In this document: positions 1 through 64,000 of the stretch, one piece after another
How the letters are laid out: each line of letters opens with the position of its first letter
How positions within the stretch are numbered: position 1 is the first letter of the stretch
NCBI GenBank assembly: GCA_002695025.1
Contig: NZNV01000017.1
Coordinates: 62,001 to 126,000 of the forward strand
Direction: 5' to 3'
Length of the DNA stretch: 64,000 bases
From: Owenweeksia sp.
GTDB lineage: Bacteria > Bacteroidota > Bacteroidia > Flavobacteriales > Schleiferiaceae
Program-made: the position numbers and the translations under genes
Notes under the pieces: generated by a model
Databases searched by the model: none
What the model was told of the DNA's origin: nothing
The model's input: only the letters and a program-made list of their open reading frames with translations

Positions 1-530
1 AGGTTTTCAATTATAATGGCCGAAAGGTCGCCATAAAAGGAGTTGTTCTCGCTATTATTGATAAAGGTACTTCCACCCAGGCGCAGGCTCATGCCCGAAA
101 ATATGGAGGTTTCCGGGTGATTATTGCAATAGATGCTGAGCAGATCTTTGCCACCTTTAAAGTGACATTCCTCAATAGCCTCCTGGCTTACGGGTATGAA
201 CTTACTTTTGCTGGAGGTGGTTCCGCTGGATTTTGCAAACCATTTGATCTCGGTAGGCCACATGATGTTTTGTTCACCGGACCTTAAGCGGTCAACATCT
301 GCCTGTATGGTTTCGTAAAAATGCAGAGGTACCCGGGAACGGAAGTCTTCATAATTCCGGATGCTGCGGAAATCATAGCGCTTTCCCCACTCCGTTCTTG
401 CAGCCCTTTCCAGCAGGCCCTGTAATACTTCCTGCTGTACTTCAATGGGGTATTTCATAAAAAGCTCAATCTGGTGGAACCTCTTTTTCATCCGCCAGCT
501 GATAAAAGAATTGACTAGGTCGAGCTTCAT
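1..530 (-). CDS. GH3 family acyl-adenylating protein, N-terminal part
   Basis: The first 176 or so residues of a protein that runs off the left edge. Residues 97-115 (WFAKSSGTTSSKSKFIPVS) match the adenylate-binding SSGTT-SK-K loop of the GH3 auxin-responsive-promoter family, and the region before it (ERAARTEWGKRYDF, about 41-54) is the usual GH3 N-terminal helix. GH3 proteins adenylate carboxylic acids and join them to amines; the substrate of bacterial members is generally unknown. The ATG at 530-528 is preceded by an AT-rich 44-bp gap shared with the divergent DUF2797 gene. Family assignment is good; the function stays open because about two thirds of the protein is outside the window. Confidence 0.8.
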   Translation of the reverse strand, partial: MKLDLVNSFISWRMKKRFHQIELFMKYPIEVQQEVLQGLLERAARTEWGKRYDFRSIRNYEDFRSRVPLHFYETIQADVDRLRSGEQNIMWPTEIKWFAKSSGTTSSKSKFIPVSQEAIEECHFKGGKDLLSIYCNNHPETSIFSGMSLRLGGSTFINNSENNSFYGDLSAIIIEN

Positions 531-574
531 AATTTAGTTAATTTCCCAGCTTTAAATTTAATAAATCCCTTTTT

Positions 575-1372
575 ATGGAATTTGTTTCCAATCTCTCCAA
601 AATGAGCTCTTATGTTGAGGAGCCGGTTCAGTACCTGCTGTTGACAGACCACGACTTCCTGAAGATGAATGAGCTTATAGGCCGTGAAATTAAGATAGAA
701 TTTCAGAAGGAGAAGTATTGTATCTCGTGTGGCAATCAATTTCAGGATCTTTACCGGATGGGGTTTTGTAAAAATTGCTTTTACACCAGTCCGGAAGCAG
801 GGGAAAGTATCATCCGTCCTGAACTGAGTAAGGCCCATGAAGGTGTGGAAGACCGGGACCTTGCTTTTGAGAAGGAATACCAGTTGCAACCCCATGTGGT
901 TTACCTGGCCAACTCAGGGGGGCTGAAGGTGGGGGTTACCCGTGATCGACAGAAAACCACGCGCTGGACGGATCAGGGTGCATCACAGGCTATTGTGCTG
1001 GCTTTAACCACCAACCGTTATGAAGCCGGCCTTATTGAGGTAGCTTTAAAGGAAGTGGTGGCTGATAAAACAGTTTGGCAGAAGATGTTGCGTAATGAAG
1101 ATCCGGAAGTGGACCTTATTGCTGAACGTAAAAGATTAGCGGGCCATTTAAATGAAGAACTGGCCCGTTTTGTATCGGATGATACTACATTGTACAACCT
1201 CAAATACCCGGTTAAGAATTACCCGGCCAAGGTCAAGGGAATTAATCTGGATAAGAATCCGGAGGTGCAGGCTATTTTACAAGGGATACGCGGACAATAC
1301 TTGATCTTTGAGGGCGGAGGGGTGCTTAACATCAGAGGCCACTCAGGATACCGCGTGAAAATTTCTTTTTGA
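575..1372 (+). CDS. DUF2797 family protein
   Basis: 265 residues, full length for DUF2797. Four cysteines (C49, C52, C65, C68) form a CxxC-x12-CxxC zinc-ribbon-like motif, and residues 108-123 (VVYLANSGGLKVGVTR) resemble the first strands of a GIY-YIG fold. The function of the family is not established; a nucleic-acid role is suggested only by these two folds. The ATG at 575 is preferred because family members typically begin with an MEF-x-x-NL-x-KM pattern, present here as MEFVSNLSKM. Its 3' end overlaps the convergent membrane protein gene by 41 bp. Confidence 0.8.
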   Translation: MEFVSNLSKMSSYVEEPVQYLLLTDHDFLKMNELIGREIKIEFQKEKYCISCGNQFQDLYRMGFCKNCFYTSPEAGESIIRPELSKAHEGVEDRDLAFEKEYQLQPHVVYLANSGGLKVGVTRDRQKTTRWTDQGASQAIVLALTTNRYEAGLIEVALKEVVADKTVWQKMLRNEDPEVDLIAERKRLAGHLNEELARFVSDDTTLYNLKYPVKNYPAKVKGINLDKNPEVQAILQGIRGQYLIFEGGGVLNIRGHSGYRVKISF

Positions 1373-2318
1373 AGGATCGGAAGAGATTAGTCTTCATAAT
1401 CACGTACAGGCCGATAAAAGAGGGGATCACCACGTTAAAGAACCAGATTGTTAGACTGGCCAATACCAGTAGTGCTTCATTGTTCCAGATAGGTTGGAAT
1501 ACCCAAACCGCTATGGCGCTTTTCAAAACAAAATCGGCTATTGCTATAGAAGGTAATAGTGAACTTATCAGGTAATATACCGGCACGGCAAACCAGAATA
1601 CGGCCGGTAAGCCTTCCGGTGAAAACAGGAGTATCACCAACGCAAACTGCAGATTGTAAGTAAGGAATTTTCCTATGGCAAGCCATAGGAACAGGAGCTT
1701 TTCTCTCATGCCCGGTCTGCCTTTCAGCATATAGTTCTCCAGTTTAAACCTTCCAATATTCCTAAGGTGAAGCCAGCGTTGTAAGCGTTTGAACAGGAGA
1801 TATATGGTCATGATTACAATGGTAAAACCCAGGCTTAGGAAGAACGCCCGATCCGCAGCTAGCAGTCCCATTAAATAGAGTAGGGCACCACTGGCCATGC
1901 CGGCAATAAGCAGTTTGGAAAAGAGGCGGGGAAGGTGCATCCAGAAATTGAGGAAGAACGATTTTTTACGATTCTGTTGTTCGCTCATCATCACATAACG
2001 GCCGGCCCACTCGCCACTGTTGGCTGGTGTGATAAAGGAAAGGGTATAACAAATGAGGTTGATCTTGAGGCCGCGTATAACCTGAACGTTTTCCAGCATA
2101 CTGTGTACACGGGTCCAGAAGAGGGCATCAATATAAATGTTGATTACCCATAGTACTACAAAGGAAGTCCCAATAAGCCACGGGTGGTAAAGTGGTTTTT
2201 GAAAGGCCTGAAGCAGGGCTTCAAGGTCAAACCTTTTGAAAAGGAACACCAGGGCAACTGCCAGCAGGGCAACCTTTACTACCAGGCTGATTGTTCGTTG
2301 GACCCACTTTTTACCCAT
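1332..2318 (-). CDS. lysylphosphatidylglycerol synthase TM-region family membrane protein
   Basis: 328 residues with about eight hydrophobic segments, the first at residues 10-27. The pattern, including the SFITPANSGEWAGRYVMM stretch near residue 95, fits the LPG_synthase_TM / UPF0104 (AglD-like) family of integral membrane proteins, in which the flippase part of MprF is found without the synthetase domain. A role in lipid or polyprenyl-sugar handling is inference. It is the last gene of a minus-strand set sppA-yhhQ-this gene, with gaps of only 5-6 nt, so it is probably cotranscribed. Its C-terminus overlaps the convergent DUF2797 gene. Confidence 0.65.
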   Translation of the reverse strand: MGKKWVQRTISLVVKVALLAVALVFLFKRFDLEALLQAFQKPLYHPWLIGTSFVVLWVINIYIDALFWTRVHSMLENVQVIRGLKINLICYTLSFITPANSGEWAGRYVMMSEQQNRKKSFFLNFWMHLPRLFSKLLIAGMASGALLYLMGLLAADRAFFLSLGFTIVIMTIYLLFKRLQRWLHLRNIGRFKLENYMLKGRPGMREKLLFLWLAIGKFLTYNLQFALVILLFSPEGLPAVFWFAVPVYYLISSLLPSIAIADFVLKSAIAVWVFQPIWNNEALLVLASLTIWFFNVVIPSFIGLYVIMKTNLFRSFKKKFSRGILSGL

Positions 2319-2324
2319 TTATTT

Positions 2325-3023
2325 TCACAGTTTGATCTCTTCTCCCCTCCCCAGTTTAAAGTAATTCCGGATAGCAAAGATGGCCAAATAGATCAGAACC
2401 GTATCAGCCAGTGCACAAGTAACCTTAAATAACCAGCCATCCCACACCAAACCAGCTATAAAGTCAAAGGATTCACGGCCGGCAAAGATTACCGTGGTAA
2501 CGAGTATTGTATCCAGGAATTGGGAAAAAATGGTGGAAAAGTTATTACGCAGCCATAAGTGTTTTCCCTTAGTGAGATCCTTCCAGAAGTGGAATACGCG
2601 GACATCAACAAACTGGGCTACGAGGTAAGCTATCATGGAAGCCCCGATTACCCGCCATGAATTGCGAAATACGGAATCATACTGGGTATCGTTTACGGGG
2701 CTTTGTTCCAGTGCCGGAAAGGCGCTGCCGGCATACAGGATGCCCAGCACCAGCAAGGAGGCAAAAAAACCACTGAATACAATGGCGTTGGTTCTCTTCC
2801 GGCCATATACTTCACTCAATATGTCGGTGATGAGAAAAGTAAGCGGGTAGGGAAGTACGCCCGCAGATATCTGGAATTCTGCAAAGCCCAGATTAACCGA
2901 AATGAATTTGTTGGCCACCAGGTTACAGGTAACCAGGGCAGCTACAAAAAGAGCACCCAAAACTATGTACAGGAAAAGTCCCTGGCGATCTTGTACCCTT
3001 ATAGCATCCTCAGGCTTGTCCAA
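2325..3023 (-). CDS. yhhQ: queuosine precursor transporter (YhhQ/COG1738 family)
   Basis: 232 residues and six or so membrane segments. The signature region near residues 56-76 (GVLPYPLTFLITDILSEVYG) and the later NNFSTIFSQFLDTI motif are characteristic of the YhhQ family, known in E. coli to take up the queuosine precursors preQ0/preQ1 across the inner membrane. It lies 5 nt downstream of sppA and 6 nt upstream of the flippase-like gene. No queuosine riboswitch is visible because there is no leader of its own. The substrate is inferred from family membership. Confidence 0.85.
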   Translation of the reverse strand: MDKPEDAIRVQDRQGLFLYIVLGALFVAALVTCNLVANKFISVNLGFAEFQISAGVLPYPLTFLITDILSEVYGRKRTNAIVFSGFFASLLVLGILYAGSAFPALEQSPVNDTQYDSVFRNSWRVIGASMIAYLVAQFVDVRVFHFWKDLTKGKHLWLRNNFSTIFSQFLDTILVTTVIFAGRESFDFIAGLVWDGWLFKVTCALADTVLIYLAIFAIRNYFKLGRGEEIKL

Positions 3024-3028
3024 TAGGA

Positions 3029-4795
3029 TTAATCAATTTGAATGTCATAGGAAAGACGCGTTTGAAGCCCTTGCATTTGCTGAGCCTTTTGCGCCAGGTC
3101 AAAATAGCGCGCCAGTTCACCCAACCTGGAACGTATAGCGCGTTCTTCATAATTACCGGTGATGTCTTTCAGTAGTCGCATAATAGGATCCTCCAGTTCA
3201 GGATATTCTACCACGCGGTATTCACCTTCTATGCCGGCCATTTTTCGTGCTACGGATATGGCGGTATCTAACCCGCCCAGCATGTCTACCAGCCCCAGGT
3301 CCAGGGCATCTCTGCCAGACCATACACGTCCCTGGCCAATACTGTCCACAAATGCCACATCCAGCCCCCGGCCTTCGGCTACTCTTTCCTTAAAGGTTTG
3401 GTAGATTTTATCCACTGAAGCGATCAGCAAGGCTCTTTCGCCTTCACTCAATGCCCGGTCAAAAGTTCCCAGGTCGGAATACTGATGAGTGGGAACGGTT
3501 TCAATATTGACACCCAATTTGTCATTAAGCAATTCCTGTCCGGTAAAGAACAGTCCGAAAGCCCCAATACTACCCGTAATGGTATTGGGTTGGGCAATAA
3601 TGGTATCTGCAAAGCAGGAGATATAATATCCACCGCTGGCTGCCAGATCACCCATAGAGGCTACTACCGGCTTTACCTTGCGTAAAAGATCCACCTCGCG
3701 CCAGATCACTTCCGAAGCCAGTGCACTACCCCCGGGGCTGTTTACTCTTAAAACAACGGCCTTTACCTTGTCATTGGTGCGGACCTTACGGAGAGCCTCG
3801 GCAATACGCTCACTGCCAATGCTGTATTCGTTTCCCATCCCGCTTACAATGTCGCCCTGGGCAATTACTACCGCAATACGATCTGCATTGTAACCAGCAT
3901 CATTGCTGAGGTTGGCAGACTGTGCGTAGGCATGAATACCAATAAAGGGAATATCTTCCACCTTGTCTGTACCGCTCTTATCCATAAGCACCCGCATGAT
4001 CTCGTCTTCATATACGGTAGCATGGATAAGACCATTTTCTGCGGCCGGCTTAGGATCAATAATGGCATGTTCATTAGCCATCTGGTCCAGCTTTTCGGTA
4101 CTAAGGTTACGGCTGGCAGATATGTCACTGGTATAGTCTGACCATACAGAGTTGAGCAGAGCACTCAATTGCATGCGGTTTTCCTCGCTCATATCCTGTC
4201 GTATGTAAGGCTCCACGGCACTTTTGAATTTATTCCCGGTAGCTCTCAATACCTCAGGCTTCAACCCTAGTTTGTCCATAGCCTCCTTAAGGTAAGTGAT
4301 GCTGGCGCTAAGGCCTTTCCATTCAAAAAAGCCTTCAGGGTTCAACAATACAGAGTCTGCTGCTGAAGCCAGGTAATAGCCTTTTTGGGTGAGTATCTCA
4401 CTGTAGTGGTATACAAATTTGCCACTCTGCCTGAAGTCCAGCAGGCCATCTCTTATTTCCTTTAAGGTAGCGTTTCCGGTAAGGGGTATCCCACCGTCCA
4501 GGTATACGCCTATTATTTTAGGATCATCCTTGGCACTTTTAAGCGATGCCAGGATCTCGTTGAGCCCCAAAGGTTGTTCAGAGGCACCGGTAAATGGATC
4601 AAATGACGCCAACGGATTATTGTCTGCCCGGTCATGTATAACGGAGTTGATGTCTAACCGAAGGATGGAATTATCCTTAACCACAATTTTAGGCTCCGCC
4701 ATGGAGGCAATGCCGGCCAACACAATAAATAATATAAATAGTAGGAGAAATCCACCTACAATAGTTGCCAGCAGCATTTTTAAAAATGTCTTCAT
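3029..4795 (-). CDS. sppA: signal peptide peptidase SppA, 67-kDa type
   Basis: 588 residues, the double-domain form of SppA that cuts leftover signal peptides in the inner membrane. A single N-terminal membrane anchor spans about residues 8-30. The N-terminal half carries the general-base lysine in FKSAVEPYIR (K191), and the C-terminal half carries the nucleophile in AASGGYYIS (S387), the same split of the Ser/Lys dyad as in E. coli SppA. The SPGGS loop lies at about 353-357. It is first in the sppA-yhhQ-flippase-like operon and is divergent from folK. A TAATATTG sequence upstream may be a variant -7 element. Confidence 0.92.
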   Translation of the reverse strand: MKTFLKMLLATIVGGFLLLFILFIVLAGIASMAEPKIVVKDNSILRLDINSVIHDRADNNPLASFDPFTGASEQPLGLNEILASLKSAKDDPKIIGVYLDGGIPLTGNATLKEIRDGLLDFRQSGKFVYHYSEILTQKGYYLASAADSVLLNPEGFFEWKGLSASITYLKEAMDKLGLKPEVLRATGNKFKSAVEPYIRQDMSEENRMQLSALLNSVWSDYTSDISASRNLSTEKLDQMANEHAIIDPKPAAENGLIHATVYEDEIMRVLMDKSGTDKVEDIPFIGIHAYAQSANLSNDAGYNADRIAVVIAQGDIVSGMGNEYSIGSERIAEALRKVRTNDKVKAVVLRVNSPGGSALASEVIWREVDLLRKVKPVVASMGDLAASGGYYISCFADTIIAQPNTITGSIGAFGLFFTGQELLNDKLGVNIETVPTHQYSDLGTFDRALSEGERALLIASVDKIYQTFKERVAEGRGLDVAFVDSIGQGRVWSGRDALDLGLVDMLGGLDTAISVARKMAGIEGEYRVVEYPELEDPIMRLLKDITGNYEERAIRSRLGELARYFDLAQKAQQMQGLQTRLSYDIQID

Positions 4796-4813
4796 AAGTC
4801 CTGAGGTAAAGAT

Positions 4814-4821
4814 TAGTTTTG
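4814..4821 (+). promoter_or_regulatory. -7 element candidate for folK
   Basis: TAGTTTTG fits the Bacteroidota -7 consensus TAnnTTTG and is followed by CCC, as at other promoters in this window. No TTTG lies 17-19 nt upstream, so support rests on the -7 box. A start near 4826 would give a leader of roughly 28 nt before the GTG at 4854. Confidence 0.4.
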
Positions 4822-4853
4822 CCCTTTATCTACGGCAATATTAAAAAAGAAAA

Positions 4854-5360
4854 GTGAAGGGAGTAGAGGATAAAAGATTAAGATATGTTCTCTTATTAGG
4901 AGGTAATATGGGTAACATACAGCAAACTTTTGCAGATGCTATCCATGAACTGAAAAAAAGCGGTGATGTTGTAAAGCAAAGTGCCCTTTACCGTTCGGAA
5001 GCCTGGGGAATGACCGGGGCTCCTGATTTTATAAATCAATTAGTGGTCCTGACCACTTCCCTGTCACCCAATGAGCTTTTGACAAAACTGCTTGAGATCG
5101 AGAAAAGTCATGGTAGGGAAAGAAAGTCTGCTGGCGGTGTTTATACTTCACGAACTATTGATATAGACATTCTTTTTGCGGATGATCTTATTATTGACAG
5201 CCCTTTGTTGGTTATTCCCCATCCGAGACTTCATGAACGAAAATTTGCCCTGGAGCCGCTTTATGAACTGATGCCGGATTACATACATCCTGTGTTTCAT
5301 AAAAGTATAGCCGAATTGAAAAAAGGGTTGAACGATCCATCAGAGGTAAGCAGGATATGA
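4854..5360 (+). CDS. folK: 2-amino-4-hydroxy-6-hydroxymethyldihydropteridine diphosphokinase
   Basis: 168 residues. FolK transfers pyrophosphate from ATP to 6-hydroxymethyl-dihydropterin in folate synthesis. Diagnostic motifs are present: LGGNMGN near 15-21, R100 followed by TIDIDILF with magnesium-binding D103 and D105, and HPRLHERKFALEPL at about 123-136. The start is GTG at 4854; no ATG lies upstream in frame before sppA. Its stop overlaps the start of the deoxynucleoside kinase gene by 4 nt (ATGA), indicating coupled translation. Confidence 0.93.
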   Translation: MKGVEDKRLRYVLLLGGNMGNIQQTFADAIHELKKSGDVVKQSALYRSEAWGMTGAPDFINQLVVLTTSLSPNELLTKLLEIEKSHGRERKSAGGVYTSRTIDIDILFADDLIIDSPLLVIPHPRLHERKFALEPLYELMPDYIHPVFHKSIAELKKGLNDPSEVSRI

Positions 5361-5965
5361 ACCCAGCGTATATTTGTATTGAAGGGAATATTGGTGCCGG
5401 AAAGACCACCCTTGCCAAACTGTTGGCCAGTAGTATGAATGCTCGTCTTATCCTGGAGGAGTTTGAAGATAATCCCTTTCTTGCTCGTTTCTACGAGGAG
5501 CCGGCCCGGTATTCCTTTCCGCTTGAAATGTCGTTTCTGGCTGAGAGGTACCATCAGCTAAAAGAAAAGCTAGGCTATCAGGATATATTCCAGCCTTTGG
5601 TCATATCAGATTATACCTTGATGAAAAGCCTGGTTTTTGCGCGGGTAAATCTTCAGGATGTGGAATACCGTTTATACCGTGATTTCTTTGCTATGGTAGA
5701 ACGTCAGCTTCCCAAGCCAGACCTGGTGGTATATATTAATCGCTCTTTGTCTGCCGTGAGGGAGAATATCACCCACCGTGGAAGGGCTTACGAGCAAAAT
5801 ATAGCCCATGAATACCTGAAAGATGTGCATGATGGGTATCAAAATATCCTTAAAGACTTGGGGAGTCATAAGTTGCTGGTAGTCAATGCTGAGGATATGG
5901 ACTTTGTTTCAGGGAAAGCTGACCTTGAAGTTGTGCAAGAACTTATTTTTCAAGCCATTCAGTGA
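5357..5965 (+). CDS. deoxynucleoside kinase (dAK/dGK-like)
   Basis: 202 residues of the deoxynucleoside kinase family, which phosphorylates salvaged deoxyribonucleosides in the cytoplasm. The P-loop GNIGAGKT lies at residues 10-17, followed by LEEFEDNPFL, the usual glutamate-bearing segment near the nucleoside. The arginine-rich lid is ITHRGRAYEQN near 135-145. Folate pyrophosphokinase fused or linked to a deoxynucleoside kinase is a recurring Bacteroidota arrangement; here they are separate genes overlapping by 4 nt. Base specificity cannot be told from sequence. Confidence 0.88.
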   Translation: MNPAYICIEGNIGAGKTTLAKLLASSMNARLILEEFEDNPFLARFYEEPARYSFPLEMSFLAERYHQLKEKLGYQDIFQPLVISDYTLMKSLVFARVNLQDVEYRLYRDFFAMVERQLPKPDLVVYINRSLSAVRENITHRGRAYEQNIAHEYLKDVHDGYQNILKDLGSHKLLVVNAEDMDFVSGKADLEVVQELIFQAIQ

Positions 5966-6019
5966 AAAAAATTAGCTCACTGTAAACAATTTCTTAATAA
6001 ACTTTGTCTTGAATAATGT

Positions 6020-6048
6020 TTTGCAAAAAGAATGAATTGTTATTTTTG
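6020..6048 (+). promoter_or_regulatory. promoter of ompA
   Basis: TTTG (6020-6023), 17 nt, then TATTTTTG (6041-6048): a full match to the Bacteroidota promoter consensus TTTG-N17-19-TAnnTTTG. Transcription should start near 6053 and give a leader of about 65 nt. Confidence 0.72.
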
Positions 6049-6054
6049 CCCACT

Positions 6055-6073
6055 AGAGCTTGCAGAAAGCTCT
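6055..6073 (+). promoter_or_regulatory. 5' leader stem-loop of ompA mRNA
   Basis: AGAGCTT (6055-6061) and AAGCTCT (6067-6073) form a perfect 7-bp stem with a 5-nt loop, starting within a few nucleotides of the predicted transcript 5' end. A 5'-terminal hairpin of this kind can protect abundant outer-membrane-protein mRNAs from decay; that role is inference. Confidence 0.5.
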
Positions 6074-6119
6074 TACACTGAATTTATTAGACCAAATTAG
6101 TTACCTAAAAATTTAATTT

Positions 6120-7553
6120 ATGAAAAAGTACAGTTTACTTTTATTGATGGCTATCGGAGTGATAGGCGCTAACGCTCAAGACACGGAAGTCAGGACCAAG
6201 GCTCACGTTGAAAATTATCGTAGCTGGTCAATTGGTGCACAGGTTGGAACAACCTTAAGCTTGGGAGATGCTATCAGCTTCAGCCCTGATAAAGAAGATT
6301 TTGTTCCCAGCGGTGTAGGTGGTTTTGAACTTGGAGTAAGAGGTCATCTTACCAAGTTTTTCAATCCTACTATCGGTGTTTCCGGATCTGCAGGTTATCA
6401 TTCAACTTCCGGTTCTCGTGGTAATGATGGTTACTTCGAAGGAAACTATTTTGACGGAGACCTGTCAATCGTTTTTAACCTGAGCAACTGGGTTCTCCAA
6501 GGTAAAGTACACGATCGCAGAAGCGCCCTGCTGTTTTCAGTAGGTGCTGGTATCGCCAGTATTGCTTCTACCGGTTTTAACCCTAACGGTGATACTATTG
6601 CTATTGTAGGTAGAACAGACTTTGCCGGTCGTGCTGACGAAGACGCTAACGATAACCCTCGTGCGCTACAGGCTACTATTCCCATTCAGTTGAATTATAA
6701 GTACCGTTTAACTAACGGTCTTGATCTTGACGTGCTGTATAAGCAAACTTTCATGACCGAAGATTTCCCCGATGCTTTCCAAGTGGGTAATACTACTGAT
6801 GCATTTGGATTTGTTGGTGTAGGTCTTACCTATAACTTCGGTGATAAAGACAAAAAGTCTGTGGTTTATTCTAACCCACTTGACAACATGTTCGCTGAGA
6901 TCGAAGAAGTTAAGAATAACTTTGACCAGCTTACTACCGATGATGATAAGGACGGTGTAAACAACTTCTTTGATAAAGAAAACAATACTCCTGAAGGTGT
7001 AACTGTAGACGGTAGCGGTAAAGCTACTGACGTAGACCAGGATGGAATTCCTGATTATATGGATGAAGATCCTTTTACTGCTAAGGGTGCAAAAGTTGAT
7101 GCTAACGGACGTGCCGTTGACTCTGACGGTGATGGTGTAGCCGATTACATGGATAAAGAACCCAACACTGCTAAAGGTGCTTTGGTTAACTTCCAGGGTA
7201 AAACTATCCCCAGCGGTGGTGGTGTAGGTGGAGCTTTCCTTCCTCCTGTATACTTTGCTTTCAACAGCGCTACTGTTACTGCAGCTAACCATGACCGTTT
7301 AGCTACCACTGCTATTGCTATGAAAAACAATCCTAATGTAAAAGTTAGAGTTGTTGGTCATGCTGACAGCAGAGGTTCTGAAGAATACAACAAAAACCTT
7401 TCTAAGAGACGTGCTGAAGCCGTTGTTAAGCAACTGGTTCAGGTTTACGGAATCGATGAAGGTAGGTTCACTACTGAATCTGCCGGAGAAGGTGACCCAC
7501 TGGCTAACAGTCGTTACGATGTTAACCGCAGGGTGGATTTTGTAGTACAATAA
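6120..7553 (+). CDS. OmpA family outer membrane protein with thrombospondin type 3 repeats
   Basis: 477 residues. A signal peptide (1-19, ending NAQ) is followed by an N-terminal beta-barrel region to about residue 250. Calcium-binding TSP3-type repeats follow at about 275-355 (DDDKDGVNNFFD, DVDQDGIPDYMD, DSDGDGVADYMD). The C-terminal OmpA domain (about 375-477) has the peptidoglycan-binding GHADSRGSEEYNKNLSKRRA motif. Such proteins tie the outer membrane to peptidoglycan and are very abundant in Bacteroidota. Transcription appears monocistronic: its own strong promoter, a leader hairpin and a strong terminator directly after the stop. Confidence 0.93.
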   Translation: MKKYSLLLLMAIGVIGANAQDTEVRTKAHVENYRSWSIGAQVGTTLSLGDAISFSPDKEDFVPSGVGGFELGVRGHLTKFFNPTIGVSGSAGYHSTSGSRGNDGYFEGNYFDGDLSIVFNLSNWVLQGKVHDRRSALLFSVGAGIASIASTGFNPNGDTIAIVGRTDFAGRADEDANDNPRALQATIPIQLNYKYRLTNGLDLDVLYKQTFMTEDFPDAFQVGNTTDAFGFVGVGLTYNFGDKDKKSVVYSNPLDNMFAEIEEVKNNFDQLTTDDDKDGVNNFFDKENNTPEGVTVDGSGKATDVDQDGIPDYMDEDPFTAKGAKVDANGRAVDSDGDGVADYMDKEPNTAKGALVNFQGKTIPSGGGVGGAFLPPVYFAFNSATVTAANHDRLATTAIAMKNNPNVKVRVVGHADSRGSEEYNKNLSKRRAEAVVKQLVQVYGIDEGRFTTESAGEGDPLANSRYDVNRRVDFVVQ

Positions 7554-7577
7554 TAAAAATTAGGTAACTACATAATG

Positions 7578-7611
7578 AAATGCTCCTCGCTTATGCGGGG
7601 AGCATTTTTTT
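7578..7611 (+). terminator. rho-independent terminator of ompA
   Basis: TGCTCCTCGC and GCGGGGAGCA pair (one T-G wobble) around a TTAT loop, flanked by A and T runs (six or more T after the stem). It starts about 25 nt after the ompA stop and abuts the stop of the converging SpoU gene. Confidence 0.85.
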
Positions 7612-8140
7612 ATTTACGGAGGTAAGGTTCTACGGCTTTCCAAAGAACAATGCCTGCACTTACCGATATATTCAAGGAGTGCTTGGTGCCAAACTGGGGT
7701 ATCTCTATCAGTTGATCGCAGTATGGGAGTATTTCGGACTGTACACCTTTTACCTCGTTCCCAAACACCAGCGCAGTGGGCTTCTTGTCAAATGTGGTTT
7801 TCTCAAGACTTATGGACCCTGTGGTTTGCTCTACCCCGGCAATGGAATACCCTTCTTTTTTTAACCTAAGGATGACCTCCATAGTGTCTTTAGTATAGGT
7901 CCAGTTTACGGACTCCGTACCTCCCAGAGCCGTTTTGCGCATTTCCCGCAGCTCGGGAGTGGGTGTTACCCCACAAAGCCAAAGATGCTCAATTTTAAAG
8001 GCATCACAGGTCCTGAAAACCGAGCCTACGTTCAATACGCTACGAACATTGTCCAGCACCACTACTATAGGATGCTTTTCACTTTGCCGGAACTCTTCAA
8101 TCGACAACCTATTTAATTCGTGCATCCTTAACTTTCTCAT
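7610..8140 (-). CDS. SpoU/TrmH family RNA 2'-O-methyltransferase
   Basis: 176 residues, the short SPOUT form without an extra RNA-binding domain. The three SpoU motifs are visible: NVRSVLNVGSVFRTCDAF near 31-48, ALVFGNEVKGV near 127-137 and IPQFGTKHSLNISVSAGIVL near 147-166, which build the trefoil-knot SAM site. The likely reaction is 2'-O-methylation of a tRNA or rRNA nucleotide; the target cannot be assigned. The gene is divergent from mutS (45-bp gap) and converges on ompA. Confidence 0.88.
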   Translation of the reverse strand: MRKLRMHELNRLSIEEFRQSEKHPIVVVLDNVRSVLNVGSVFRTCDAFKIEHLWLCGVTPTPELREMRKTALGGTESVNWTYTKDTMEVILRLKKEGYSIAGVEQTTGSISLEKTTFDKKPTALVFGNEVKGVQSEILPYCDQLIEIPQFGTKHSLNISVSAGIVLWKAVEPYLRK

Positions 8141-8185
8141 AAGCTCTTTTTTATCTTAGCGGACTCCTCAAAAATAGAATGAATT

Positions 8186-10777
8186 TTGGCTAAAAAAAGC
8201 TCCGAAACCCCTTTAATGAAGCAGTACAACCAGATCAAGTCCAGGTATCCGGATGCGTTGCTGTTATTCCGAGTAGGGGATTTTTATGAAACCTTTGGGG
8301 AGGATGCCGTTAAAGCCAGTAAGATACTGGGTATTGTACTTACCAAAAGGGCTAACGGTTCAGCTTCACACATTGAGTTGGCTGGTTTCCCGCACCATTC
8401 GTTGGACACCTACCTTCCAAAGCTGGTAAGGGCTGGTCAGCGGGTGGCTATTTGTGATCAATTGGAAGATCCAAAGGCCACTAAAAAGATCGTAAAGCGG
8501 GGCGTTACGGAATTGGTAACCCCGGGTGTTACTACCAATGACCAGGTGCTACAGGCTAAGTCCAATAACTTCCTTTGTGCCGTATGCCTGGGTGAAGACC
8601 GACACGGGGTGAGTTTTTGTGATATATCTACCGGTGAATTTCTTCTGGCTGAAGGCAACACGGATTATATTGATAAACTGTTGCAAAGTCTCAGGCCTAG
8701 TGAGATATTGTTTTCCAAATCTTCACGCAAGGAATTTGAAAGCTTGTTCGGTAATAGCTATTACAGCTTTTCACTGGACGATTGGGTATATAAGCTGGAT
8801 TTTGCCGAAGAGCTGCTGCGTGATCATTTCAAGACCCAGAATCTAAAAGGTTTCGGAGTTCAGGGAATGAACCAGGGAATCATTGCGGCCGGGGCAGTCT
8901 TTCATTACCTGCGGGAAACGCAGAACAATCGCCTGGCCCATATTACTCATATCAGTCGCATTGATCGTGATGAGTTTGTGTGGATGGACAAATTTACGGT
9001 GCGCAACCTGGAAATATTCAATAGTTACTCGGCTGACGGAACTTCGCTCTTTGATGTGATCGATCATACCCATTCACCTATGGGTGGGCGTCTTTTAAAG
9101 AGGTGGCTGGTTATGCCGCTTAAGTCAGTAAGCAGGATCAAAGAGCGTCAGGATGGTGTGGAAGAGTTCCTGAAACATCCTGAGCTTGCCGTGAATGTTG
9201 CCGAGCGACTTGAAAATATATACGACCTGGAGCGTCTGGTAGCCAAGTTGAGCACCCGCAAGATCAATCCCAAGGAGTTACAACACCTGTACCGGGCCCT
9301 CACCTATGCCAATGAAATAAAACACCTAAGTTCTGGGAAAAAATACCCGGCACTGTCTTCGGTGGTGGATAAGATCAACCCTTGTGAAAAGTTGATAGAA
9401 CGTATTGGACAAACTCTTTGCGAAGAGCCTTCTGTGCAGATCGGCAAAGGACGTGTGATAAGAGAGGGAATTTCCGGAGAGTTAGATGAACTGAGAGGAT
9501 TGTTGACTTCCGGCAAGGATCAACTGCTTGCCATACAGCAACGTGAGGGTGAGCGCACAGGAATACCCAGCCTGAAAATAGCTTTTAACAATGTGTTCGG
9601 TTATTACCTGGAGGTGCGCAATACCCACAAAGGCAAAGTGCCGGAGAGCTGGGTGCGAAAGCAGACACTGGTTAATGCCGAACGTTATATTACCGAGGAG
9701 TTAAAGGAATACGAACACAAGATACTAGGGGCAGAAGACAAGATATTTTTACTGGAGTCACAGCTATACCAGGACCTGGTGGAATATAGTTCCGAATACC
9801 TGGCCCTGATCCAGCAAAATGCCCAGGTTTTGGCAGGTATCGATTGCCTTAGCGCCTTTGCCTCATTGGCCCGTCAGCACAACTATAATCGCCCGCAATT
9901 AGATGATTCGTACCTCATAAACATTGAGGAGGGGCGCCACCCGGTTATTGAAAGGAAATTACCTCTGGGAGAGGAATATATCAGCAATAGTATTCATCTG
10001 GATCGTGAAGAACAGCAAATACTGATGATCACTGGACCTAATATGTCCGGTAAATCAGCTTTATTACGGCAAACAGCCCTCATCTGTATCCTGGCCCAGG
10101 TAGGTTGTTATGTGCCAGCCAAGGCGGCCCGGATGGGAATTATCGATAAGATCTTTGTAAGAGTTGGGGCATCGGATAATATCAGCCAGGGAGAATCCAC
10201 TTTTATGGTGGAGATGAATGAAACTGCCAGCATCCTTAATAACCTTTCGGAGCGTAGCCTGGTACTGTTGGATGAGATCGGTCGTGGTACCAGTACCTAT
10301 GATGGTATTTCCATTGCGTGGTCCATTGCTGAGTTCCTTCATGAACATCCTGGCCGGGCCAAAACGCTCTTTGCTACCCACTATCATGAGCTGAATGAGA
10401 TGGAAGAGATTTTTGAGCGCGTCCGTAATTATAACGTGAGCGTAAAGGAAGTGGATAATTCCATAATCTTTATGCGGAAGCTCAAGCCAGGTGGCAGCCA
10501 GCACAGCTTTGGTATCCACGTGGCGCAAATGGCGGGTATGCCTAACCTGGTGGTGAACAGGGCTAATCAAATGCTTAAAAAGCTGGAAGCCAGTAGAAAG
10601 CAAGATGGAGAGAAGGTGATTACAGCCGGAGATGAAATGCAACTTAGTTTTTTTAAGCTGGATGATCCGATCCTGGAATCCATCAGGGAGGATGTTAAAA
10701 ACCTGGATATTAACACCTTGACTCCCGTAGAGGCGCTAATGAAGCTAAATGAAATAAAAAGAAAAATTGGCGATTAA
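8186..10777 (+). CDS. mutS: DNA mismatch repair protein MutS
   Basis: 863 residues, full-length MutS. The mismatch-reading Phe-x-Glu motif is DFYETFG (F33, E35). The ATPase has a Walker A GPNMSGKS near residue 620 and a Walker B LVLLDEIGRGTSTYDG near 690, followed by the conserved TLFATHYHEL. The start is TTG at 8186, which yields MAKKSSETPLMKQYN, the usual N-terminus of Bacteroidota MutS. An ATG 7 nt upstream at 8179 is in another frame and stops after four codons, overlapping the TTG. The next feature downstream is tRNA-Gly, with no terminator between. Confidence 0.95.
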   Translation: MAKKSSETPLMKQYNQIKSRYPDALLLFRVGDFYETFGEDAVKASKILGIVLTKRANGSASHIELAGFPHHSLDTYLPKLVRAGQRVAICDQLEDPKATKKIVKRGVTELVTPGVTTNDQVLQAKSNNFLCAVCLGEDRHGVSFCDISTGEFLLAEGNTDYIDKLLQSLRPSEILFSKSSRKEFESLFGNSYYSFSLDDWVYKLDFAEELLRDHFKTQNLKGFGVQGMNQGIIAAGAVFHYLRETQNNRLAHITHISRIDRDEFVWMDKFTVRNLEIFNSYSADGTSLFDVIDHTHSPMGGRLLKRWLVMPLKSVSRIKERQDGVEEFLKHPELAVNVAERLENIYDLERLVAKLSTRKINPKELQHLYRALTYANEIKHLSSGKKYPALSSVVDKINPCEKLIERIGQTLCEEPSVQIGKGRVIREGISGELDELRGLLTSGKDQLLAIQQREGERTGIPSLKIAFNNVFGYYLEVRNTHKGKVPESWVRKQTLVNAERYITEELKEYEHKILGAEDKIFLLESQLYQDLVEYSSEYLALIQQNAQVLAGIDCLSAFASLARQHNYNRPQLDDSYLINIEEGRHPVIERKLPLGEEYISNSIHLDREEQQILMITGPNMSGKSALLRQTALICILAQVGCYVPAKAARMGIIDKIFVRVGASDNISQGESTFMVEMNETASILNNLSERSLVLLDEIGRGTSTYDGISIAWSIAEFLHEHPGRAKTLFATHYHELNEMEEIFERVRNYNVSVKEVDNSIIFMRKLKPGGSQHSFGIHVAQMAGMPNLVVNRANQMLKKLEASRKQDGEKVITAGDEMQLSFFKLDDPILESIREDVKNLDINTLTPVEALMKLNEIKRKIGD

Positions 10778-10780
10778 ATT

Positions 10781-10813
10781 TTTGTTGGTTAAATCTTCTT
10801 TTTATTACATTTG
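10781..10813 (+). promoter_or_regulatory. promoter of tRNA-Gly
   Basis: TACATTTG (10806-10813) matches the -7 consensus exactly and ends 12 nt before the tRNA. A TTTG occurs at 10781-10784, but the 21-nt spacing is longer than the usual 17-19, so the upstream element is uncertain. Confidence 0.55.
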
Positions 10814-10825
10814 CCGTCCCTTTTC

Positions 10826-10898
<73 letters not shown>

Positions 10899-10903
10899 CA
10901 ACG

Positions 10904-10927
10904 AAAATCCCGCACTGCGGGATTTTT
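10904..10927 (+). terminator. terminator after tRNA-Gly
   Basis: AAAATCCCGC (10904-10913) pairs perfectly with GCGGGATTTT (10917-10926) around an ACT loop, and the T run continues. It lies 5 nt after the tRNA, so tRNA-Gly is separated from tRNA-Leu transcriptionally. Confidence 0.8.
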
Positions 10928-11018
10928 GGTTTAAGGATTGAAGTTTATAGTAATCCGTTAAGCAGAAAACTTTAAACCTTATAAATTTACCATCACGAAT
11001 TATCCGCTATGCGGAGTC

Positions 11019-11104
11019 GCCCTGGTGGTGGAATTGGTAGACACGCGGGACTTAAAATCCCGTGAACAGCAATGTTCGTGCGGGTTCAAGTCCCGCCTGG
11101 GGCA
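11019..11104 (+). tRNA. tRNA-Leu (anticodon UAA)
   Basis: 86-nt class II tRNA. The acceptor stem is GCCCTGG/CTGGGGC (two G-U pairs), discriminator A. The anticodon stem CGGGA/TCCCG encloses CTTAAAA (anticodon TAA). A long variable arm follows, and the T arm is GCGGG-TTCAAGT-CCCGC. A -7-like TAAATTTA lies upstream near 10984. CCA is not encoded. No copy of its 3' end was found nearby, so there is no sign of an integrated element using it as an attachment site. Confidence 0.95.
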
Positions 11105-11110
11105 CAAGGA

Positions 11111-11140
11111 AAAGCCGATCTGAGAGGATCGGCTTTTTTT
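11111..11140 (+). terminator. terminator after tRNA-Leu
   Basis: AAAGCCGATC and GATCGGCTTT form a perfect 10-bp stem with loop TGAGAG, followed by four further T residues. Confidence 0.88.
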
Positions 11141-11196
11141 ATTGGAGCCCAACAAATCTAATTTTTCTAAACAGGCTGGTCAAATTGGGATTTCTC

Positions 11197-11204
11197 TAAC
11201 TTTG
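11197..11204 (+). promoter_or_regulatory. -7 element candidate ahead of the structured RNA
   Basis: TAACTTTG is a full match to TAnnTTTG. No TTTG at the proper distance was found. If used, transcription would begin near 11210, just before the rod-like structure at 11238-11348. Confidence 0.35.
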
Positions 11205-11373
11205 ACAGGATATTAAAATAGTAGCGTTCGTCTATTCTCGCGACCAGAAACTGCGACACTTCTTTAAGCCGATGAATAGACCAGACGTGCGCGGTACGCG
11301 TGGGTCTTGTCTGTTCGGTTGTGGCATGTCGCAGTGCCTTGGTCGTGGCAGGCAACGGCCCACGTTGCTTTAC
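11205..11373 (+). ncRNA. candidate structured non-coding RNA, family unknown
   Basis: The stretch folds into one long rod made of nested perfect or near-perfect stems. P1 pairs CGACCA (11241-11246) with TGGTCG (11340-11345), extendable by three weaker pairs. P2 pairs CTGCGACA (11251-11258) with TGTCGCAG (11327-11334). P3 pairs about 11267-11272 with 11315-11320. P4 pairs AGACCAGACGTGCGCG (11278-11293) with 11297-11312, having two mismatches and two wobbles, closed by GTA. Internal loops separate the stems. A -7-like box precedes it and a terminator-like hairpin follows. No coding sense was seen in it. The shape recalls 6S RNA, but identity is inference; a DNA palindrome or mobile-element scar is the alternative. 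Confidence 0.4.
11352..11373 (+). terminator. terminator-like hairpin after the structured RNA
   Basis: GCAACG (11352-11357) and CGTTGC (11363-11368) form a 6-bp stem with loop GCCCA, followed by a short TTTACT tail. The weak T run makes termination uncertain. Confidence 0.4.
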
Positions 11374-11509
11374 TCATGAAACATAGCCTAGGGCCAAGGT
11401 GAATAAAACTGCTCTGTATACTTTTCAGCAGTTTACCCGGTGCATTGCAGGGTAAGCTTTTCAAGGGAGGGGGAAAGGTTCACATAGCGGTTTTGCAAAC
11501 TCTTTATAA
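11374..11509. other. intergenic stretch with two further stem-loops
   Basis: AAACTGCT (11406-11413) pairs perfectly with AGCAGTTT (11427-11434), and TTACCC (11433-11438) pairs with GGGTAA (11450-11455), with TGC/GCA inside. The two share nucleotides at 11433-11434, so they nearly stack. The second is followed by GCTTTTC. This may be a leader of the small ORF at 11510 or a continuation of the RNA upstream. Confidence 0.35.
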
Positions 11510-11686
11510 ATGATAAAGGAATTTGAAGCAAAAACGCGTAAAATGGGGTCCACCAAGTTGGAAACCGTGAAAGTGACAGGAAAGACCATGATCAAGGCTT
11601 TGGAGTATCTTCAGGATTTAGGATACAACGAGCCGGACATGATCCGGGTAACGGACACATTGGCTAAACCTCGGCCGGCCGGGTAA
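11510..11686 (+). CDS. small hypothetical protein, 58 aa
   Basis: ATG at 11510, TAA at 11684-11686. The protein is soluble and charged (begins MIKEFEAKTRKMGSTKLETV, ends AKPRPAG), with an even spread of K, E and D, one predicted helix in the middle (ALEYLQDLGY) and no membrane segment. I do not recognise a family. Codon use looks like a real gene, and a perfect 13-bp hairpin begins 11 nt after the stop, supporting a transcript end. There is no clear promoter; the region between it and the structured RNA is a possible leader. Confidence 0.5.
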   Translation: MIKEFEAKTRKMGSTKLETVKVTGKTMIKALEYLQDLGYNEPDMIRVTDTLAKPRPAG

Positions 11687-11696
11687 TGCTGAAACC

Positions 11697-11726
11697 ATAA
11701 AGCTCACCCGAAAGGGTGGGCTTTAT
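11697..11726 (+). terminator. 13-bp perfect hairpin with GAAA tetraloop
   Basis: ATAAAGCTCACCC (11697-11709) pairs along its whole length with GGGTGGGCTTTAT (11714-11726), one T-G wobble, around GAAA. The T run is short (TTTAT), so it is a terminator or an mRNA-stabilising 3' structure for the 58-aa ORF. Confidence 0.6.
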
Positions 11727-12112
11727 AATCCCCGATTTAAGTTCGTTCAATTTTATGATGGCAAACTACCCCTATTTGGACTTGTCCCAAACGGTGTCTG
11801 TATGTCTGGAGCCTTTACTGCCTAAAGCTCACCTTTCATCTTCTGGTTAAATCGTACGCATTTAGACTAATTGTAGCTCCGCAATGCAAGGGAGTACCGG
11901 AACTTAAGATGATGATTGGAACGCCCAAGCTTCTGGCTTCAATTTAAGAGGCTTCGAGGAGGGTAGGCTGGTAACCCCGGTCTTCATTCTGAGTCTAAAA
12001 ACTAATTTTAAACAACAAAGTATAACCTATAAAAAAAGTGACATTTGGAATACTTACTATATCAAGGATGTACAGCAGGCGAATTGAATAAAAAACAGTA
12101 GATTTGATAAAA
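11727..12112. other. gene-free stretch
   Basis: About 385 bp with frequent stops in all frames, no ORF of note, no repeat and no promoter that I can support. The last 100 bp are strongly A-rich. It may be a decayed gene, but no recognisable remnant protein was seen. Confidence 0.5.
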
Positions 12113-12169
12113 TGTAAAAAGAACAGCGTGAGCTGTTCTTTCTTGAAAGGGAGATGGCCACCCTCCCTT
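12113..12169 (-). terminator. tandem hairpins ending the 49-aa ORF transcript
   Basis: Read on the minus strand, AAGGGAG/CTCCCTT (12147-12153 with 12163-12169) is followed by AAAGAACAGC/GCTGTTCTTT (12118-12127 with 12132-12141), a perfect 10-bp stem with a 4-nt loop, then a T-rich tail. The second is a good intrinsic terminator for the ORF ending at 12185, and symmetric enough to work in both directions. Confidence 0.7.
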
Positions 12170-12184
12170 AAAGAGGGTTTCTAA

Positions 12185-12334
12185 TTAAGATACCTGGTCC
12201 GTACTTGTTTTAGATAAAACCTCTTTGTTGGCCATCTTTAACGCCTCATATTCTTCTGAAAGCTGAAGATTGCGTTGAGCTATGCTTTTGATCTTTTGAT
12301 CAATGTGTAAGGAAATTTTCCATTTATCATCCAT
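12185..12334 (-). CDS. small hypothetical protein, 49 aa, coiled-coil-like
   Basis: ATG at 12334, TAA at 12187-12185. The sequence (MDDKWKISLHIDQKIKSIAQ and onward) is highly charged and helix-forming, with heptad-like spacing of I/L/A through residues 9-40; no membrane segment or known domain is recognised. It is followed by a strong terminator and lies divergent from an HTH regulator that also ends in a coiled coil. Pairing of the two proteins is a guess from that resemblance. A short spurious ORF cannot be excluded. Confidence 0.5.
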   Translation of the reverse strand: MDDKWKISLHIDQKIKSIAQRNLQLSEEYEALKMANKEVLSKTSTDQVS

Positions 12335-12406
12335 GGAATGCGCAGTTTAGAGTAGTAAGAAATCCAAATAATTTTAAATGAATGCGATACTTTATAAAGA
12401 CAAGAA

Positions 12407-12483
12407 CGGTAGAAGCCTACCGCTTATCTTAAATAATCAAACATAGAATTTAATATTTCATAACTTTTAGCCACAAAGCTAAA
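12407..12483. promoter_or_regulatory. two inverted repeats between divergent small ORF and HTH gene
   Basis: CGGTAG-AAGC-CTACCG (12407-12422) and TTTAGC-CACAAA-GCTAAA (12466-12483) are perfect inverted repeats in an otherwise A/T-rich 209-bp divergent gap. They are placed where operators for the HTH protein would be expected. No exact TAnnTTTG promoter box was found here. Confidence 0.4.
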
Positions 12484-12543
12484 CTAAAAAGATAAAATAT
12501 CCAAAACGGATAGTTTATTTATTTTAAAGCCTGGTCCGTCATT

Positions 12544-12936
12544 ATGCACATTGGAAACAAACTGAGGTTTCTGATTGAAACCCGTAGCGTCAGCAAAAAG
12601 GATTTTGCTGAAGCGCTGGATACAACAGAGCAAAACCTGCATAAGATCCTGAACAAGGATTCTATACAGTTGAATTTGCTTTTACGATTCTGTAAACTTC
12701 TTGAAGTCCATCCCAATCACTTCTTTGAGGATTGGGACTGGAAGAGCTCGCCCGTGGATGTGAGTGAGAGCGTGGAAACTTACAAAACACGTCATCGCGG
12801 TCGCTCCTCCGACATTGAGAAAGTCAGCCGGATATTTGATACCGTGATTGATGAAAAAGACAAGAGGATAAAAGAGCTCGAAGACCATATCAAGAGCCTG
12901 AAACGTGAGATCCGCACTCTTAAGAAGAAAGAATAA
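12544..12936 (+). CDS. Xre-type HTH regulator with C-terminal coiled coil
   Basis: 130 residues. The N-terminal 60 or so form a Cro/C1-type helix-turn-helix (KKDFAEALDTTEQNLHKIL, followed by the short LLLRFCKLLEVHPNHFF helices). The last 40 residues (from about 92, DTVIDEKDKRIKELEDHIK and onward) form a Lys/Glu-rich coiled coil ending KKKE. This arrangement is common in Bacteroidota, where the coiled coil probably mediates dimerisation; targets are unknown. The region upstream holds two inverted repeats. Its 3' end overlaps the convergent waaA gene by 17 bp. Confidence 0.8.
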   Translation: MHIGNKLRFLIETRSVSKKDFAEALDTTEQNLHKILNKDSIQLNLLLRFCKLLEVHPNHFFEDWDWKSSPVDVSESVETYKTRHRGRSSDIEKVSRIFDTVIDEKDKRIKELEDHIKSLKREIRTLKKKE

Positions 12937-14164
12937 CTTCTTCTAGAACTGAGAAAATCCGGTTAACAGCTCCTGCCCTGGAATGAATATATCCACGGGC
13001 TTTATCTGAAACACTTCGGATATTATCCATATTGGATAATAATTCATTCAGGGTCTTTTGCAAGTCCCCTGCATCGTGTATTTCAAATCCACAGCCGTGT
13101 GCAATCATTTCACCCGGCTCTACAAAGTTCCGATGACGCGGGCCGAATAGTACCGGCATGCCGTAGGCAGCGGCCTCTACAGTGCTGTGCAAACCTTTGC
13201 CAAAGCCACCCCCTACCACGGCTATATGCCCATACCGGTAGAGGCGTGATAGCTTACCTATGGCGTTAATGACCAGTACCTGGCGGTTGCCCCGGAGCTT
13301 GCCCGTGGTATACCATTCACAGTTAGCCGCTCCAAAATTGCGGCTGATGTTTTCCAGGTGAGACGGGCTTATATCATGCGGGACCAGTATAAGCTTCAGC
13401 TTCGGGAATTGCGGCAGCACCTCCGCAAGAATGTTCTCTTCCGGGGCCCAGGAGCTTCCAGCGATCAATACCGTATGATCCCCGCAAAATTCCGCCACAA
13501 GGTCATCTTCAAAAGGAGTCTTTACAATTTCAAGCACCCGGTCAATCCGTGTATCCCCGCACACCTCTACGTTATCAAAACCTTGCTTTTTCAGCAGATC
13601 GTATGAGTTCTGGTTCTGCACCAGTATGCGGTGCAATTTCTTTAAGTACGGGAGGAATAACCCTTTAAAAGGTGATTTGAAATAAAACTGATCCTCGCGG
13701 AAGAGGGCAGGGGCGAGGATAACCGGTATATTCTCCTGATCAAGGGCTTTTAAGTAATTGAGCCATATCTCATACTTGATAAAGACGGCCGCGCATGGAT
13801 TTACAATTCTCACAAAATCCCGGGCCTGCCCTGGTGTATCCAGAGGAAGGTAGAATACCTGATCTACAGAAGGGTCTCCTTTAAAATGTTCAAACCCACT
13901 AGGTGAAAAAAAAGTGAGAAGCGTGTGATAATGCGGATATTTCCTTTTCAGGGCCTGTATTATAGGGAGACCTTGCTCTGCCTCTCCGAGTGATGCCGCA
14001 TGGAACCATACTACGTCTGCGTGTTCAGGAAGTTGTTCTTTTAGCTTTTTACGCCAGTCTTTTCTTCCGTGTAGCCACTTCCGGGCCTTTTCATTGTTGG
14101 TGGAGGCCAGCCTGATGCCCGTGCCGTAGCCTTGTATGAAGAGGTTGTACAACCAATCCATCAA
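12920..14164 (-). CDS. waaA: 3-deoxy-D-manno-octulosonic acid (Kdo) transferase
   Basis: 414 residues, the usual size of WaaA/KdtA, a GT-B glycosyltransferase that adds Kdo from CMP-Kdo to lipid A precursor at the inner membrane. Visible signatures are VVWFHAASLGEAEQGLPII near 50-68 (the conserved substrate-binding region with the glutamate base), FIKYEIWLNYL near 127-137, and the C-terminal nucleotide-binding segment AVVGGGFGKGLHSTVEAAAYGMPVLFGP near 315-342. The N-terminal hydrophobic helix anchors it to the membrane. The start overlaps the preceding outer-membrane-protein gene by 4 nt. Confidence 0.92.
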   Translation of the reverse strand: MMDWLYNLFIQGYGTGIRLASTNNEKARKWLHGRKDWRKKLKEQLPEHADVVWFHAASLGEAEQGLPIIQALKRKYPHYHTLLTFFSPSGFEHFKGDPSVDQVFYLPLDTPGQARDFVRIVNPCAAVFIKYEIWLNYLKALDQENIPVILAPALFREDQFYFKSPFKGLFLPYLKKLHRILVQNQNSYDLLKKQGFDNVEVCGDTRIDRVLEIVKTPFEDDLVAEFCGDHTVLIAGSSWAPEENILAEVLPQFPKLKLILVPHDISPSHLENISRNFGAANCEWYTTGKLRGNRQVLVINAIGKLSRLYRYGHIAVVGGGFGKGLHSTVEAAAYGMPVLFGPRHRNFVEPGEMIAHGCGFEIHDAGDLQKTLNELLSNMDNIRSVSDKARGYIHSRAGAVNRIFSVLEEVILSS

Positions 14165-14931
14165 TCGTAGTAAAATTCGTCAGAGCCGGACTTTTTATAA
14201 ATAGGCAGGTACCAGTTGAAGCGAATGGCGTAAATAAGGTCCATGTGGGTGCTGGTATCATTTTTACCGGTGCTGTAATTATAGCCTCTCAGGTTTTGGG
14301 TAAAGGCTTCCAATACCTCAAAAGAAACCTGGAAATTGACCCTTCTTCTTTTGGATAGATACAGGTAGCCCAGTGATTGCTTCAACATAAAACCGCCCCT
14401 TAGCTGATCGTATCCTTTGTGGTATTCATCCAGTATCTGTGGTGCATCATTGCCCAGGTTTTCCAGCCGTATCCAATGGTACATATACCCTGCTCCTAAA
14501 CTCAGAACCGGCCCCGAATTGGCATTAACCCCTCCCCAGTTATTAAATACCTTACTACCTTGTACCAATCCGTAAATGCCCCGTTGAAAAAGATTTACCT
14601 GGGCATAGTTACCCGTTTGATTAAAAATGTTGTTTCCTGAGCTTAAAACCGGCCCCAGTATCTCCTGCCGGTTATCGATCTGGCTCCCGAACATAAAATA
14701 AGCATGACCATCCACTAACCAGTTGGAAGCAGTTTTGATGCCGGCTCCCAATCCTACGGAATAACTGGTGCCAAAATTGTAGTCCAGGTCGCCACCAGGG
14801 AATTGTATGGAAAAGCTTGGGCTTATCAGCACCGCCTTTGCGGGAGTAACTTCCTTTTGCTGGCCCCACACCCTATTGCCGTGAACTAAAAAAAGCGTGG
14901 CCAAGCAGAATGGTAAGAAGTGTGATCTCAT
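14161..14931 (-). CDS. predicted outer membrane beta-barrel protein, function unknown
   Basis: 256 residues with a signal peptide (1-24, ending VWG-Q) and then alternating amphipathic strands rich in aromatic and glycine residues, e.g. YAQVNLFQRGIYGLVQGSKV. This fits an 8- to 12-stranded barrel. Coupling to waaA (ATGA overlap) hints at an envelope or LPS link, but no family name can be given with confidence. It is divergent from the DegT aminotransferase gene. Confidence 0.7.
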   Translation of the reverse strand: MRSHFLPFCLATLFLVHGNRVWGQQKEVTPAKAVLISPSFSIQFPGGDLDYNFGTSYSVGLGAGIKTASNWLVDGHAYFMFGSQIDNRQEILGPVLSSGNNIFNQTGNYAQVNLFQRGIYGLVQGSKVFNNWGGVNANSGPVLSLGAGYMYHWIRLENLGNDAPQILDEYHKGYDQLRGGFMLKQSLGYLYLSKRRRVNFQVSFEVLEAFTQNLRGYNYSTGKNDTSTHMDLIYAIRFNWYLPIYKKSGSDEFYYD

Positions 14932-14970
14932 AATTAGGCAAATTTAAATTTTCAATAATATACCTATGCC

Positions 14971-14978
14971 TATATTTG
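14971..14978 (+). promoter_or_regulatory. -7 element of the nucleotide-sugar operon
   Basis: TATATTTG followed by CCC. A start near 14984 would leave only about 5 nt before the ATG at 14989, but 17 nt before the in-frame ATG at 15001, which favours the latter as start codon. The -33 region holds only TTTT. Confidence 0.55.
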
Positions 14979-14988
14979 CCCATTAATA

Positions 14989-16134
14989 ATGAAATTAGGT
15001 ATGAAAAACTTGCAAATGGTCGATCTGGTGAGCCAGTACGAAAAGATCCAGGAAGAAATTGATGGAGCTGTTCTGGACGTAATTCGATCGTCTGCTTATA
15101 TAAACGGGCCGGAGGTTAAAGAATTTCAAAAGGAACTGGAGGAGTACATGGGGGTAAAACATGTGATCCCCTGTGCCAACGGTACGGATGCCCTGCAGGT
15201 GGCCATGATGGCTCTGGGGCTGCAACCCGGAGACGAAGTGATCACGGCCACCTTTACCTACGTGGCTACCGCTGAAGTTATTGCCCTGCTTAAGCTTACC
15301 CCTGTATTGGTGGATGTGGATGAAAATACTTTCGGTATTGACCCGGAGCAGGTAAAGGCAGCTATTACCCCTAAAACCAAAGCCATTGTACCCGTGCACC
15401 TCTTTGGTCAGTGTGCTGATATGGATGCAGTGATGAAAATCGCTAAAGAGCACAACCTTTATATTATAGAGGATACAGCCCAGGCCATTGGTGCGGAATA
15501 CACCTTAGCTGATGGTACCACAGCCAAAGCCGGTACCATTGGCGATATAGGCACTACCTCCTTTTTCCCCAGTAAAAATCTGGGTTGTTATGGAGACGGG
15601 GGCGCTATCTTTACCAATAATGACGAGTTGGCCGCAAAACTCCGTAAAATGGCCAATCATGGTCAGTCTAAAAGATATTATCATGATGAGATTGGGGTGA
15701 ACTCCCGCCTCGACAGTATTCAGGCGGCCATACTACGTAAAAAGTTACCTCACCTGGATACCTATAATGCCAACCGCAGGAAGGCAGCCGAGTATTACAA
15801 TGCTGCCTTTGCCAATAATCCTAAACTGAAGGTTCCTGTAGTGGCTAAAAATTCTACCCATGTTTTTCACCAATACACCCTTCAGCTTGATGGAGTGGAT
15901 CGTGAAAAGCTGATTGATCACCTTAACGATAAGGGTATTCCTGCTATGATCTACTACCCGGTGGCTTTGCACATGCAGGAAGCCTATAAAGATGATCGTT
16001 ACGGTAAAGGGCATTTTCCCGTTACCGAAAAGCTGGTGGATAACGTTATTTCACTGCCCATGCATAGCGAATTGGATGAAGAGCAGCTGGAGTACATCAC
16101 CAGCCACGTTTTAGAATATATAAACCAGAACTAA
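14989..16134 (+). CDS. DegT/DnrJ/EryC1/StrS family sugar aminotransferase
   Basis: 381 residues from the first ATG; the ATG at 15001 (MKNLQMVDL) is the more likely start given the promoter position. It is a PLP-dependent aspartate-aminotransferase fold. The Schiff-base lysine is in SFFPSKNLGCYGDGG (K196), the PLP-nitrogen-contacting aspartate is in IIEDTAQAIGAE (D162), and the phosphate-binding ANGTDAL lies at 63-69. These enzymes aminate 3-keto or 4-keto nucleotide-sugars. The sequence resembles the WbpE/PglE branch, but substrate choice is not readable. It is followed after 7 nt by ugd. Confidence 0.88.
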   Translation: MKLGMKNLQMVDLVSQYEKIQEEIDGAVLDVIRSSAYINGPEVKEFQKELEEYMGVKHVIPCANGTDALQVAMMALGLQPGDEVITATFTYVATAEVIALLKLTPVLVDVDENTFGIDPEQVKAAITPKTKAIVPVHLFGQCADMDAVMKIAKEHNLYIIEDTAQAIGAEYTLADGTTAKAGTIGDIGTTSFFPSKNLGCYGDGGAIFTNNDELAAKLRKMANHGQSKRYYHDEIGVNSRLDSIQAAILRKKLPHLDTYNANRRKAAEYYNAAFANNPKLKVPVVAKNSTHVFHQYTLQLDGVDREKLIDHLNDKGIPAMIYYPVALHMQEAYKDDRYGKGHFPVTEKLVDNVISLPMHSELDEEQLEYITSHVLEYINQN

Positions 16135-16141
16135 AGAATAC

Positions 16142-17464
16142 ATGAAAATTGTAGTTGTAGGAACGGGCTATGTAGGCTTGGTAACCGGTACCTGTCTTGC
16201 AGACGTAGGTATTGATGTAATATGTGTGGACGTAGATGCCAAAAAGATCGAAAATCTGAAGAATGGCATTTTGCCCATTTATGAGCCTGGCCTGGAAAAA
16301 CTGGTTCATCGTAATTTTGATAAAGGTCGTTTACAATTCAGTACAAGTTTGCCAGAGAGTATCCCGGGTGCTGATGTAGCCTTTATTGCGGTAGGAACAC
16401 CTCCCGGGGAAGATGGTAGCGCAGACCTGCAATACGTTTTGGCCGTAGCGCGTGAAATTGGTGAGAATATGAATGACTATGGGGTTATTGTAACCAAGAG
16501 TACTGTACCCGTAGGAACGGCCGCCAAAGTAAAGAACGAAATCAACCAGGCATTGGCCCGCAGGAATAAGGAAATTCCCTTTGATGTGGCTTCCAATCCT
16601 GAATTCCTGAAGGAAGGTGCAGCGGTTAACGATTTTATGAAACCCGACCGTATAGTAATTGGGGTGGAAAGTGAGCGAGCCAAACAGGTGCTGGATAAAT
16701 TATACCATCCGTTTACCCTTAACGGACATCCGGTGATCTTCATGGATGTGCCTTCTGCAGAAATGACGAAGTATGCAGCCAACGCCATGCTGGCTACCAA
16801 GATCAGCTTTATGAACGATATCGCTAACCTTTGCGAGATCATGGGAGCAGATGTGAACCTGGTGCGCAAAGGTATTGGTACAGACCCGCGTATAGGTAAC
16901 AAATTCATTTACCCGGGAATTGGCTATGGAGGCAGTTGCTTTCCTAAAGACGTTAAAGCCTTGATCCGTACTGCTCGTGAGAATGGTCACGAAATGCGGA
17001 TACTACAGGCTGTGGAAGATGTGAATGAAGATCAGAAATCGGTACTTTTCAATAAAGTGAAAGAACATTTCGGAGATCTTAAAGGCCGTCATTTTGCTAT
17101 GTGGGGGCTCTCCTTTAAACCCAATACGGATGATATGCGGGAGGCTCCCTCCGTGGTGATAATCAATCAGCTTATTGAGGCGGGTGCTACGGTTACTGCT
17201 TATGATCCGGTGGCCATGGAAGAGGCCAAACACATGGTGGGCGATAAGATCAGCTACGGCAGCGATGAATTTGAAGCCCTTACTGATGCGGATGCCTTGC
17301 TGGTAGTAACCGAATGGGCAGAGTTCCGTATACCCGATTTTGATGAACTGAAAAACAAGCTGAAAAACCCGCTGATCTTTGATGGTCGCAATATTTTTGA
17401 GCGTAGCCAGATGAAGGAATTGGGTATTGAATACCACTGTATAGGTGTAAAAAGCAACTACTGA
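16142..17464 (+). CDS. ugd: UDP-glucose 6-dehydrogenase
   Basis: 440 residues. It oxidises UDP-glucose twice to UDP-glucuronate using NAD+. The Rossmann motif [10 protein letters not shown] lies at residues 8-17; [10 protein letters not shown] and the [14 protein letters not shown] segment are typical of the family. The catalytic cysteine is in [16 protein letters not shown] (C266). It stands directly before UDP-glucuronate decarboxylase, sharing one base (TGATG), so its product is probably passed to that enzyme. Confidence 0.95.
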
Positions 17465-18450
17465 TGAAAAGAGTGCTGGTAACCGGGGCAGCCGGTTTTC
17501 TCGGGTCCCATTTATGTGACCGTTTTATTAAGGAAGGTTTCCACGTTATCGGTATGGATAACCTGATTACCGGTGATCTTAAGAATATAGAACATCTCTT
17601 CAAACTGAAGGAATTTGAGTTTTACGACCATGATGTTTCCAAGTTCATCCATGTTTCGGGTGAGCTGGATTATATCCTTCACTTTGCTTCGCCTGCCAGT
17701 CCTATTGATTACCTTAAAATACCCATTCAAACCCTGAAAGTGGGTTCGCTGGGTACCCATAACTGCCTGGGCCTGGCCATGGCCAAAGGAGCCCGTATAC
17801 TGGTGGCATCTACTTCTGAAGTATACGGAGACCCTACGGTACACCCGCAAACTGAAGAATACTGGGGAAATGTTAACCCGGTAGGTCCTCGGGGGGTGTA
17901 TGACGAAGCTAAACGTTTCCAGGAAGCCATGACCATGGCGTATCATACGTATCATGGATTGGAAACCCGCATTGTGCGGATCTTCAACACCTATGGTCCA
18001 CGTATGCGATTGAACGATGGACGTGTATTGCCAGCCTTTATCGGGCAGGCTTTGAGGGGAGAGGACCTTACTGTATTTGGTGATGGTTCACAAACCCGCT
18101 CCTTCTGCTATGTGGATGACCTTATCGAAGGCATTTACCGCCTGTTGATGAGTGACTACCCTTATCCTGTAAACGTGGGTAACCCGGATGAGATCACCAT
18201 CGGTGATTTTGCAGAAGAGATCATTAAACTTACCGGCACGGATCAAAAAGTGGTGTACAAGCCATTACCTAAAGATGATCCTACCCAGCGCAGGCCGGAC
18301 ATTGCCAAGGCCAGGGAACTACTTAACTGGGAACCCAAGGTAAATCGTGCTGAGGGACTTAAGATCACCTATGATTATTTCCGCTCTTTACCGGAAGAAG
18401 AACTCTATAAAAAGGAGCATAAGAATTTCGAGGAATACATCCGCAAATAA
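17464..18450 (+). CDS. uxs: UDP-glucuronate decarboxylase (UDP-xylose synthase)
   Basis: 328 residues of an extended short-chain dehydrogenase. Cofactor motif GAAGFLGSH lies at 8-16, STSEVYGDP near 117-124, and the catalytic pair is Y146 and K150 in GVYDEAKR. The sequence [20 protein letters not shown] is typical of UXS. It converts UDP-glucuronate to UDP-xylose with internal NAD+ recycling. Placement right after ugd supports this over a plain epimerase or dehydratase. It makes pentose donors for surface polysaccharide. Confidence 0.9.
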
Positions 18451-18456
18451 GCTGCT

Positions 18457-19473
18457 ATGTCTAAAATACTGGTTACCGGAGGTCTGGGTTATATAGGTTC
18501 ACATACCGTTGTGGAGTTGGTTCAGGCCGGTTATGAGCCCCTGGTCATCGATAACCTTTCCGAATCAGATATTGAAGTTAAAGACCGTATTGAAGAGATA
18601 GTAGGTAAGCAAATCCTCTTTGAGCAGGTGGAGATGTGCAACATCGATGAACTGGAGGCCTTGTTCAAAAAGTACGATATCCGCGCAGTAATCCACTTTG
18701 CAGCTTTCCTGCTGGTGAACGAGTCGGTAAAAAATCCGCTTAAATATTACCATAACAACCTGCTTTCCACTACTAACCTTTTGAGCGTGATGCTGGATCA
18801 CCAGGTTCATGCCGTGGTCTTCTCATCCTCCTGCACAGTGTATGGAAACCCGGATGAGCTTCCGGTAACTGAAAATGCCTTCATAAAGCCTGCGGTATCT
18901 CCCTACGGCAATACTAAGAAGATAGGGGAGGACATCCTAAAGGATACTGCGCTGGCTACCGACTTGAAAGTGATCTCGTTGCGGTATTTCAATCCTATAG
19001 GTGCGCATGAAAGTGCCCTGATCGGGGAGTTCCAGGATGGAGAGCCACACCACCTGGTACCGTATATCACGGAAACGGCTTTTGGTATCCGTAAAGAGCT
19101 CAAGGTTTTTGGTGATGATTACAATACACCGGATGGCAGCTGCGTACGGGATTATATCCATGTAGTGGATGTAGCCAAAGCACATATCTCAGCGGTAAAA
19201 AGATTGCTGGAAAAAGACACGGAAAGCTTTGAGGTCTTCAACCTGGGTATGGGTGTGGGCGTATCCGTTCTGGAGATGATCCATGCTTTTAAAGAAGCTA
19301 CCGGTATTGAAATTGCCTACACCATAGCCCCAAGAAGGGAAGGGGATGTAGAAGCTGTGTATGCGGACACCACCAAAGCCAATACCATATTGGGCTGGAA
19401 AACCGAAAAATCCCTGAAAGACGCCATGGGTGATGCCTGGCGTTGGGAGAACGCACTCAGAGGGGAAAATTAA
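18457..19473 (+). CDS. galE: UDP-glucose 4-epimerase
   Basis: 338 residues. GGLGYIGSHT at residues 8-17 binds NAD; FSSSCTVYG lies at 122-130, and the catalytic Y150/K154 are in SPYGNTKK. RYFNPIGAH and the C-terminal RREGDVEAVYAD are GalE hallmarks. It interconverts UDP-glucose and UDP-galactose (or the N-acetyl forms). It lies 6 nt after uxs in the same operon and its stop overlaps the stop of the converging barrel-protein gene. Confidence 0.92.
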   Translation: MSKILVTGGLGYIGSHTVVELVQAGYEPLVIDNLSESDIEVKDRIEEIVGKQILFEQVEMCNIDELEALFKKYDIRAVIHFAAFLLVNESVKNPLKYYHNNLLSTTNLLSVMLDHQVHAVVFSSSCTVYGNPDELPVTENAFIKPAVSPYGNTKKIGEDILKDTALATDLKVISLRYFNPIGAHESALIGEFQDGEPHHLVPYITETAFGIRKELKVFGDDYNTPDGSCVRDYIHVVDVAKAHISAVKRLLEKDTESFEVFNLGMGVGVSVLEMIHAFKEATGIEIAYTIAPRREGDVEAVYADTTKANTILGWKTEKSLKDAMGDAWRWENALRGEN

Positions 19474-19964
19474 AATCCTATTCCCAGCTTTAGGACTGGG
19501 GCCTTATCATTGCCAAACTTTACACTGCCGTTAGCGTATTGGGTAATACTTGTTACAAAGCTACCCCCAATAACATAACGCACGTATTTACCTGGCTTAA
19601 ACCTGAAATCAAGAGTATTGCTCCAGGCGTACTGCCAGCTGTTGTTAGAATACTTATCGCTTTTTGCATCAGTGAGAAAATGAGTGGCCGAGGAGTTAAA
19701 TTCTATCGCATTCACCTCATCGGTCTCATAGCCCAGGATCAATCCAAACTGGAATCCCATCGGTTGGTCATACAGAAAAAGTTTTCCGATACCTACCAGT
19801 GGAGCCATATAAAATGGTTTTTCAGCAGAGGGATGAATAGAGTAACTCACGTTAAAACCGAGTCCCAGAAAGTTAGAGCCACCAGCTTCCAGGCTATAAT
19901 GTACTTGCGAAGAAGCTGTAAAACCAATACCGAGTAATAGCCAAAGAAAGGTTAATTTTTTCAT
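19470..19964 (-). CDS. small outer membrane beta-barrel protein, function unknown
   Basis: 164 residues from the ATG at 19964, chosen because it gives a clean signal peptide (MKKLTFLWLLLGIGFTASSQ); a longer reading frame reaches 20096 but would cross the divergent rmlB start. The mature part is rich in glycine and aromatics in alternating patterns (e.g. FYMAPLVGIGKLFLYDQPMG) and ends in VLKLGIGF with a terminal Phe, as in outer membrane barrels. No family is recognised. Confidence 0.65.
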   Translation of the reverse strand: MKKLTFLWLLLGIGFTASSQVHYSLEAGGSNFLGLGFNVSYSIHPSAEKPFYMAPLVGIGKLFLYDQPMGFQFGLILGYETDEVNAIEFNSSATHFLTDAKSDKYSNNSWQYAWSNTLDFRFKPGKYVRYVIGGSFVTSITQYANGSVKFGNDKAPVLKLGIGF

Positions 19965-20033
19965 AAGGTTTTGCTTAAGGAGGGCGCTAAAGGCATGGGA
20001 AAAGTATACTTTTAGTTTCTTTGCACAAAATTT

Positions 20034-21101
20034 ATGCAAATGTCTGATCAGAAAAAGATTCTCATTACCGGAGGTGCTGGTTTTATTGGCTCTCATGTTG
20101 TTCGCCTGTTCGTCAATAAATACCCGGATTACCAGATCTATAACCTGGATGCCCTAACCTATGCGGGGAATCTTGAGAATCTGAAAGACATTGAATCTGC
20201 AGAAAATTACCACTTCATTAAAGCGGATATTGTGGATGCGCACCAGATCAACCAGCTTTTTGGCGAGCACCGTTTTGACAGCGTGATACACCTGGCGGCA
20301 GAGTCGCATGTAGATCGCTCTATTACCGATCCGCTGGCTTTTGTGCGCACCAACGTTATTGGTACCGTAAACCTGTTGAACGCTTTCCGCGATACCTGGA
20401 AAGATAATTTTGAAGGAAAGCTTTTTTACCACATCAGTACTGATGAGGTGTACGGAACTTTAGGTGAGACCGGCCTTTTTGAAGAAACCACGGCTTATGA
20501 TCCCAATTCACCGTATTCGGCTTCCAAAGCCAGTTCGGATCATTTTGTGCGAGCCTACGGTGAAACCTACGGCCTGCCGCACGTGGTAACCAACTGTTCC
20601 AATAATTACGGCCCCAACCAGTTTCCGGAGAAGTTAATTCCTCTTTTCATTCATAATATTAAAACCAATAAGTCTCTTCCGGTGTACGGTGACGGTAAAT
20701 ATACCCGCGACTGGTTGTACGTGATCGACCATGCCCGGGCTATTGATCTGGTGTTTCATGAAGGGAAAGAAGGGGAGACCTACAACATTGGTGGTTTTAA
20801 CGAGTGGCAGAATATTGAACTGATCCGGGTGTTGATCAAGCAGATGGATGAAAAACTGGGCCGCCCGGCCGGTGAATCCGAAAAGCTGATTACTTACGTA
20901 AAAGACCGCCCCGGTCACGACCGCAGGTACGCTATTGATGCCAACAAGATCAAGAATGAACTGGGATGGGAACCTTCCGTAACCTTCGAAGAAGGCCTTT
21001 CCGAAACCATCGACTGGTACCTGGAAAATGAAGAGTGGCTGCAGAACGTAACTTCCGGTGACTACCAGAAGTATTACGAGGGAATGTATGCGGGGAGGTA
21101 A
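20034..21101 (+). CDS. rmlB: dTDP-glucose 4,6-dehydratase
   Basis: 355 residues from the ATG at 20034; the second ATG (20040, MSDQKKILITGG) is also possible and sits better behind a -7-like TTTCTTTG at 20016-20023. The NAD motif is GGAGFIGSH (13-21). The dehydratase triad T136-D137-E138 is in HISTDEVYG, and Y161/K165 in SPYSASKA. TNCSNNYGP and the RPGHDRRYAID motif are RmlB-specific. It makes dTDP-4-keto-6-deoxyglucose for deoxysugars such as rhamnose. rmlA, rmlC and rmlD are not in the window. Confidence 0.95.
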   Translation: MQMSDQKKILITGGAGFIGSHVVRLFVNKYPDYQIYNLDALTYAGNLENLKDIESAENYHFIKADIVDAHQINQLFGEHRFDSVIHLAAESHVDRSITDPLAFVRTNVIGTVNLLNAFRDTWKDNFEGKLFYHISTDEVYGTLGETGLFEETTAYDPNSPYSASKASSDHFVRAYGETYGLPHVVTNCSNNYGPNQFPEKLIPLFIHNIKTNKSLPVYGDGKYTRDWLYVIDHARAIDLVFHEGKEGETYNIGGFNEWQNIELIRVLIKQMDEKLGRPAGESEKLITYVKDRPGHDRRYAIDANKIKNELGWEPSVTFEEGLSETIDWYLENEEWLQNVTSGDYQKYYEGMYAGR

Positions 21102-21111
21102 GAGGTAAGAA

Positions 21112-21756
21112 TTACTTCTTTCTACACACCATCAAGCCATCCCGGACCGGAAATAAAGCATTTTCCACGCGGTCGTCTTTCAATACTTTTTCATTGAAGG
21201 CCATTAAGGCTTTGGTCTCTTCGTCTTTCGGGTCAACCTTTTGGATGACCTTGCCGCTCCACAGAACGTTGTCGGCAATGATGTAACCGCCCGGGCGGAT
21301 ATGATCAATAGTGAGATCGAAGTAATTGGAATAGTTCTCCTTATCCGCATCAATAAACACGATGTCCCAGCTTTCGCCCAGGGAAGGGATGATCTCCATG
21401 GCATTACCCACATGCATCCGGATACGATCCTGGTATCCCGCCTTTTCTACGTAGCGTTTCACCATATCTTCCAGCTCCTCGTTAATATCAATGGTGTGCA
21501 GTTTCCCACCTTCTCCCAGTCCTTCGGCAAGACATAGGGCGGAGTATCCCGTGTAGGTGCCTATTTCCAGGATGCGTTTCGGACGGATCATTTTTGAGAA
21601 CATGGATAATACGCGACCCTGCAGGTGACCACTAAGCATACGGGGCTGTAGTACTTTAGCCTGCGTTTCGCGGTTCAGGTCCTGTAATACAGTGGATTCG
21701 GGAGAAGTGTGGTCCTCTACGTACTGTTCGAGTTTTTCCGGTAAAAATTCCATCAC
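21112..21756 (-). CDS. class I SAM O-methyltransferase (caffeoyl-CoA OMT-like)
   Basis: 214 residues. SAM motif I is RILEIGTYTGYSALCLAEGL (about 61-80), followed by LHTIDINEELEDM. The metal-binding region is WDIVFIDADKENYSNYF (about 130-146), with IADNVLWSGKV next, as in the metal-dependent catechol/caffeoyl-CoA OMT family. The substrate is unknown. The gene overlaps the preceding M16 peptidase gene by one base, so the two are translated from one message. Confidence 0.88.
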   Translation of the reverse strand: MMEFLPEKLEQYVEDHTSPESTVLQDLNRETQAKVLQPRMLSGHLQGRVLSMFSKMIRPKRILEIGTYTGYSALCLAEGLGEGGKLHTIDINEELEDMVKRYVEKAGYQDRIRMHVGNAMEIIPSLGESWDIVFIDADKENYSNYFDLTIDHIRPGGYIIADNVLWSGKVIQKVDPKDEETKALMAFNEKVLKDDRVENALFPVRDGLMVCRKK

Positions 21757-22988
21757 TAGGCGGGTTTGTATACCAACGTACTCAGCTGCTCCGGAGCCAG
21801 TATCTCATTGGCTACTTCCAGCAGGTCATCGGCCGTTATTTGTTCTATTTTATCACGAATCTCTTCAAAGGTATCGATACGATCAAAGGTAAGCAGCGAT
21901 TTTCCCAGCGCCAGCATCAGGGAAGCATTATTTTCCTGGGCCATGGCAATTTGCCCCAGGATCTGGCGCTTGGCCTTGCTCAATTGGACGGTGCCGAGTT
22001 TTTTCTCGCGCAGTTTTTTTAGTTCTTTTTCAATAAGTTTCAGCGTACGGGCCATGGTGGAAGGGTCTGTACCGGCATAAATGCCAAAAACCCCGGTATC
22101 GGAATAGGGGTTGTAAAACGATTCAATATTATAGGTGAAGCCGTATTTTTCACGGATGTTGAGGTTGAGCCTGGAGTTCATACCCGGACCTCCCAAAAGG
22201 TTATTCAGTAAGTGCAGGGTCCGTGCTTTATCCTCATCGGCAGCATAAGCACGGGTCCCAAGCACCACATGGCTTTGGAATACGGGCCTTTCACTTTCAA
22301 TATTCGCCTGGCGATAAGGTTGAGGTGTTGAGCGTAACAGGGAACTCTGGCGTGCGGGAATGGACTCTGTAACCTTTTTAAGGTAGTTAAGGATACGACT
22401 GGCCTTGATGTTACCCACATAGCTGAACACCATCTGGTTGGTGCCATAGGATGAATCCAGGAAGCTGAGAACATCCTTTCGGCTAAAGGACCGCACCGTT
22501 TCCGGGGTGCCCAGTATATTCATGCCCAGGGGGTGCCCGGGAAAAAGCAAGGCTTCAAAATCATCAAAAATCAGCTCTGAAGGACTATCCTTATAACTGT
22601 TGATCTCATCAATGATCACCTCTTTTTCCTTTACCAGTTCTTTTTCCGGGAAAATGGAGTTAAAACCAATGTCAAAGATCAACTCGATGGCCCGTTGGTA
22701 ATCGTTCCCCAGAAAGGAAGCGTAGATCACTGTGTCCTCTTTGGTAGTATAGGCATTCAGCTCACCCCCGGCATCTTCCATTCGGCTGAGGATGTGGTAG
22801 GCCTTTCGCTTGGCGGTTCCTTTAAAGAGTATGTGTTCGATAAAATGTGCCAGCCCTTCGGTTTCAGGGCTTTCATCGCGGCTTCCGGCTTTTACCATTA
22901 GCCCGCAGTGGCCAACCGGGCGATTGGCGTAACGGTGTACAAAGCGGATGCCGTTGGGCAATTCAAAAACTTCAAATTCCTTCTCCAT
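21756..22988 (-). CDS. M16 family zinc metallopeptidase, cytoplasmic
   Basis: 410 residues. The inverted zinc motif HFIEH (H48, E51, H52) is intact, with the distal glutamate expected in the KEKEVIIDEINSYKD segment around residue 125. No signal peptide, so it is likely cytoplasmic, unlike the secreted M16 pair at 47.8-51.2 kb. Relatives resemble mitochondrial processing peptidase beta and may degrade peptides. It is middle gene of methyltransferase - M16 - O-methyltransferase, with a 27-nt gap before and a 1-base overlap after. Confidence 0.9.
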   Translation of the reverse strand: MEKEFEVFELPNGIRFVHRYANRPVGHCGLMVKAGSRDESPETEGLAHFIEHILFKGTAKRKAYHILSRMEDAGGELNAYTTKEDTVIYASFLGNDYQRAIELIFDIGFNSIFPEKELVKEKEVIIDEINSYKDSPSELIFDDFEALLFPGHPLGMNILGTPETVRSFSRKDVLSFLDSSYGTNQMVFSYVGNIKASRILNYLKKVTESIPARQSSLLRSTPQPYRQANIESERPVFQSHVVLGTRAYAADEDKARTLHLLNNLLGGPGMNSRLNLNIREKYGFTYNIESFYNPYSDTGVFGIYAGTDPSTMARTLKLIEKELKKLREKKLGTVQLSKAKRQILGQIAMAQENNASLMLALGKSLLTFDRIDTFEEIRDKIEQITADDLLEVANEILAPEQLSTLVYKPA

Positions 22989-23015
22989 ATATTGCTTGGG
23001 TAATCTCCGCGGCTG

Positions 23016-23747
23016 TTACTTCTTCAATACTTTGGATTTCCAGATACTACGGGTAATGTCCAAAAAAGCGTTAAAGGCCATATTGGCCTCCTTTTGGAGG
23101 CTTCGCTGCGGCATCACTTCACTTATCATATCCAGGGTCCATGGTTTCCTGAAATAATCAAGGATACGTTCATCATCGGGATTGATGAGAAAATCAATCT
23201 GGTCCTTCCATTCGTAACTCATGGTAAAGGCTGGGTTGTGGGTACGTTGAACGATCTTCCACCCGATAGACTGTCGAGGGAAATAATTGAGAAACAATTC
23301 ACCAAAATCAAGATTATCACTCATCCCAAGTTTTTCCTTTTCATACATCACCACGGTGCCTGCTATATCCAATAACACCCATTTATGGGATTGTTTGGGA
23401 ATAAGGTATTCACCTACCAGGGAAGGAGTTTCCAAATAGCCTTTCTTGGCCACACGGCACATTTCCTTGATAAACTTTTCGGGATGCTCCACGTGTTCCA
23501 GCACCTGTTCGCAGATCACATAGTCGAATTCATTATCCTCAAATGGCAGGTTTTCACCGTCTGCCTGCATAAAAGTTTGATGCGGCAACACTTTAATATC
23601 GGATGATCGGTGGGTATTGTCATTGGTATACTTGTCTACACAAACATTGGCCCGGGGGTGGGGAAAATCGCCACTTCCGATATCCAGCACACGATCATTT
23701 GGTTTAATATCCAGTTTAAGTCGTGATGCGGGGCTCCCTATTTTCAT
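23016..23747 (-). CDS. class I SAM-dependent methyltransferase
   Basis: 243 residues with a Methyltransf_11 core: RVLDIGSGDFPHP at about 19-31 (SAM glycine loop), LPFEDNEFDYVICEQVLEH at about 67-85 (motifs II/III). The C-terminal half has no recognised domain. Substrate unknown. It is the first gene of the three-gene minus-strand set leading to the M16 peptidase and O-methyltransferase. Preceded by a -7 box and a short palindrome. Confidence 0.82.
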   Translation of the reverse strand: MKIGSPASRLKLDIKPNDRVLDIGSGDFPHPRANVCVDKYTNDNTHRSSDIKVLPHQTFMQADGENLPFEDNEFDYVICEQVLEHVEHPEKFIKEMCRVAKKGYLETPSLVGEYLIPKQSHKWVLLDIAGTVVMYEKEKLGMSDNLDFGELFLNYFPRQSIGWKIVQRTHNPAFTMSYEWKDQIDFLINPDDERILDYFRKPWTLDMISEVMPQRSLQKEANMAFNAFLDITRSIWKSKVLKK

Positions 23748-23774
23748 TGTATGTCAACATGTTATAATGGAGGG

Positions 23775-23793
23775 CAAAAGTAGTGTATTACAC
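23775..23793 (-). promoter_or_regulatory. -7 element with adjacent palindrome
   Basis: Minus-strand TACTTTTG (23782-23775) matches the -7 consensus and is followed by CCC. Directly upstream lies GTGTATTACAC (23783-23793), a palindrome with 5-bp arms, in the spacer where a repressor could act. The leader to the methyltransferase ATG would be about 22-25 nt. Confidence 0.5.
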
Positions 23794-23797
23794 AAAC

Positions 23798-25852
23798 TTA
23801 TTTCAGCCATTTATCGAGCCATGCGAAGAATTGATCGTGCCAGATCAGGCCGTTTTGCGGGTTGAGTATCCAATGACCCTCATTAGGAAAGTAGAGAAAT
23901 TTGGCCGGTACACCTCTCAGTTTGGCCGCCTGGAAGGCTTCCATTCCCTGATTTTCGGGTACCCTGAAATCCTTACCACCATGGATCACGAGAATGGGAG
24001 TATCCCAGTTCTGTACCAGATCCTTAGGATCAAAAGTGTCATACGTGGCTTTATTTTCCTTTTCCCAGTAGGGGCCGCCCAGGTCCTGGTTGGCAAAGAA
24101 GAGCTCCTCGGTAGAAAGGTACCAGCTCTCCAGGTCAAACAAGCCGCAGTGCGAAATGAAGGCTTTAAAACGTCCCTGGTGGATTCCAGCCAGGTAATAA
24201 ACCGAATAGCCTCCATAGCTGGCGCCCACACACCCGAGGTGATCCTCGTCTACAAAAGGCTCCTTCTTTACATCGTCAATAGCCGCCAGGTAGTCACGCA
24301 TAGCCTGGCCACCCCAGTCGCCTGAAATTTCCTCATTCCATTCACGGCCAAAACCCGGAAGGCCTCTCCTGTTAGGGGCCACAACTATGTATCCCTGTGC
24401 GGCCATCAGCTGAAAGTTCCAGCGGAAGCTGTAAAACTGAGATACCTGTGATTGTGGACCTCCCTGGCAATACAATAGTGTGGGATATTTTTTGGCCGGG
24501 TCAAAATCGGGAGGGTAAATAACCCAGGTCAGCATTTCCTTGCCGTCAGAAGTAGGCACCTTACGTTTTTCAACCCTACCCCGCTGGATGGACTTGTAGA
24601 TGTTGTCATTTACATGGGTGAGGACAATGGCTTCTTTTGAGGAAGGGTTCAGGCGATATATCTCCGTAGCATTGTTCATATCCTGGCGCTCTGTGATCAG
24701 GGATTTACCGGCTACTTCAAAATGATTATAGTTGTATTCGCCTTCACTTACAGCTTCCAGTCTGGCTTTCCCCTCGCTGTTTATCTTCCTGGGAAGCTCT
24801 ACCCGGAATATCTGGTTGGTGCCTTCACTGGGTACACCGGCATACAAGGTATTTTCACCGGCCCAGCTAAAGGATTGGAAGGTAAAGGCATCGTATAAAT
24901 TGGCTGAAACCAATACCTTCATGCGTGCACCGCTCTTTACATCGTGAATGATGATATCATTTACATCGCTTTCATAACCAGGGGTTTTCATGCTCATCCA
25001 GGCTAGTTTACTGCCGTCCGGTGAAAATTTAGGCTCTTTATCGTAACCCTCCATTCCCTGGGTGAGGTTGGTGGTTTCCCCACTTTCAAGGTTTACCATA
25101 TACAGGTCAGAATTGGTACTTACTGCCCATTCCTTGCCGCTGAGTTTTTTAGATTCATAAACCACGGTTTTTCCATCAGGGCTAAGCGTAAAGGACTCAC
25201 TGCCCCCGAAAGGATTAAGTGGAGAGTCAAATTTTTCACCTTCCATGAGGTCACGGAAGCTGCTTACTTTATTCAGGTCCTTATCCACATAGGCGATGCA
25301 TACATGGTTGTATTCGGCATCGCTCCAGTTATCCCAGTGACGGTACATCAGGTCATCAATAATATAAGCCTCAGCCTTGGTTAGATCAGGGTAAAGATCG
25401 GCTGTGGTAGGCTCCAGCTTAACACTTTTGGTAAAGAGGAGCGCTATCCTTCCATCCGGGAGGTCATAGGCCTTTATATTGGCAATCCCCTCTATATCGG
25501 TCAACTGCTTTTGATCGGAGCCATCCTTTTTCATAATATGGAACTGGCCACCGTGACTAAAACCAACCATAGACCCTCCTTTTAGGTAAAAAGCACCGTA
25601 TTCGCTGCCGGGCCTATCAGTGATCTTCTTGCGGTTAAGTCCGTCCAGGCTCATCATGTACAGGTCACGGTTACCTTTATTGTCCTTGATGTTGTATTGG
25701 GTTACTCCATAGATAATGTCTTTTCCATCCGGTGAAACGGTTTCCAGTCCAACCCGGCCCAGTTCCCAGAGAAGTTCGGGTGTCATTACCTGGTTCTGTG
25801 CAAGGAGACAGGTAAACGGTAATAACAGAAACAGGAGTGCTACTTTTTTCAT
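23798..25852 (-). CDS. secreted S9 family prolyl oligopeptidase (DPP/acylaminoacyl-peptidase-like)
   Basis: 684 residues from the ATG at 25852, which opens a signal peptide (MKKVALLFLLLPFTCLLAQ); a frame reaching 25900 adds an unlikely 16-residue extension. The N-terminal two thirds form a beta-propeller with repeated SPDG turns. The C-terminal alpha/beta hydrolase has the nucleophile in GASYGGYSV (S545), aspartate in HGGKDFRVP and histidine in NEGHWIL. It probably releases dipeptides from peptides in the periplasm. It is monocistronic by spacing. A weak -7 box (TATTTTCG) lies upstream. Confidence 0.9.
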   Translation of the reverse strand: MKKVALLFLLLPFTCLLAQNQVMTPELLWELGRVGLETVSPDGKDIIYGVTQYNIKDNKGNRDLYMMSLDGLNRKKITDRPGSEYGAFYLKGGSMVGFSHGGQFHIMKKDGSDQKQLTDIEGIANIKAYDLPDGRIALLFTKSVKLEPTTADLYPDLTKAEAYIIDDLMYRHWDNWSDAEYNHVCIAYVDKDLNKVSSFRDLMEGEKFDSPLNPFGGSESFTLSPDGKTVVYESKKLSGKEWAVSTNSDLYMVNLESGETTNLTQGMEGYDKEPKFSPDGSKLAWMSMKTPGYESDVNDIIIHDVKSGARMKVLVSANLYDAFTFQSFSWAGENTLYAGVPSEGTNQIFRVELPRKINSEGKARLEAVSEGEYNYNHFEVAGKSLITERQDMNNATEIYRLNPSSKEAIVLTHVNDNIYKSIQRGRVEKRKVPTSDGKEMLTWVIYPPDFDPAKKYPTLLYCQGGPQSQVSQFYSFRWNFQLMAAQGYIVVAPNRRGLPGFGREWNEEISGDWGGQAMRDYLAAIDDVKKEPFVDEDHLGCVGASYGGYSVYYLAGIHQGRFKAFISHCGLFDLESWYLSTEELFFANQDLGGPYWEKENKATYDTFDPKDLVQNWDTPILVIHGGKDFRVPENQGMEAFQAAKLRGVPAKFLYFPNEGHWILNPQNGLIWHDQFFAWLDKWLK

Positions 25853-25942
25853 GGCTGATTTTTGATTTGAGTTTCGAAAATAGCCATTTAATCGGTTCAA
25901 CCGTATGTCTGCTCCTTAGTGTATAGGTAGGGTTGAATGAAT

Positions 25943-27178
25943 TCAGGTGATGGGCAGTTCCACGAAAAAGGTGCTGCCCCGGTCTTTCCCTTCACTTTCG
26001 GCCCAAACTGATCCTTTGTGCAGCTCTACTAAGGTTTTTACAATGGAGAGTCCCATTCCGTTAGACCGCTCCTTGCCGGTGGGTACTGAACTCAGGCGGG
26101 CAAAACGGGTAAAAAGTTTTTTCTGATCTTCTTCATTAAGCCCTTGTCCCTGGTCGCTAACCCCTATGATCATACTTTTGGAGCCGGCTGAAGCCAGGCT
26201 TATGCGGATGTCCGTGCCAGGGTAGGAATATTTGATGGCATTGCTTACCAGGTTTTCCAGAACCTCAAGTATACGGTTCCGGTCTATGGAAATATCAGAG
26301 TCCGAATGGATCTCAAGGTGGATTTTCTGCTTTTTTTGTTGAGCCTGAAGGTGAAAGTTGTACTGAATGGTTTCGAGTAATTCCCGCAGGTCCGTTTTTT
26401 CTTTTTTGAGGGTGAATTCACTGTTCTCAATGCGGGAGATATACATCAGGTTATTGATCTGGCTAAGTATACGCTCGGCAGATTCTTCTACCGTATTTGC
26501 CATTTCCACTAGATGTGGATGGCCTGAAGCTTCCTTGCTCAATAGTTGGGAGGCCAACAGTATGGTAGAGGTAGGGTTTTTAAGATCGTGTATGGTGAAA
26601 TTCAAAAGGTCAGATTGTGCCCGGATCGCTTTCTTGGCAGCTACGCGATTTTCCAGTTCATCCATTACCAGGGAGGCAAGGGTTTCCAGCATCTGCATCT
26701 GCTTTTCCGAAACTTTTCTGGGTTTGGAGTCTATCACACATACCGTTCCCAGAAGGTGTCCTTCTGCGGTTTTGAGGGGCGCACCGGCATAAAACCGGAT
26801 GCCGTCCTTTGCTGATACGAAGGGACTGTCCATAAGATCCGGAACCTTGTGTGTATCCTGGAAGAAGGTAATCTCACCTTCCAGTATAGCCAGTGAACAC
26901 AGGCTGTGTTCCCGTGGAATGGAGTTTTTCGGGATAGCGCTGAGGTTGGACTTTAGGAATACCCGGTCCTTATCTACAAAGGTTACAAAACCATTGGGTG
27001 CGTCAAATATCTGGCAGGCCAGAAGAGCGATCTTGTCAAAGGCTTCCTCCGCAGGCGTATCAAGAATCTCGTAGTTATAGAGCTTGTTTAGCCGGTCCTC
27101 ATCATTCCGAGGTATAATGGATGCAGGCTTCGTGTAGTTCACCCTTTCCGATATTAGTATGGCGCTTTTGCTTATCAT
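25943..27178 (-). CDS. GAF-domain sensor histidine kinase, soluble
   Basis: 411 residues, no membrane segments. A GAF domain spans about residues 45-180 (FVDKDRVFLKS and the FYAGAPLKTAEGHLLGTVCVID core). The HisKA helix has the phospho-acceptor in NFTIHDLKNP (H197). The HATPase_c domain has the N box ENLVSNAIKYSYPG near 307, G1 DQGQGL and G2 NGMGLSIVK. An N-terminal ILDTPAEEAFDKIA stretch is typical of cytosolic GAF kinases of this class. No response regulator is adjacent, so the partner and signal are unknown. Confidence 0.88.
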   Translation of the reverse strand: MISKSAILISERVNYTKPASIIPRNDEDRLNKLYNYEILDTPAEEAFDKIALLACQIFDAPNGFVTFVDKDRVFLKSNLSAIPKNSIPREHSLCSLAILEGEITFFQDTHKVPDLMDSPFVSAKDGIRFYAGAPLKTAEGHLLGTVCVIDSKPRKVSEKQMQMLETLASLVMDELENRVAAKKAIRAQSDLLNFTIHDLKNPTSTILLASQLLSKEASGHPHLVEMANTVEESAERILSQINNLMYISRIENSEFTLKKEKTDLRELLETIQYNFHLQAQQKKQKIHLEIHSDSDISIDRNRILEVLENLVSNAIKYSYPGTDIRISLASAGSKSMIIGVSDQGQGLNEEDQKKLFTRFARLSSVPTGKERSNGMGLSIVKTLVELHKGSVWAESEGKDRGSTFFVELPIT

Positions 27179-27282
27179 AAATCATTCTACATATTAGGGT
27201 ACATACCCGTTTAATCCTTATAAAGTTGCATTATCTCGTATGACAACAAAAGTGATTTTGGCGTTTCGAAGATACGGAATCT

Positions 27283-27294
27283 GTATACGTATAC
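27283..27294. promoter_or_regulatory. 12-bp perfect palindrome GTATACGTATAC
   Basis: It lies in the 236-bp gap about 105 bp upstream of the histidine kinase start and away from the RNase G terminator. It could be an operator; no regulator is known to bind it. Confidence 0.3.
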
Positions 27295-27359
27295 TTAGAT
27301 TTTGAATAAATTTTGTTTAACTTTTTAGCGAAGAAATAAAACAAAATAAAAAAAGGGAG

Positions 27360-27395
27360 GGGATAAAATAAAGAAGCCCCGCTCAGCGGGGCTTC
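27360..27395 (-). terminator. terminator of RNase G gene
   Basis: GAAGCCCCGC and GCGGGGCTTC form a perfect 10-bp stem with a 3-nt loop (27373-27395). On the minus strand it is followed by CTTTATTTTATCC, a T-rich tail. It begins 21 nt after the rng stop. Confidence 0.85.
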
Positions 27396-27415
27396 AAGGA
27401 ATATTTTGGTAAAGC

Positions 27416-28963
27416 TTATTTGAACTCAAATAATTCGTCCTTGCTGTTGTAGAAGTGATATTCCAGGAATTTGAAAGAATCCCGGGGAATGATCTTCAGG
27501 TTCTTTTTGTATTTGCGAGACCATTTTCTACGCAGGCTATTGAAAATACCCTTGGTGAGGTAGGCCGCAATAAAGGGGTGGGTGTGCAGGAAAATGTTTT
27601 TATCCTTTTCCTGGGTACCGATCAGTTCCAGGCGGTTTTCGATCTCGTCAATAATGAGTATCGGTGCTTCCACCTCTCCATTGCCATCGGGGTTTTCCTC
27701 GCGAGTCTGGATATTCATTTCCGGGCGAACGCGCTGTCGGGTAATTTCCACCAAACCAAAACGGCTCGGAGGAAGTATCTTATGCTTCGCACGGTCGGAA
27801 CGCATCACTTCCTTTAGCTTTTCGTAAAGCTTTTTGCGGTTCTCTGATCGGTGCAGATCAATGAAATCCACCACAATGATACCACCCATATCCCGCAGGC
27901 GAAGCTGGCGTGCTATTTCCTCGGCAGCGGCCAGGTTCACGGATAGAGCGTTGGCTTCCTGGTTTTCATTACTATTGGTACGGTTGCCGCTGTTCACGTC
28001 AATTACGTGCATAGCTTCCGTGTGTTCAATAATAAGATAGGCGCCTTTGCCCATAGATACGGAGCGGCCAAAAGAACTCTTGATCTGACGTTCCACACCC
28101 ATCTGGTCAAAAATGGGCACACGTCCCTGGTACTGTTTTACCATCTCCTCTTTACCAGGTTCTATCTTCTTCAGGTAATCCCGGAGTTCATCGCCCAGGT
28201 CAGTGTCATCTGTGGTAATACTATTAAAAGAGTCATTAAGTATATCCCTGAGCAGAGCCGATACACGGTTCAATTCACGGAGTGCTCTGGAGGGGGCTTT
28301 GAGGCGCTGCATCTGACGGTGCAGGGTTTTCCACTTTTGTACCAGGTTCTGGAGGTCCGCATCCAGTTCAGCTACTGAGCAATCCTGGGCTGCAGTACGT
28401 ACAATTATCCCGAATCCTTTGGGGCAAATGCTCTGAATGAGCCTTCGTAAGCGGTCTTTTTCTTCTTTGTCCCGCATCTTGGAGCTTACGCTGATGCGGT
28501 TGCTGAATGGGACTAAAACTATGTATCTGCCGGCTAATGAAAGCTCGGAAGTAATACGGGGCCCTTTCGTAGAAATGGGCTCCTTGGCTATTTGTACTAA
28601 AATCGTCTGTCCCGGTTTTAGTACCTTATCAATACTGCCGTTTTTATCGATATCCGGTTCAGGGGTAAAGTCTGTGAGAGACCACCGCTGCTTTCCGGTC
28701 AGGGTTCTTTTGGTAAACTTGTTCAGTGACCTTATCTGAGGTCCCAGATCATGGTAATGTAAAAAAGCGTCCTTTTCATAACCTACATCCACAAAGGCCG
28801 CATTAAGGCCGGGAACAACTTTTTTGATCTTGCCCAGGTATATATCACCTACTGCAAATTCATCAGCATTGTCGTAGTGGAGTTCAGTGAGTTTACCATC
28901 CCTGAGTAGCGCTATGGCTACTTCGCTGGCAGTACGAGAATTGATTATTAATTCTGTACTCAC
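27416..28963 (-). CDS. rng: ribonuclease E/G family endoribonuclease
   Basis: 515 residues, RNase G length (no long C-terminal scaffold). An S1 RNA-binding domain lies near residues 38-130 (VGDIYLGKIKKVVPGLNAAF). The catalytic aspartates are in AMHVIDVNSGNRTN and GIIVVDFIDL, which bind magnesium. The C-terminal small domain ends in DELFEFK. It cleaves 5'-monophosphorylated RNAs in rRNA maturation and mRNA decay. Conserved Bacteroidota context: downstream of HU, TPR and bS22-like genes, and divergent from mutY. It has its own terminator. Confidence 0.93.
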   Translation of the reverse strand: MSTELIINSRTASEVAIALLRDGKLTELHYDNADEFAVGDIYLGKIKKVVPGLNAAFVDVGYEKDAFLHYHDLGPQIRSLNKFTKRTLTGKQRWSLTDFTPEPDIDKNGSIDKVLKPGQTILVQIAKEPISTKGPRITSELSLAGRYIVLVPFSNRISVSSKMRDKEEKDRLRRLIQSICPKGFGIIVRTAAQDCSVAELDADLQNLVQKWKTLHRQMQRLKAPSRALRELNRVSALLRDILNDSFNSITTDDTDLGDELRDYLKKIEPGKEEMVKQYQGRVPIFDQMGVERQIKSSFGRSVSMGKGAYLIIEHTEAMHVIDVNSGNRTNSNENQEANALSVNLAAAEEIARQLRLRDMGGIIVVDFIDLHRSENRKKLYEKLKEVMRSDRAKHKILPPSRFGLVEITRQRVRPEMNIQTREENPDGNGEVEAPILIIDEIENRLELIGTQEKDKNIFLHTHPFIAAYLTKGIFNSLRRKWSRKYKKNLKIIPRDSFKFLEYHFYNSKDELFEFK

Positions 28964-29021
28964 CGTAAAATGTTTTAAATAGCCTGCCTAAGCGGCAGTA
29001 CTATTGATTAATGAAACACCA

Positions 29022-29044
29022 AAAGCACCGCATACGGGTGCTTT
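29022..29044 (-). terminator. terminator/attenuator between bS22-like gene and rng
   Basis: AAAGCACC and GGTGCTTT form a perfect 8-bp stem with a 7-nt loop; on the minus strand the stem is followed by TGGTGTTT. It lies 29 nt after the bS22-like stop and 59 nt before the rng start. It probably ends or thins the HU-TPR-bS22 transcript. Confidence 0.6.
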
Positions 29045-29073
29045 ATGATGGGTATCTAAAATGTGGAAGACAA

Positions 29074-29163
29074 TTACTTCTTCTTGTGACGGTTCTTTCT
29101 CAGACGCTTTTTGCGCTTGTGAGTGGCCATCTTATGTCTTTTTCTTTTCTTTCCGCTTGGCAT
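29074..29163 (-). CDS. bS22/mS38-like small ribosomal protein (AURKAIP1/COX24 domain)
   Basis: A 29-residue, almost wholly basic protein (starts MPSGKKRKRHKMATHKRKK, ends RHKKK), ATG at 29163 and TAA at 29076-29074. It matches the tiny Bacteroidota proteins annotated as AURKAIP1/COX24-domain, related to mitochondrial mS38 and mycobacterial bS22 of the small ribosomal subunit. Its place between TPR/HU and RNase G is a repeated context. It is too short for routine ORF calling. Presence in the ribosome of this species is inference from the family. Confidence 0.82.
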   Translation of the reverse strand: MPSGKKRKRHKMATHKRKKRLRKNRHKKK

Positions 29164-29178
29164 AACCTAAACGTTTTT

Positions 29179-29691
29179 CTAGTTAGCTCTTAGTTCTTTT
29201 AATTCCTGGTCGATCTGTTGTTTCTGATCCGGGTCTGTAGCCGTTTCATAGGCTTTTTCCAGACTTTCGCGCGCCCTGGCAGAGTCTCCAGAATTCATAT
29301 AGGCTTGCGCGAGAAACCGGTGGGCATCGGTATTTTGAGGTTCTAGCTCGAGTACTTTCTCAAAACGCCCAACAGCCTTATCAAATTGTCCGGTTTGAAT
29401 GGACATAACTCCCAGTGTAAAATTGGCTTTTACGTTTTCAGGATACTCGTCTGCAACGGACCTGATCTGCAAGATTGCCTGCATGGGAGGTAACTCGCCC
29501 GACTGAAGTTTCCGGAGTGCTTCATCTACTTTCTCATCGGGAGAAAGTTCTTCGGAATCCTGTGCGGGTGTGGTGGCTGTTTCCTCATCGGCAGTGGCTT
29601 GTGTACTGCCTGATGGTGTTACCGGTAAAAAATACAAGAACGCCAGCAAGGCCAAGCCAACTAAGATCAATAAAGCCGGGCCTTTTTTCAT
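29179..29691 (-). CDS. membrane-anchored TPR protein
   Basis: 170 residues. One N-terminal membrane helix (residues 5-23) is followed by an acidic/Thr-rich linker (about 28-55), then two to three TPR units (e.g. ANFTLGVMSIQTGQFDKAV, and AHRFLAQAYMNSGDSARARE). The TPR part faces outside the cytoplasm by the topology rule. It is conserved between HU and rng in Bacteroidota, but its function is not known. It lies 7 nt after the HU stop, so it is cotranscribed with HU, and 15 nt before the bS22-like gene. Confidence 0.82.
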   Translation of the reverse strand: MKKGPALLILVGLALLAFLYFLPVTPSGSTQATADEETATTPAQDSEELSPDEKVDEALRKLQSGELPPMQAILQIRSVADEYPENVKANFTLGVMSIQTGQFDKAVGRFEKVLELEPQNTDAHRFLAQAYMNSGDSARARESLEKAYETATDPDQKQQIDQELKELRAN

Positions 29692-29698
29692 GGTTTAA

Positions 29699-29989
29699 TT
29701 ACTTAACTTTTACTTTCTTCTTAACCGCGTCTACGAAAGTCTTGGCGGGTTTAAAAGAAGGAATATTATGTGCCGGGATGATGATGGTAGTATTCTTGGA
29801 AATATTACGTCCTGTCTTCTCAGCTCTCTTCTTAATAATAAAGCTTCCGAATCCCCTGAGATATACGTTGTCACCTGATTCAAGTGAGTTACGTACTTCT
29901 TTCATAAAAGCTTCTACAGTAGCTTGTACATCAGCCTTTTCCATACCAGTCTTGTCGGAGATCCTGGTTACAATGTCAGCTTTAGTCAT
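29699..29989 (-). CDS. hup: HU family DNA-binding protein
   Basis: 96 residues. Full-length HU/IHF fold: helical N-terminus (MTKADIVTRISDKTGMEKAD), the turn GDNVYLRGFGSFIIKKRAEKT, and the DNA-grasping arm around IPAHNIPSFKPAK with the conserved proline. It is a nucleoid protein that bends DNA as a dimer. It heads the HU-TPR-bS22 operon. Its predicted promoter overlaps that of divergent mutY. Confidence 0.93.
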   Translation of the reverse strand: MTKADIVTRISDKTGMEKADVQATVEAFMKEVRNSLESGDNVYLRGFGSFIIKKRAEKTGRNISKNTTIIIPAHNIPSFKPAKTFVDAVKKKVKVK

Positions 29990-30018
29990 TTGTAATATTG
30001 ATTAAAAGTTAAACTGTC

Positions 30019-30041
30019 TATTTTTGAGGGCTGCAAATATA
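30019..30041. promoter_or_regulatory. overlapping divergent promoters of hup and mutY
   Basis: On the plus strand TATTTTTG (30019-30026) has ATTG 18 nt upstream and serves mutY. On the minus strand TATATTTG (30041-30034), followed by CAGCCC, serves hup. The two -7 boxes are 7 bp apart, so both transcripts would start within nearly the same few base pairs. Simultaneous binding of two polymerases is unlikely. Confidence 0.6.
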
Positions 30042-30059
30042 AGGTGAAAATACTTTACC

Positions 30060-31187
30060 GTGAAACAGACGCCTTCAAATTTTTCACCTCTAAATGCTTC
30101 AAATACAAATATTTTGCCGAAAACCTTTTTTCAAAGAGAGCTTAAAAAGTGGTATGACCATCATAAACGTGATCTCCCATGGAGAAAAACGAACGATCCA
30201 TACCTTATATGGCTCTCCGAGATCATGTTGCAACAAACCCGGGTTGCCCAGGGGTTGCCCTATTATCACAAGTTCACGGAAAGGTTTAGTACCATCAGCG
30301 AGCTGGCCCTTGCTGAAGATGATGAAGTAATGAAACTATGGGAGGGTCTGGGTTACTATAGTAGGGCCCGTAATATGTTGCATGCCGCACGTTTTGTTCA
30401 TCACAAAAGGGAAGGAGTTTTCCCTCACACCTACCAGGAGATCAGGGAGCTTAAAGGGGTAGGGGATTATACTGCTGCAGCCATAGCATCAATGGCTTTT
30501 GGTGAGGCCTATGCCGTGGTAGATGGTAATGTGTATCGGCTTTTATCCCGTTTCCTGGGAATTGATACCCCCGTAAACAGCTCAGCGGGGAAAAAGGAAT
30601 TTGCACAGGCCGCGGACGAAATGCTGGACTGTGAAGACCCGGCTACCTATAATCAGGCGGTTATGGAATTCGGGGCATTACAGTGTATACCCCGTAAGCC
30701 GGATTGTGGGCATTGTGTGTTGCGCTCCGGCTGTGAGGCGTATAAAACAGGCCGCGTGGAGGAGCTTCCGGTAAAGCTAAGGAAGAAGTATGACCGCAAA
30801 CGTTATTTTCATTATTTGATGATAGCTTCACAGGACCATGTGCTGGTAGAAAGGAGGGAGGGTTCTGATATCTGGAAGCATCTTTTCCAGTTTCCCCTCA
30901 TTGAGACGCAAAGACCTCTGGAAATGGAGGCGTTACTGGCTGAAGTTGGTCTTCCGGACGGTTTTGAAGTGCGCGAATATACCTCACTGGCTCCCCATAA
31001 ACTCAGCCACCAGACCATTTATATCCATGTTTTAAAACTGAACATGGCTTCTGCAGATGGCCTTGCGTGGAAGGGTGGAGGCCAATGGGTGCCAAAGAGC
31101 GATTTGGAAACACTGGCATTTCCCCGTCCTTTACGGCAATTCCTCGATCAAAATCAGTTAAATTTGCCGTTTGGCCCCCGGGCCTAA
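30060..31187 (+). CDS. mutY: A/G-specific adenine glycosylase
   Basis: 375 residues from a GTG at 30060, consistent with a 28-nt leader. MutY removes adenine paired with 8-oxoguanine. The catalytic glutamate is in SEIMLQQTRV (E54). The helix-hairpin-helix is LKGVGDYTAAAIA, with the second catalytic residue D155 in VVDGNVYR. The [4Fe-4S] cysteines are C209, C216, C219 and C225 (C-x6-C-x2-C-x5-C). The C-terminal NUDIX-like 8-oxoG-reading domain runs from about 245. About 20 residues precede the usual N-terminus, so a later start is possible. Confidence 0.93.
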   Translation: MKQTPSNFSPLNASNTNILPKTFFQRELKKWYDHHKRDLPWRKTNDPYLIWLSEIMLQQTRVAQGLPYYHKFTERFSTISELALAEDDEVMKLWEGLGYYSRARNMLHAARFVHHKREGVFPHTYQEIRELKGVGDYTAAAIASMAFGEAYAVVDGNVYRLLSRFLGIDTPVNSSAGKKEFAQAADEMLDCEDPATYNQAVMEFGALQCIPRKPDCGHCVLRSGCEAYKTGRVEELPVKLRKKYDRKRYFHYLMIASQDHVLVERREGSDIWKHLFQFPLIETQRPLEMEALLAEVGLPDGFEVREYTSLAPHKLSHQTIYIHVLKLNMASADGLAWKGGGQWVPKSDLETLAFPRPLRQFLDQNQLNLPFGPRA

Positions 31188-31200
31188 TTTTTTAAATTTG
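31170..31200 (+). promoter_or_regulatory. promoter of ssb
   Basis: TTTG (31170-31173), 19 nt, TAAATTTG (31193-31200): both elements match exactly. It overlaps the last codons of mutY, so ssb can be expressed apart from mutY. Leader of about 13 nt before the ATG at 31220. Confidence 0.75.
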
Positions 31201-31219
31201 TTTTAAACCGAACATCGTC

Positions 31220-31654
31220 ATGTCTGGATCTCTAAATAAAGTAATGCTGATCGGTAACCTGGGAAAAGATCCCGAGATCAAAACCTTTGAAGGTGGTAAC
31301 TCACTGGCCCGTTTTCCATTGGCTACTTCTGAAACCTATACCAACCGGCAAACCAACGAAAGAGTAACTCAGACGGAGTGGCATACCGTGGTTTTGCGCA
31401 GAGGTCTTGCTGAGGTGGCCGAAAAGTATCTTCACAAGGGCGATAAGATTTTTATAGAAGGTAAGATCAAGACCCGCAGCTGGGAAAATGATCGTGGCGA
31501 AAAGCAGTATGCTACTGAGGTACATGCTGATAACATGACCATGTTGGGAGGCCGCAGGGATGATGATTCTTCCCAGGGCTCTGGAAATATGCGAGGGCCT
31601 TCGGAGCCGGTAGATATCAGCCGCAACGATGAGGATGATGACCTGCCCTTTTAA
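31220..31654 (+). CDS. ssb: single-stranded DNA-binding protein
   Basis: 144 residues. OB-fold over about residues 1-110, beginning SLNKVMLIGNLGKDPEI, with the conserved WHTVVLRRGLAEVAEKYL. A Gly/Ser-rich linker leads to an acidic tail ending DDDLPF, the tip that recruits repair and replication partners. It has its own promoter and sits 21 nt before gldE in the conserved mutY-ssb-gldE-gldD order. Confidence 0.96.
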   Translation: MSGSLNKVMLIGNLGKDPEIKTFEGGNSLARFPLATSETYTNRQTNERVTQTEWHTVVLRRGLAEVAEKYLHKGDKIFIEGKIKTRSWENDRGEKQYATEVHADNMTMLGGRRDDDSSQGSGNMRGPSEPVDISRNDEDDDLPF

Positions 31655-31675
31655 GTTTAACTAAGCGTTACCAAT

Positions 31676-33016
31676 TTGGACCCTGACCCTTCGAGTTACT
31701 TTTTCCTGGCGGATATCATTAAGCCTTTTGATCCAGCGCTGATCGCTCCATTGCTTATATTGCTTGTGTTGCTCATCTGTTCTGCTATTGTAAGCGGTTC
31801 TGAAGTGGCCTTCTTTTCCCTTAAGTCGCAGGACCTGGAAGAACTCCGGCAATCCAATAAAAATGTATACGATAGTATCACGGACCTGCTGGATCATCCT
31901 AAAACCTTGCTGGCCACCATATTGATATCCAATAACTTTGTAAACGTGGGGATTGTGATTCTTTCATCCTACCTCACAGCTCAGATGTTTGATTTCTCGC
32001 AGAATGAAATGCTTGGCCTGGTGGTGCAGCTGGTGGTGATTACCTTTCTCATATTGCTGTTTGGCGAAGTGTTGCCTAAAGTCTACGCCACCCGCAAAGC
32101 GGTCAGCTTTTCCTCCTTTATGAGTCGTCCCATGTTTATAATGCGCTGGGTATTCAGGCCTTTCAGCCTCATGCTGGTGCGTTCCACCTCCTTCATTGAA
32201 AGGCGTCTTCAAACCAGTTCGGAGAATTTATCCGTGGATGACCTCAGCCAGGCCCTGGAACTGGCCAATGAAGATACTACGGATGATGAGCAGAAGATAT
32301 TGGAAGGTATTGTGAAGTTTGGCAGTATTACCGTAAAACAGATTATGAAACCGCGTATGGATGTGGTAGCGGTAGACCAAGCCTGGGACTATGAAAGGGT
32401 AATGGGGGTGATATTGGATTCTGGCTATTCACGTATACCGGTTTACGAAGAGAATTTTGACCAGGTACGAGGTGTTCTCTACATCAAGGATCTGATCCCG
32501 CACATTGAAGAGGCTACGGAATTCAACTGGTTATCACTCATCCGTGAGCCGTTCTACATCCCGGAAAATAAGAAGATCGATGATCTGCTTAAAGAGTTCC
32601 AGGATAAAAAGGTACACCTGGCCATTGTGGTGGATGAATTTGGAGGAACCTGCGGCATCATCACCCTGGAGGACGTTATTGAAGAGATAGTAGGAGAGAT
32701 CAGTGACGAATTTGATGACGATGAACTGGTTTATTCCAAACTGGATGAGCGGAACTATGTATTTGAAGGCAAGATACACCTGAACGACTTTTTCAGGGTA
32801 ATGCATATTGACGGGGAAGCTTTTGCCGAGAAAAGAGGAGAGGCTGATACCCTGGCTGGCTTCCTGCTGGAACTGGCCGGTAAATTCCCGGAAAAGAATG
32901 AAGAAACCGAGTTTGACCGCTTTATATTCAAAGTGGAAAGCCTGGAAGGGCGAAGGATAAAGCGCATAAAAGTTACGCTTACGAATGAAGATCAGAAGGA
33001 AGGTGAGGAAAATTAG
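31676..33016 (+). CDS. gldE: gliding motility-associated protein GldE (DUF21/CBS/CorC family)
   Basis: 446 residues from TTG at 31676; MDPDPSSYFF at the start fits GldE. Domains in order: DUF21 transmembrane part (about 22-190, with SGSEVAFFSL and FGEVLPKVYA), two CBS motifs (about 220-330, e.g. MKPRMDVVAVD and DEFGGTCGIITLEDV), and a CorC/HlyC transporter-associated domain (about 350-435). GldE is related to Mg/Co efflux proteins and is linked by genetics in Flavobacterium to GldD and gliding/T9SS. It overlaps gldD by 32 nt. Confidence 0.9.
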   Translation: MDPDPSSYFFLADIIKPFDPALIAPLLILLVLLICSAIVSGSEVAFFSLKSQDLEELRQSNKNVYDSITDLLDHPKTLLATILISNNFVNVGIVILSSYLTAQMFDFSQNEMLGLVVQLVVITFLILLFGEVLPKVYATRKAVSFSSFMSRPMFIMRWVFRPFSLMLVRSTSFIERRLQTSSENLSVDDLSQALELANEDTTDDEQKILEGIVKFGSITVKQIMKPRMDVVAVDQAWDYERVMGVILDSGYSRIPVYEENFDQVRGVLYIKDLIPHIEEATEFNWLSLIREPFYIPENKKIDDLLKEFQDKKVHLAIVVDEFGGTCGIITLEDVIEEIVGEISDEFDDDELVYSKLDERNYVFEGKIHLNDFFRVMHIDGEAFAEKRGEADTLAGFLLELAGKFPEKNEETEFDRFIFKVESLEGRRIKRIKVTLTNEDQKEGEEN

Positions 33017-33572
33017 TTTGTGCTTTGTGGCTCTGGCTTGGCTGGTGGGCTGTAAGGAGGAGTATACGCCCAAGCCCCGTGGCTATTTTCGTCTGGAGGT
33101 GCCGGATAGTACCTATTCCCGTTTTTCTCCTGGCAATTGTCCCTACAGTTTTGAAATGAACAACACCGCCCAGTGGATTGATAAAACCCATTGCTGGGGA
33201 GATGTTTATTATCCTTCCATCAAGGCCCGTATGCAGCTTACCTATAAACCCGTTAACCCGGATAACCTGGATACTCTGTTGCGCGATGGCCAGGAACTGG
33301 CTATGAAACACCAGGTGAAGGCAGACGGTATGCAGGAACGTTTATACCAGAATCCTGAACAATCAGTATACGGCATCCTATACCGGATACAGGGAGATGC
33401 AGCTACCAGTACCCAGTTTTTTGTAACGGACAGCGTAGATCATTTCCTGCGGGGGGTTTTGTACTTTTATGCACCGCCCAATGCGGACTCCTTAAAGCCG
33501 GTGAACGATTTTATGTATGATGAAACCGTACGGCTTGTCGAAACTTTACAATGGCAGAACTGGTCACCATAG
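32985..33572 (+). CDS. gldD: gliding motility lipoprotein GldD
   Basis: 195 residues from ATG at 32985, inside the end of gldE. A lipoprotein signal with lipobox LVGC (C23) is followed directly by the GldD hallmark YTPKPRGYFRLEVP. GldD is required for gliding and T9SS function in Flavobacterium johnsoniae and sits on a membrane facing the periplasm. The 32-nt overlap with gldE indicates translational coupling and supports the two working together. It overlaps the DUF2007 gene by 22 nt. Confidence 0.93.
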   Translation: MKIRRKVRKISLCFVALAWLVGCKEEYTPKPRGYFRLEVPDSTYSRFSPGNCPYSFEMNNTAQWIDKTHCWGDVYYPSIKARMQLTYKPVNPDNLDTLLRDGQELAMKHQVKADGMQERLYQNPEQSVYGILYRIQGDAATSTQFFVTDSVDHFLRGVLYFYAPPNADSLKPVNDFMYDETVRLVETLQWQNWSP

Positions 33573-33754
33573 CTGAATTTGATAACGTAAACGATGCCTA
33601 CGTGCTTAAATCACGATTGGAAGCTGAAGGCATTCGTACTTTCCTGCAAAACGAGAATATCAATACTCTTCTTTCGGCTTTTTCCTTTACCGGGGTAAAA
33701 GTGCAGGTAAACCTCCACGATTCTTTCCGGGCTATGGATATACTCTATGAATAG
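33551..33754 (+). CDS. DUF2007 domain protein (putative signal-transducing protein)
   Basis: 67 residues matching DUF2007 (begins MAELVTIAEFDNVNDAYVLK), a small alpha/beta fold resembling regulatory PII-type C-terminal domains. Function unknown. It starts inside gldD (22-nt overlap) and closes the ssb-gldE-gldD run. A Gly/Lys-rich degenerate repeat-like stretch follows (about 33755-33800) with no gene. Confidence 0.8.
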   Translation: MAELVTIAEFDNVNDAYVLKSRLEAEGIRTFLQNENINTLLSAFSFTGVKVQVNLHDSFRAMDILYE

Positions 33755-33855
33755 TTGTAAGGCTGTAAGGGTTTAGGATTTAAGGTTGAAGGTTCAATGT
33801 GTATGGCTGGTATGGTATTTCATAATAGCCTATGAGGGATTTGGATGCAGCAATC

Positions 33856-34344
33856 TTACTGGAAAAAGGTTTCACTGTTTTTTGTGCCGGTATCGTTTCG
33901 TTTTATGAGTTCAGCCATATTCCGGTTAAAGGAATCAAGATCCTTACCAATAACGGAAAAGAAACGGATGTCAGATTCTTCAACCTCAACCAAGGCCTTT
34001 TGGAGTATTGCTGAGCCTTTTTCTGTAAGCCTGATCACTTTAGCCCTTGTGTCTGTGGGATGTTCCTGTCTCTGAATAAATTTCTTGGCTTCAAGTGTTC
34101 TAAGTACCTTGGAAACCATCATCCGGTCTGCATTCCCTTGCCTGGCTATGTCAACCTGGGTAACCTGGTCACTTTCACGGGACAGCCAACCTAAGGCAGC
34201 CAAAAGCACAAACTGGGTATGGGTAAGGTTTAAGGGGTCCAGGATTCTCTTTTGCTGGCGTTGCCATATTAGAGTAAGGTTCCCCAACAGGTAGCCGGGA
34301 CTTTGCTCAGGGCTTTTGAATTTAAATTCAATTTTTTCAGACAT
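33856..34344 (-). CDS. MarR family transcriptional regulator
   Basis: 162 residues. Winged-helix core: HTQFVLLAALGWLSRESDQV, then the recognition helix in QVDIARQGNADRMMVSKVLRTLEAKKFI, and the wing with RQEHPTDTRAKVIRLTEKG. It dimerises through its N- and C-terminal helices. It is last in the VOC-EVE-MarR operon, and a palindrome at the operon promoter suggests autoregulation. The ligand is unknown. Confidence 0.9.
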   Translation of the reverse strand: MSEKIEFKFKSPEQSPGYLLGNLTLIWQRQQKRILDPLNLTHTQFVLLAALGWLSRESDQVTQVDIARQGNADRMMVSKVLRTLEAKKFIQRQEHPTDTRAKVIRLTEKGSAILQKALVEVEESDIRFFSVIGKDLDSFNRNMAELIKRNDTGTKNSETFFQ

Positions 34345-34351
34345 GGTGGCT

Positions 34352-34780
34352 CTAAAGCATTTTATCGGAGATCAGGTCAAAATCGTGTTGATTGATTTCA
34401 AAGAAACCATATCTGAACGGATATCCCCAGTGTTGTTTGTTTTTGATAAACTGCAAATCTTCGATTAAAGGTAAAATGGAAACAGCCATACTTTCACAGA
34501 ATTTGATTTTTCTTCGGTAAGGGGAGAAGTCTTCACTCAAATGAGCAAGATAAACATGCTCATCCTCAACTTCACCAATGGCCGTGAATTCCTGGCACTT
34601 CGCAGATTGACCAAGGGTTCGTTTCCCGGAATAAAAGATCACCCAATCTCCCTTATCCATCCTGCGTAAAGGTCCTGGTTTTCCGTGACATGTTTGCGCT
34701 ATCCCCTGTTTGGAACCTGATGTAACATGATCTTTGGATGCAACAATCACCCAGTATTTACTTTGTGAAGCAAGCCTCAT
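34352..34780 (-). CDS. EVE domain protein
   Basis: 142 residues, an entire EVE domain: KYWVIVASKDHV at the N-terminus, then the GIAQTCHGKPGPLRRMDKGD loop and WVIFYSGKR. EVE domains are PUA-like and in several bacteria bind modified bases; the target of a stand-alone member is unknown. Its ATG overlaps the stop of the VOC gene by one base and it is 7 nt from MarR, so the three genes are coexpressed. Confidence 0.85.
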   Translation of the reverse strand: MRLASQSKYWVIVASKDHVTSGSKQGIAQTCHGKPGPLRRMDKGDWVIFYSGKRTLGQSAKCQEFTAIGEVEDEHVYLAHLSEDFSPYRRKIKFCESMAVSILPLIEDLQFIKNKQHWGYPFRYGFFEINQHDFDLISDKML

Positions 34781-35148
34781 TAAAAGTTATTTGGTTCAAG
34801 AAACGTAAGTTTATAACCATCCGGGTCTTTTAGGTGTATAGCTTTACCAAAAGGAGTGGGCATAATATCACCCAATAGGGTTACACCGTTTTGTTGCAGA
34901 GTATGTTTCAGATCTTCGATCTTTTCATCAATGGCAAACCAGATGGACACGCCATTTCCGAGTTCTTTATTCTCAATATCCATCAGAGGTGTTCGAATGG
35001 CAAAGCTGGCTTCACCTTTATTGAATTCAAAAATAACGGCCTCCGGGTTTTGCATACCGGACTCTTCAAATCCTAATTTTTGGGTATAAAACTCCTTTGA
35101 AACTTGAAGATTCCTGACCTGCAGGGATGCAAATTCTAAACGTCTCAT
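34780..35148 (-). CDS. VOC (glyoxalase/bleomycin-resistance) family protein
   Basis: 122 residues, one VOC domain of two beta-alpha-beta-beta-beta modules. It starts with a first-strand LEFASLQVRNLQVSKEFYTQ pattern and ends with HLKDPDGYKLTFLEPNNF, which carries the usual metal-ligand region. Substrate unknown. As first gene under the MarR-type operator it may process the inducing compound. Confidence 0.85.
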   Translation of the reverse strand: MRRLEFASLQVRNLQVSKEFYTQKLGFEESGMQNPEAVIFEFNKGEASFAIRTPLMDIENKELGNGVSIWFAIDEKIEDLKHTLQQNGVTLLGDIMPTPFGKAIHLKDPDGYKLTFLEPNNF

Positions 35149-35171
35149 TGTACTTAATTTAATTGTTGCAG

Positions 35172-35198
35172 CAAATATAATATACTTGACAACAATAT
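35172..35198 (-). promoter_or_regulatory. promoter and palindromic operator of the VOC-EVE-MarR operon
   Basis: The minus-strand -7 box TATATTTG occupies 35179-35172. Just upstream, 35180-35198 (ATATACTTGACAACAATAT) is an imperfect palindrome with 14 of 18 outer positions symmetric. It fits MarR-type operators and lies in the spacer between -7 and -33. Binding by the MarR here is inference. Confidence 0.6.
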
Positions 35199-35253
35199 GG
35201 AAATAATATTGTAAATCTATGGACAGCTTTATAAGTCAGAGGCTATAAATGAA

Positions 35254-35294
35254 AAAGCTCCATGCCGAAAGTCAGGCTTTCAACATGGAACTTT
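35254..35294 (-). terminator. terminator of the S9D peptidase gene
   Basis: A long stem, AAAG-x-TCCATG-xx-GAAAG with CTTTC-xx-CATGGA-x-CTTT (mismatches shown as x), loops over TCAGG. On the minus strand a TTTTTCATTTAT tail follows. It lies about 100 nt after the peptidase stop. Confidence 0.7.
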
Positions 35295-35393
35295 CCATAA
35301 TTAATCAGTTGGGTGATTTTCAAAATTTAATACCGTGTCACAAAGCCTAGACTCCAAATACCAGGTATTCTAATTTCACCCTTTACGGCCTCA

Positions 35394-37832
35394 TCACTCT
35401 TTAGCCTCATCCGGTATTTCCCGGTTCTTTACGTATTTATCCAGCCACTGATCCTGTTCCCAGAGCAGGTGAAGGATGCTTTCTTTGGCCCGGTAGCCAT
35501 GACTTTCTTTGGGAAGCATGACCAATCTTGCCGGTGCTCCCAACCCTTTCAGAGCATTGAAGTAGCGTTCGCTTTGCAAGGGGTAAGTGCCGGAATTGTT
35601 GTCGGCTTCACCGTGTACCAGCAGCAAGGGAGTTTTCATTTTATCCGCATGCATGAAGGGCGACATCTCATAATAGGTTTCGGGTGTATCCCAGTAGCTG
35701 CGTTCTTCGCTTTGGAAACCAAAGGGAGTTAGGGTGCGGTTGTAGGCTCCACTGCGGGCAATGCCGGCCGCAAAGAGGTCGGAATGGGAGAGGAGGTTTG
35801 CTACCATAAACGCTCCGTAGGAGTGTCCACCCACGCCCACGCGGTTCCGGTCAATGTAACCCATATCATCCACGGCATCAATAGCTGCCTGGGCATTAGC
35901 CACCAGCTGTTTACGGAAGGTTTCATTAGGTTCCTCATCGCCTTCTCCCACGATAGGAAAAGCTGCATCATCCAGCACCACATAGCCCTGGGTCAGCCAA
36001 TAAATGGGAGATCCGTACCAGGGGTAGGTAAATTCGTTGGGGTTAGAGGTATTTTGTGAAGCACTGTTCTTGTCCTTGAATTCGCGCGGATAGGCCCACA
36101 TGATCATGGGGAGCTTTTCCTTATTATCCATATCATACCCTACCGGTAGGTAAAGTGTGGCGTCCAGTTCCAGGCCGTCATTACGCTTGTAGGTGATCAC
36201 TTCCTTGTGTACGCCCTGTATAGCTTTAAAAGGGTTTTCAAAAGAGGTGAGCGGAGAAAGGCTATTGTCTTCATAAATATTACGGATGTAATAATTCGGG
36301 TATTCGGTGGGTGATTCCAGGCGTACCAAAATATCGCCTACAGACATATCGATAGCGAAGTACAGGTTTTCAGCCTTATTGGTGTAATCGGAGCGATAAA
36401 GCCTTTTGGTTTCCTGGCTTTCCAGGTCCAGCTCATCCACAAAGGGGTGTTGCCCTTCTTCGGAATAACCATCACCGATGAGGTAAGCCTTTTTTCCTTT
36501 CAGTACCAATACATTTTCACCGTATGCATTGCGTTCGGTAACAAAATTACCCGGATCATTGTAGCGATCCTGGTAGTTGCGGTCGTAGAGGGTAACCACT
36601 TCCTGCGATGGATCGGAGGGATTAAAGAGGTAGGATTTTGTGTTCCGGTTGTTCCACCAATAATCATGGGCAATGGCCATGTTGTCATTCCCCCATTGTA
36701 TCCAGCTCATGCGGTTCTTGCTCTTGAAGAGTGAGTGTGGGGTGCCGTTAAAAGGAGCTTCCAGTTCAAATACTTCGTCCCGGAATTCTACTTCGTTCTC
36801 AGGGTCGCCCCCATCCAGAGCCTGTTCCCATACAACGGTGTGCGGTTTATCACTTCGCCAGTTAATACCTCGTCTTCCTTCACGCACGGCCATAAAGCCT
36901 TTGGGCAAAACTTCAGTAAGAGGGACTTCTGCAATGTTTTGCACCACTTTTCCGCTTACATCATACACGGTGGTGGATGATGGGAAACGATAATAGGGCA
37001 CCAGGTATGAAAAAGGGCGTTTGATGTGCGTCACCAGCACATATTGCCCGTCCGGGGAGAAGTTGACCCAGCTGTACATGGCCTTGTGCAGCCATTTGTT
37101 TTTGCTGCCGTCCAGTTTAACCTTAAATAATTCTGATTCGGTGAGGGCTTCAAAATTGTGTTCATCATTAGGGTTCTTAAGCAGGTCCTGATAAGTGCGG
37201 TTCTGGGCCTTTTCACCGGAGCTTACGGAGATTACCGGGCCTTCCGGTACGGCTTCAGCTGTATTGATAAGGTTTTTGCGATCCTCGGGTAACATAGTTA
37301 CCAGCAGTGCTTTGCCATCTTTGAACCAGGTGAGGGGATCGCTGATATTGGCATTGAGGTTAGCATCGGTAAGGCGTTTGGCTTTGCGGGTTTTGATATC
37401 GAGAACCCAGGCTTCCACACCACTGGCCGTGGTATGCGTAAACGCCATCATATCCTGTTCCGGAGACCATCTGAAATTGGACATTCGTGGGTTGGCCGGA
37501 AGCCCGGTTACGGCTTCAGCATTGGCGGCAGAAGCTTTTTTCACTTCTATGTTGTTATAGTAATTGGTACGGCTGCCAATATTTGTTTTCGGGTTTATAC
37601 GAAGTCCGGCCAGGCGCATTTCTTCTTCTGAAAGTTCAGCGATGGAATTAAAGGGATCGCGATACAGTAAAACCAGGTTTTCTCCCTTACGGTCAATTTG
37701 TACGGAGGGTGCCAATGGAGCATTCACCAACTCCAGTATTTCTTTTGGGGGTTGCTGGTAGGTGAGTTTTTCCTGGGCCAAAGCCAGCAGGGAAAGCATG
37801 GAAAAGCTAAAAGCTAGAAATAGTTTTTTCAT
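35394..37832 (-). CDS. secreted S9D family prolyl oligopeptidase (glutamyl endopeptidase-like)
   Basis: 812 residues with a signal peptide (MKKLFLAFSFSMLSLLALAQ). The N-terminal two thirds form a beta-propeller. The C-terminal alpha/beta hydrolase has GGHSYGAFM (S671), aspartate in HGEADNNSG and histidine near KESHGYRAKES. The SYGAFM variant and length fit the S9D subfamily, related to plant chloroplast glutamyl endopeptidase. It is the second secreted S9 enzyme here (the other ends at 25852). A GATCAC/GTGATC inverted repeat (37850-37866) lies upstream. Confidence 0.88.
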   Translation of the reverse strand: MKKLFLAFSFSMLSLLALAQEKLTYQQPPKEILELVNAPLAPSVQIDRKGENLVLLYRDPFNSIAELSEEEMRLAGLRINPKTNIGSRTNYYNNIEVKKASAANAEAVTGLPANPRMSNFRWSPEQDMMAFTHTTASGVEAWVLDIKTRKAKRLTDANLNANISDPLTWFKDGKALLVTMLPEDRKNLINTAEAVPEGPVISVSSGEKAQNRTYQDLLKNPNDEHNFEALTESELFKVKLDGSKNKWLHKAMYSWVNFSPDGQYVLVTHIKRPFSYLVPYYRFPSSTTVYDVSGKVVQNIAEVPLTEVLPKGFMAVREGRRGINWRSDKPHTVVWEQALDGGDPENEVEFRDEVFELEAPFNGTPHSLFKSKNRMSWIQWGNDNMAIAHDYWWNNRNTKSYLFNPSDPSQEVVTLYDRNYQDRYNDPGNFVTERNAYGENVLVLKGKKAYLIGDGYSEEGQHPFVDELDLESQETKRLYRSDYTNKAENLYFAIDMSVGDILVRLESPTEYPNYYIRNIYEDNSLSPLTSFENPFKAIQGVHKEVITYKRNDGLELDATLYLPVGYDMDNKEKLPMIMWAYPREFKDKNSASQNTSNPNEFTYPWYGSPIYWLTQGYVVLDDAAFPIVGEGDEEPNETFRKQLVANAQAAIDAVDDMGYIDRNRVGVGGHSYGAFMVANLLSHSDLFAAGIARSGAYNRTLTPFGFQSEERSYWDTPETYYEMSPFMHADKMKTPLLLVHGEADNNSGTYPLQSERYFNALKGLGAPARLVMLPKESHGYRAKESILHLLWEQDQWLDKYVKNREIPDEAKE

Positions 37833-37930
37833 AAGGGGTCAGTTTGAGTGATCACAAGGGGTGATCGGATTATCATGTAGCAGACCGGGACGGTCAGAGG
37901 GTTTAAAAATACTAAATACAAGTAAATGGT

Positions 37931-38479
37931 TCAGACTTCCTGTATCATGTGCCAAAGCTGTAGCGTGGTTTTCCAGTTCCGGGTGGTGGCCTTTACCTTT
38001 AGTTTGCTTTCAAAGAAATTGTTGTTGAACTTGGTTTTACCATAGCCTCCGGGGCAGTACAGGTAAATGAACTGGTCTTTAAAGGAAAAGACATCCTTGC
38101 CACTATCCATATCCACATTTCTCAAGGACTCTACTTTTTGCGCTTCCGGTTTACCTTCCAGGTAGGTAACATGCAGAAATTGCATTTCGTCCTCATGTGC
38201 GGGCAGGTAAGGGTTATTTTCAACCGTTCTCCTGAGATCACTCTCCGTGAGGATAAGTACCGGTACATCAAAGCCGTATTTCTCTTTGATCATGGTGTGG
38301 ATCATGTTCGTCAGCTTTTCAACGGAGGCCGTATGGGTAAATACTATGTTCCCGCTTTGAATGTAGGTTTGCACGCCCTTAAGGCCAAGGTCTTGCAATT
38401 GCTGGCGTAGCTGTGCCATAGGTACTTTTTTCTGACCGCTTACATTAATGCCGCGAAGCAAGGCTACAAAGGTTTTCAC
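37931..38479 (-). CDS. DUF1697 family protein
   Basis: 182 residues of the DUF1697 family, recognised by the start KTFVALLRGINVSGQKKVPM and the TYIQSGNIVF motif. The function is unknown. Soluble, no signal peptide. It starts 17 nt downstream of the OprB-like gene on the same strand, so the two may be transcribed together. Confidence 0.85.
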   Translation of the reverse strand: MKTFVALLRGINVSGQKKVPMAQLRQQLQDLGLKGVQTYIQSGNIVFTHTASVEKLTNMIHTMIKEKYGFDVPVLILTESDLRRTVENNPYLPAHEDEMQFLHVTYLEGKPEAQKVESLRNVDMDSGKDVFSFKDQFIYLYCPGGYGKTKFNNNFFESKLKVKATTRNWKTTLQLWHMIQEV

Positions 38480-38496
38480 GCTCCGAAGTTAAAAAT

Positions 38497-39621
38497 TCAA
38501 AAGCTTGTCATAATCCTTAAAGCGGCAATAAAGGGTTCGGGTTTTTCTGCTCCAATATCATCCCTCAAGATCATTTGAAAATAAGGCTGTAAGGAAAGCC
38601 AGGAAAGTACTTCCATACGGGCGGTACATTCAAAAGCTGTTTCGCTGGTAATCGGGTACTTATGGGCCGTAAGTGGCCATTGGGTGAAAATACGTGCGTG
38701 AGCAATGCAAAAGCCCAGTTCGTGATGTTTAGTATGACGAAAGGGGTCTTTCCACCGTAAACCGGCACCTGCATAATACTGCAGGTCGCTCAATTCAGGT
38801 TTTGAAATACTATACTGGGTGTACACTCCTATTTTTTCGTGCAAGGCTACATCGGTAACCAGGGAGAAACCCCATAAGCCTTTAGTGCTGCTACTATCCT
38901 TAGGCGAAATAAAATTACCGCTATGGTAATATACGCTTGGTTTCAGCATAACTCTGTTTTTCAAGAGATTCCATTCAGGTTCCAGTATATAAAGAAGGCC
39001 TTCATCCCGGTTTATTTTCCAGGCGATAGGTATAAAATTTCGCCTTGCCGGGGTAAACCGGCCGTCAAAAACCCCGGCACGCAGGTCCAGTTTTGGTCCG
39101 ATCTTCAGCCTGGTGGTAAAGGCCAGGGCCGTATACGGGTAGGTGGGGGCCGGCATGTTCAGAGTGCTAACCGGGTCAATTCCGGGTGAGCTGTGTGCAA
39201 ATAAAAGGGCATTGGTAGAAACCAGGAAATCGGTGTTCAGATCCTGCTGACCTACTTTCAGGGTGATGCGCTCATCTTTGTATTTATAGTAGGTTTCATA
39301 AAAGCCGTACAAAAAACCTGCTTCAATGTTAGAAAAGGTTTGGAGATCACCTACCTCACTTAGGGATGGTGTGCCTCCGTGGGTTAGCATAAGGCTCAGG
39401 TTCAGAGAGTGTTTTTGCCGGTAGTGGAGTGTGCTGTTGTTTAAAAGCCAACCCATATAGGCGGCACCTGTCTTGGACTCAGGAGTGGTATAGGCGGTAA
39501 GATCAGCCCAGTATTGTAATTCAGTACCGACTTGCCAGGTAGTATCCTGCGCCCGAAGGGAGAAGACGGCCAGTATTGCCGATAAGAGCAGAAAATAAAA
39601 TTCCTTATACGGTTTCCTCAA
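38497..39621 (-). CDS. OprB-like carbohydrate porin
   Basis: 374 residues from a TTG at 39621. The signal peptide (about 1-24, ending LRA-Q) is followed by a long barrel pattern. The segment RITLKVGQQDLNTDFLVSTN and the LRAGVFDGRFT motif match OprB family porins. It ends in IMTSF with a terminal Phe. The family allows passage of sugars through the outer membrane; specificity is not readable. A -7-like TACTTTTC lies only 5 nt upstream, so the mRNA may be nearly leaderless. Confidence 0.75.
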   Translation of the reverse strand: MRKPYKEFYFLLLSAILAVFSLRAQDTTWQVGTELQYWADLTAYTTPESKTGAAYMGWLLNNSTLHYRQKHSLNLSLMLTHGGTPSLSEVGDLQTFSNIEAGFLYGFYETYYKYKDERITLKVGQQDLNTDFLVSTNALLFAHSSPGIDPVSTLNMPAPTYPYTALAFTTRLKIGPKLDLRAGVFDGRFTPARRNFIPIAWKINRDEGLLYILEPEWNLLKNRVMLKPSVYYHSGNFISPKDSSSTKGLWGFSLVTDVALHEKIGVYTQYSISKPELSDLQYYAGAGLRWKDPFRHTKHHELGFCIAHARIFTQWPLTAHKYPITSETAFECTARMEVLSWLSLQPYFQMILRDDIGAEKPEPFIAALRIMTSF

Positions 39622-39715
39622 AAGGCGAAAAGTAATGATACAATCCTAAAAATAACAATGTTCGTGTATAAGATGGTTGAATGGAGAGGGCATGACTCTC
39701 CAATGAAGAAAGTAC

Positions 39716-40318
39716 TCATTTCACTCTTGGCAGGGACCAGCCGTTGCGAACGGCCAACAGACGTATGCTGATGATCATTAAGGCAGTAATAAGAATGATC
39801 ATATTGGTCTTGCCGGTGAAGTGCAGGAGAAGGAGGTAGGTCATCCCACCCATGATACAAGGTGTTGCGTAGATCTCCCTCCTGAATATAAGGGGAGCAG
39901 TGCCGCACAATATATCCCGTAACACTCCGCCAAAAACTGCGGATATAGTACCCATGGCCACGGCAATAGGAGCGGGAACACCCAATTCCAAAGCCTTTTG
40001 CAACCCGAGAATGGTAAAAACTCCGATACCGATCGTGTCAAAAAGGAACAATGTTTTACGAAGCTTGATAATATGTTTTTTAAATACCAGAGCAATCACA
40101 AAAGCCACCATGATGAGATAGAGGTAGTTGAGATCACGCACCCACACTACTGGGAAGTTACCAAGTAATATATCCCTCAGAGTTCCTCCGCCCAATGCGG
40201 TAACAAAGGCAATAATAAAGGCTCCGAATACATCAAATTTTTTGGTAGAGGCGGTTAATACCCCACTGATGGCAAATACGAAAGTTCCTATGATATCAAA
40301 GTAAAAGAGGATATTCAT
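39716..40318 (-). CDS. trimeric intracellular cation channel (TRIC/UPF0126) protein
   Basis: 200 residues and seven predicted membrane helices in two similar halves, each with a GGG-x-LRDIL or GGV-LRDIL turn (ALGGGTLRDILLG near 43, VFGGVLRDILCG near 128). These are the TRIC pore signatures. Bacterial members conduct K+ and related cations. The start overlaps the methyltransferase stop by 4 nt. A 7-bp hairpin (39682-39702) follows the stop and may end the transcript. Confidence 0.85.
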   Translation of the reverse strand: MNILFYFDIIGTFVFAISGVLTASTKKFDVFGAFIIAFVTALGGGTLRDILLGNFPVVWVRDLNYLYLIMVAFVIALVFKKHIIKLRKTLFLFDTIGIGVFTILGLQKALELGVPAPIAVAMGTISAVFGGVLRDILCGTAPLIFRREIYATPCIMGGMTYLLLLHFTGKTNMIILITALMIISIRLLAVRNGWSLPRVK

Positions 40319-41097
40319 GTGCCGGCTACTATAAAAAGATAATCACCTTCATCACTATCGTACTCTTCTATGACCTTCTTTACATGCCCGGTTTCAATAT
40401 CCTGCGCCAGCCGGTCCAGGCCCTTTGTTACTTCTTCACGGTTGGAGAGGGCTGCAAAGGAGGAGATGCCACTACGCACTTCAGTCGTGAAATAGAGCAT
40501 GGGATTGTGTTTGCCAGATTGCAGGAAGAGGTCTTTAAGGTCTTCCTTTACAAAGTACCTTTCCATCTCCATAATGGTGAAACCGTTGTTTTCCAGCCCG
40601 GAAGTTACCAGCTCCAGTGCCGGCATCTGCCTGGTGGAAGTTTCCATCATTACCGGGAAATAGTGGTTGAGCCAATAACCTTTCATTTGGGTTGGGGTAG
40701 AAGTAAATAGTACCAGCCGGCTGTCTTTTTTTAAAACCCTGCAGATCTCCTTCAACCCCTGTTCAATATCCTGCCAGTGGTGCATGGTTAAAGTGGCAAT
40801 GGCACCGTCAAAGGTTCGGTCCTCGAAGGGAAGGTTTTCTACTTGTCCGCTGATCCATTCAATAGCATTACTCTTGTTCCGCGCTTCCTGCAACATTTTT
40901 TCAGATGGGTCTACACCGGTAAGCTGTACACTTCTCTGGTGGAGTGCAAGGGTGTAATTCCCGGTTCCGCAGCCTACATCCAGGTAGTGATTTTTTTCAA
41001 CCGGATCCAGGAGAGCGTACAAACGGTCCGTGAGATAAGGGTCGGCCTGGCGGGTACGGTTATACCCGATGCCGATGGAATCGTATTTGGCTGGCAT
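40315..41097 (-). CDS. class I SAM-dependent methyltransferase
   Basis: 260 residues from the ATG at 41097 (MPAKYDSIGIGYNRTRQADP), preferred over an upstream ATG because that would run into the neighbouring gene and add an unlike leader. HYLDVGCGTGNYTLALHQRS is the SAM-binding loop and VENLPFEDRTFDGAIATLTM the motif II/III region of Methyltransf_11. Substrate unknown. It follows DUF1853 and precedes TRIC. Confidence 0.82.
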   Translation of the reverse strand: MPAKYDSIGIGYNRTRQADPYLTDRLYALLDPVEKNHYLDVGCGTGNYTLALHQRSVQLTGVDPSEKMLQEARNKSNAIEWISGQVENLPFEDRTFDGAIATLTMHHWQDIEQGLKEICRVLKKDSRLVLFTSTPTQMKGYWLNHYFPVMMETSTRQMPALELVTSGLENNGFTIMEMERYFVKEDLKDLFLQSGKHNPMLYFTTEVRSGISSFAALSNREEVTKGLDRLAQDIETGHVKKVIEEYDSDEGDYLFIVAGT

Positions 41098-41137
41098 CCT
41101 ATTAACTTTAACGGCTAAGGTAGTATAGTAGCAATAA

Positions 41138-41944
41138 TTACCACCATACCACAAAAAGTCTGCTGGCCGGCTTACCCGGAGATCTCATCCACAACATGGG
41201 CGATCTTCTTTTATTTAAGGAGGGCCAAATACGCTCGAAAGTCTGCTGGTGGGGTGACCAACCCTGGTAATCACCTGGCTCAAGGAGCCAGTTTTCCTTA
41301 GGGGGAATGGCAAATTCATACCTTGAAAAACCAGTGTCCTTAAAATGGGCCTGGCTAACCCATTGCCCGCCAAAAGCTAGCCGATTGGTGATTCCCGGGG
41401 CAACGGGATCAGTGCTGTTATATGGTGTGAAAAGCAAACCGGGCATATACAGTTGTTGGTATATGTGGTCAACAGCAATGTCCATGTTATGCAGGGTCTT
41501 TTTTGTTTCAGGACGATATAGGAGTGGAAATTGCCGGTGGTAGAGTTTTTCAAGTTTAAGATGCAGCCAGTCGCGGTGGTTGGGGCCCACCCAAACGGGT
41601 GTTGTTGTGGCTTTTAATAAATAGAATTTACAGGCCATCTCAATATGCAGGAGCCGCTTGGATTCAAGATCCCGGACGATAAAGTCCAGCTCTCCCAAGG
41701 TTTGCCCGTCCGTTATAACCTGTATATTTTCTGCGAGCCATTCATAGCGAGGCGAATGCTTTAGCCAATGGCTGAAGAAGAACTCCGCTTTCCTGCCAAA
41801 TACTCCTCCTTCAGCTTTTTCGGGAATCACATTAGCAGAGGTGTCTTCCGGAGAAGGGAAAAGAGAAAAGTGCGATTGCGTAAGTATGGATATGGCTTTT
41901 AAAAAGGCATGATACTGCAGTGCAACCAGGTTTTGCTCAGTCAT
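41138..41944 (-). CDS. DUF1853 family protein
   Basis: 268 residues. The key stretch LGELDFIVRD and LLHIEMACKFYLL (about residues 83-107) gives an Asp then Glu-x-Ala-x-Lys spacing, as in PD-(D/E)XK nuclease folds, a clan to which DUF1853 is assigned. No nuclease activity is shown. It is 8 nt into the end of the thioesterase gene, so the two are cotranscribed. Confidence 0.78.
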   Translation of the reverse strand: MTEQNLVALQYHAFLKAISILTQSHFSLFPSPEDTSANVIPEKAEGGVFGRKAEFFFSHWLKHSPRYEWLAENIQVITDGQTLGELDFIVRDLESKRLLHIEMACKFYLLKATTTPVWVGPNHRDWLHLKLEKLYHRQFPLLYRPETKKTLHNMDIAVDHIYQQLYMPGLLFTPYNSTDPVAPGITNRLAFGGQWVSQAHFKDTGFSRYEFAIPPKENWLLEPGDYQGWSPHQQTFERIWPSLNKRRSPMLWMRSPGKPASRLFVVWW

Positions 41945-42497
41945 TTGTTTCCAGGGCCATCTTAAGGTTCTGGCCTTTCAGTTCATTCAAATAATCAGCC
42001 ATTTTAAAATGGGTTTCAGACAGCCTGGAGGCAATGGTTTCTTTCTGCTTTTTACGCTTAATGCATTCCACAAATCTTCGTACATCCGTACGGTTTTTAA
42101 GTAGAAGTCCGGGCACGGGTACGCTGGCCTGTGCTTTCTGGTCTTTAGCTACCATAGTGAAATAAGAGGAGTTGCAATGTTTCTTTTTACCGGTTTGTAT
42201 GTTCTCCGAATCTACCCGTATACCCACTACCATAGAAGTACGGCCGGTATAATTAATGGAAGCCTTCAGGGTAACCAATTCCCCGATCTCAATGGGATTG
42301 AGAAAATCCACCGAACCCACGGAAGCGGTAACACAGTAGTTTTCCGAATGGCGTGAAGCGCAGGCAAAAGCCACCTGGTCCATCAATGACAAAATGTAGC
42401 CCCCGTGTATCTTTCCTCCAAAGTTGGAATGGGAGGGTAGCATTAGTTCGGAAAGAGTGACATACGACTCAGAAGCGTGCTTGAATTTAAGGGCCAT
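41937..42497 (-). CDS. hotdog-fold acyl-CoA thioesterase
   Basis: 186 residues from the ATG at 42497 (MALKFKHASES); a frame reaching 42536 adds 13 unlike residues. Acyl-CoA hydrolase motif: LPSHSNFGGKIHGGYILSLM, with the aspartate in MDQVAFACASRHS and TASVGSVDFLNPIEIGELV. The single hotdog core, with a C-terminal extension, cleaves acyl-CoA thioesters (YciA/BFIT type). SulP lies 69 nt upstream. Confidence 0.85.
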   Translation of the reverse strand: MALKFKHASESYVTLSELMLPSHSNFGGKIHGGYILSLMDQVAFACASRHSENYCVTASVGSVDFLNPIEIGELVTLKASINYTGRTSMVVGIRVDSENIQTGKKKHCNSSYFTMVAKDQKAQASVPVPGLLLKNRTDVRRFVECIKRKKQKETIASRLSETHFKMADYLNELKGQNLKMALETND

Positions 42498-42566
42498 GCA
42501 AAACGGTTTTATAGCGGTGAAAATACAAAAGCTCATGTATCATCTGGCAAGGCTGTGTGAGGCTTG

Positions 42567-44180
42567 TCAGACTTCACGATCTACCAGGTCGGTAGCCACG
42601 TAGTAGCGCGGATCATCAATGGAAGACTGTATGATGGTGTCAAATTCCGGGTTGTTACGGAGCAGAAGTTCCTTGCATTCCGGGCTGAGGTGTGTAAGGG
42701 TAACCTCCTTGCCTAAATCCAGGTATTTGTTGGCTACGCTGCGCAAGGCCTCAATGCCGGAATGATCGCTTACGCGGGACTCTATAAAGTCTATTTCCAC
42801 CTTTTGCGGGTCATTGCGCGGATCAAATTTAGAGTTGAAGGTTTGGGTAGAGCCAAAGAATAAGGGCCCCCATATTTCGTACACTTTGGTGCCATCTTCT
42901 TTTATCCGCTTTCGCGCACGTATCATGGTGGCATTCTTCCAGGCAAACACCAGGGCAGACATCACCACCCCGGCCAGTACAGCTACGGCCAGGTCCTGCC
43001 AAACGGTAATTACGGAAACCGCTATCAAAACAATAGCGTCTGCCAGCGGGATCTTGTTTAAAATGCGGAAGCTGCTCCAGGCAAAGGTGCCGATTACCAC
43101 CATGAACATAACACCCACCAGGGCAGCAATGGGGATCTGCTCAATGAGTGGAGCCGCAAAAAGGATAAACGCCAGCAAGGCAACAGCGGCCACAGTTCCC
43201 GATAAGCGGCCCCGACCACCGGAACTCACGTTGATAATGGATTGGCCGATCATAGCACATCCGCCCATACCACCAAAAAGGCCGTTGATTATGTTGGCCC
43301 CGCCCTGAGCCATACATTCACGGTTACCGCTGCCACGGGTTTCGGTCATTTCATCGATGAGGTTAAGGGTCATCAATGATTCGATAAGCCCGACTGCAGC
43401 CAACAGGAATGCCGTAGAGATAATAAGTCCCCAATGGCCCTCCATGGAAGGTATAAGCCCGAATATCTGATCCTGGAAATTGGGTAAAGAGCCTTCCAGG
43501 CCGCTTCCTCCTCCTTCACGAATGAAGGAGCCCACAGTGCTAACATCCAGGCCTCCCAGTATGGTGATGGCTGCAACTACTATGATCCCTGTAAGGGCTG
43601 CGGGTATTTTTTTGGTGAGTTTGGGTAGGCCGAACATAATGCCCATGGTGAGCGCTACCAGGGCCAGCATGATCAGCAGGTCAGTTCCCTGCAGCCATTG
43701 TACACGGCCATCTACCCTTTGTTTGAAAAGTTCCAGTTGCGAAAGGAAGATAACTATAGCCAGGCCGTTCACAAAACCCATCATAACGGGGTGGGGGATA
43801 AGTCGAACAAACTTGCCCAGGCGCAATACCCCGGCCATGATCTGTATAGCCCCGACCAATAGAAGAGTGATAAAAAGCCATTGCAAGCCAAGGTTTTCAA
43901 CCGGAACGGCCAGCTCCATGCCTACTTCATTGCCTTTTTGGATAAGGTGTACCATCACTACTGCCATGGCTCCGGTAGCACCGGAGATCATTCCGGGCCG
44001 ACCACCAAATAAGGCCGTTACAATACCCATCATAAAAGCTCCGTACAGACCTACCATAGGATCAATGCCAGCCACAAAAGCGAAGGCTACGGCTTCGGGC
44101 ACCAGGGCCAAGGCTACGGTTAGCCCAGAAAGGACATCATTCTTTGGATTGGAAGTGAAGTTATGGAAGATGTTTTTCAT
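42567..44180 (-). CDS. SulP family inorganic anion transporter
   Basis: 537 residues. The N-terminus DVLSGLTVALALVPEAVAFA and the GLYGAFMMGIVTALFGG segment are SulP hallmarks, followed by about 12-14 membrane helices to residue 410 and a C-terminal STAS-like domain (about 435-530). SulP proteins carry sulfate, bicarbonate or other anions. The SGATGAMAVVM motif (about 68-78) is close to the anion-binding helix. No carbonic anhydrase or cysteine gene is nearby, so the anion cannot be named. Confidence 0.9.
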   Translation of the reverse strand: MKNIFHNFTSNPKNDVLSGLTVALALVPEAVAFAFVAGIDPMVGLYGAFMMGIVTALFGGRPGMISGATGAMAVVMVHLIQKGNEVGMELAVPVENLGLQWLFITLLLVGAIQIMAGVLRLGKFVRLIPHPVMMGFVNGLAIVIFLSQLELFKQRVDGRVQWLQGTDLLIMLALVALTMGIMFGLPKLTKKIPAALTGIIVVAAITILGGLDVSTVGSFIREGGGSGLEGSLPNFQDQIFGLIPSMEGHWGLIISTAFLLAAVGLIESLMTLNLIDEMTETRGSGNRECMAQGGANIINGLFGGMGGCAMIGQSIINVSSGGRGRLSGTVAAVALLAFILFAAPLIEQIPIAALVGVMFMVVIGTFAWSSFRILNKIPLADAIVLIAVSVITVWQDLAVAVLAGVVMSALVFAWKNATMIRARKRIKEDGTKVYEIWGPLFFGSTQTFNSKFDPRNDPQKVEIDFIESRVSDHSGIEALRSVANKYLDLGKEVTLTHLSPECKELLLRNNPEFDTIIQSSIDDPRYYVATDLVDREV

Positions 44181-44199
44181 GCGTTTTCCGAAAAGGGCG

Positions 44200-44207
44200 C
44201 AAAAGTA
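44200..44207 (-). promoter_or_regulatory. -7 element of the SulP gene
   Basis: Minus-strand TACTTTTG followed by CGCCC, 20 nt upstream of the SulP ATG. No TTTG at -33. On the other side an inverted repeat GTTTTGG-N6-CCAAAAC (44284-44303) precedes the alpha/beta hydrolase gene. Confidence 0.5.
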
Positions 44208-44343
44208 AGTCCTTTAAAATTAGGGATGCAGGAGAAGCAAAAAGTTTATAATTATTTAATGTGTGGCGTATGAAAGAGTGTCTGTTTTGGGGAATGCCAA
44301 AACTATAAGGAATGATAGTCGTTAAGCATTAAAACTTTTATTT

Positions 44344-45177
44344 ATGCCCTATATAACAAACAAGAATTCCGCAGAACCAACCGACATATTTTATGAAGAC
44401 TATGGCAGCGGTCAGCCCGTAATACTTATTCACGGCTGGCCACTGAGCCATAAGGCCTGGGAAGGACAGCGCTGGGCCATTGTAGAGGCCGGGTACCGAT
44501 GTATCGCCTATGACCGCAGGGGTTTTGGACAGTCTTCCGCCCCGTGGAGCTCCTACGATTATTCCACCCTGGCCAGCGACCTGCGGGAGTTGATCGTGCA
44601 ATTGGACCTAAAGGATTGTATTATTTGTGGTTTTTCAATGGGAGGTGGAGAAGTAGTGCGGTACTTCACAGACCATGGCGATGATCGTATAGCCAAGGCT
44701 GCACTGATCAGTTCTATTATTCCACTGGTGGCGCAGAAGGATGATAACCCCGATGGTGTTCCGCAGGACGATCTCAATGGTATAATTGATGCCCTGCAGA
44801 AGGACCGGGTAGGCTTCCTTAAAGGTTTTCACCGGAATTTTTACAATTACGATGACCTGAAAGGAGACCGTATCAGCGAGGAGCAATTACATTATGATTG
44901 GTCCATTGCTTCCCATGCCTCACCCAGAGCCACTATACAATGTGCTTTGGCCTGGGCCGAAACTGATTTTCGTACGGAATTAAAGAATGTAAAAGTCCCT
45001 ACCCTTATCGTTCATGGTGATGCGGATAACATTGTTCCTATTGCAACCTCAGCAGAGCAGGCCAAAAAGGGAATTCCTGAGAATGAATACCACGTGATAA
45101 AGGAGGGGCCGCACGGTTTGAATGTAACCCACCGGGATGAGTTGAATAAGATCCTGCTGGATTTTTTAAAGGAATAA
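44344..45177 (+). CDS. alpha/beta hydrolase (non-haem chloroperoxidase-like)
   Basis: 277 residues. ILIHGWPLSHKAWEGQ gives the oxyanion region; the nucleophile is in GFSMGGGEVVRYF (S98); the aspartate in VHGDADNIVP (near 226), the histidine in GPHGLNVTHRDE (near 259). This set is typical of cofactor-free haloperoxidases/esterases. The physiological substrate is unknown. It lies alone, with a weak terminator after it. Confidence 0.88.
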   Translation: MPYITNKNSAEPTDIFYEDYGSGQPVILIHGWPLSHKAWEGQRWAIVEAGYRCIAYDRRGFGQSSAPWSSYDYSTLASDLRELIVQLDLKDCIICGFSMGGGEVVRYFTDHGDDRIAKAALISSIIPLVAQKDDNPDGVPQDDLNGIIDALQKDRVGFLKGFHRNFYNYDDLKGDRISEEQLHYDWSIASHASPRATIQCALAWAETDFRTELKNVKVPTLIVHGDADNIVPIATSAEQAKKGIPENEYHVIKEGPHGLNVTHRDELNKILLDFLKE

Positions 45178-45188
45178 ACTTGTAGTAC

Positions 45189-45211
45189 AGAGGTCGTAAG
45201 GGCCTCTTTTT
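45189..45211 (+). terminator. terminator of the hydrolase gene
   Basis: AGAGGTC and GGCCTCT form a 7-bp stem (one wobble) with loop GTAAG, followed by TTTT; it begins 11 nt after the stop. Confidence 0.7.
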
Positions 45212-45264
45212 CAAGGTGAGTTTTAGTATCTTAACACAAGTGAAACTCTAAAATTATCCTTGTT

Positions 45265-45672
45265 ATGAAAACAATTGTGACTTACTCTTTACTACTGGCA
45301 TTTGCTGGTTTTTTTACTAACAAAGCCCATGCGCAAGCCAGTGATCTTTACATCTACAACACCACCGAGTGTTATTTTACCATTGGGTATTATGCCCATG
45401 ATTGCCTGCCGGATGGATGTGGAGGGCCTACCGTCTGTATATCCCCCGGCACCAATATTATTCCTCCCTGTGGTGGTGTAAACCTGGAGTGGATGACCAA
45501 TGATATTGTCCCTACGGATTCCGATTGCCAGCCTTGTGATGCCTATGGAAGCACAGTTGAAAGAATGATCACCTGTGGTGTGGGCAGTAATCTCTCACCA
45601 ATTATAAATACCTGTGGCTGTGGTGAAGTAGAGGTGAGCTATATAAGCGACCATGAGATACTGATAAGGTAA
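45265..45672 (+). CDS. secreted cysteine-rich protein, function unknown
   Basis: 135 residues with a signal peptide (1-24, ending AHAQ). The mature part of about 110 residues has ten cysteines (TECYF, HDCLP, DGCGG, TVCIS, PPCGG, SDCQPCD, ITCG, NTCGC), an even number that could form five disulfides. No family is recognised; there is no lipobox or T9SS tail. Monocistronic, closed by a strong terminator. Confidence 0.7.
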   Translation: MKTIVTYSLLLAFAGFFTNKAHAQASDLYIYNTTECYFTIGYYAHDCLPDGCGGPTVCISPGTNIIPPCGGVNLEWMTNDIVPTDSDCQPCDAYGSTVERMITCGVGSNLSPIINTCGCGEVEVSYISDHEILIR

Positions 45673-45690
45673 AACTCAAGATTTTTTAGG

Positions 45691-45725
45691 AAAGGCTGCT
45701 TCAAAGCAGCCTTTCTGTTTTTTGA
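45691..45725. terminator. bidirectional terminator between Cys-rich gene and ctaA
   Basis: AAAGGCTGCT (45691-45700) and AGCAGCCTTT (45705-45714) pair perfectly around TCAA, followed by CTGTTTTTT. The TCA that makes the ctaA stop codon (45701-45703) lies in the loop, so the same hairpin ends both converging transcripts. Confidence 0.85.
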
Positions 45726-46729
45726 CTTTCTACGAAGACTTTTATAAGACCAAAAAATTGCATCCCAAATAAGGCAGCACCCAGCAACAAATGTGCAGGC
45801 TGAGCAAATTTTGGCAGGGCCAGGTACGAGAGTAGTATGCCTAGTACTATTTCTGCCAGTATGAGGAGCATAACGCTATTCATTTGCGGAAGTAGGTTGC
45901 CCAGTTTCTTTTGCTGTCTCCATAACCAAAAGTTCAGTAAAAGGATAAGAATGGAAAATGAGCGGTGCACGTAAAAACTCCAGTCCAGTTGGGCTATCCA
46001 GTGTATGCGTTGCAGACTTTCTTCGTTGGCTATGTCTATTTGTTCGCGTACTTGGGTTCCCAAAACGATCTGGATAAGTGTAAAAATAACAGCTGCAACC
46101 AGCCCCCATTTAAAATTGGAAGGTGTTGTAAAACCATTGCGTGTAGGTGTAGTGCTGATCAGCAATAAGCAAAGTACCACGATAATGGCCAGCGCCCCCA
46201 GCATGTGAATGGTGATGCTTCCTGGAATGAGGTTGCCATCTACTACGAGCTTACCCAACCAGGCTTCAAAGCCTAAGAGAAGAAGGCCCGATAAGGAGAG
46301 TATAAACCAGCGCCAGTTTTGCCTTATCCTGAATAGCGAGATAAGAACAAGGATGAACATAGGTATTCCAGCCAGGGCTCCTATTAAGCGGTTGATGTAT
46401 TCCGTCCAGGTATGGGCGGGGTTAAATAGAGCATAATCGTGTTTGGTATAAGTTTCCCAATTGGTGGTTTCGTAAGAACTGCCACTGGTAAAATCTCTTC
46501 GGGCTACCTGTAGACTTTCGTTCACAATGATGATCTGCCCTTTTTTAAAATCCTGCTGTGGGTGCCATTCCAGTTGTTCTCTTTCGGTAGGTGGTATCAG
46601 GTGACCAAAGCATTTGGGCCAGTCGGGGCAGCCCATGCCGGAGCCAGTCATGCGTACTACGCTGCCGGCCAGTATTACCAGGTAAATCAAAACCAATTCA
46701 ATACGGGTAAAAATCCTGATCCACTTCAT
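45701..46729 (-). CDS. ctaA: haem A synthase (CtaA/COX15)
   Basis: 342 residues with about eight membrane helices. SVVRMTGSGMGCPDWPKCFG near residues 23-42 is the COX15 signature. Haem-ligand histidines are in NPAHTWTEYINRL, TIHMLGAL, YVHRSFS and PAHLLLGAAL, the four-His arrangement of the family. The enzyme oxidises haem O to haem A for cytochrome oxidase. No ctaB or cox genes are in the window. Its -7 box ends only 4 nt before the ATG, so the mRNA may be leaderless. Confidence 0.94.
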   Translation of the reverse strand: MKWIRIFTRIELVLIYLVILAGSVVRMTGSGMGCPDWPKCFGHLIPPTEREQLEWHPQQDFKKGQIIIVNESLQVARRDFTSGSSYETTNWETYTKHDYALFNPAHTWTEYINRLIGALAGIPMFILVLISLFRIRQNWRWFILSLSGLLLLGFEAWLGKLVVDGNLIPGSITIHMLGALAIIVVLCLLLISTTPTRNGFTTPSNFKWGLVAAVIFTLIQIVLGTQVREQIDIANEESLQRIHWIAQLDWSFYVHRSFSILILLLNFWLWRQQKKLGNLLPQMNSVMLLILAEIVLGILLSYLALPKFAQPAHLLLGAALFGMQFFGLIKVFVESQKTERLL

Positions 46730-46733
46730 ACTG

Positions 46734-46741
46734 CAAAAGTA
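46734..46741 (-). promoter_or_regulatory. -7 element of ctaA
   Basis: Minus-strand TACTTTTG ends 4 nt upstream of the ctaA ATG at 46729. The ATG is supported by family alignment, so transcription would begin at or next to the start codon. Confidence 0.5.
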
Positions 46742-46807
46742 GTACAGGGTTCAGAAAGCTGTATTTAGAATGGCGCTAAATTGGTGAGGCTGAAAGCACT
46801 GAAAAAG

Positions 46808-46815
46808 TATATTTG
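46808..46815 (+). promoter_or_regulatory. -7 element of the EamA gene
   Basis: TATATTTG followed by CCCC, 17 nt before the GTG start at 46833. The -33 region lacks TTTG. Confidence 0.5.
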
Positions 46816-46832
46816 CCCCTTATCTGATCCGT

Positions 46833-47741
46833 GTGTCAAAAAATGCCACTTTAACGGCCTGGGCCGTATTTGTAGGGCTTGCTATTACCTGGGGCAGCTC
46901 TTTTATACTCATGAAATTTGGTTTGCAATCCTTCACTTCATCCCAGATTGGAATGTTACGGATATCGCTGGCTTTTCTTTTCACGGCTGTTATCGGGTAT
47001 AAACATTTCAGTAAGCTGAACCGTAAAAATGCTTTTCCACTCCTCGTAGTCGGTTTACTGGGTAATGGTATTCCCTACATTCTTTTTCCTCTTGCTATCC
47101 GTCATCTGGATAGTTCGCTGGTGGGGATACTGAACTCGCTGGTCCCTTTGTTTACCCTGCTTATAGGTGTCTTCTGGTTCGGTATCCGTATTAAATGGCT
47201 AAGTATGCTAGGCATCATGCTGGGGCTGGCCGGAGCCATCTGGTTGCTGGTGCCTGATATGGAAGTAGGTATGAACAACCTGACTTATGGTATTTACCCC
47301 ATTATTGCCACGGTATGCTATGCAGTATCTATCAACACCATTAACAGCAAACTAAAGGACCTGGGATCTTTTGCCATAACCCTGCTAAGCCTTATGTTTA
47401 TTGGCATACCGGCTATTATTTATGTGCTTTCCACAGATTTTCTACAGATCATGCAAAGTGACCCTGGAGCATGGCGTAGCCTGGGTTATGTATCGATTTT
47501 AGGAGTGGTGGGTACCAGTGTCGCGGTAATACTCTTCAATTACCTGATCAAGACCAGCGGGTCTCTTTTTGCGGCTTCTGTTACCTACATTGTGCCGGTT
47601 ATTGCCCTGATTTGGGGTGTAGTGGATGGAGAGGACGTGGGTGTTACCCACGTCTTTGGGATGGCCGCTATCCTGTTAGGGGTATACCTGGTAAACCGCA
47701 AGGGAAGTCCGGCCGAGCGCATCCGTAAAAACACGGCATAA
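46833..47741 (+). CDS. EamA/DMT family transporter
   Basis: 302 residues, ten predicted membrane helices in two EamA repeats; the first begins WAVFVGLAITWGSSFILMKF, the second near residue 150. DMT proteins usually export metabolites; the substrate is unknown. The start is GTG at 46833, chosen over a GTG at 46831 in another frame. Monocistronic, with its own -7 box and a terminator. Confidence 0.88.
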   Translation: MSKNATLTAWAVFVGLAITWGSSFILMKFGLQSFTSSQIGMLRISLAFLFTAVIGYKHFSKLNRKNAFPLLVVGLLGNGIPYILFPLAIRHLDSSLVGILNSLVPLFTLLIGVFWFGIRIKWLSMLGIMLGLAGAIWLLVPDMEVGMNNLTYGIYPIIATVCYAVSINTINSKLKDLGSFAITLLSLMFIGIPAIIYVLSTDFLQIMQSDPGAWRSLGYVSILGVVGTSVAVILFNYLIKTSGSLFAASVTYIVPVIALIWGVVDGEDVGVTHVFGMAAILLGVYLVNRKGSPAERIRKNTA

Positions 47742-47767
47742 AAAAAGCGGCCCGTGGGCCGCCTTTT
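47742..47767. terminator. bidirectional terminator after EamA
   Basis: GCGGCC and GGCCGC pair around CGTG, followed by TTTT on the plus strand and preceded by a run of A on the other. It ends the EamA transcript and that of the converging M16 gene. Confidence 0.75.
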
Positions 47768-47787
47768 GTTGGTATCTATAAAAAGGA

Positions 47788-49866
47788 TTATTCTTTTTTC
47801 TGAAAAGCATCCTTGGCAATGCCTTCATTCACCTTAACCTCCTCTGCAGTAAGAGTTATTTTCTGCGGCCCCATGATCAGGTTGATCTCGTAGGGGTATT
47901 TTACTCCTTTCACTTCGCGGTAATCTGAATAAGTGGTTGTGCTGATCACCGGCCCCTGGGGAGTATCAGTTTTCTTCTCCTCCTTTATGGGTAAGTAGGT
48001 GTCTGCAGAATAGTAACGTGTAAAAGCATCACCCATGGGGTCAGTAATTTCCATGACGTAAGCTTTTTTACCGTCTACCATGGACATACCTAACAGCTTG
48101 AGTTTATAACCGAGTTCATCATACTTCAGTTCCTTGTTCATGAGGGCATCCAGCTTTATGGAAAGTAAATCCGGACCTTCCACTTCCTTAGTCCCCATCT
48201 GGTTGGTCATATAGGCTTTTTCACCATCATAAAGCATTTCCTGCACTACGCCATAGCCGGGTACGGTCATAGTAGAGCGGTACAGGCTGGGACTTTTCTG
48301 CAGGTCTACCTGGTCAAAGGGAGCAGGAGCTCCCGGCATTACCGCTTTTCTGTGTATTTCCAGTTCCTTTACCTTTTTCATGTTTTCTGCACCGCCTTTC
48401 GCTTCTATATACTTGTCAATAACGGTTTGTGCAGTAACTCCGTCAGGTACTGGCATGGAAGGCTTATCGGTAACATTTCCTTCCTCGTCAAAGTATTGCA
48501 CTTTGCCAAAGCTTTCCAGCTTGTCTGCTACTTCGGAGGCTTTCCCCACTATGGTAAGATGCATGTGGTTGGGCTGGATGTAATTTTGAGCCGCAGTCAT
48601 TACATCTTCCTTGGTCAATTTTTCCAGGCGTGGAAGGTAGGTTTCATAGTAATCCTCCGGCAAGTTGAAACGATTGATGTTAAGAGCAAAGTTGGCAATG
48701 GTTTGCGGACGTTCCAGGGCGCGGCCAAAGCTTCCGATAACGGCATTCTTCGCACCGCGGATCTCTTCATCCGTAGCAGGCTCGGTGCGGATACGGTTAA
48801 ACTCTTTCATGAATTCGGTAACTGCACTATCCGTAACCTCGTTGCGAACACTGGCATTGGCGGTAAACTCACCGATAAGGCGGTCCGAATCGTAATTAGA
48901 GTATGCACCGTAGGTGTAACCCTTGTCTTCACGTATGTTCAGGAATAAACGTCCTTGTGCTCCGGCACCCAGGATCTCGTTGGTCAATGCCATTTTTACT
49001 TCATCCGGGTCACCGGGTTTCAGGTTAATAGTATTTCCCATTACCAGTACAGACTGTATAGCTGATTCCTTATTTATAAAGGATATGGCCAATCCATCGG
49101 GCTTGGTGGGTGTAGGGTAGGTGCTTTCCGGTTTATTGCCGGGCTTCCAGTCACCAAAGTGTTTCTTGGCTAGCTTTTTTACGTCTTTGGCCTTTACATC
49201 GCCAACTATTGCCAGGTAAGTGGCATTGGGAATCCAGTAGTTGCTATAGTACGTTTTGCAATCGTCCAGATCTACAGCGTTCACGCTTTCCACGGTGGCA
49301 TTTTCTCCATAAGGGTGGTCCTTACCGTAGAGGCGGGCATTAAATACATTGCCAGCCACGGCTTGTGGGTTGTCTTTAGAGGATTCTATCCCGGAGATCA
49401 TTTGTTTTTTAAGCTTGCTGAATTCCTCTGCCGGGAAGGCAGGGTGTTGCGCTACATCGGCAACCAGCTCCATCAGCTTCTCCTTGTATTTGCTAAGCCC
49501 GCTGGCAAAAACACTGGAGGAAGAGGTGTTGAGGCTTGCTCCCATAAAGTCCACTTCTTCGTCTAACTGGGCTTTGGGGCGTGACATGGTTCCCTGGCGG
49601 AGCATTTCACCAGCCAGCTCTATAAAGCCGGCTTTGTCGCCTTCAAAAACAGGTTTACGGTCAATTACCAGGCTCATGGAAACGCGGGGCAATTTGTGGT
49701 CTTCCACCACAATTACCTTTAAACCATTGTCCAGTTCGTATAATTTATATTCCCCGAAATCCAATTCAGGTGCCGGCCCGGCCTCGGGGCGTACGCTGCG
49801 GTCTAATTGCGCAAAAGCCGTATTAAAGAACGCCAGGCAAAAAATAAATGCGATTATCTTTTTCAT
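47788..49866 (-). CDS. M16 family peptidase homologue lacking the zinc motif, with LolA/DUF4292-like tail
   Basis: 692 residues, signal peptide MKKIIAFIFCLAFFNTAFAQ. The M16 repeat starts with FGEYKLYELDNGLKVIVVED, but the position of the HxxEH zinc motif reads ELAGE (residues 83-87, in AGFIELAGEML), so it cannot bind zinc as usual. The second M16 half follows to about 440. Residues about 465-690 resemble the lipoprotein-carrier-like fold (TAQTVIDKYIEAKGGAENMK). It is 24 nt downstream of the intact M16 gene, suggesting a catalytic/non-catalytic heteromer as in mitochondrial processing peptidase. Confidence 0.85.
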   Translation of the reverse strand: MKKIIAFIFCLAFFNTAFAQLDRSVRPEAGPAPELDFGEYKLYELDNGLKVIVVEDHKLPRVSMSLVIDRKPVFEGDKAGFIELAGEMLRQGTMSRPKAQLDEEVDFMGASLNTSSSSVFASGLSKYKEKLMELVADVAQHPAFPAEEFSKLKKQMISGIESSKDNPQAVAGNVFNARLYGKDHPYGENATVESVNAVDLDDCKTYYSNYWIPNATYLAIVGDVKAKDVKKLAKKHFGDWKPGNKPESTYPTPTKPDGLAISFINKESAIQSVLVMGNTINLKPGDPDEVKMALTNEILGAGAQGRLFLNIREDKGYTYGAYSNYDSDRLIGEFTANASVRNEVTDSAVTEFMKEFNRIRTEPATDEEIRGAKNAVIGSFGRALERPQTIANFALNINRFNLPEDYYETYLPRLEKLTKEDVMTAAQNYIQPNHMHLTIVGKASEVADKLESFGKVQYFDEEGNVTDKPSMPVPDGVTAQTVIDKYIEAKGGAENMKKVKELEIHRKAVMPGAPAPFDQVDLQKSPSLYRSTMTVPGYGVVQEMLYDGEKAYMTNQMGTKEVEGPDLLSIKLDALMNKELKYDELGYKLKLLGMSMVDGKKAYVMEITDPMGDAFTRYYSADTYLPIKEEKKTDTPQGPVISTTTYSDYREVKGVKYPYEINLIMGPQKITLTAEEVKVNEGIAKDAFQKKE

Positions 49867-49890
49867 TGCTGATAGTATCTTGAGGTTGAA

Positions 49891-51204
49891 TTATTGTTTT
49901 TTGGGCAAATAGTAAAGTACCACGCGGTTGGAATTCACGAGGTACGTATTAGCTACACGCTGAAGATCTTCACGGGTAATCTCCCGGTATTTTTTGATCT
50001 CGGTATTGATGAGGTTGGCATCGCCATAGTATACATGGTAGTTGGCCAGGCTTTCTGCAATACCTGCCATGGTAGAGTTGCGCGATATAAAGTCATTTTC
50101 CAGTTGGTTCAACACCTTCTCGTACTCCTTTTCGGATATCATTTCATTGCGTACACGCTCTACTTCGCGGTCAATACCGTTTTTAAGATCGCCCAGAGAA
50201 ACCCCCATGTTGGTAACTCCCAGGGTTACAAAGAGTCCACCATTTTCAAGGGCAAAGGGAAAGGTTTGAACAGCTATGGCCAGTTGCTCACCATCCACCA
50301 AGGTTTTGTACATCCTGGAGCTTTGACCGTCAGACAGTAGCGTGGTAAGCATTTCAAGGGCATAGGAATCTTTAGTGGATTGTCCGGGAATGCGGTAACC
50401 CAGGAAAATAGCTGGCAACTGGATGTTATCGTATACCGTATCTACCATTTCGCCATTCATTACCGAAAAAGCGGGTTTAGGACGGGGGATATCCTTAGAG
50501 CCTTTTTCAATGTCGCTGAAATACTTTTTGATCAGTTCCTTGGCCTCGTCCGGGTCTATATCACCGGCAATGGAGAGGGTGGCGTTATCGGGTACATAAA
50601 AGGTTTCGTAAAAGTCAGCAAAGTCCGAGATCTGGGCTGCGTTCAGGTCTTCCATACTTCCAAGAGGTGTGTGGCCATAGGGGTGATCCGCAAAGGCCTT
50701 TTCAAACATATTCTGTTGGAAGGACATATAAGGCTGGTTGTCAATACGCAGGCGCTTTTCTTCCTTAACTACTTCCCGTTGTGTTTCCACACCTTTATTA
50801 TCTACGGTAGCGTGTAACATACGTTCACTTTCCAGCCAAAGCCCCAGCTCAAACTGATTGGAAGGAAGTATTTCATAATAAAAGGTGCGGTCAAAGGAAG
50901 TGTTGGCGTTAATGGCACCACCGTTGGCCTGTACTATAGTAGTAAACTCACCCCGCCCTATGTTGGGAGACCCCTCAAACATCAGATGTTCAAAAAAGTG
51001 GGCAAAGCCGGTACGGCCCTGGGGTTCATTCTTGGAACCTACATGATATAATACGGAAACAGCTACAATGGGCGTGCTGTGATCTTCATGAAGTATAACG
51101 TGCAGACCGTTGTCCAGATCGTATTCTTCAAATTCTATATTGGTTTGAGCATTAGTTAGTTGAGTAATGCCCAAACAAGCCAGAAATAAGAGCTTTTTTT
51201 TCAT
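49891..51204 (-). CDS. secreted M16 family zinc metallopeptidase
   Basis: 437 residues from the ATG at 51204, which opens a signal peptide (MKKKLLFLACLGITQLTNAQ); an in-frame extension to 51513 crosses the promoter region and the rplU start and is rejected. The zinc motif HFFEH is intact (H69, E72, H73) in GFAHFFEHLMFEGS, with the third ligand expected near EVVKEEKRLR. Upstream partner of the inactive homologue; a -7 box lies 40 nt before the ATG. Confidence 0.92.
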   Translation of the reverse strand: MKKKLLFLACLGITQLTNAQTNIEFEEYDLDNGLHVILHEDHSTPIVAVSVLYHVGSKNEPQGRTGFAHFFEHLMFEGSPNIGRGEFTTIVQANGGAINANTSFDRTFYYEILPSNQFELGLWLESERMLHATVDNKGVETQREVVKEEKRLRIDNQPYMSFQQNMFEKAFADHPYGHTPLGSMEDLNAAQISDFADFYETFYVPDNATLSIAGDIDPDEAKELIKKYFSDIEKGSKDIPRPKPAFSVMNGEMVDTVYDNIQLPAIFLGYRIPGQSTKDSYALEMLTTLLSDGQSSRMYKTLVDGEQLAIAVQTFPFALENGGLFVTLGVTNMGVSLGDLKNGIDREVERVRNEMISEKEYEKVLNQLENDFISRNSTMAGIAESLANYHVYYGDANLINTEIKKYREITREDLQRVANTYLVNSNRVVLYYLPKKQ

Positions 51205-51243
51205 TGAGACAATTGAATATGGTTTGTTTTTTCGCGTGGGCAT

Positions 51244-51251
51244 CAAATGTA
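51244..51251 (-). promoter_or_regulatory. -7 element of the M16 pair
   Basis: Minus-strand TACATTTG, an exact consensus match, followed by ATGCCC. The leader to the ATG at 51204 would be about 35 nt. No TTTG at the proper -33 distance. Confidence 0.5.
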
Positions 51252-51358
51252 CTAAAACTTGTGGCCTCACCATGAAAAACCGATGAAGAGGGTGGGTATA
51301 TTTGACGGGCAAATGCAGTTGTAAAGGAGTAGGAGTGAAATTTTTACAGTTCACCTTG

Positions 51359-51389
51359 CTTGATATATTAGGATACTTTATTACATTTG
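51359..51389 (+). promoter_or_regulatory. promoter of rplU-rpmA
   Basis: CTTG (51359-51362), 19 nt, TACATTTG (51382-51389), then CAGCCCC. Transcription should begin near 51395, after the TTG at 51387, which removes that TTG as a start and leaves ATG 51411 with a leader of about 16 nt. Confidence 0.65.
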
Positions 51390-51410
51390 CAGCCCCAAAA
51401 TTTAATGTGT

Positions 51411-52109
51411 ATGTACGCAATCGTAGAGATAGCAGGGCATCAGTACAAAGTACAAAAAGATCAACAAGTCTATGTAAACCGTTTGTCCGGTGATGAAGGC
51501 AGTGAAGTGTCATTTGACCGTGTATTGCTTACCGATGACAATGGTTCTATAGAAGTTGGCGCCCCGGCTATAGAAGGTATTAAAGTTGATGCTAAGATCG
51601 TATCACACCTTAAGGCTGATAAGGTAATCGTGTTCAAGAAGAAAAGAAGGAAAGGTTACCGTGTAAAGAACGGTCACCGTCAGGCTATTTCCCTGATCGA
51701 GATTACCGGCATCGGCAAAGGTTCTGCTAAAAAAGCAACTCCTGCCAAAGCAGAGAAGAAGGCTGAAGCTCCTAAAAAAGAGCAGAAAAACGAAGTGAGC
51801 GAAAACCTGGTAACCCGCGCTGAGCACCGTGCTGAAGAGCAGCACCTGGAAGTGAACGTGGATAAGCTGTTGCACGATATCGGTACAGCTACCAAGGCTG
51901 AAGCCCAGGATCTGAAGAAGATCAACGGTATCGGACCCGCTTACGAAGAGAAGCTTAATGTTGTAGGTATCTATACTTACCAACAAATTGCCAACCTTAA
52001 GGCTGCTGATAAAAAGTTGCTCTCTGAACTTTCAGGGATCACCGTAGAGAAGATCAACAGCGAAGAGTGGGTGAAGCAAGCCAAAGCATTGTTAAAAGAA
52101 GAAAACTAG
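51411..52109 (+). CDS. rplU: 50S ribosomal protein bL21 with C-terminal helix-hairpin-helix extension
   Basis: 232 residues from ATG 51411 ([20 protein letters not shown]). Residues 1-100 are a complete L21 domain ending [15 protein letters not shown], the rRNA-binding tail. A Lys/Ala-rich linker follows, then residues about 165-232 hold a helix-hairpin-helix region ([20 protein letters not shown]). bL21 binds 23S rRNA; the extra domain is a known Bacteroidota variation whose role is not established. rpmA follows after 6 nt. Confidence 0.93.
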
Positions 52110-52115
52110 TAAAAA

Positions 52116-52376
52116 ATGGCACATAAGAAAGGAGTTGGTAGCTCCAAGAACGGTAGAGAATCAGAAAGTAAACGCCTTGGCGTGAAGATCTTCGGTGGCC
52201 AGCAAGCCATTGCCGGAAATATCATTGTGCGCCAGCGTGGTACCCGCCACAACCCAGGTGAGAACGTGGGTATTGGAAAAGACCATACCCTGTTTGCACT
52301 GGTGGATGGAACGGTTGCTTTCCGCAAGAAAAAAGATAATAAGTCTTACGTATCGATCGTACCGAACGAAGCCTGA
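52116..52376 (+). CDS. rpmA: 50S ribosomal protein bL27
   Basis: 86 residues, beginning [20 protein letters not shown], the standard bL27 N-terminus whose tail reaches the peptidyl-transferase centre; [20 protein letters not shown] follows. There is no N-terminal cleavage extension of the Firmicutes type. It is cotranscribed with rplU and followed by a terminator. Confidence 0.97.
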
Positions 52377-52400
52377 TCGCGTAAGTTTTAAAAAGTGTTT

Positions 52401-52440
52401 AAAAGCCTTTTCGTGCCTTACGAAAGGGCTTTTTTGTTTT
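52401..52440 (+). terminator. terminator of rplU-rpmA
   Basis: AAAAGCCTTTTCGT (52401-52414) pairs with ACGAAAGGGCTTTT (52420-52433), 14 bp with one wobble, around GCCTT, then TTTGTTTT. Confidence 0.92.
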
Positions 52441-52471
52441 ATAAATTAGCCCACCCAAAATCAAGAACCCT

Positions 52472-53743
52472 ATGTTGGAGCTATCCTATCTTAGAGAACA
52501 TAAGGATGAAGCCATCAAGAGGCTTTCCAAACGAAAACTACAGGCGCAAACTGCCGTGGAAGATATCCTGCGGCTGGATGAGCAGCGCAGGTCTAATCAG
52601 GCCGAGCTGGATGCCGTTTTGGCTGAGAGTAATTCGCTGAGCAAAGAGATCGGACAGCTTTTCAAAGAAGGGAAGGCGCAGGAAGCCAATACCCTGAAGG
52701 ATAAAACCGCCAGCCTGAAAGAGAAGAGCAAAGAGCTGCAGCAGGAACAGGAGCAGATTCGGCATGCTTTGGAAAATTTACTGGTGACCCTGCCCAATAC
52801 ACCCCACGAGCTGGTGAAGGAAGGTGCGGATGCCCATGATAATGAGGAGATAAAAGTAGTGGGCCAGAAGCCTGGTCTGGCTGAAGGTGCAAAACCGCAT
52901 TGGGAACTGGCCGATCAATACGGCCTGATTGATTTTGAACTGGGTGTAAAGATTACCGGAGCCGGTTTCCCGGTTTATAAGGGAAAAGGCGCACGCCTGC
53001 AACGGGCGTTGATCAACTTTTTCCTGGAGCAGAATATTGAAGCAGGCTACGAGGAATACCAGCCACCACACTTTGTGAATGAAGCCTCGGGTTTTGGTAC
53101 CGGTCAGTTGCCGGATAAGGAAGGACAGATGTACCATATGGAGAAGGATAACCTTTACGCTATCCCTACCGCAGAAGTGCCCATTACCAACCTTTTTCGC
53201 GATGTGATTATAGATCACGAAGACCTGCCCATACGCTGTACAGCTTATACCCCTTGTTTCAGGCGTGAGGCCGGAAGTTATGGGAAGGATGTTCGCGGTT
53301 TGAACCGCCTTCACCAGTTTGACAAAGTGGAAGTGGTTACCGTAAGTAAACCGGAAGCATCCTACGGTATACTCGAAGAAATGGTGGCTCATGTGGGCGG
53401 TTTGCTGGAAAAACTGGGTCTCCACTACCGCATATTACGTCTTTGTGGTGGCGATATGGGCTTTACCTCTGCCATGACCTATGATTTTGAGGTATGGAGT
53501 GCAGCTCAGGAACGTTGGCTGGAAGTGAGTTCCGTATCCAACTTTGAGACCTACCAGAGTAACCGGCTTAAGTTGCGCTACCGTGGTGAAGATCGCAAAA
53601 CCCAACTTTGCCATACCCTTAACGGTAGTGCCCTTGCTTTACCCCGGGTATTGGCAGCCCTTCTGGAAAACAATCAAAGTGCTGAAGGTATCCGTATACC
53701 TGATGTGCTGATACCTTATACCGGATTTGAAATTATAGCATGA
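52472..53743 (+). CDS. serS: seryl-tRNA synthetase
   Basis: 423 residues. The N-terminal long antiparallel coiled-coil arm (about 25-105), which binds the tRNA-Ser variable arm, is clear from its EL/QEQ repeats. Class II motif 2 is CFRREAGSYGKDVRGLNRLH (about 265-285) and motif 3 is NGSALALPRVLAALLENNQ (about 390-408). It attaches serine to tRNA-Ser in the cytoplasm. The stop overlaps the following lipoprotein gene by 4 nt. Confidence 0.96.
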   Translation: MLELSYLREHKDEAIKRLSKRKLQAQTAVEDILRLDEQRRSNQAELDAVLAESNSLSKEIGQLFKEGKAQEANTLKDKTASLKEKSKELQQEQEQIRHALENLLVTLPNTPHELVKEGADAHDNEEIKVVGQKPGLAEGAKPHWELADQYGLIDFELGVKITGAGFPVYKGKGARLQRALINFFLEQNIEAGYEEYQPPHFVNEASGFGTGQLPDKEGQMYHMEKDNLYAIPTAEVPITNLFRDVIIDHEDLPIRCTAYTPCFRREAGSYGKDVRGLNRLHQFDKVEVVTVSKPEASYGILEEMVAHVGGLLEKLGLHYRILRLCGGDMGFTSAMTYDFEVWSAAQERWLEVSSVSNFETYQSNRLKLRYRGEDRKTQLCHTLNGSALALPRVLAALLENNQSAEGIRIPDVLIPYTGFEIIA

Positions 53744-54288
53744 AGAAGTTAATTCTGAGTTTTGGAACCCTGGCAGTGGTAGCTACCTCCTGCCAGAGCA
53801 ACGCACGTTTTAAAGATGAAATTGCCACGGTGGATTCTCTGCAAACCAGGCTTAGCCTGTACGATGTCAGAATGGATTCGGTGGACGAGTCCCGCCTACG
53901 GGAAATTTCGCCCGAGGTGAATGAATTATATGATTACCTCGTTGAGAATTACCCTGATTCCCTGGACCGTTCCTTCTGGGTTACGCAAGTGAACGGGATG
54001 GTGATCGTTAAAAAAGGAGCGGACAAATACCTCAGCTTTCACGATAAGGTACAGAAAGAGATCGATTATACCCAGGAACAGCTAAGTAGCCTCCGCAAGA
54101 GCCTTACGGATGAAAAACTTACCGAAGAGGATGCGGAAAAATACCTGTCGGATGAAAGACAGGCGGTAAGCGAGATCGGCATGTATGTAAATAAGCTCCA
54201 AGGTCCGGCTCAATTGGCAGTGGTCATGTGGGATACTTTACATCCCCGTATGCGGGCGTTGGCTGATTCTATCCAGGCCCTTCCATAA
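53740..54288 (+). CDS. predicted lipoprotein, function unknown
   Basis: 182 residues. Signal with lipobox VATSC (C18), then a largely helical, coiled-coil-prone protein with repeated DSLQ/EQL spacing (e.g. IDYTQEQLSSLRKSLTDEKL). No domain recognised. It overlaps serS by 4 nt and precedes a TPR gene by 42 nt, a run of genes likely read through from serS. Confidence 0.7.
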   Translation: MKKLILSFGTLAVVATSCQSNARFKDEIATVDSLQTRLSLYDVRMDSVDESRLREISPEVNELYDYLVENYPDSLDRSFWVTQVNGMVIVKKGADKYLSFHDKVQKEIDYTQEQLSSLRKSLTDEKLTEEDAEKYLSDERQAVSEIGMYVNKLQGPAQLAVVMWDTLHPRMRALADSIQALP

Positions 54289-54330
54289 CTTTTGGTGCAT
54301 CAGGCCGTTTATCTTGTATATATTTAGAAA

Positions 54331-56157
54331 ATGAAGAGGAAGATAAGGCTGAAGACCGGAGTGCTAACCCTTTTGTTTAGTTTATGGGGCGCCCTTCTCA
54401 TGGCGCAGAATGACCATGAACTGGGCATGCAGTATTATGCCGATGGAGAATATGAAAGGGCTATTGACTACCTGGAACCTTCCATAAGACGCTCCTTTGA
54501 TCCCAAAACCTACGAAGTACTACTGAACTCTTACCTGGCCCTGGAGGAGTATAAGAAGGCAGAGAACCTCACCAAGGATCTTCTGCGGAAAGGAGCTTTT
54601 AACGGTATGGAATTGTATACAGACCTGGTATACATCAATACTTTAAAGGGCGATGCGAAGGAAGCGGAGAAGGCGATGGATGAGATCCGGGAGCGTATTG
54701 AGAAAAATCCCAGCCTGGCGTATGGTGCAGGTAATTCACTTCAGCAAAAAGGTTATCCCCAGCGCGCTTTAGAGGTGTATGAATTGGCCGAGGCCCGTAA
54801 CCCCGGTATGAATTTCGATTATCAGAAGGCCCTGTTGTATGGCGAATTGGGGGATCTCCGCAGTATGTACAGCATGTACGTGGATATGGTGTTGCGTTCC
54901 CCTGCCTACCTTCCATCTGTAAAAAACCTCATCGCTCAGGGAATTACGGAAGGTGAGGAAAACGAATACATCCAATTCCTGAAAGAGCAGATCATTACTA
55001 AAATACAGGAAGGTGCACCCCGTAGCATGAATGAACTCTTAGTGTTCGTATATATCCAGGAAAAGAACTTCCGGGGGGCCTTCACCCAATTAAAAGCCCT
55101 GGACAGAAGGAGCGGGGGCAACCGTGCTGAGGTGTACAACCTAGGGCAGGTGGCGCTCAATAATGGTGAGTATGAGTTGGCGCTTAACATCTTCGATTAT
55201 GTGCAGGAAGCCGGTAAGGACAATCCCTTTTACGAGGAAGCCCGCGTACAGAAACTGGTGGCTCAGCGTAAATTGCTGGAAAGTAAGGATGATACTCCTG
55301 CCTCTGCCTGGAAAGATCTGCAGAAACAGTATTACAAAGCTGAAGCAGAATTGAGGGGCCTCCCTGAAACCGGTCCGCTGCGTATTGACCTGGCCCATTT
55401 TACGGCCTTTCGCCTGGATGAGACCGATTCTGCATTTGCCTTATTGAAAGGCATGCTTCTCACCTCTTACATTTCAGAGGAAGACAAAGCCCGGGCCAGG
55501 ATAGAACTGGGTGATATCCTGCTATACACCGGTGAGCGCTGGGATGCTATACTCTATTATGGGCAGGCCGAAAAAGCCTTTGAAAAATCGCCCATTGGAC
55601 AGGAGGCCAAATTTAAAAGGGCCAAGGCGGCCTATTACGTGGGGGATTTCCAATGGGCGCAGGGAATTTTTAATGTACTCAAGGCCTCAACGTCCAAGCT
55701 TATTGCCAATGATGCCATGCGCTATTCTTTACTGATCAATGACAATATTGCCCTGGATACCACTACGGAAGCCATGGCGCTTTTTGCCCAGGCCGATCTG
55801 CTGAATTACCAGGATAAGAAAGATTCCGCCATGATCATCCTTAACCAGTTGCAAAGGGAGTTTCCTGATCATACCGTGCAGGATGAAGTATTGCTCCTGC
55901 GTTCCGAAATATGGATGGCCCGTGGTAATTATGAATCCGCTGCTGCTGATCTTCAGGCGATCATTGATGGTTTTCCGGAAGATATTCTGGCTGATGATGC
56001 CCAATTCCGGCTGGCACAGTTATACGAGACCAAAATGAACCGGGTAGAAGAGGCCAAGGAATTATATCGCAGCCTTTTTACCGATCATCCCGATAGTTTT
56101 TATACGGCTGAGGCCCGCAAACGTTTTCGCCTGCTGCGGGGTGATATCCTGAACTGA
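54331..56157 (+). CDS. TPR-repeat periplasmic or outer-membrane-associated protein
   Basis: 608 residues with a signal peptide (about 1-25, ending LLMAQ). TPR-like helix pairs run through the protein: GMQYYADGEYERAIDYL near 33, ALEVYELAEARNPGMNF near 148, AKFKRAKAAYYVGDFQWAQG near 425, and a final AQFRLAQLYETKMNRVEEAK near 552, ending FYTAEARKRFRLLRGDILN. The role is unclear; envelope protein assembly is plausible. GNAT follows after 1 nt. Confidence 0.75.
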   Translation: MKRKIRLKTGVLTLLFSLWGALLMAQNDHELGMQYYADGEYERAIDYLEPSIRRSFDPKTYEVLLNSYLALEEYKKAENLTKDLLRKGAFNGMELYTDLVYINTLKGDAKEAEKAMDEIRERIEKNPSLAYGAGNSLQQKGYPQRALEVYELAEARNPGMNFDYQKALLYGELGDLRSMYSMYVDMVLRSPAYLPSVKNLIAQGITEGEENEYIQFLKEQIITKIQEGAPRSMNELLVFVYIQEKNFRGAFTQLKALDRRSGGNRAEVYNLGQVALNNGEYELALNIFDYVQEAGKDNPFYEEARVQKLVAQRKLLESKDDTPASAWKDLQKQYYKAEAELRGLPETGPLRIDLAHFTAFRLDETDSAFALLKGMLLTSYISEEDKARARIELGDILLYTGERWDAILYYGQAEKAFEKSPIGQEAKFKRAKAAYYVGDFQWAQGIFNVLKASTSKLIANDAMRYSLLINDNIALDTTTEAMALFAQADLLNYQDKKDSAMIILNQLQREFPDHTVQDEVLLLRSEIWMARGNYESAAADLQAIIDGFPEDILADDAQFRLAQLYETKMNRVEEAKELYRSLFTDHPDSFYTAEARKRFRLLRGDILN

Positions 56158-56158
56158 T

Positions 56159-56569
56159 ATGTACGAAGTATTCATTTCCAGCGATAAAGAACGCCTTAAC
56201 CTGGATCTTATCCATAGTTTCCTGTCCAATAGTTATTGGGCCAAAGGCCGCACCCCTGCACAGGTAAAAACCACGGTTGATAATTCCCTCTGTTACGGTT
56301 TGTACAAAGATGACCAACAAATAGGCTTTGCCCGCATTGTTACAGATCGCGCGGTATTTGCATATATAATGGACGTTTTTGTGGTAGAGACCGAAAGAGG
56401 GAAAGGTTATGCTGCGCAACTGATGGAGTTCATTTTAAAAGACCCGGAGCTGGCCGTAGTTTCCCGCTGGATGCTCGGCACCCGCGATGCTCATGCTTTA
56501 TATCGTAAATTTGGTTTTTCTGAAATACCCCACCCTGAATGGGTTATGGGAATGACCAGAACCATATAA
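56159..56569 (+). CDS. GNAT family N-acetyltransferase
   Basis: 136 residues, one Gcn5-like domain: IGFARIVTDRAVFAYIMDVFVV, then the CoA-pyrophosphate loop ERGKGYAAQLM (Q/RxxGxG/A motif) near 81-91, and WMLGTRDAHALYRKFGFSE. The acceptor is unknown. It lies 1 nt after the TPR gene and 7 nt before the DUF4286 gene. Confidence 0.85.
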   Translation: MYEVFISSDKERLNLDLIHSFLSNSYWAKGRTPAQVKTTVDNSLCYGLYKDDQQIGFARIVTDRAVFAYIMDVFVVETERGKGYAAQLMEFILKDPELAVVSRWMLGTRDAHALYRKFGFSEIPHPEWVMGMTRTI

Positions 56570-56576
56570 ACAAGCT

Positions 56577-56900
56577 ATGTACATTTACAACGTTACCGTA
56601 AATATTGACAACTCTGCTCATGACGAGTGGCTGCAATGGATGAAGGAAACACATATCCCTGAGGTGATGAGTACCGGTATGTTCCTGAGTAACCGTATTT
56701 TGCAGGTAATGGTAGAGGAGGAAAGCGGAACCACCTATTCTATACAATACGAGGTGAAAGACCTGGAAACCTTACGGCTGTACCAGGAAATGTATGCTCC
56801 CAAATTGCAACAGGATCATATTGAGAAATTCAAGGATAAGTTTGTGGCCTTCCGCACCATTCTCAAGCTCACCCACGAGCACGGACCGGAAGATGCCTGA
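56577..56900 (+). CDS. DUF4286 family protein
   Basis: 107 residues. The opening YNVTVNIDNSAHDEWLQWMK and the QYEVKDLETLRLYQEMYAPKL region match DUF4286, a small alpha/beta protein of unknown function common in Bacteroidota, often next to recX or serS-linked genes. The recX start lies within its last eight bases, so the pair is translationally coupled. Confidence 0.82.
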   Translation: MYIYNVTVNIDNSAHDEWLQWMKETHIPEVMSTGMFLSNRILQVMVEEESGTTYSIQYEVKDLETLRLYQEMYAPKLQQDHIEKFKDKFVAFRTILKLTHEHGPEDA

Positions 56901-57372
56901 TCCTCATAAAAAGATATACGAACTTGACGAAGCCCGGGAAAAGATCCGGGCTTTTTGTGCCTACCGCGAACGCAGTCAGGTGGAAGCCCGTGAAAAACTC
57001 TTTAGTTATGGTCTTATACCCGAGGTGGTGGATGAACTCCTGGTGGAGCTGATCCAACAGGACTTCCTGAGCGAGGAGCGCTTTGCCAGGGCCTATGTAC
57101 GGGGAAAATTCCGCATCAAGAAATGGGGACGGCAAAAAATTAAGACAGGTCTTCATCGGCACGGTTTGTCAACCTATGTGCTCAACAAAGCCTTTGCAGA
57201 AATTGATGATAAGGCCTACGAGGAAACGCTGGATGAATTGCTACAAGCCAAATACCGCGATACCCGGGAAACCAATGTGTTCCGGAAAAAGGGGCGGGTG
57301 GCCCGTTGGTTGATCAGTAGGGGCTATGAGCCGGATATCGTTTGGGATAAGCTCAGGGAGCTGGATTCTTAG
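56893..57372 (+). CDS. recX: RecX regulatory protein
   Basis: 159 residues from ATG 56893 (MPDPHKKIYELDE), preferred over a frame opening at 56794 because the extra part is antiparallel nonsense inside DUF4286. RecX three-helix repeats: ALRxKL-like AREKLFSYGLIPEVVDELLV, FLSEERFARAYVRGKFRIKK and WLISRGYEPDIVWDKLREL. It binds RecA filaments and limits recombination. recA is not in the window. Its stop abuts the stop of the converging amidase gene. Confidence 0.88.
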   Translation: MPDPHKKIYELDEAREKIRAFCAYRERSQVEAREKLFSYGLIPEVVDELLVELIQQDFLSEERFARAYVRGKFRIKKWGRQKIKTGLHRHGLSTYVLNKAFAEIDDKAYEETLDELLQAKYRDTRETNVFRKKGRVARWLISRGYEPDIVWDKLRELDS

Positions 57373-58680
57373 TTAGTTCTTGATAAAATTGTGATTTACC
57401 GGTCCATGATCGGTGATGAGGCTCAGAATATAGATCCCTCTGGCCAGATTGTTTGTTTCCACCGTAGTTCCCTCCGGGGAATACACCTCTTTCGATTCCC
57501 TGCATACAGTTTGCCCGGTAGTATTCCGGATCTCAATTCCTTTGACAGACCGTCCGAAAGAACTATTCCATTTCACTTGTAATTCGTCCTGAACAGGATT
57601 GGGGAAAATACTGAGATCCTCATGAGCGGTTTGTGCAATATCAAGAGGGCCGGTGCAGGGGTTATTGGCCACATTCTGACGGATGGTAGGCAGCAATACG
57701 TATAGGTTGGCACCGGGGCATGCCGTTCCCTTGGGGCATCCCTGGGTGGAAGTGTTGCCATCACGGTGGCTGGAAATATTGGGGAGGTTAAGCTGGGAGG
57801 CGGCATGAAAACTTGATCCCAGTGGTGGTATATTTTCCAGGCAACTTTCCCAGGCGATGAGGTAGGTAAGGCTTGAGATCATGCTGAATGTAGGTTGTAC
57901 CGTTTCAAAATTTCCCAGCATACAGATTCCTAGTGTATTGGTATTCATACAACTGAAGTGTGCTCCTAAAGTACTATCACCACGGCCCTCGTAGATAAGC
58001 CCATCCGGATCAATGAGCCAGTTGTAACCGACATCATCCCAGCCATTGGTGTTTACATGTGCGTCCCAGATGGCGGCCACTACGGCTGGCCAATTGTTGC
58101 TGGTGCTGGTTCCGGCCGAGTGATGGATGATAATATGGGTGGGCGTAGTATAATCGGGAGAAGCATCTTTTGGGCAGTTGCCGCTGGGGCACCAGCAATC
58201 GCGACCGCAATAGGCGGGTTTCTGACAGGCGCAGGCCGAGTCCATGGCACCTTTCATTTTATTGATGGTATTTCCTGAAGCGGAGGGGAAATAGATGCGG
58301 AAAACAACGTTCCTATTAAGTTTTTGAGAGGAACGGAACCGTATGGCCTCAAATTCCTTTTCAATGTAGGGGGCAAAAAAAGTAGTGCGGTCCGGGGTTT
58401 CACCCTCGGTATTAAGGTGCAGATGCTCCCATTCACTCCATCCCCCGGCTGTAAGTATTTTGAATTCAAGGTGGACATCCACGTTGGATTCAAGGATATA
58501 AGCTGATAAGCTGGCAAAGGGAGCTTCGGGAAATGGAGCTACATCCATAACAGGACTAATGATCCCTTCTGATGAAGTTTTAGCCGGATGGTTGAAATCC
58601 ACGGATAAAGAGAGGCTATGCTGAGCGTTGGAGTTCAGCGAAAACGCCAGCAAGGCAAAAAGACAAAGGAGATGTTTCAT
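57373..58680 (-). CDS. secreted PGRP/N-acetylmuramoyl-L-alanine amidase with T9SS sorting tail
   Basis: 435 residues. Signal peptide (1-19, ending NSNAQ), an N-terminal beta-rich region (about 20-140), a cysteine-rich hinge (CACQKPAYCGRDCWCPSGNC, about 149-168), and an Amidase_2/PGRP domain from about 180 (THIIIHHSAG, YNWLIDPDGLIYEGRGD, SSHRDGN and CPG). The zinc ligands H (HH) and later H are present. The last 75 residues form a Por secretion tail (LSIFPNPVQDELQVKW). It should be exported through T9SS and cleave peptidoglycan. Confidence 0.88.
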   Translation of the reverse strand: MKHLLCLFALLAFSLNSNAQHSLSLSVDFNHPAKTSSEGIISPVMDVAPFPEAPFASLSAYILESNVDVHLEFKILTAGGWSEWEHLHLNTEGETPDRTTFFAPYIEKEFEAIRFRSSQKLNRNVVFRIYFPSASGNTINKMKGAMDSACACQKPAYCGRDCWCPSGNCPKDASPDYTTPTHIIIHHSAGTSTSNNWPAVVAAIWDAHVNTNGWDDVGYNWLIDPDGLIYEGRGDSTLGAHFSCMNTNTLGICMLGNFETVQPTFSMISSLTYLIAWESCLENIPPLGSSFHAASQLNLPNISSHRDGNTSTQGCPKGTACPGANLYVLLPTIRQNVANNPCTGPLDIAQTAHEDLSIFPNPVQDELQVKWNSSFGRSVKGIEIRNTTGQTVCRESKEVYSPEGTTVETNNLARGIYILSLITDHGPVNHNFIKN

Positions 58681-58754
58681 AGATAATCAAATACAAAAAT
58701 AGGTCCTTATAAAGAACCTTAGCCTTCAAAAGACAATTAGCACCGAAAGAAGGT

Positions 58755-59300
58755 TTAACGGAATATCCATAATTTTAAAAAGATCACTAGTAGGGTACTC
58801 AGTAGGATGGTCTTTGGATAAACCAGCATCCGGCTGACGGCTCGGATGAATAATAACCGCAATACCAGGGCAATCGTATCATAGATTAGTGTGGGAAAAT
58901 CTGCGGCACCACCAATGCCCACCGCATATCCGCCTTTCATAAAAAGCAATTTGCCAAGCCAGAGTCCCAATTCAAGGCTTAACAGGGTAAAGGACAAACG
59001 CCTATTAGGAATAAAATAGGCACACATAATGATCAGTATTGAAATACCGCTAAACAGGAAGTTTTGCACCTGATCAGCATGGGGCGATGATACGGGAAAA
59101 CAGCCCCAATCCTTATTGTGGTCCCAGTTGCCGATCCAGCCGATCACTATCCATGACAATAAGCTTACGTAAAGGATATCGGTTTTATTCAGGTGATACC
59201 TTAATGCTTTGCCCCTGAAGCGAAAACGTAAAGCATGGAACAGCCCCCAGATGAGTACGGCAGGCAGGGCCAGTTGTATAAGGCAGGTTAAAAAATTCAT
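58755..59300 (-). CDS. hypothetical membrane protein, 181 aa
   Basis: Five or so membrane helices (near 5-22, 45-62, 85-108, 110-135, 140-175). Aromatic-rich and positively charged between helices, no recognised family. It lies 24 nt after the threonine aldolase stop on the same strand, so it may share its transcript. The function cannot be proposed. Confidence 0.6.
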   Translation of the reverse strand: MNFLTCLIQLALPAVLIWGLFHALRFRFRGKALRYHLNKTDILYVSLLSWIVIGWIGNWDHNKDWGCFPVSSPHADQVQNFLFSGISILIIMCAYFIPNRRLSFTLLSLELGLWLGKLLFMKGGYAVGIGGAADFPTLIYDTIALVLRLLFIRAVSRMLVYPKTILLSTLLVIFLKLWIFR

Positions 59301-59324
59301 GGTTTGGTTGAAAGCCAGCTTAAA

Positions 59325-60341
59325 TTAAAGTTTTTTCAAAACTTCAGCGGTTTTCTCAATGTCTTCTTCAGAAACATCCAGGTGGGTAACCATGCGTAGC
59401 TTTCCTTGTCCCATCCCGATAATACGAATCCCCTCACTTTCCAGTTTTTCCATAAATAACTGAGGGTCGCGGTTTTCATGCAGGTAGAAGATCACAATAT
59501 TGGTTTCCACGGACTCCATATCTCTTACCCAGGAGCATTGTTCCAGTGCTGATCGTAAAACCTGAGCTTTGGTATGGTCTTCGGCCAAACGTTCTATATG
59601 ATGGTCCAGGGCGTAAATACCGGCCGCTGCGAGTATGCCTGCTTGTCGCATACCACCACCCAGTTTTTTCCGGACCCGGAGAGCTTCCTGGATGAACGCT
59701 TTGCTTCCCAACAGCAGGGAGCCTACCGGGCAACCCAGGCCTTTGGAGAGGCAGATGGAAATGGAATCAAAAAAGCTCCCGTAATCTTTTGGTGAATCAC
59801 CACTTATGACCAGGGCATTGAAGAGCCTTGCCCCGTCCAGGTGGTACGCTAGGTCGTTGAGTCTGGTTACTTCACGGATCTCCTTCAGGGTGTCCATAGA
59901 GTAACAACTGCCCCCTCCTTTATTACAGGTGTTCTCCACCGTTACCAGCGAGGTACGGGCTGCATGAATATCAAAACGGTTATTTACGGATTTTTCCACG
60001 GTATTGGCGTCCAGCAGACCTCTTTTTCCGGGTAGCAAACGTATCTGGCAACCGGAATTAAAGGCTGCGCCACCGCCTTCATAGTTGAAGATATGAGAGT
60101 ACTCATGCATGATGATCTCATCCCCCGGGCGGGTATGTACATTTACCGCAATTTGGTTGGTCATGGTGCCGCTGGGGCAAAAAAGAGCAGCCTCCATCCC
60201 GAAAAGGTCAGCGGCTTTTTGCTGCAGTTCATGAATAGTGGGGTCTTCACCAAATACATCATCACCCACTTTGGCGCTAAACATAGCGTTCAGCATTCCG
60301 GGTGTGGGCCGGGTAACCGTATCACTGCGCAGGTCTATCAA
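59325..60341 (-). CDS. ltaE: low-specificity L-threonine aldolase
   Basis: 338 residues from a TTG at 60341 (MIDLRSDTVTRPTPGML), which matches the family N-terminus. An ATG at 60377 adds 12 unlike residues and lies between the -33 and -7 promoter boxes, so it is not in the predicted mRNA. PLP-dependent fold type I: FCPSGTMTNQ (about 60), the HLDGARLFNAL aspartate (about 185), and the lysine in SICLSKGLGCPVGS (about 215). It splits L-threonine to glycine and acetaldehyde. Confidence 0.88.
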   Translation of the reverse strand: MIDLRSDTVTRPTPGMLNAMFSAKVGDDVFGEDPTIHELQQKAADLFGMEAALFCPSGTMTNQIAVNVHTRPGDEIIMHEYSHIFNYEGGGAAFNSGCQIRLLPGKRGLLDANTVEKSVNNRFDIHAARTSLVTVENTCNKGGGSCYSMDTLKEIREVTRLNDLAYHLDGARLFNALVISGDSPKDYGSFFDSISICLSKGLGCPVGSLLLGSKAFIQEALRVRKKLGGGMRQAGILAAAGIYALDHHIERLAEDHTKAQVLRSALEQCSWVRDMESVETNIVIFYLHENRDPQLFMEKLESEGIRIIGMGQGKLRMVTHLDVSEEDIEKTAEVLKKL

Positions 60342-60364
60342 AGCAAGAGGTTTTAGTTGAGCCC

Positions 60365-60394
60365 TAAATGTAAGCATGTTGGCCGAATGCCAAA
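60365..60394 (-). promoter_or_regulatory. promoter of ltaE
   Basis: On the minus strand TTTG (60394-60391), 18 nt, TACATTTA (60372-60365). Only the last base differs from TAnnTTTG. Start near 60359 leaves an 18-nt leader to the TTG at 60341. Confidence 0.6.
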
Positions 60395-60395
60395 A

Positions 60396-61991
60396 CTATC
60401 GCGCCAGACTTTGCTTCTTACGAAGGTGGCCGTACACCAGGCTGTACAGGATAAAGAAACCGGACATGAACCAGCTTATCCGCAAAATGATATCGCCACT
60501 ACGGGTGTAATAGGTCAGCTCGGGATTAGCCTGGATTTGCATACGGATGGCAGCGTCTGTCTTATACGCCTGCCGCTGCATAATATCACCCCTTTGATTG
60601 ATAAAACAGCTGATACCTGTATTAGCGGACCGCGCCAGGCTTCTCCGGTTTTCAATGGCACGGAGGCGGGAATAGTGCATGTGCTGCACGTGTCCCTGGG
60701 TTTTGCCCCACCAGTCATCATTGGTGATCACAAACAGCAGGTTGGCTCCCTTACGGACATAACCACCTACGTATTCACCAAAATCCGACTCCCAGCAGAT
60801 GATCGGGGCTGCAGTAAATTGACCGTCCAGAGTAGTGAAATTGCTGCGCTGTGTTTGTGTTCCCAGTGTACCGGATGTGCCTCCCCGGAATTGGATGTAT
60901 TCACCCAACCAGGGCTCCAGATAGCGGTGCAGGGGCATCATTTCAGCGCCTGCCACCAGTTTGGATTTATGGTAGGTTTGGATGCTGTCTTCACGGGTAA
61001 TAAAGAGCGCGGTGTTAAACAGGTCGTAATAGCCGTCTTCCCCGTCCATAGGCTTGGCCGTATAACTACTGTTCTCGTATTGATAATGTCGGAGGGTAGT
61101 GGCACCGATTACAATGTGCAAGTTAGGATAGCGGTCGCATAGGTCTTTCAGTTTTAGCAAAGAAGCACTTCGGTTGAAGCGATCTTCCCAGATGCCTTTT
61201 GGAAGGTAGGTCTCCGGTCCCACTAAAAAATCAACGGAATCATCCAATAGGGGTGTGGCTAGTTCTATGAATTTTTGTAACTGCTCCGCTTCGGATACTT
61301 CAAACTTTTCGGTGTAGGTGTCAAGGTTGGGTTGAACCACTACCACATCAGCCCGGGGTCCCTTTTCAGTATAGGATGTATACATCCGGTAGGACAATAC
61401 TACAGGAAGCCCTACCAGGAGGCCGGATATGAGCAGTAGCTGCCCCGCCAGTGCTTTCCTTTCGCGGTGCCTGGAAAAAGAATGAAGACTGTGAAAAAGG
61501 AGAATGTTAACCGTCCATACCCAAAAGGTGCCGCCATAGGCACCTACGTATTCATACCATTGGATCCAGCTTACACGCTCAGCAAACCCATAGCCCAGGG
61601 TAAACCACGGAAAGCTGAAGTCCCAGTATTTATGTAATCCTTCTATACAGATCCACAAAAATGGAAGGGCTATATAACCTTTACGGCTGCCCAGCTTTCG
61701 TTTTACATACCGGAAAATCATAAAGGCAATGGCCATCGGTAAGGCATTGAAAAATACCGTGGCTACCACACCTATCCAATCGGCATGACCGAGCCACCAG
61801 GCACCCAGCACGTTCCATAACGCCATCGCCAGCCAGCTCAGCAGGAACCACTCCCGGCCGCTGGAAACCCTGGTTTCTGCAAAGAGCAGGGGAATAAAAC
61901 CTATAAAGAGAAAAGGGGTTATACCTGCCTCAGGCCAGGCCAACCATAAAAGTAAAGGGGAGCAAAGTGCTAATCCGAGTCTTTGGAGCAT
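60396..61991 (-). CDS. lnt: apolipoprotein N-acyltransferase
   Basis: 531 residues. An N-terminal membrane part of about six helices (1-200) is followed by a nitrilase-like periplasmic domain. The catalytic triad is E260 (FLVGPETYLP), K342 (YHKSKLVAGAE) and C399 (APIICWES), in the positions of E. coli Lnt. It N-acylates the lipoprotein cysteine, the last step of lipoprotein maturation, fitting the lipoproteins and GldD in this window. The ATG overlaps the porV/Q-like stop by one base. Confidence 0.95.
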   Translation of the reverse strand: MLQRLGLALCSPLLLWLAWPEAGITPFLFIGFIPLLFAETRVSSGREWFLLSWLAMALWNVLGAWWLGHADWIGVVATVFFNALPMAIAFMIFRYVKRKLGSRKGYIALPFLWICIEGLHKYWDFSFPWFTLGYGFAERVSWIQWYEYVGAYGGTFWVWTVNILLFHSLHSFSRHRERKALAGQLLLISGLLVGLPVVLSYRMYTSYTEKGPRADVVVVQPNLDTYTEKFEVSEAEQLQKFIELATPLLDDSVDFLVGPETYLPKGIWEDRFNRSASLLKLKDLCDRYPNLHIVIGATTLRHYQYENSSYTAKPMDGEDGYYDLFNTALFITREDSIQTYHKSKLVAGAEMMPLHRYLEPWLGEYIQFRGGTSGTLGTQTQRSNFTTLDGQFTAAPIICWESDFGEYVGGYVRKGANLLFVITNDDWWGKTQGHVQHMHYSRLRAIENRRSLARSANTGISCFINQRGDIMQRQAYKTDAAIRMQIQANPELTYYTRSGDIILRISWFMSGFFILYSLVYGHLRKKQSLAR

Positions 61992-63058
61992 CAGGACCTT
62001 TTGAAGGCCGCAAAGTTAAACTTCACCGAGAAGATGTTGGAATAAAGAGCATCAGAAACATTCCCGATATCGGTAAGGGCATAGTCAATATGGATACCAC
62101 GATATTCAAAGCCTAGTCCTATGTTGGGTTGTAGGGCATAGGAAGTGGATCCGTTAAAGTCGCGCACCTTTTGCACGTTGCCAACACCACCTCTCAGAAA
62201 AATGAATTGGCGATAACCCACTTCAAAACCAAAACCGGGATCGATGTTGCCAAAACCAGATGAAACCAGGGTGTTGCGTTGCCCGTCAAAGGTCACATCC
62301 AGGTTCAGTTCAGTATGCAGGCTGTATTTGTCGCTTAAGCGGAAACCACGGCCTACACCCAGTAAAAGTCTGGGAATGGTCAGTTCAAGGTTTTCCTCAG
62401 GAAGTTCATTACCCAGCTCCTGGAGACGCGTCAGTTTTGCATCATCATAACTCCATGAATTAAAGGTAGAGGTAACATCGCGAAGGGTTCCTCCGAATTG
62501 CCAGGCACCCAAGGAATATTGTACACCTGCGTCAAAACCAAAACCTATGGCGTTGGCAAAATCACCGATCTGGCGGTAAATGATCTTTACATTGGCACCA
62601 TAACGCAGGTTGGGGAATTTGGCAGACTGCCGGGCGTAGGAACCTAATAGTGCATAATCTGCGGCTGAGAATTTGGTGATCCGGCTATAGTCTACGTTGC
62701 CGTCTTCATCAATAAGTTCAGTGGTGTCCAGGATGTCATCCACGCCAAAACGGATCAGCGATACACCTACGGTGCTCAGCGCGTCCACGGGCATGGCGTA
62801 GGAAAGATAGTCGTACTGGGCAATACTTGCAAAATACTCTGCATGCATGGCAGCCGCCTGCCAATCATCTTTAATAGCCGCAAGACCTGCCGGGTTCCAG
62901 TAACCGGCTGTAACATCCTTAACCGAGCCAATCACCGAATTGCTCATGGCCATGGCGCGGGCATCCACACCAATGTTCAGGAATTCATTACTGTACTTCC
63001 GGCCCTGCCCGAAAAGCAGTACCGGCAGACAAAAAAAGGCAATGGCTAGTTTTTTCAA
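61991..63058 (-). CDS. PorV/PorQ family outer membrane protein
   Basis: 355 residues from a TTG at 63058 (no closer ATG), signal peptide MKKLAIAFFCLPVLLFGQ. The opening FLNIGVDARAMAMSNSVIGS and DVTAGYWNPAGLA are hallmarks of the PorV/PorQ (UPF0164) family. Barrel strands continue to a C-terminal FSVKFNFAAFKRS. PorV and PorQ assist T9SS substrate processing; which paralogue this is cannot be told. One-base overlap with lnt suggests cotranscription. Confidence 0.85.
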   Translation of the reverse strand: MKKLAIAFFCLPVLLFGQGRKYSNEFLNIGVDARAMAMSNSVIGSVKDVTAGYWNPAGLAAIKDDWQAAAMHAEYFASIAQYDYLSYAMPVDALSTVGVSLIRFGVDDILDTTELIDEDGNVDYSRITKFSAADYALLGSYARQSAKFPNLRYGANVKIIYRQIGDFANAIGFGFDAGVQYSLGAWQFGGTLRDVTSTFNSWSYDDAKLTRLQELGNELPEENLELTIPRLLLGVGRGFRLSDKYSLHTELNLDVTFDGQRNTLVSSGFGNIDPGFGFEVGYRQFIFLRGGVGNVQKVRDFNGSTSYALQPNIGLGFEYRGIHIDYALTDIGNVSDALYSNIFSVKFNFAAFKRS

Positions 63059-63148
63059 TATCCTGTATTTTACGGCAAATAAAATTCAAATTTCCGGCAT
63101 TAAAAACTTCATAATTATACTAATATTGCCCTAAACCCGCATTAACAG

Positions 63149-63853
63149 TTGAAAAGTTTCATTCCCAACTTACTTACTCTCGCCAATCTGGCCTGTGGCT
63201 TATTGGCCATTGTTTCCATCTTTTCCGGTAACATTAGCACCGCTGCCTGGCTGGTGGGTTTTTCCCTGGTCTTTGATTTTCTGGATGGGTTTATGGCGCG
63301 TCTGCTTCGGGTGCATTCGGAGTTGGGTAAACAACTGGACTCACTGGCAGACCTGGTTACCTTTGGGGTAGCACCTGGTTTCCTCATGTTTAAGTTATTC
63401 AGGTTTGCCATGCAGGGAGGAGAACCCATTCCTGAATTCCTGCCCTACATAGCTTTACTGATACCTTTGTTTTCAGCCCTGCGCCTGGCCAAGTTCAACA
63501 TAGACACCCGGCAGGCGGAATATTTTATAGGCATGCCGACCCCGGCTAACGCCATCTTTATCTTTTCCCTTGCCCTGATGGCTCTTTATGGAAGCAATGA
63601 TACTACCCAGGCTATTCTCCTGCACCCGTTCTTTCTTACCGCTATAACGGTACTGACCTCATTCCTTCTGGTGGCGGAGTTGCCACTCATGTCATTGAAG
63701 GTTAAAAATGCTTCCTGGAGCGATAACCGGGGCCGTATTATCCTTTTGGTAGTGCTGGGCCTGCTTTTGGTGATTTTCCGTTTCAGGGCACTACTCTTTA
63801 TTATACCTTTGTACCTTGTTTTATCGCTTATTTTTAAACCGCATCAGAAATGA
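63149..63853 (+). CDS. pssA: CDP-diacylglycerol-serine O-phosphatidyltransferase
   Basis: 234 residues from TTG 63149 (MKSFIPNLLTLANLACGLLA). CDP-alcohol phosphotransferase motif D-x2-DG-x2-AR-x8-G-x3-D-x3-D is complete in DFLDGFMARLLRVHSELGKQ followed by LDSLAD (about 43-68). Several membrane helices. It makes phosphatidylserine, the precursor of phosphatidylethanolamine. It overlaps the following purS gene by 4 nt (ATGA). A weak TAATATTG box lies at 63121-63128. Confidence 0.93.
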   Translation: MKSFIPNLLTLANLACGLLAIVSIFSGNISTAAWLVGFSLVFDFLDGFMARLLRVHSELGKQLDSLADLVTFGVAPGFLMFKLFRFAMQGGEPIPEFLPYIALLIPLFSALRLAKFNIDTRQAEYFIGMPTPANAIFIFSLALMALYGSNDTTQAILLHPFFLTAITVLTSFLLVAELPLMSLKVKNASWSDNRGRIILLVVLGLLLVIFRFRALLFIIPLYLVLSLIFKPHQK

Positions 63854-64000
63854 AATTTACCGCTGAGATTGATATTATGCCCCATAAAGCTTTGTTGGAC
63901 CCCCAGGGAAAGGCTGTTAGCAACAGTATGAAAAACGTTGGGCTTCCTGAAATTTCAGGGGTGCGTATCGGTAAACATATTTCTCTTGAAATAGAAGCCG
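63850..64000 (+). CDS. purS: phosphoribosylformylglycinamidine synthase subunit PurS, partial
   Basis: The first 50 residues, cut by the window edge: a KFTAEIDIMPHKALLDPQGK start, then AVSNSMKNVG and ISGVRIGKHISLEIEA. The LDPQGKAV and VRIGK segments are typical of PurS, the small subunit that holds PurL and PurQ together in purine synthesis. It overlaps pssA by 4 nt. Confidence 0.82.
   Translation, partial: MKFTAEIDIMPHKALLDPQGKAVSNSMKNVGLPEISGVRIGKHISLEIEA

Follow-up and report, generated by a model that had tools for sequence, protein, structure and literature searches.

Which kind of element is the rod-like palindrome that follows a tRNA-Gly and a tRNA-Leu at positions 11205 to 11373 of the window, by which we mean the whole analysed stretch of 64,000 nucleotides? 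The initial annotation took it for a candidate unannotated structured RNA preceded by a −7-like box and more extensively paired than expected by chance, and offered a 6S-Flavo-type RNA and an attC-like or mobile-element palindrome as hypotheses. The excess of structure is real, since 11205 to 11373 folds at −70.5 kcal/mol, compared with −51.8 ± 4.5 kcal/mol for shuffled sequences (z −4.14), and none of 200 shuffles equals it. The −7-like box said to precede the rod was recovered as TAACTTTG at 11197 to 11204, and two copies of the window's genus retain it, as TAACTTTG and TAAATTTG. The + strand over 11205 to 11373 has no ORF of at least 40 amino acids, in agreement with the remark that no reading frame there looks coding. 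Judged from these features, the RNA looks transcribed. The terminator-like hairpin noted on the 3′ side needs revision: a terminator-like element exists, but the GCAACG/CGTTGC pairing at 11353 to 11365 is not conserved and is broken in the sister copy, and the hairpin supported by comparison is longer (11298 to 11365) and uses the apical 3′ strand of the rod. The features of the locus are as follows.

11197 to 11204, + strand: Bacteroidota-type −7 promoter box, TAACTTTG (from the sequence, the genus copies, and homologues)
11224 to 11237, + strand: 5′ switching strand a (GCGUU..GUCUAUUC), partner of 11274 to 11288 in the alternative hairpin H1 (fold energy, coevolution)
11224 to 11288, + strand: hairpin H1, −17.7 kcal/mol
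11238 to 11348, + strand: the rod (state R), −59.0 kcal/mol on its own (energy, covariation)
11238 to 11247 with 11339 to 11348, + strand: rod helix A
11250 to 11258 with 11327 to 11335, + strand: rod helix B
within 11238 to 11348, + strand: rod interior, consisting of inner helices C and D and then apical hairpin E
11247 to 11250 (5′ side) and 11336 to 11338 (3′ side), + strand: internal-loop core at the A/B junction, GAAA facing ACC in the family, near-invariant in the alignments
11274 to 11288, + strand: strand D1 (GAAUAGAC..GACGU), pairing with the rod's inner 3′ strand or with strand a in H1 (coevolution)
11298 to 11365, + strand: alternative hairpin H2 (state H), terminator-like in the family, −37.7 kcal/mol, pairing the apical 3′ strand CGUGGGUC-UUGUCUG with the tail CAGGCAA-c-GGCCCACG (energy, coevolution)
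11366 to 11374, + strand: U-tract position, weak in the window copy (TGCTTTACT) and strong in most relatives (family T content)
11387 to 11399, + strand: small hairpin CCT-AGGGCCA-AGG, whose loop GGGCC complements the tail GGCCC, a possible pseudoknot (from the sequence, suggestive only)
11510 to 11686, + strand: small ORF of 58 amino acids, the leader's downstream gene in the window's genus (dN/dS, homologues)
11699 to 11724, + strand: terminator-like hairpin past the small ORF, AAGCTCACCC-GAAA-GGGTGGGCTT (from the sequence)

A second copy of the RNA is present in the window genome (G000:C37:2446-2621, 81% identical) and a third in the sister genome G002 of the same genus (80% identity), one contig of which is titled uncultured Cryomorphaceae. 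In all three close copies, the rod is followed by a conserved block comprising GGGAGG and the small ORF; at the position of the window's post-ORF hairpin, the other two carry a different one. The covariance model R1, built from three genus copies, led to a fourth and divergent copy (G002:C7) that likewise has a related small ORF behind it; a homologue of this ORF lies downstream of all four genus copies. The genus' third genome has no copy of the RNA. The four copies are not syntenic, and the position of the RNA is not conserved, since the place in G002 carrying the window's downstream neighbours has neither the RNA, nor the small ORF, nor the tRNAs. A 27-bp match in G025 was judged to be due to chance because only this short stretch aligns and its flanks are unlike the rod.

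The small protein of the genus measures 47 to 58 amino acids, and its dN/dS of 0.08 to 0.12 against two paralogues/orthologues, with changes mostly at codon position 3, indicates that it is under purifying selection. It has no relative in Pfam, NCBIfam, or PDB, with PHROG and PDB matches being insignificant, and its AlphaFold model (beta-beta-alpha-beta, pLDDT 75) is too weak as a fold-search query. Weak profile matches across the phylum (E of 0.02 to 0.1, mostly to long frames) were attributed to chance, a tblastn search with the 47-aa homologue against plasmids and phages gave nothing usable, and protein searches of viral contigs found nothing.

Several observations concern the surroundings of the genus copies. 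An inverted pair of AAGGGAGG-type motifs flanks the intergenic region of the RNA in the window (11457 to 11471 and 12161 to 12175), and similar motifs occur before the small ORF in genus copies and at the corresponding place of the sister genome. The fourth copy adjoins an integrated block that resembles an ssDNA phage or rolling-circle element and is oriented away from the RNA (L033:115-4310; L034:126-2566 and 9892-12669). This block encodes a Rep_1-like protein of 534 aa (GLHIHLHCLVF motif), which has no relative among 20 related genomes, an SSB, a P-loop packaging-type ATPase of 186 aa, and small membrane proteins. The second copy of the window genome adjoins a 488-aa protein without a Pfam match and an HTH regulator (L006:4265-6007).

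Beyond the genus, the four-sequence model R2 (E up to 0.05) matched in 65 of 395 genomes, with up to six copies per genome. Read individually, the 64 best loci form a single family with the near-invariant blocks GAAAACUGG, GCGUGGGC, CCAGUACCUC, and CCACGC. The 68-sequence model R3 (E up to 0.001) found matches in 66 of the 395 sampled Bacteroidota genomes (~17%, about one in six), belonging to 37 of 171 genera and several classes, again with up to six per genome and with a lowest E of 4e-26. Plasmids of Chryseobacterium shandongense and Rhizosphaericola mali also have copies, as do six viral contigs, which were found via the DNA pattern of the RNA core and then confirmed with the model. Checked against Rfam with the 6S models included, as the initial annotation had envisaged, the window matched only the tRNA-Gly and the tRNA-Leu. 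Rfam 15 returned no family match to the RNA for the window and 20 relatives at gathering, nothing relevant for three relatives at E up to 1, and no convincing match for window positions 11100 to 11500 at E up to 10. In open-access papers, we did not find a description of this RNA; the family is new in the sense of being absent from Rfam 15 and from the open literature searched.

In homologues, where compensatory changes had been proposed as a check, covariation is strong. Over the 68 aligned sequences, rod helices A, B, D, and E are paired in 92.7% of cells, and two-sided changes are seen in 21 of their 27 pairs. The two-sided cells number 313, compared with 91 ± 11 after shuffling, and none of 500 shuffles matches either the cell count or the score; when the alignment is slid out of register, pairing amounts to only 32 to 41%. 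The top pairwise covariation falls in helices A and B, and the list of covarying pairs also includes pairs that cross the rod.

These crossing pairs belong with a second fold, in which strand a pairs with D1 and the apical 3′ strand pairs with the tail. We compared the folds through their coevolution gain, i.e., the difference in duplex energy between strands taken from the same sequence and strands taken from different sequences. The test supports helices A and B, and it gives gains of 6.6 kcal/mol for D1:D2 and 2.2 kcal/mol for E1:E2 in the rod and of 8.3 kcal/mol for a:D1 (64 sequences) and 6.9 kcal/mol for D2E2:tail in the alternative fold, whereas the control a:tail gains 0.3 kcal/mol and four other controls gain −0.3 to 0.5 kcal/mol. 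The alternative set consisting of A, B, a:D1, and E2:tail is 95.2% paired and has 304 two-sided cells spread over 22 of 27 pairs; by itself, the tail helix reaches 99.4% paired across the 68 sequences. The result held out of sample: in 27 sequences not previously used, aligned with a model of the rod only, the gains were 5.8 ± 0.6 for a:D1, 5.0 ± 0.7 for D2E2:tail, and 0.3 ± 0.3 kcal/mol for a:tail. The a:tail closing helix, which RNAalifold had drawn on the earliest alignments (three and four copies) and which entered models R1 and R2, was accordingly rejected, its gain of 0.3 kcal/mol denoting no coevolution.

Since D1 pairs with a or with D2, and E2 with E1 or with the tail, but never with both, the RNA has two conformations, and the coevolution of either set of strands argues that each is maintained by selection. 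In the window copy, their energies are close (−59.0 kcal/mol for the rod versus −55.4 kcal/mol for H1 plus H2); averaged over the family, the rod is the more stable by about 7 kcal/mol if loop-loop pairing is left out of account. The two folds could also be successive folding intermediates rather than the states of a regulated switch.

The 10 nt following the tail contain a mean of 7.05 T versus a background of 3.15, and at least 6 T in 94% of the loci versus 9.5% of background; of the four copies in the window's genus, three have a weak tract. Of 64 loci, 55 carry a TAnnTT[TA]G box no more than 70 nt before the RNA; the consensus used is loose, and other promoters may escape it. The first ORF downstream shares the strand of the RNA at 60 of 64 loci and at 23 of 27 new ones, 83 of 91 altogether (P 4e-17), and the first ORF upstream does so at 22 of 57. 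An ORF of at least 45 amino acids begins within 75 nt in 28 of the 64 loci. In a curated 24 of these 28, used for the promoter search, a −7-like box precedes the RNA 20 times and never occurs between the terminator and the start codon, and therefore these genes would depend on read-through.

As for the genes themselves, 57 downstream ORFs were scanned, one per locus. Nine contain a TonB receptor plug domain, single ones match a response regulator, a subtilase, conjugation, and a methyltransferase, and the remainder are mostly unmatched lipoproteins and secreted or small proteins. No common function is visible among the 57, and this heterogeneity gives no hint of a ligand. PADLOC gave only scattered single matches. 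A conserved leader peptide was ruled out because the copies do not all share the leader's start codons. At eight loci (L054, L056, L059, L078, L091, L100, L105, and L110), a palindrome ACGACA-N-TGTCGT is located about 60 to 110 nt past the tail, close to a promoter-like TTTG box that precedes T9SS or lipoprotein genes; the palindrome is perhaps a separate operator. A related protein of ~120 aa (SANELYD...ICRHKKNFEVEIWKF) directly follows the RNA at L073:765-1127 and L120:5197-5559, one locus being chromosomal and the other on a mobilizable plasmid.

Because the RNA combines a promoter, a structured leader, two exclusive and selected folds, one of which is a hairpin with a U tract, and a gene on the same strand for which no separate promoter is visible, we consider it rather likely to serve the downstream gene as a 5′ leader and to act as a bistable transcription attenuator. 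Sequence comparison shows the two folds and that they exclude each other, along with the U tract, the promoter box, and the same-strand gene; we infer transcription, actual termination, the order of folding, the direction of control, and control by a signal. Transcription would begin just 3′ of the −7 box, and as the RNA emerges, strand a and D1 would pair first, forming H1. Should H1 be held, the apical 3′ strand would later be free for the tail, and the resulting H2 with the U tract present in most members should end transcription (OFF). Pairing of D1 with D2 and of E1 with E2, as in the rod, would instead leave the tail unpaired, so that no terminator would form and the polymerase would enter the gene (ON). 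For a binding site, the obvious candidate is the GAAA/ACC loop that separates helices A and B; this loop is also the likeliest place at which a ligand or protein might bias the choice of fold.

The first rival is a trans-acting sRNA encoded by a stand-alone gene of ~190 nt that has a promoter and an intrinsic terminator to itself; the second fold would then be a folding intermediate. The promoter box and the U-tract terminator do flank the RNA precisely, the RNA is multi-copy, and some loci have over 200 nt between the RNA and the next gene; a −7-like box of that gene's own follows the terminator in 4 of 27 distant-gene loci, where the RNA might therefore be transcribed independently. The same-strand bias of the next gene argues against it, as does the position of the close genes, which at about a third of the loci begin 16 to 75 nt past the U tract without an intervening −7-like box. 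So does the coevolution of the antiterminator-type pairings D1:D2 and E1:E2, which is as good as that of the terminator. We regard an sRNA gene as unlikely.

A DNA-level hairpin for recombination or mobility (attC-like, an insertion-sequence end, or an ssDNA origin) scattered beside accessory genes would account for the patchy, multi-copy occurrence, also on two plasmids and six viral contigs, for the lack of synteny in the genus and the empty syntenic place of the sister genome, and for the one genus copy that adjoins an integrated HUH-Rep/SSB element. The pattern of wobble pairs speaks against it: on the + strand, the tail helix has 64 G-U cells versus 3 unpaired ones, and the opposite strand would have A-C mismatches in their place; in helices A and B, weighted cells amount to 11 G-U versus 4 A-C. 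Promoter, orientation, and U tract are moreover conserved while the neighbouring genes differ, and the 57 downstream ORFs scanned include neither an integrase nor a transposase. The palindrome hypothesis of the initial annotation found no positive support, given the abundant G-U wobbles and the nearly constant presence of a promoter and a same-strand gene, and we deem it quite improbable.

Least probable is a purely translational regulator, in which the free tail would pair with the loop of a small UUGGGACUG-type hairpin that lies 20 to 35 nt downstream and directly precedes the start codon, and the folds would alter ribosome access instead of termination: most close-gene loci and all four genus copies show the complementarity, and the poor U tract of the genus would fit, but the coevolution gain is weak (1.8 ± 0.5 versus 0.65 and −0.05 in control regions), which leaves the pairing suggestive only, the hairpin is absent from some close-gene loci, and the U tract is strongly conserved across the family. 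Within the attenuator reading, the tail-loop pairing may add translational control, and the weak U tract of the window copy may mean that control there is partly translational, via the tail and the small downstream hairpin.

It is quite possible, though somewhat less likely than not, that the family constitutes a so far undescribed phylum-wide class of RNA switch that works by a paired four-strand exchange, its conserved GAAA/ACC core sensing one shared signal and so gating read-through into many accessory and mobile Bacteroidota genes that are unrelated to one another. If the RNA is a switch, one signal would coordinate accessory genes such as those for SusC-like transporters, lipoproteins, and small uncharacterised proteins. 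In any case, a structured RNA family that is apparently widespread, including on plasmids and viral contigs, is missing from Rfam 15, and its 68 aligned sequences supply exact compensatory changes that can be used as test mutations.

Among known systems, 6S-Flavo RNA (RF01685) resembles the present RNA in its rod shape and phylum but differs from it, the present RNA being multi-copy, leader-like, patchy, and not universal. RF01685 does not match the window at gathering, nor positions 11100 to 11500 at E up to 10. A 6S identity was therefore abandoned, there being a better candidate elsewhere in the genome: G000:C29:46376-46485 (L027) matches 6S-Flavo over its full length (1 to 108) with 58.6 bits and an E of 1e-8, the Rfam cut-off being 85, and is probably the genome's real 6S RNA. 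The Flavo-1 motif (RF01705) is likewise found scattered in Bacteroidota. It is a Bacteroidetes motif listed as probably not cis-regulatory (PMC2864571), and in F. psychrophilum, its matches are both sense and antisense to transcripts (PMC9723704), whereas the orientation of the present RNA to the gene is fixed; RF01705 matched none of the copies tested. The same F. psychrophilum transcriptome contains many structured 5′ regions without Rfam matches (PMC9723704).

Integron attC sites are, like the present RNA, imperfect rod-like palindromes by mobile or accessory genes. The present RNA differs in having an upstream promoter, a fixed position before a gene, a U tract, and a conserved loop core, and its wobble pattern favours the + strand, unlike attC, which folds from the bottom strand. 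No integron integrase was found among the downstream ORFs scanned (one per locus) and, with respect to an insertion-sequence end, no transposase domain in the 57.

The closest likeness is to terminator/antiterminator leaders, transcription-attenuating riboswitches included, which likewise have a promoter, a structured 5′ leader, exclusive pairings, and a same-strand gene. The comparison located the same-strand gene, the hairpin with its U tract, the antiterminator pairing, and, at close-gene loci, a −7-like box solely upstream of the RNA. Unlike known attenuating leaders, the present RNA has no known aptamer or Rfam family, and its downstream genes are unrelated and accessory. Where known attenuators make one exchange of strands, it has two, a or D2 for D1 and E1 or the tail for E2.
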